NCBI GenBank assembly: GCA_017443165.1 | Contig: JAFSOW010000169.1 | Coordinates: forward strand, 1 to 11,638 | Direction: 5' to 3' | DNA: 11,638 nt | Origin: Acidaminococcaceae bacterium | Lineage (GTDB): Bacteria > Bacillota > Negativicutes > Acidaminococcales > Acidaminococcaceae | Part shown: piece by piece, positions 1-11,638 of the stretch | Layout: each line of letters begins with the position of its first letter | How positions within the stretch are numbered: position 1 is the stretch's first letter | The notes under the pieces: model-generated | What the model saw: only the letters and a program-made list of their open reading frames with translations | Databases searched by the model: none | Told to the model about the DNA's origin: nothing | Position numbers and translations under genes: made by a program

Positions 1-1
1 G

Positions 2-886
2 AAACTGGGCGGCGAACCAAGCAAAAACAGTTCCGGCTATTCCCTCCTGCATCTGATGGTTGGTTCCGAGGGAACCCTGGGAATCATCACGGAAATCGGA
101 CTGAAGCTTATCCCCAAACCGAAATTCCAGGTCTCCCTGCTGGGCATGTTCGAGGATCTGGAAGCCTGCATCCGCTGCGTGCCTGCGGTCAAGGGCTCCG
201 GACTGGAACCCCAGTCTCTGGAATTTATGCCCCGCTCCGGTGTAGTGCGGGCAGAGAAATTCATGGAAAAGACGGTCTATCCTGCCAAGAGTGAAGGGAC
301 TGACGTGGGAGCTTATCTTCTCACCACCTTCGATTGCCGCCGGGAAGAAGAGATGGACGAGATCATGGAGGCAGCCGCTGAAGTTATGCTGGAAGGCGGC
401 GCGCTGGATGTGCTCGTGTTTGATAATCCCAATTCGATGAAAACGGCCTGGGATGTGCGCAGAGCCGTGCCGGAATCCATCCTCGAAACCTATGACAAGG
501 TGGAGGAATGTGACATCGTGGTTCCCACCAGCTACATCGCGGAGGTTGTGGACTATGCCCTGAGCCTGACGGAGGAAGTGGGCCTGGATATTCATACCTA
601 CGGACACGCCGGGGACGGCAACATCCATATCAAACTCTGCGCCAACGGCATGGAGGAACAGGAGTTCCGCGCCCGTTCCGATAAATTCCTCGACCTGATT
701 TATGCCCGGGGCAAGGGGATGAACGCCCTGATCTCCGGTGAACACGGCATCGGTGCCGTTTCCGTCCATCGCCTGGAAGACTATGCCGGTAAAGACGTGA
801 TGGATCTGATGCGGGGCATCAAGGCTGTATTCGATCCGAAAGGACTTTTGAATCCGGGCAAGGTCTGCACGTACGTGAAAGACTGA
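2..886 (+). CDS. FAD-binding oxidoreductase (GlcD / D-2-hydroxyacid dehydrogenase family), C-terminal part
   Basis: The reading frame is open from base 2, so the gene is cut by the left edge and about 294 C-terminal residues are visible. The first visible residues (GGEPSKNSSGY, then MVGSEGTLGIIT) are the end of the PCMH-type FAD-binding domain. The rest is the FAD-linked oxidase C-terminal domain. It shows the family signatures HTYGHAGDGNIH (about residue 199, metal/substrate-binding histidines), SGEHGIG (about residue 244) and the terminal FDPKGLLNPGK. Known members oxidise D-lactate, glycolate or 2-hydroxyglutarate and pass electrons to a flavoprotein or quinone partner; the exact substrate cannot be told from this half. 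An internal ATG at 56 is not the real start, because the domain continues upstream of it. A strong terminator follows 40 bases after the stop, so this is the last gene of its transcription unit. Confidence 0.93.
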   Translation, partial: KLGGEPSKNSSGYSLLHLMVGSEGTLGIITEIGLKLIPKPKFQVSLLGMFEDLEACIRCVPAVKGSGLEPQSLEFMPRSGVVRAEKFMEKTVYPAKSEGTDVGAYLLTTFDCRREEEMDEIMEAAAEVMLEGGALDVLVFDNPNSMKTAWDVRRAVPESILETYDKVEECDIVVPTSYIAEVVDYALSLTEEVGLDIHTYGHAGDGNIHIKLCANGMEEQEFRARSDKFLDLIYARGKGMNALISGEHGIGAVSVHRLEDYAGKDVMDLMRGIKAVFDPKGLLNPGKVCTYVKD

Positions 887-925
887 TCTGCCAGGTGCTT
901 GCAGCGACAATTTTATAATAAGTTC

Positions 926-962
926 AACAGCCGTGGAAGTAATTTTCCGCGGCTGTTTTGTT
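926..962 (+). terminator. Rho-independent terminator after the FAD oxidoreductase
   Basis: AACAGCCGTGGAA (926-938) pairs with TTCCGCGGCTGTT (945-957) with one G-T wobble around a six-base loop, followed by TTTTGTT. The same stem recurs at 5383-5412, and its left arm alone recurs at 3817-3829. Confidence 0.9.
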
Positions 963-1018
963 ATACGGAACAAGCAATGTAATGGTTGCTGCAAACCGGG
1001 GTTCATCATCACCGGCCG

Positions 1019-1047
1019 TTGTTTTCTTTTTGTGTTTCATTTATAAT
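1019..1047 (+). promoter_or_regulatory. Probable sigma-A promoter of the C69 peptidase operon
   Basis: TTGTTT (1019-1024), a 17-base spacer and a perfect TATAAT (1042-1047). The -35 is a weak match. It lies about 60 bases upstream of the chosen ATG at 1106 and directly after the terminator at 926-962, where a new transcript is expected. Confidence 0.5.
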
Positions 1048-1105
1048 ATATATGACGGATATTTGTTGTAACATTTTGATTTTGAAAGGCAGGGGATGGG
1101 GTATC

Positions 1106-2686
1106 ATGTTAAAAAAGATGATTGCAGCTATGGCATTGGTTTCGCTTATAACCGCAAGCGCCGAGGCATGCACCGTTATGGTGGTGACGAAGGGCGCGTC
1201 AGCGGACGGGAGCACGATGGTTTCGCACTCTAACGACGGCCGCGGCGCGGAAATGAATCTGATCTATGTGCCGGCGAAGGATCACCCGAAAGGCAGCAAA
1301 CGCCCTGTTTATCCTACGGCGGTGGCGCTCAATACCATGCCGGAGTACAACGCCTTTGACCAGCCGAACCTTGTCGCGCCGGAACGGAGCGAAGGGTACG
1401 ATTACCCCGGCAAACCACGCACGGTGCCCATCGGCTACATACCCGAAGTTGAACACACCTACGCCTATATGGACGCAGACTACGGCGTGGCCAATGAACA
1501 CGGCCTGATGTTTGGCGAATGTACGGACATGTCCGCGCATCTGCCGGAAGTTCCGTACAAAAAAGGCGGCGGCATATTCTACGCGGCCGAACTGAGCCGC
1601 GTCGCGCTGGAACGGTGCAAAACCGCCCGCGAGGCCATTCAGCTTATGGGCAGCCTGATCGATGAATACGGTCTCTGGGGCACCGCCGAGACGTTAGCCG
1701 TTGCCGACAAGGACGAGGCCTGGGTCTTTGAAATGCAGATGTCGCCCACAGGCAAAGGCGGCCTCTGGATCGCGGAAAAGATACCGGACGGAGACTTTTT
1801 CATAGAGGCGAACCAGCTCCGGATCCATGCGATCCGGGAAGGCGACCCGGGCCAGATTTTCAACCCGCGCCTGCCGGAAATGCTGAAGGAATTCGGCTGG
1901 GCGGCCTACGACGAGGAAGGCCGGCTGGACTGGATGAAATCCCTGCAGTCCAAAGAGTTCCATCACCCGTATTATTCCAAGCGGCGCGTATGGCGGGCCA
2001 TGAGCCTCGTCGCGCCGTCCAAGAACCTTCCGTCCCGGGTCGCGGACTGGGATTCGAAAACCTATCCGCTTTCCATCCGCCCCGACAGAAAACTGAACGT
2101 GGAAGATATCGCGCGCATCCACCGCGACTATTACCAGGGGACCAAATTTGACAAGTCGAAGAGCCCCCTGGCCGGTCTGTACGGATCGCCGTACCATTAT
2201 GTAGTAGAAATGGGCGAGCGTTCCATCCTGTCTTCCAAGACGAGTTACAGCCACATCTCCCAGGCCGGCGGCATGCTTCCGTCCCCGGTCGTATGGATGT
2301 CGATGGATACGCCTTTTGAAAATCCTTTCATTCCGTTTGCCGTATCGAAGGTGCCCGAAGAGTACCGGGCCCTGCGCGACACCTACGACCCGTCGAAGAT
2401 GTTCTGGGCCTCCAACCAGGTCATGGCGCTGACGCAAGGCTATTTTAACATTATGGCTCCCACCGTGAAGGAAGCGGTGGAACAGGCGGAGAAAAACTCC
2501 ATGCAGCTTGTGGGTTCGTCCTCCGGCCTGACGAAGGAACAGTTTGCCGATGCGCTGCGCAAGAACTCCCTCAAAATCTTTGAGGACTGGAAACAGCTTT
2601 CCACTAAACTGTTAATGAAATTTAAGAGCGACGTGGGCATCGAGTACGAAAAGCAGCCCAAACCGGACACGCCGAAGAATTATTGA
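1106..2686 (+). CDS. Secreted C69-family dipeptidase (PepD-like Ntn hydrolase)
   Basis: The protein has 526 residues. I chose ATG 1106 because AGGGGATGGGG precedes it and a clean signal peptide begins there (LKK, hydrophobic core, SAEA); the frame runs up to 986 but that part looks like leader DNA. Predicted signal peptidase I cleavage after A21 leaves Cys22 as the first mature residue, followed by TVMVVTKGASADGS and SHSNDGRG. This is the typical C69 start, where the N-terminal cysteine is the Ntn-hydrolase nucleophile. Other family-like segments are YGVANEHGLMFGECT and WIFE-like WVFEMQM. Family members cleave dipeptides or act on short peptides; here the enzyme would act outside the cytoplasmic membrane. 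The stop is only 30 bases before a Nif11-like peptide gene with no terminator between, suggesting cotranscription. Function in this organism is inferred from family only. Confidence 0.9.
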   Translation: MLKKMIAAMALVSLITASAEACTVMVVTKGASADGSTMVSHSNDGRGAEMNLIYVPAKDHPKGSKRPVYPTAVALNTMPEYNAFDQPNLVAPERSEGYDYPGKPRTVPIGYIPEVEHTYAYMDADYGVANEHGLMFGECTDMSAHLPEVPYKKGGGIFYAAELSRVALERCKTAREAIQLMGSLIDEYGLWGTAETLAVADKDEAWVFEMQMSPTGKGGLWIAEKIPDGDFFIEANQLRIHAIREGDPGQIFNPRLPEMLKEFGWAAYDEEGRLDWMKSLQSKEFHHPYYSKRRVWRAMSLVAPSKNLPSRVADWDSKTYPLSIRPDRKLNVEDIARIHRDYYQGTKFDKSKSPLAGLYGSPYHYVVEMGERSILSSKTSYSHISQAGGMLPSPVVWMSMDTPFENPFIPFAVSKVPEEYRALRDTYDPSKMFWASNQVMALTQGYFNIMAPTVKEAVEQAEKNSMQLVGSSSGLTKEQFADALRKNSLKIFEDWKQLSTKLLMKFKSDVGIEYEKQPKPDTPKNY

Positions 2687-2716
2687 TGCAATAAAATTTT
2701 CAGGAGGGATTTTACC

Positions 2717-2956
2717 ATGCCGGTCAACAGAAACGAAATCACAAAGGAAATGATTGCCAAAGCCCTGCAAAGCAAATCCGCAGAGGAATTGATAGCGCTG
2801 GCGAAGAGCGAGGGATTTGAGCTCACGAAGGACGAGGCTGAGGCGTACATGGCGGAGCTTGCTGATGTGGAACTGGACGGCAGGGAAATGAAGAATGTGG
2901 CCGGCGGCACATGCTATATGGCGGACGAACCCTGCAAAAAGTACAGCAACAGCTAA
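2717..2956 (+). CDS. Nif11/NHLP-type double-glycine leader peptide precursor A (putative RiPP or bacteriocin precursor)
   Basis: The product has 79 residues, with a strong ribosome site AGGAGGG (2702-2708). Residues 1-64 form an acidic helical leader with the Nif11-derived pattern SAEELIALAK (21-30), GFELTKDEAEAY (33-44) and ELDG...VAGG, ending in GG at 63-64. Residues 65-79 are the candidate core, TCYMADEPCKKYSNS: 15 residues with two cysteines (66 and 73). In this family the leader is recognised by modifying enzymes and/or cut after GG by the C39 peptidase of an ABC exporter. No such enzyme is in the window. The gene sits 30 bases after the secreted C69 peptidase and 13 bases before the nucleotidyltransferase. 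Its leader is 44/64 identical to that of the precursor at 5103-5348. Family assignment is good; whether the core is modified, disulphide-bonded or plain is unknown. Confidence 0.8.
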   Translation: MPVNRNEITKEMIAKALQSKSAEELIALAKSEGFELTKDEAEAYMAELADVELDGREMKNVAGGTCYMADEPCKKYSNS

Positions 2957-2969
2957 AGATTACATAGTT

Positions 2970-3794
2970 ATGATGGAGAACAGGGAATACAAATTTACGC
3001 GGGAGGACATCGTTACGTTGCTTTGCGAGGCAGCGTCGCAATATGCCAGACGGAACGGGCCTCCGCTGGACGTGTTGATTTACGGCGGCGCCGCGGTTAC
3101 TCTCCGGCATGAATTCCGGACGGCGGCCCACGACATCGACTTTGCGCTCCTGGAGCCGTCACCCCTGTTTGAGGACTGTGTGGAAGACGTTGGAAAAAGG
3201 TACGGGCTGCTTCCCTTTTGGATGCACAGGCTGGAGCGATTCACGTCTGCCCCGCGCTTTCGTGAAAATTTTTACCGTCATGCCGATGTGCTCCACCTGA
3301 ATGCAGAGTCCGGCAATCTTTCTGTTTTGGTGCAGGACTCTGACTGGCAGCTTGCCAACAAGCTCTGCTGGTTTCGTCGTTACAGGAAAAATGACGGCCG
3401 GGACATTGCAGGCATCCTGCAGGAACGGGACGGTGATGCAGCCAAACAGATTTCCCAAAGTGTGCGGGATGTATTTGGTGAAGAGGCAACCTTAAATTCC
3501 GATGGGACGATGCTGTCGGATGCCCTGGAACAGGGTATGAACCCTGGCGAACTGGCCGCCCGGCTTGACGGGCGCGCCCTGTATTATGAAAAGGTCTATC
3601 GCTGGCTGTTTCCCTTATTGCGCCGGAAAGATGATCTGGCCGCCCGGAAAATTTGTTGGGCGGAAAGTCTGTTCTGGAGGACGGAGGGGGACGTCCAAAC
3701 CACGCTGGCGCGGTACGGGATCCATCTTTCCCCTGTCATCGTGAACCATATCGCCCGTGTGATGTTCAAGCCGGAGTTTTGGAGTTTGTTATAG
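2970..3794 (+). CDS. Nucleotidyltransferase-fold protein (DUF6036 / AbiEii-like)
   Basis: The product has 274 residues from ATG 2970; a second ATG follows immediately. There is no good Shine-Dalgarno, and the start lies 13 bases after the stop of precursor A, so translation may be coupled. Residues 35-60 read VLIYGGAAVTLRH...HDIDFAL: the GG at 39-40 and the D55-x-D57 pair match the Pol-beta-type nucleotidyltransferase active site. Around residues 126-150 the pattern WQLANKLCWFRRYRKNDGRDIAGIL matches the second conserved block of these proteins (a lysine, then spaced aspartates). Known relatives transfer nucleotides to RNA or proteins and some are toxins of abortive-infection systems. No antitoxin partner is evident here, unless the peptide gene plays that part, which I doubt. 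The downstream terminator is reduced to half a hairpin. Substrate unknown. Confidence 0.7.
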   Translation: MMENREYKFTREDIVTLLCEAASQYARRNGPPLDVLIYGGAAVTLRHEFRTAAHDIDFALLEPSPLFEDCVEDVGKRYGLLPFWMHRLERFTSAPRFRENFYRHADVLHLNAESGNLSVLVQDSDWQLANKLCWFRRYRKNDGRDIAGILQERDGDAAKQISQSVRDVFGEEATLNSDGTMLSDALEQGMNPGELAARLDGRALYYEKVYRWLFPLLRRKDDLAARKICWAESLFWRTEGDVQTTLARYGIHLSPVIVNHIARVMFKPEFWSLL

Positions 3795-3816
3795 TATGAC
3801 AAATTCATATTTTTTT

Positions 3817-3829
3817 CAACAGCCGTGGA
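3817..3829 (+). repeat. Orphan left arm of the 926/5383 terminator hairpin
   Basis: CAACAGCCGTGGA here is identical to the left arm of the terminators at 926 and 5383, but the matching right arm (TCCGCGGCTG) is absent. The next bases are GCAGGGAGGAATAATC, the ribosome binding site and start of 3846. It therefore cannot form the same terminator, and transcription from the upstream operon may read into the next gene. Confidence 0.75.
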
Positions 3830-3845
3830 GCAGGGAGGAATAATC

Positions 3846-4385
3846 ATGAGAAGTTGTATAAGGACTGCATGGCTTACCGTGGTTCTGATGTTTGCCATGG
3901 TGGCAACGGCGCTGGCCAATTATCCAGGTACATTGGATGGTGGGAATCTTGTGCTGGTGGATGGCGGCATGGGCGTGGGATACTATGCAGACAGGTCATC
4001 GGTGCAGGTGGAGCAGTATGCGCCCCCAAAGTATCAGCTGGCTATAAATTTGGTGGGCGTAGAGTTCTCGGATGAGTATTGGCGGAGCCATGAAACTTAT
4101 ATTGGCGGCCCGTACACTAAGGGTGAAAGTTTTACGCTTAAGTTCCGCTACAACTGGGACAGGAAGGTCATTTCCTACCAGCGGGGAAAGACCTGGCTGG
4201 ATTGGGATGTCAACCGCGATTACAGCCATGCAGAGGGTGATCCCATGATTCCCTTTGCTGCAGAAGTTGCCTTTGTGAGCGCCTACAACAAGAGATTCTT
4301 TAATGACAAGCTGGGCTACAGCCCGGTGCTGAAGAAGCGTCAGCGGGTCATTGACGAACAGCTTTACCGCAGGCTGGGGATTTGA
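3846..4385 (+). CDS. Exported protein of unknown function (small secreted family of Negativicutes type)
   Basis: The product has 179 residues from ATG 3846, chosen because GGGAGGAA (3833-3840) lies at ideal distance; an ATG at 3825 would overlap the hairpin remnant. Residues 1-24 are a signal peptide (basic start, hydrophobic core, ATALA) with cleavage before N25-YPG. The mature protein has glycine-rich turns (GTLDGGNLVLVDGGMGVGYYAD), then YAPPKYQLAIN, RYNWDRKV and FAAEVAFVSAYNKRFF, a mainly beta pattern rich in aromatic residues. It resembles from memory small secreted proteins of Selenomonas/Megasphaera relatives with a WYADRSS-like motif, but no function is known to me. There is no clear terminator between it and tag (104-base gap), so cotranscription with tag and precursor B is possible. 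Confidence 0.8.
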   Translation: MRSCIRTAWLTVVLMFAMVATALANYPGTLDGGNLVLVDGGMGVGYYADRSSVQVEQYAPPKYQLAINLVGVEFSDEYWRSHETYIGGPYTKGESFTLKFRYNWDRKVISYQRGKTWLDWDVNRDYSHAEGDPMIPFAAEVAFVSAYNKRFFNDKLGYSPVLKKRQRVIDEQLYRRLGI

Positions 4386-4489
4386 AGTGAAGTGGAAACG
4401 CCGGTGTAAGACGGTTGTTTATGAAGGATATCTGATTCAAACGGTAAGAACAACGTAGCGATAAGTTCTGATTTTGTCAAGGAACCGAT

Positions 4490-5062
4490 ATGGAAAAGAA
4501 ACGATGTAATTTCAGCTTCGGCGCAAAAGAATATCACGCATCGGATAAATTTGTTATATATCACGATACGCGCTGGTGCAAGCCCGAGCACAGAGACCGG
4601 GAACTTTTTGCGATGTTGATTCTGGAAGGAATGCAGGCCGGCGTGAGCTGGAACCTTATTCTGAATAAAGAGGACAACTTCAGAAAAGCGTTTGACGGAT
4701 TTGATCCGGAGATTGTAGCAAACTATGACGATGCAAAACTGGAAGAACTGATGCAGGATCCCGGCATCATCCGTAACCGGCAGAAACTGAAAGCGGCCGT
4801 CACCAATGCAAAAGCGTTTCTGCAGGTGCAGAAAGAGTTCGGCAGCTTCGATACCTATATTTGGGGTTTCACAGGCGGAAAGGTGATCGACCATCATCTG
4901 GCGGACGTGAAAGATATGCCTGCAAAGGACGCGCTTTCCGAGAAGGTCAGCAAGGACCTTAGGAAACGGGGGTTCAAGTTCGCAGGGCCTGTCATTATCT
5001 ATTCCTACCTGCAGGGAATCGGGGTCATAAATGACCACTGGGAATATTGCGACTACAGATAA
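4490..5062 (+). CDS. tag: DNA-3-methyladenine glycosylase I
   Basis: The product has 190 residues, the normal length for Tag, with AAGGAA (4479-4484) before the ATG. It removes 3-methyladenine from alkylated DNA as the first step of base excision repair in the cytoplasm. The zinc-snap ligands of Escherichia coli Tag are all present: C6, H25 (in YHDTRW), H183 and C187 (in NDHWEYC). The catalytic/base-binding segment LILEGMQAGVSW has E46 and W54, and the helix-hairpin-helix-like part ends in LRKRGFKFAGPVIIYSYLQGIGVINDH, closely matching the family. The gene is followed after 40 bases, with no terminator, by Nif11-like precursor B. That neighbour is not expected for a repair gene and probably reflects position rather than function. 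Upstream I see no convincing promoter. Confidence 0.95.
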   Translation: MEKKRCNFSFGAKEYHASDKFVIYHDTRWCKPEHRDRELFAMLILEGMQAGVSWNLILNKEDNFRKAFDGFDPEIVANYDDAKLEELMQDPGIIRNRQKLKAAVTNAKAFLQVQKEFGSFDTYIWGFTGGKVIDHHLADVKDMPAKDALSEKVSKDLRKRGFKFAGPVIIYSYLQGIGVINDHWEYCDYR

Positions 5063-5102
5063 CCGGGGCAAGAGAGAAAACAACAGAAAGGAAGGTAACA
5101 GT

Positions 5103-5348
5103 ATGCTCATCAACAAAAATGAACTCACAAAAGAAATGATTGAAAAAGCCATGCAGTGCAAAACCGCGGAAGAGCTGATTGCGCTGGCAAAGACCGGCGG
5201 CTATGAGCTGACAAAGGAAGAGGCTGAATCGTATCTGGCGGAACTGGCCGACATCGAGCTGGACGGGGAGACCCTGAAGAAGGTGTCCGGCGGCGTTAAA
5301 GTCTGCTACAATGTTTTAAATTGCTGGACCAAAGTCAGAAATAATTAA
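5103..5348 (+). CDS. Nif11/NHLP-type double-glycine leader peptide precursor B
   Basis: The product has 81 residues. The frame extends upstream into the tag stop region, but ATG 5103 is preceded by AAAGGAAGG (5087-5095) and aligns exactly with the start of precursor A. The leader (1-64) shares 44 of 64 residues with that of precursor A, including TAEELIALAK, ELTKEEAES and ELDG, and ends VSGG. The candidate core, residues 65-81, is VKVCYNVLNCWTKVRNN: 17 residues, basic, with cysteines at 68 and 74. Beyond a CY...C pattern it does not resemble the core of A, which is what a conserved-leader, variable-core family shows. It is last in its unit: a strong terminator begins 34 bases after the stop. 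No modification enzyme, C39 transporter or immunity gene is recognisable nearby, so processing would have to occur in trans. Confidence 0.8.
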   Translation: MLINKNELTKEMIEKAMQCKTAEELIALAKTGGYELTKEEAESYLAELADIELDGETLKKVSGGVKVCYNVLNCWTKVRNN

Positions 5349-5382
5349 TCGTATTCCGCATCGCCAAAATCATATTTAATGC

Positions 5383-5420
5383 AACAGCCGTGGAATTTTT
5401 TCCGCGGCTGTTTTGTTTTT
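5383..5420 (+). terminator. Rho-independent terminator after precursor B
   Basis: AACAGCCGTGGAA (5383-5395) pairs with TTCCGCGGCTGTT (5400-5412), followed by a T-rich tail TTTTGTTTTT. Both stem arms are identical to those at 926-957; only the loop differs. Confidence 0.92.
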
Positions 5421-5472
5421 GCTTTACAAACCCCGCAGGAAGTACGGCAAAGTTTCCCCGGGTCCGTACAAA

Positions 5473-5501
5473 TGGACACAAAAATATGGTAAAATTATTA
5501 T
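5473..5501 (+). promoter_or_regulatory. Sigma-A promoter for the KapD-like exonuclease
   Basis: TGGACA (5473-5478), a 17-base spacer and TATTAT (5496-5501), each one base from consensus. Transcription would start near 5508, so the parS site at 5533 lies in the 5' untranslated region, between promoter and gene. Confidence 0.6.
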
Positions 5502-5532
5502 GCGGATATCATGGACTCAGGTTGCATGATGA

Positions 5533-5548
5533 TGTTTCACGTGAAACA
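5533..5548. promoter_or_regulatory. parS: parS site (ParB/Spo0J binding), perfect 16-bp palindrome
   Basis: TGTTTCACGTGAAACA matches the bacterial chromosomal parS consensus (TGTTnCACGTGAAACA) at every position. In known genomes ParB loads here as a CTP-dependent clamp, spreads over neighbouring DNA and recruits SMC for origin segregation. Such sites cluster near oriC. A chance perfect match in 11.6 kb is very unlikely. ParA and ParB themselves are not in the window. Confidence 0.9.
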
Positions 5549-5575
5549 CATTGATTTACACAAAGAGGAAAAACA

Positions 5576-6157
5576 ATGAACTACTTTGTCATTGATTTTG
5601 AATTTACATTTTACAAAAGGCCGGTGGGAAGACCCCGTGGTTTTTTCAATGAAATCATCGAGGCCGGCGCTGTTTTGCTTGATTCCCGGGGAACCGAAAC
5701 CGGCAGGATGCATGCATTTGTCAAGCCGCATTTTTATCCGAAACAGGCGAAAGACGCCTATGATTTCTGCATGATTACGGAAAAAGAAATGAAGAAAGCC
5801 ATTGAATTCCCGGAAATGGTTAAACAGATTTCAGCTTTATTCGAACAGGGCAAATGCTATTTCGTTACCTGGGGTAACGAGGATTTCAGAGTCCTGGATA
5901 TTGGCTGCCAGCGTCACGGCATTGAGAATCCCGTGCGCAAGGAGGACTGCCTTGATCTGGCGCTGGCCTACAGACTCTGGAAAGAGGACAGTTTCACCAC
6001 AGGCCTTAAAGCAGCCGCGGAAGCGCTGGAGACCGATTCGGAAGGGCTTTGGCATACTGCGTATGACGATGCCTTCAACACCGGCAAGGTTCTCTTCAAA
6101 ATGCTGGAAAAGGGCTGGAGTCTGGAAAATTTCCTGACAGTTATAAATAATAATTAA
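5576..6157 (+). CDS. kapD: KapD-like 3'-5' exonuclease (DEDDh family)
   Basis: The product has 193 residues, with AGAGGAA (5564-5570) before the ATG. The RNase T/DnaQ-like fold carries a full DEDDh active site: D7 and E9 (IDFEF), D103 (TWGNED), H160 and D165 (HTAYDDAFNTG). The segments FFNEIIEAGAV, TWGNEDFRVLD and TTGLKAAAEAL match Bacillus KapD, named as an inhibitor of the KinA sporulation pathway, and related exonucleases. The substrate is probably a nucleic acid 3' end but is not fixed by the sequence. It has its own promoter, with parS in its leader. The next gene follows after 29 bases without a terminator. The symbol is by family likeness; a sporulation role is not implied here. Confidence 0.82.
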   Translation: MNYFVIDFEFTFYKRPVGRPRGFFNEIIEAGAVLLDSRGTETGRMHAFVKPHFYPKQAKDAYDFCMITEKEMKKAIEFPEMVKQISALFEQGKCYFVTWGNEDFRVLDIGCQRHGIENPVRKEDCLDLALAYRLWKEDSFTTGLKAAAEALETDSEGLWHTAYDDAFNTGKVLFKMLEKGWSLENFLTVINNN

Positions 6158-6186
6158 GAATTCGTAGTGCGATTCAAGGAGGTATT

Positions 6187-6858
6187 ATGAAAAAGATACT
6201 TTTAATACTAGCCTGCCTTATGTTTTTTGTGAATTCATCCTATGCCCAAAAGTCCGATTGGATTGACCCAACTTACGATTTTACAAAAGTTAAGCGCATC
6301 TGTATTGACTTTGATGTGAAGCCGGAATTAAGAGACGGAATCAAAGAAAAAGAATCACAAGAGATATTTTATGAAACGATTAAAGAAACGTTTGTTGATG
6401 TTATGCCTAAACCTAAATATCAAGTTGACTCTATTTTTTCCGCACAAGATAAATTATCGATCTCTGGGAAAACATCCAAAGAAGAACTGGAGAGTTTAAG
6501 CAGTGATGAAAGAACGAATCTTTTGAATGAATACTTGGAAACAAATTATGATGTGATAGTAAAATGTTCTGTATTACAATATGATAATGGGAAAAAATAT
6601 AGAGGGGGATTCATTGTAGGTTCTGTCTTTGTTCCCGGTGGAGACGAAAATGCGATATTTATCAATGCACATTTTAATGTTATTGATACAAAGACAAAGC
6701 AAAATGTGTGGTCGGTAGAGGATAAACGAGATAAAGAAGGAACAACCAAGAAAAAGGGAATGTTTAAACGAATCATTGCAGACTTCTCATCAAATCTGAT
6801 TAATATTTTACAAACAAAGAAACCATCTGCTAAAACTGTTAAAAAAGTAGGGTTTTGA
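6187..6858 (+). CDS. Exported protein, possibly DUF4136-like; AT-rich and probably acquired
   Basis: The product has 223 residues, with AAGGAGG (6176-6182) before the ATG. A signal peptide MKKILLILACLMFFVNSSYA probably ends at A20; an early cysteine (C10) could suggest a lipobox but the hydrophobic stretch before it is too short. The mature start DWIDPTYDFTKVKRICIDF and the later FNVIDTKTKQNVWSVEDKR resemble DUF4136-type envelope lipoproteins, where a sheet segment with D-x-K/T-x-K-x-x-W is usual; this likeness is from memory and weak. The protein is charged and lysine-rich, with a basic tail (KKPSAKTVKKVGF). Codon use is strongly AT-biased compared with the genes on both sides, suggesting recent arrival. 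It may be cotranscribed with the exonuclease. I see no terminator after it. Confidence 0.75.
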   Translation: MKKILLILACLMFFVNSSYAQKSDWIDPTYDFTKVKRICIDFDVKPELRDGIKEKESQEIFYETIKETFVDVMPKPKYQVDSIFSAQDKLSISGKTSKEELESLSSDERTNLLNEYLETNYDVIVKCSVLQYDNGKKYRGGFIVGSVFVPGGDENAIFINAHFNVIDTKTKQNVWSVEDKRDKEGTTKKKGMFKRIIADFSSNLINILQTKKPSAKTVKKVGF

Positions 6859-6945
6859 AATCGCTATTGTTTTTCAATACGGTAAAATGGAGAGTCCTAT
6901 TACTAACGCTTGATTTACAAATAAAAAGGCGCACGGCGCGGTTTA

Positions 6946-7036
6946 CAAAATAAATGAAGACTCACGATCCTTTCGCAGTGTCTTCCTGGCCATACGAACA
7001 GGAAACGGCTGGAGAAGACCTTAAGTTTTATGTAAA
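6946..7036 (+). repeat. Hairpin-bearing repeat element, copy A (diverged)
   Basis: The AT-rich head and CACGATCCTTTCGCAG (6963-6978) match copies at 7598 and 10596. After the head comes a different stem: GTCTTC-CTGGCC (6980-6991) with GGCTGG-A-GAAGAC (7007-7019), one bulged A, and no good T-run. The tail TTTATGTAAA (7027-7036) is shared with the copy at 10596. It lies in the leader of 7052, ending just before its ribosome site, so it may act as a regulatory hairpin. Confidence 0.65.
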
Positions 7037-7051
7037 GAAGGAGGCCCTATT

Positions 7052-7582
7052 ATGAACATCAAAAAACTTATAGCATCAGCAGTCACGGCACTGGCGGTCA
7101 TGGCAGCAGCATCATGTTTCGCGCAGATACCCGAAACGGAACTGAACATTGGCGGTATTGAACCCGGGCAGGACGTTGGCTATACCGAACAGATTTACGG
7201 AAAGCCCGGCAAGTTCGAAGACGGGGGATTTATCCGGATTTACAACTATAATGATAAATTTATTGTAAGGGCAAAGCTGAACCGCGGTTTCAAAGTCACA
7301 TCCGTTGCCATATATGAAAAAGGACTCACAACTCCCAGCGGGTTAACAGTTGGTGTACCATATAAAGAAGTGGCGAAACTGTTTGGCAAGGTAAAAGGGA
7401 TTAAGTTCCAGGGCGAGGGAGTTGAAGCGAAGCTTAAGGGTTGTACAGACTACACGTATTTCAGCGGTGACAGGCAGGCAGTTTTCCTCGTAGGCAAGAA
7501 AGGTATAGTGCAGGCTATCAGGGTAGAGGAGCTGGACGAACAGAAGTACTTAGAAGCAAGAAGAAGAAAATATCAGGCATGA
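7052..7582 (+). CDS. Exported BamE/SmpA-like small protein of unknown role
   Basis: The product has 176 residues, with AAGGAGG (7038-7044) seven bases before the ATG. Residues 1-24 form a signal peptide (NIKK, hydrophobic core, SCFA); cleavage before Q25 is likely, although C22 in AASC leaves a weak chance of lipoprotein processing. The mature part starts ELNIGGIEPGQDVGYTEQIYGKPG. This G-I-x-P-G-x(n)-IYGKP pattern recalls the SmpA/OmlA (BamE) fold, where a short motif leads to a predicted gene product packed against outer-membrane assembly proteins. A second such unit follows at about residues 95-111 (SGLTVGVPYKEVAKLFGKVKG), so the protein may contain two similar halves. Similar IGGI...YG-P proteins are, from memory, common in Negativicutes. 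Function unknown. The gene lies alone between repeat copies A and B. Confidence 0.75.
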   Translation: MNIKKLIASAVTALAVMAAASCFAQIPETELNIGGIEPGQDVGYTEQIYGKPGKFEDGGFIRIYNYNDKFIVRAKLNRGFKVTSVAIYEKGLTTPSGLTVGVPYKEVAKLFGKVKGIKFQGEGVEAKLKGCTDYTYFSGDRQAVFLVGKKGIVQAIRVEELDEQKYLEARRRKYQA

Positions 7583-7597
7583 CCATAAGCCATGTTG

Positions 7598-7660
7598 ATA
7601 AAATAATAAGACATCACGATCTCTTCGCAGCGCCTGCCGGAAAAAGCAGGCGCTTTTTTA
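7598..7660 (+). terminator. Terminator of 7052, repeat element copy B
   Basis: The head ATAAAATAATAAGACATCACGA begins at 7598 and the conserved block ends in TTCGCAG at 7630. AGCGCCTGC (7629-7637) then pairs perfectly with GCAGGCGCT (7646-7654), followed by a run of T. The whole unit, head included, recurs at 10596. Confidence 0.85.
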
Positions 7661-7746
7661 TTAACACAACAGTTGTGTAATGAAAATGATTACAACTACC
7701 GTCGAAGCTCATAACTGCTGATTAATTACATTGGCGTGTGTACAGA

Positions 7747-7785
7747 AAAACGGTTGCGCTGCAGAAACTGCAATGCAACCGTTTT
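7747..7785 (-). terminator. Terminator of the autotransporter gene
   Basis: AAAACGGTTGC (7747-7757) pairs with GCAACCGTTTT (7775-7785), and TGCAG/CTGCA extends the stem inside across a two-base mismatch. Read on the minus strand it lies 18 bases after the stop and ends in TTTTT. The A/T flanks make it usable in both directions, so it may also block read-through from 7052. Confidence 0.85.
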
Positions 7786-7803
7786 CAATCATGTTAAAGC
7801 GCC

Positions 7804-10191
7804 TCAGAACGTCCAGCAGGCCTGCAGGTTTGCCGTAACGCCGCGCTGTTTGCCAACCCAGCCCGTTACGCCGAAGTCGATCGCCATGGGGCCCTTGCCG
7901 GGTGTAACCTGCCAGCCCAGTTCGATCAGGCCGCTGCTGCCCTGAACACCCGGGCTCGGCGTGCCGTCGCCGCGGTATGTCGCCCGTGCATCCCCGCTGA
8001 ATTCATACTGGTATCCCAGTCCGCCGTAAATCTTATTTTTCTCGTTCAGCGCATGGATCAACCTGGCGCCTACGCGCAGACGGTGGCTGTTCACCGAATC
8101 GAAATGCATTTCCGCGTCGTCCTGACCGTTAATGTGGATCATGGCGCTGTCACTGCCCGTATGGCTGTAGAAATATTTCCCGTAAACGTCCACCGTGTTG
8201 TCGTTGCCGATGTCCACCAGCTTGCCCGCGCCCAGATGCGCCGCCCAGTAGGTCGCGCTGCTGTCATAGTCGGCGTGGGATACTTCCGAAAGCTGCGAAC
8301 TGTAATCGGATTTCACGCGGCCGGCACGCAGGCTGCCTTCATAGTAGAAGCCGTTGCTGTTGGTCTGTTTCGCAATCAGGCCCAGGCCCCAGTAGCTGGC
8401 ATTGCCGTCCGCCTTAAGGCCGTTGTCCTGATAGCTGTCGTAATCGCCGTGGCCGTATTCCACAATTGGCCCGAATAATAACTTGCCCTTGCTGTTTTCC
8501 AGTTCCCTGGCAAAGCCCATGTTCAGGCCGATGCCTTTGATGTCCACGTGGGACCCGCTCATGGCCCGCAGCTTGGAGAGGCCTACCGCAGCGAAGCTGT
8601 TGAAACCGCCGCCCGCTTCTTTGTCTCCGGCCGCCACCTGCGCATTGAGCATGCCCTGGCCGGCCAGCAGGTCGGAACCTGCGTTAATCATGGTCGCCAC
8701 TGCCATGCGGGTTTCAACCGGTGACTTCAGCCGGTCGGAAGAGCCGGATTTGGGCTCCGGCTTGGGCTCTGGTGTCGGAGTCGGAGTGGGCTCGGGTTTG
8801 GGTTCCGGATCAGGCGTTACTTCTTCAACATTCTCAACCGTAGTGATGATAGTAGTATCATCTTTCTTGCTGATGCTCAGTTCATATTTTTTATCGGTTG
8901 CCAGGTTGTTCGGTGCAAGGAAGGAAGCCTCGGCCAGTTTGGAACTATCAACCGTCTGCAGCTCATCGTCCGTGATCAGGCCGTTGCTGTTAACGAGCAG
9001 GTTGACCGTATCGCCTTTTTGCAGGTTCACGCCGCTTAACGCCGCCACCCCGAAGGTCACGCCTTTTACATCGGTCTGACTGCCAGTGCTCACCGTCAAC
9101 ATGGTATCGTCTTTGGCAATATCTTTCGGCAGGTAGAAGTTCATATTCTGGAACCCGCTTACACCTCCCGTCGTCACGTTTTTCGCCGCAACATTCAACG
9201 TGTTGCCGGCAACCGTACCGGTTGTTTGTTTTATACCCCCTACCAGACTCCTAACTGTTACCGGGGACAAAATGTTGATAGTGTTATTTTGCGCGCTGGT
9301 ATACGCATTGCCGGCACAGATTATAGCGGTTGAAAGATCCGGAGACCCGCTGATCGTTATTGTGTTGCCGTCGGCAGTGCTGGGAGTACCATCCGCATAA
9401 TAGACATCGCCGTTGCTGTAACCGCCGTAAATTTGACCCTTAACAGCAGCGTTGCCGCTGATAGTTACTATATTATTGTTGGCACTATCACGTGAATTGC
9501 CACCAATCACTTGTTGGATAGTGCCGCCGCTGACAGTTACCGTATTGCCGTCGGCAGCCTTCCCGGAATCACCGCCATATACACCATACATTTTGCCGCC
9601 GCTGACGGTTACCGAGTTGCCGGTTGCGCTGCCTAAATATGTGTATCCGCCATAAACCGGTTCAAGATTTTCCCCGGCGGCGCTGACAGTTACCTTGTTG
9701 CCGGTTGCGTTGCCACTATATGTGTATCCGCCATAAACTTGTATAAAATCTCCACCGTTCATATTTACTGTGTTACCGGTTGCGTCGCCGCGTGATTCGT
9801 AAACAACACCACCATATAACGTTGTTCCCTTGGTTAAGCCACTGACATTAACGGTCTTTCCTTCAATACCAGCAGTAGTATCAGAATAACCGCCTGCATA
9901 AACTTGATAGGCCGCGCCGCCTTCTTCGCCGGGAGTCTGGGCAAAATTCAGATTCAGGGTCGTTACAGAAGAATCTGATGGAACATTTGCACCGTAACAA
10001 TTAATTAAGGTTCCTGTACCTTCTGTGGTAAACGTAAAATTCCCCTGATAGAAACTTACCCCCGTAACCGTCAACTCTGCCGCGTCTGCCACCGCCGGCA
10101 TAAAGAACGCCGTGCTTCCCACCGAGGTCAATAAAGCCGCAAGAACCACCTTTGCCAGCCGTTTCCGTATTTTATGCCTGTACCTCATCAT
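7804..10191 (-). CDS. Autotransporter with beta-helix repeat passenger and C-terminal outer-membrane barrel
   Basis: The product has 795 residues. The start is fixed by GAGGAGGT on the minus strand (AGGAGG at 10204-10199); the next codon is also ATG. A long basic signal peptide (RYRHKIRKRLAKVV..., ending PAVADA at about 37) leads to Sec export. Residues 100-310 are imperfect repeats of about 24-27 residues with the pattern GN-x-VTVSGG...VYGGY, as in parallel beta-helix passengers. Residues 457-483 form a Pro/Glu/Lys/Thr-rich linker (PEPKPEPTPTPTPEP). The last 270-290 residues are the autotransporter beta-barrel, with alternating strands and aromatic girdles, ending QACWTF with the usual terminal F. 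The passenger would sit on the surface, as an adhesin or similar, but no ligand is suggested. It is a lone gene with its own promoter region and terminator. Confidence 0.93.
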   Translation of the reverse strand: MMRYRHKIRKRLAKVVLAALLTSVGSTAFFMPAVADAAELTVTGVSFYQGNFTFTTEGTGTLINCYGANVPSDSSVTTLNLNFAQTPGEEGGAAYQVYAGGYSDTTAGIEGKTVNVSGLTKGTTLYGGVVYESRGDATGNTVNMNGGDFIQVYGGYTYSGNATGNKVTVSAAGENLEPVYGGYTYLGSATGNSVTVSGGKMYGVYGGDSGKAADGNTVTVSGGTIQQVIGGNSRDSANNNIVTISGNAAVKGQIYGGYSNGDVYYADGTPSTADGNTITISGSPDLSTAIICAGNAYTSAQNNTINILSPVTVRSLVGGIKQTTGTVAGNTLNVAAKNVTTGGVSGFQNMNFYLPKDIAKDDTMLTVSTGSQTDVKGVTFGVAALSGVNLQKGDTVNLLVNSNGLITDDELQTVDSSKLAEASFLAPNNLATDKKYELSISKKDDTTIITTVENVEEVTPDPEPKPEPTPTPTPEPKPEPKSGSSDRLKSPVETRMAVATMINAGSDLLAGQGMLNAQVAAGDKEAGGGFNSFAAVGLSKLRAMSGSHVDIKGIGLNMGFARELENSKGKLLFGPIVEYGHGDYDSYQDNGLKADGNASYWGLGLIAKQTNSNGFYYEGSLRAGRVKSDYSSQLSEVSHADYDSSATYWAAHLGAGKLVDIGNDNTVDVYGKYFYSHTGSDSAMIHINGQDDAEMHFDSVNSHRLRVGARLIHALNEKNKIYGGLGYQYEFSGDARATYRGDGTPSPGVQGSSGLIELGWQVTPGKGPMAIDFGVTGWVGKQRGVTANLQACWTF
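9200..9900 (-). repeat. Degenerate tandem repeats encoding the autotransporter beta-helix
   Basis: Units of roughly 66-81 bp recur, each with the + strand phrase CGCTGACaGTTACC...GTTGCCG. The closest pair is 9600-9657 and 9681-9738: 51 of 58 bases identical at an 81-bp offset, a sign of recent duplication or conversion. These are coding repeats, not CRISPR. Confidence 0.8.
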
Positions 10192-10267
10192 CGTTTTACC
10201 TCCTCTGGTTTTTATCAGATTCCATTAATAAATAAAGCGCACAATAAAGAGCAAAAAAATACAACTG

Positions 10268-10296
10268 ATTATTAAAAATTATATTATAAATTTCAA
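10268..10296 (-). promoter_or_regulatory. Possible promoter of the autotransporter gene
   Basis: On the minus strand TTGAAA (10296-10291), a 17-base spacer and AATAAT (10273-10268) sit 77 bases upstream of the start, in very AT-rich DNA. Overlapping TATAAT-like hexamers within the spacer make the exact -10 uncertain. Confidence 0.35.
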
Positions 10297-10382
10297 TTAA
10301 TTTCTACTTTTTTTCAATTTGGCATTGACAAATTTCTATAACATTAAAATGTCATTTTTGTCATCGATCTGTAAAAAATGAT

Positions 10383-10410
10383 AAAAGAACAGTGAACCGG
10401 ATGTTCTTTT
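10383..10410. repeat. Perfect 9-bp inverted repeat upstream of the autotransporter
   Basis: AAAAGAACA (10383-10391) and TGTTCTTTT (10402-10410) are exact reverse complements around GTGAACCGGA. The low GC makes it a weak terminator; it could be an operator or an AT-rich hairpin. It lies upstream of the autotransporter promoter region. Confidence 0.5.
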
Positions 10411-10457
10411 CACAGCAATGGTTATAAATGCTTTGAAAGGAAAGTAAGCATAAAAAG

Positions 10458-10494
10458 AAGCCGCAGTCAGGATTTGCAATTCTGGCTGCGGCTT
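10458..10494. terminator. Terminator-like hairpin without an adjacent gene
   Basis: AAGCCGCAGTCAG (10458-10470) pairs with CTGGCTGCGGCTT (10482-10494) with one wobble pair. T- and A-rich flanks on both sides allow action in either direction. No coding gene ends near it. Confidence 0.75.
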
Positions 10495-10595
10495 TGATTG
10501 TTTATCGGCGATTTCGCTGATCTTTAAAAAGAAGCAATAGGGGGCTTTTACCGTTTTAATTTTTCCCATTATCTGTTTTACACAGAAATAATATT

Positions 10596-10668
10596 ATAAA
10601 ATAATAAAATCTCGCGATCCTTTCGCAGCGCCTGCCGGAAAAGAGCAGGCGCTTCTTCTTTATGTAAA
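10596..10668 (+). repeat. Hairpin-bearing repeat element, copy C
   Basis: The unit is nearly the same as copy B: an ATAAAATAATAA head, CGCGATCCTTTCGCAG, then AGCGCCTGC (10627-10635) pairing with GCAGGCGCT (10645-10653) and a T/C-rich tail. TTTATGTAAA (10659-10668) is shared with copy A. Unlike copy B, no gene ends in front of it. Confidence 0.75.
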
Positions 10669-10729
10669 CGGGGGCATTGCCAGGTATTTAAAAAAATGAT
10701 ATCCTGCGTAATCTGGAAGGTTTCTTTGC

Positions 10730-10743
10730 GTTTCACGTGAAAC
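10730..10743. promoter_or_regulatory. parS: Second parS-like site (14-bp core palindrome)
   Basis: GTTTCACGTGAAAC matches the inner 14 positions of parS perfectly; only the two outermost bases differ (C and T instead of T and A). It is 5.2 kb from the perfect site. Spacing of a few kilobases between parS copies is usual near origins. Confidence 0.75.
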
Positions 10744-10797
10744 TGTTTGATTTGCCAGGTCTATTGGCGTAGCCGTACTTTAAGTTTTAATCTTCCC

Positions 10798-10824
10798 ACC
10801 GGACGCGTCACAGCGTCCGGTTTT
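10798..10824 (+). terminator. Terminator-like hairpin in the gene-free region
   Basis: ACCGGACGC (10798-10806) pairs perfectly with GCGTCCGGT (10813-10821) around six bases, followed by TTTT. No gene ends upstream on this strand. Confidence 0.75.
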
Positions 10825-10873
10825 ACTAAAAAAGTGCGTTGTCATTGACAGGATGCCGCAAATGTAAAAATTG

Positions 10874-10901
10874 CCAGACGTTTTTATGCGTCTGGTTTTT
10901 T
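10874..10901 (+). terminator. Terminator-like hairpin upstream of the ORF6N gene
   Basis: CCAGACG (10874-10880) pairs with CGTCTGG (10889-10895), followed by six T. It is the last of a series of hairpins and would insulate the ORF6N gene from upstream transcription. Confidence 0.75.
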
Positions 10902-10913
10902 GCGTTAAGAGAC

Positions 10914-10942
10914 TTTTCTTTTTCAAAATTCAGCGTTATAAT
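10914..10942 (+). promoter_or_regulatory. Possible promoter of the ORF6N gene
   Basis: A perfect TATAAT (10937-10942) lies 45 bases before the ATG. At 17 bases upstream only TTTTCT (10914-10919) is available as a -35, a poor match. Confidence 0.4.
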
Positions 10943-10987
10943 AATAGCGAACATTTGTTTCAAATTTGTAATACAGGGAGGTTATTT

Positions 10988-11638
10988 ATGGAAAATGATT
11001 CAGAATTATTATCGTTAGATGCTAATGATATCAAACGCCGGATATTCACTATACGGGGAAAGCAGGTGATGCTGGACAGTGATTTGGCGGAGCTCTATCA
11101 AGTTGAAACTAAGAATTTGAATAAAGCCTCCAATCGGAATGTTGAAAGATTTCCGGAAGACTTTAGATTTAAGTTAACAAAAGAGGAGTTTGAGAACTTG
11201 AGGTTCCAAACTGGAACCTCAAGTGAAAGTTACGGTGGACGTAGATACATGCCATATGTTTATACCGAACAGGGTATATCAATGTTAGCCAGTGTGTTAA
11301 GAAGTAAAATTGCAATTCAGGTGAGCATTAATATTATGCGGACTTTTATTGAAATGCGCCACTTCATAGCCAACAATGCCGCATTGTTTGAGCGGATCAG
11401 CAAAGTGGAACTGAAGCAACTGGAAGCAGACAAAAAGTTTGACCGGCTTTTTGAGTATGTAAACACGCATGCGGAAACAAATCAGAAACTCTTTTTTGAC
11501 GGACAGATATATGATGCGTTCAGCCTGCTTATAGAGTTGATACAGAAAGCAGATCAGGAAATTATCCTGGTAGACGGATACGTGGATGTGAGCACGCTGA
11601 ACGTATTAGCGAAGAAAAAGTCCGGTGTGTCCGTGACA
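10988..11638 (+). CDS. ORF6N-domain protein, C-terminally truncated by the window
   Basis: 217 residues are visible with no stop before the right edge. GGGAGG (10976-10981) precedes the ATG. Residues 15-127 form an ORF6N (KilA-N-related) domain, with RRIFTIRGKQVMLDSDLAELYQV, NRNVERFPEDFRFKLTKEEF, and YMPYVYTEQGISMLASVLRSK-AI-VSI-IMRTFIEMR. This DNA-binding domain is typical of phage and mobile-element proteins but is also chromosomal. A short helical linker follows. From about residue 168, FFDGQIYDAFSLLIELIQKADQEIILVDGYVD resembles the start of the phospholipase-D-like domain often found at the C-terminus of this group. No phage structural or integration genes are seen nearby. It is probably a complete chromosomal gene of about 280-300 residues; role unknown. 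Confidence 0.88.
   Translation, partial: MENDSELLSLDANDIKRRIFTIRGKQVMLDSDLAELYQVETKNLNKASNRNVERFPEDFRFKLTKEEFENLRFQTGTSSESYGGRRYMPYVYTEQGISMLASVLRSKIAIQVSINIMRTFIEMRHFIANNAALFERISKVELKQLEADKKFDRLFEYVNTHAETNQKLFFDGQIYDAFSLLIELIQKADQEIILVDGYVDVSTLNVLAKKKSGVSVT

Follow-up and report, generated by a model that had tools for sequence, protein, structure and literature searches.

What are two short genes that stand singly behind ordinary genes, share a leader and differ in their cores, and where is the machinery for their maturation encoded? The two genes, precursors A and B, lie in a window of 11,638 bases, i.e. the whole stretch of DNA that was analysed, which is contig C130 of a fragmentary Succiniclasticum genome. 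Our preferred reading, to which we give a probability of roughly four in five, is a library of radical-SAM RiPP precursors spread over the Succiniclasticum genome, which would be matured in trans and exported by an NHLM/C39 system.

The two precursors and their neighbours

The features of the window used in this work are the following.

926..957, + strand: terminator-like hairpin preceding the gene group (regional number of such hits not above that in shuffles)
1106..2686, + strand: gene of a peptidase family C69 dipeptidase, 30 bases 5' of A; host gene of the site rather than a shown part of the system
2717..2956, + strand: precursor A, with a 64-residue Nif11-like leader (2717-2908) ending in GG and the core TCYMADEPCKKYSNS (2909-2953)
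2970..3794, + strand: gene of a nucleotidyltransferase-fold protein, 13 bases 3' of A; DUF6036 match below the Pfam cut-off of 23.6; precursor-associated satellite
3846..4385, + strand: gene of a putative secreted protein without family match, signal-like start by eye
4490..5062, + strand: DNA-3-methyladenine glycosylase gene (Pfam PF03352), 40 bases 5' of B; host gene of the site
5103..5348, + strand: precursor B, with a 64-residue Nif11-like leader (5103-5294) ending in GG and the core VKVCYNVLNCWTKVRNN (5295-5345)
5383..5412, + strand: similar terminator-like hairpin 3' of B (regional number of such hits not above that in shuffles)

The leaders of A and B are identical in 44 of 64 residues, and each core carries two cysteines, with 6 intervening residues in A and 5 in B, and a tyrosine after the first. 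All of this agrees with the first-pass annotation of the locus. Against the Nif11-like leader model TIGR03798 (cut-off 32.3 bits) A scores 33.6 and B 31.6, slightly below; against PF07862 (cut-off 23.8) B scores 25.4 and A 23.6, again slightly below. By sequence, A and B are Nif11-like RiPP precursors, members of a genome-wide family with a common leader and differing ends. Both are intact in two genomes: Succiniclasticum ruminis DSM 9236 has a protein identical to A and one near-identical to B, its B orthologue having the core AKVCYNVLNCWTKVRNN (among the best 80 of 151 named relatives).

A plasmid search with B as the sole query gave no match. In IMG/VR, one of 108 pattern matches encodes a relative, and that record is identical to S. 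ruminis contig C26 over the 6,261 bases compared; phage carriage was rejected.

Neighbour families were counted within precursor-holding loci only; the nucleotidyltransferase alone was also compared with the rest of the genomes. This gene, which follows A and was left out of the earlier description, is found in four copies in 14 genomes of the genus, all four within 300 bases of a precursor and at three different places (rough chance product 1e-6). A relative is present in a precursor cluster from Spirochaetia. Its model fold resembles TM1012 and MenT-type enzymes in a comparison covering mainly residues 1-184, its alignment used 21 of 36 relatives, and none of the defence-system models matches it. 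A and this gene may therefore be a two-gene unit of product and self-protection or modification with B separate, as the proximity, the Spirochaetia relative and the modelled fold would suggest. However, the gene is present in only 4 of 14 genomes, most precursors lack it, and in genome G048 it precedes rather than follows the nearest precursor. We regard such a unit as possible but doubtful; it would be compatible with the trans-matured library.

In genome G046 the same C69 dipeptidase gene is followed by a hairpin, without a precursor. A and B would probably be expressed by read-through from the dipeptidase and glycosylase genes, respectively, each precursor of the family being made from its own site, and the hairpin at 5383-5412 perhaps closes the transcription unit. 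The product of 3846-4385 is probably secreted; in G046 it turns up again at 195 and 392 bases from precursors (in a search of precursor loci only).

The precursor family across the genus

A and B had been described as a pair. They are indeed two paralogues, but a search of the genome for further precursors brings the number to seven, so that a dispersed family with a conserved leader, as proposed by likeness to the prochlorosin precursors, is borne out. Nine genomes of the genus hold 115 complete precursors; these are what remained of 143 frames when 28 incomplete or odd ones were left out. Other members score on both sides of the TIGR03798 cut-off: 38.2 for the precursor on contig C45 and 33.9 for the first on C125, as against 26.7 for the second on C125 and 29.8 for that on S. 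ruminis C18.

GG terminates 114 of the 115 complete leaders, A and B among them, and cysteine occurs in 109 of the 115 cores. The expected conservation of both therefore stands, except that the number of cysteines ranges from 0 to 5 and is exactly two in only 42 of the 115, which means that the two-cysteine pattern is not general. A cysteine followed by tyrosine or tryptophan is found in 70 of 101 distinct cores, against an average of 20 in shuffles. An Asp/Asn after the cysteine as a fixed acceptor residue is suggestive, with weak support (38 of 69, compared with 23.6 and a maximum of 37, for a pattern picked after inspecting the cores and which B does not fit).

The cores, which fall into 69 families in the genus, had been called fast-changing. 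This holds between paralogues (mean identity 0.15-0.20) and not between orthologues, which are conserved with a pooled omega of 0.21; the core IFECYMRNDCMYAFDDWK is identical across four genomes with silent changes only in its codons. As cores differ between paralogues and are kept between orthologues, each looks like a retained product, and selection would hold each as a separate one. The same conservation, together with A and B being intact in two genomes, speaks against a largely decaying library, in which the dispersed copies would be duplication relics and only those adjoining a maturase gene would work. Decay would account for the 28 of 143 incomplete or odd frames, some of which are due to stops and others merely to contig ends, and for genome G054 (93% complete), which retains one clear, start-less precursor without maturase or C39 match; we consider it unlikely for the family as a whole.

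A promoter common to all precursors was rejected, as a 32-base upstream block occurs before only 24 of the 115 and before neither A nor B. The block has 24 other matches in 1.1 Mb of precursor-locus stretches, a length in which overlaps are double-counted; most of these matches are weaker, and one comes close to the best. In S. ruminis a gene for an ECF sigma factor adjoins the precursors of contig C6.

Maturation and export

The absence of C39, SPASM or LanC genes near A and B was confirmed by genome-wide searches, none of which gave a match on the contig of the window. Machinery elsewhere in the genome had been predicted, and the sequences support this: SPASM matches were found on contigs C103, C45 and C58, and on C45 a radical SAM/SPASM maturase gene adjoins another precursor. 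The maturase scores 70.3 bits against PF04055 (cut-off 29.5) and 55.8 against TIGR04085 (cut-off 27). Its homologues were taken from 8000 scored candidates (120 listed of 244, 42 of the 120 aligned), and in 48 sequences the invariant cysteines are those of a CX3CX2C motif (105, 109, 112) and of the SPASM part (370, 388, 429, 432, 438, 442, 458). Judged on these matches, it is a radical SAM/SPASM RiPP maturase in the broad sense.

The close relative S. ruminis DSM 9236 encodes a second maturase, its two being on contigs C37 and C18, together with a radical SAM C-methyltransferase; the latter (TIGR03975) is present in 4 of 14 genus genomes. Maturase genes lie less than 2.5 kb from precursors in records from Succiniclasticum, Selenomonadaceae and Spirochaetia and co-occur with precursors (in statistics that ignore kinship), and for 101 of the 115 complete precursors no maturase gene was found within 3 kb. 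Genome G045 (75% complete) has 11 precursor frames without a maturase or C39 match. No clean pairing was obtained between leaders split into types and maturase clades.

For export, S. ruminis contig C18 encodes a complete NHLM exporter that includes a C39 peptidase, with TIGR03794, TIGR03796 and TIGR03797 together at a single locus and all above their cut-offs. The proposed search for a C39 transporter fails in the window's own assembly (73% complete) and succeeds in seven of the 14 genomes from the genus; every one of the seven holds precursors. A contig of the window's genome (numbered C39) carries the gene that follows the C39 exporter in S. ruminis, collinear at 95.5%; of the NHLM export genes, this genome has only an ABC2 piece on that contig, which reads in two frames (517.2 bits, below cut-off). 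We think that the missing C39 peptidase is a property of the incomplete assembly but not of the organism.

In the trans-matured library, the common 64-residue leader would be recognised by at least one radical SAM/SPASM maturase encoded elsewhere, which would act on the variable core; the most likely change is a thioether between the cysteine of Cys-Tyr/Trp and a residue close by. The TIGR03975 enzyme may C-methylate some cores as well. The NHLM exporter, going by its family, would use its C39 peptidase to cut behind GG and would then secrete the core. One cysteine chemistry cannot serve all cores, since 31 of the 101 distinct ones lack Cys-[Tyr/Trp] and 6 of the 115 have no cysteine.

Unmodified class-II-type peptides, with a leader for export and cleavage only and the cysteine pair as a disulphide, would need no more than a C39 exporter and GG leaders; the cysteine pair would suit a disulphide, and some cores have no cysteine at all. 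However, a disulphide does not require a Cys-aromatic motif, and the maturase genes near precursors, co-occurring with them, make this reading improbable. That the peptides are prochlorosin-like lanthipeptides, whose cysteines react with dehydrated Ser/Thr through a LanM-type enzyme elsewhere, agrees with the leader superfamily, the GG end and the dispersed paralogues (PMC2887384 and PMC10783134) and is nevertheless very improbable, as a search for LANC_like (PF05147) gave no match in the 14 genus genomes and was positive in 1 of 14 control genomes, and it is radical SAM/SPASM genes that adjoin precursors. The lanthionine route was rejected on this count, and so was an azole route (YcaO, PF02624, in none of the 14 genomes).

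If the trans-matured library is real, its 69 core families in one genus would be a natural substrate set for how one enzyme accepts many cores. The system is present in a cultured and sequenced type strain (S. ruminis DSM 9236), and it would mean that a rumen bacterium secretes a range of peptides so far unsuspected. Among the papers listed, no description of a Succiniclasticum radical SAM RiPP system was found in titles and abstract beginnings, most subscription papers being outside the scope. Those pairing Succiniclasticum with RiPP are, by title, on feeding trials.

A wider version is offered tentatively: a mobile, rumen-wide cassette library, the radical-SAM counterpart of the prochlorosins, with precursors singly behind ordinary genes, some preceded by the common promoter block, some accompanied by a satellite nucleotidyltransferase protecting the producer or modifying the product. 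One or two tolerant enzymes that form thioethers would mature them all in trans, and the cassettes would pass between Negativicutes and Spirochaetota.

Comparison with known systems

The family TIGR04064 (nif11-like peptide radical SAM maturase) is alike going by what it is called, since the name denotes a radical SAM enzyme that goes with Nif11-like leaders, whereas the maturase scores 75.1 bits against its cut-off of 518.7. With the ranthipeptide maturases CteB and PapB it shares radical SAM and SPASM. The closest solved sequence is 5wgg (9.7e-22), which we take to be CteB and which aligns along model residues 4-476. However, identity to 5wgg/5why is only 21-23% in the structure alignment, and the scores are far below the NCBIfam equivalog cut-offs (PapB 104.6 of 340, SCIFF 76.5 of 425).

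The N11P/NHLP natural combinatorial clusters have, in the available part of their description, the TIGR03794/03796/03797 exporter and azole or lanthionine enzymes (Haft, Basu, Mitchell 2010, PMC2887384). The TIGR03798 leader and the three exporter families are in common with Succiniclasticum, whereas its 14 genomes have neither YcaO nor LANC_like, and its precursors mostly lie apart from the maturase genes (the 101 of 115 given above).

To our knowledge, the prochlorosins are the best-known dispersed RiPP library with a single tolerant enzyme. They are described as such a library, in a lanthipeptide system (PMC10783134). In contrast to prochlorosins and synechococsins (picocyanobacterial Nif11-leader lanthipeptides), the enzyme here is of the radical SAM/SPASM type, with no LANC_like in 14 genomes. 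By analogy, the Succiniclasticum family is best read as the prochlorosin arrangement in a radical-SAM form.

Precursors, leaders and cores

The open reading frames of the two Nif11-like precursors of the window, A and B, were confirmed as described in the first-pass annotation, with GG-ended leaders of 64 amino acids each sharing 44 identities. A passes the TIGR03798 cut-off, of which B falls short by less than 1 bit, and B passes that of PF07862, of which A falls short by less than 1 bit. The features of the window are as follows.

926-957 and 5383-5412: terminator-like hairpins listed by the scan, similar to each other
2717-2956, plus: precursor A, beginning 30 bases downstream of a C69 dipeptidase gene
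2970-3794, plus: nucleotidyltransferase-fold (satellite) gene, directly after A
5103-5348, plus: precursor B, beginning 40 bases downstream of a DNA glycosylase gene
7804-10191, minus: 795-aa protein combining GNTVTVSGG-like repeats with a proline-rich linker and, at the C-terminus, a region resembling a barrel
10988-11638: ORF6N-domain protein, cut off at the contig end

A and B had been taken for a pair; a profile of five precursors found seven in the window genome. The same profile matched 11 of 59 family genomes, ten of them of the genus Succiniclasticum and the eleventh, of another genus, weakly (5.6e-5). The stretches extracted from ten genomes held 143 precursor frames, and after setting aside 28 that were truncated, start-less, broken or otherwise odd, 115 were regarded as complete. 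The true number is probably higher, as several copies lie at contig ends.

Complete precursors per genome (G000, window genome; G044, Succiniclasticum ruminis DSM 9236)
G052 27; G044 20; G046 13; G055 12; G048 11
G045 10; G056 10; G000 7; G050 5; G054 0

The leader ends in GG in 114 complete precursors and in GD in one, and is 64 amino acids long in 104 of 115. Behind it we found 101 distinct cores, which group into 69 core families; 20 of these families recur in at least two genomes. A cysteine followed by Tyr or Trp is present in 70 of the 101 (mean 19.9 and maximum 34 in shuffles, 2000 per core), both A and B included, and in 42 of 69 families with one representative each (13.3, maximum 25). 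The first cysteine is most often core residue 2 (51 cores); six of the 115 cores are cysteine-free, one of these being identical in two genomes. An Asp or Asn 2-3 residues past the aromatic residue, a pattern picked after inspecting the cores and with one 177-residue core excluded, was found in 38 of 69 distinct cores (23.6 in shuffles, maximum 37) and by family in 24 of 41 (12.8, maximum 24); B lacks it. In G055:C107:5015-5737 (locus L141) the core of one precursor extends into a domain resembling Hint/intein (Hint score 29.2 bits against a cut-off of 29.7).

The core had been called fast-changing, which holds between paralogues of the same genome (mean identity 0.63-0.81 for leaders, 0.15-0.20 for cores) but on the whole not between orthologues, where 90 pairs, not independent of each other, gave a pooled omega of 0.15 in leaders and 0.21 in cores, omega being rough for very short cores. 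Two families have a core omega of 0.7-0.9, and one 18-residue core is unchanged across four genomes despite silent changes. Since orthologous cores are conserved and paralogous ones divergent, each core appears to have been retained as a product. B differs slightly between both genomes compared; A is identical in DNA and therefore uninformative on core conservation.

Genomic sites

The window is the whole of one contig in an assembly of 255 contigs and 1.49 Mb (completeness 73.36%), and its positions 1-6140 are 96.3% identical to NZ_FONL01000019.1 of S. ruminis DSM 9236. The orthologous dipeptidase gene of G046, 95.0% identical in DNA, has a hairpin, by eye, within about 20 bases 3' of it, and no copy of A is present in the 19 kb examined around it, so one species has A at this site and another does not. 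Terminator-like structures are not in excess (6, 5.6 in shuffles), and the scan listed no plus-strand promoter-like site within 150 bases upstream of A or B. At 24 precursors whose sites otherwise differ, a shared 32-base block, e.g. CCTGTCTTGTATATATAATAAAAGGCATTTAA, stands 25-29 bases upstream; it may be a promoter or be left over from duplication.

C69 dipeptidase genes lie near precursors, upstream or downstream, in three places (G044:C35, which is the window site, G044:C33 and G052:C52). An ECF sigma factor followed by about 35 residues in frame with a precursor was seen in G000:C125 (L006:867-1850, minus), G044:C6 and L215:3271-4111; the arrangement occurs in Succiniclasticum and one Spirochaetia assembly, and the factor is a candidate regulator. 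The commonest non-precursor neighbour family, counted in precursor loci only, is headed by an amino-acid permease carrying fused response-regulator, GGDEF and EAL domains (L096:6573-10985 of G052:C23, and others). It comprises 26 distinct sequences, some of which may be a single gene cut in different places.

Near-identical precursors stand at contig ends in G044:C26:50-310 and G044:C12:8-268 (97.7% over 266 bases); the former sits at one edge of a record that IMG/VR lists for this strain, and its contig has a recombinase-like frame (by eye) at 6915-8546. The 795-aa window protein resembles an autotransporter by eye, Pfam giving weak matches only, to the linker, and the ORF6N-domain protein has two similar copies in the S. 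ruminis stretch (94.7% and 79.7%).

Maturase, exporter and putative maturation in trans

A maturase (radical SAM/SPASM) gene or fragment lies within 3 kb of 14 of the 115 complete precursors and of none of the other 101. Assembly fragmentation could hide neighbouring maturases, but in the genome of the isolate, assembled into about 40 contigs, maturase-free contigs carry 19 of 20 complete precursors. The natural reading is a putative maturation of the dispersed precursors in trans, an action described for prochlorosins in passages of PMC10783134.

Contig C18 of S. ruminis DSM 9236 encodes, in order, a DUF7005 protein, a second maturase, a precursor, a RiPP radical SAM C-methyltransferase, RND-type and HlyD-type adaptors, the C39 peptidase ABC transporter, a second ABC transporter and a protein of 620 residues whose C-terminal part matches SPASM. 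The C-methyltransferase was found in four of 14 genus genomes and the C39 gene in seven, every one precursor-bearing (match partial in G055). Among the 12 genus genomes with completeness of at least 88%, maturase and C39 gene were each present in seven of eight precursor-bearing and none of four precursor-free genomes (one-sided 0.010, uncorrected for kinship); the exception, G054, has one clear precursor frame without a leader start and a weak match. As for the two least complete genomes, G045 has neither gene and the window genome has a maturase, with no C39 match in its 73.36% complete assembly. One of its contigs (4,045 bases) is collinear with the end of the C18 locus (95.5%) and starts within the second ABC gene, which reads in two frames there, either because the gene is truly broken or because of misassembly.

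DUF7005 proteins recur beside maturases (L216:4476-5342, L076:7770-8660), and one copy in the Spirochaetia locus begins with a precursor-like leader. Contig C103 of the window genome (L007) carries, by eye, a SCIFF-like peptide gene and maturase, which form a radical SAM system separate from this one.

Other lineages and known systems

Among the best 80 of 151 relatives, precursor loci were also found in assemblies of Selenomonadaceae, Schwartzia and Spirochaetia, many of which carry the names of ruminant samples. Several include a maturase at about 50-80% identity, one Selenomonadales record partly reaching 90%. The Selenomonadaceae enzymes cluster in the tree with the C18 type of Succiniclasticum, and three Spirochaetota enzymes form a clade of their own. 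Simple contamination is argued against by a Spirochaetia-named maturase cluster whose longest contig has 665,761 bases; exchange between phyla appears likely.

In the literature searched, no paper joined Succiniclasticum with radical SAM, and the two joining it with RiPP are, judged by title, feeding trials. According to sections of PMC9413430, the ranthipeptide maturase PapB takes Cys-Xn-Asp with n of 0-6, which makes a tolerant enzyme of such a type chemically plausible. The leader family, the exporter and the idea of a dispersed library are all known already from parts of PMC2887384 and PMC10783134; the present system is a new variant in its radical SAM combination, its scale in one rumen genus, its Cys-aromatic cores and its satellite nucleotidyltransferase.
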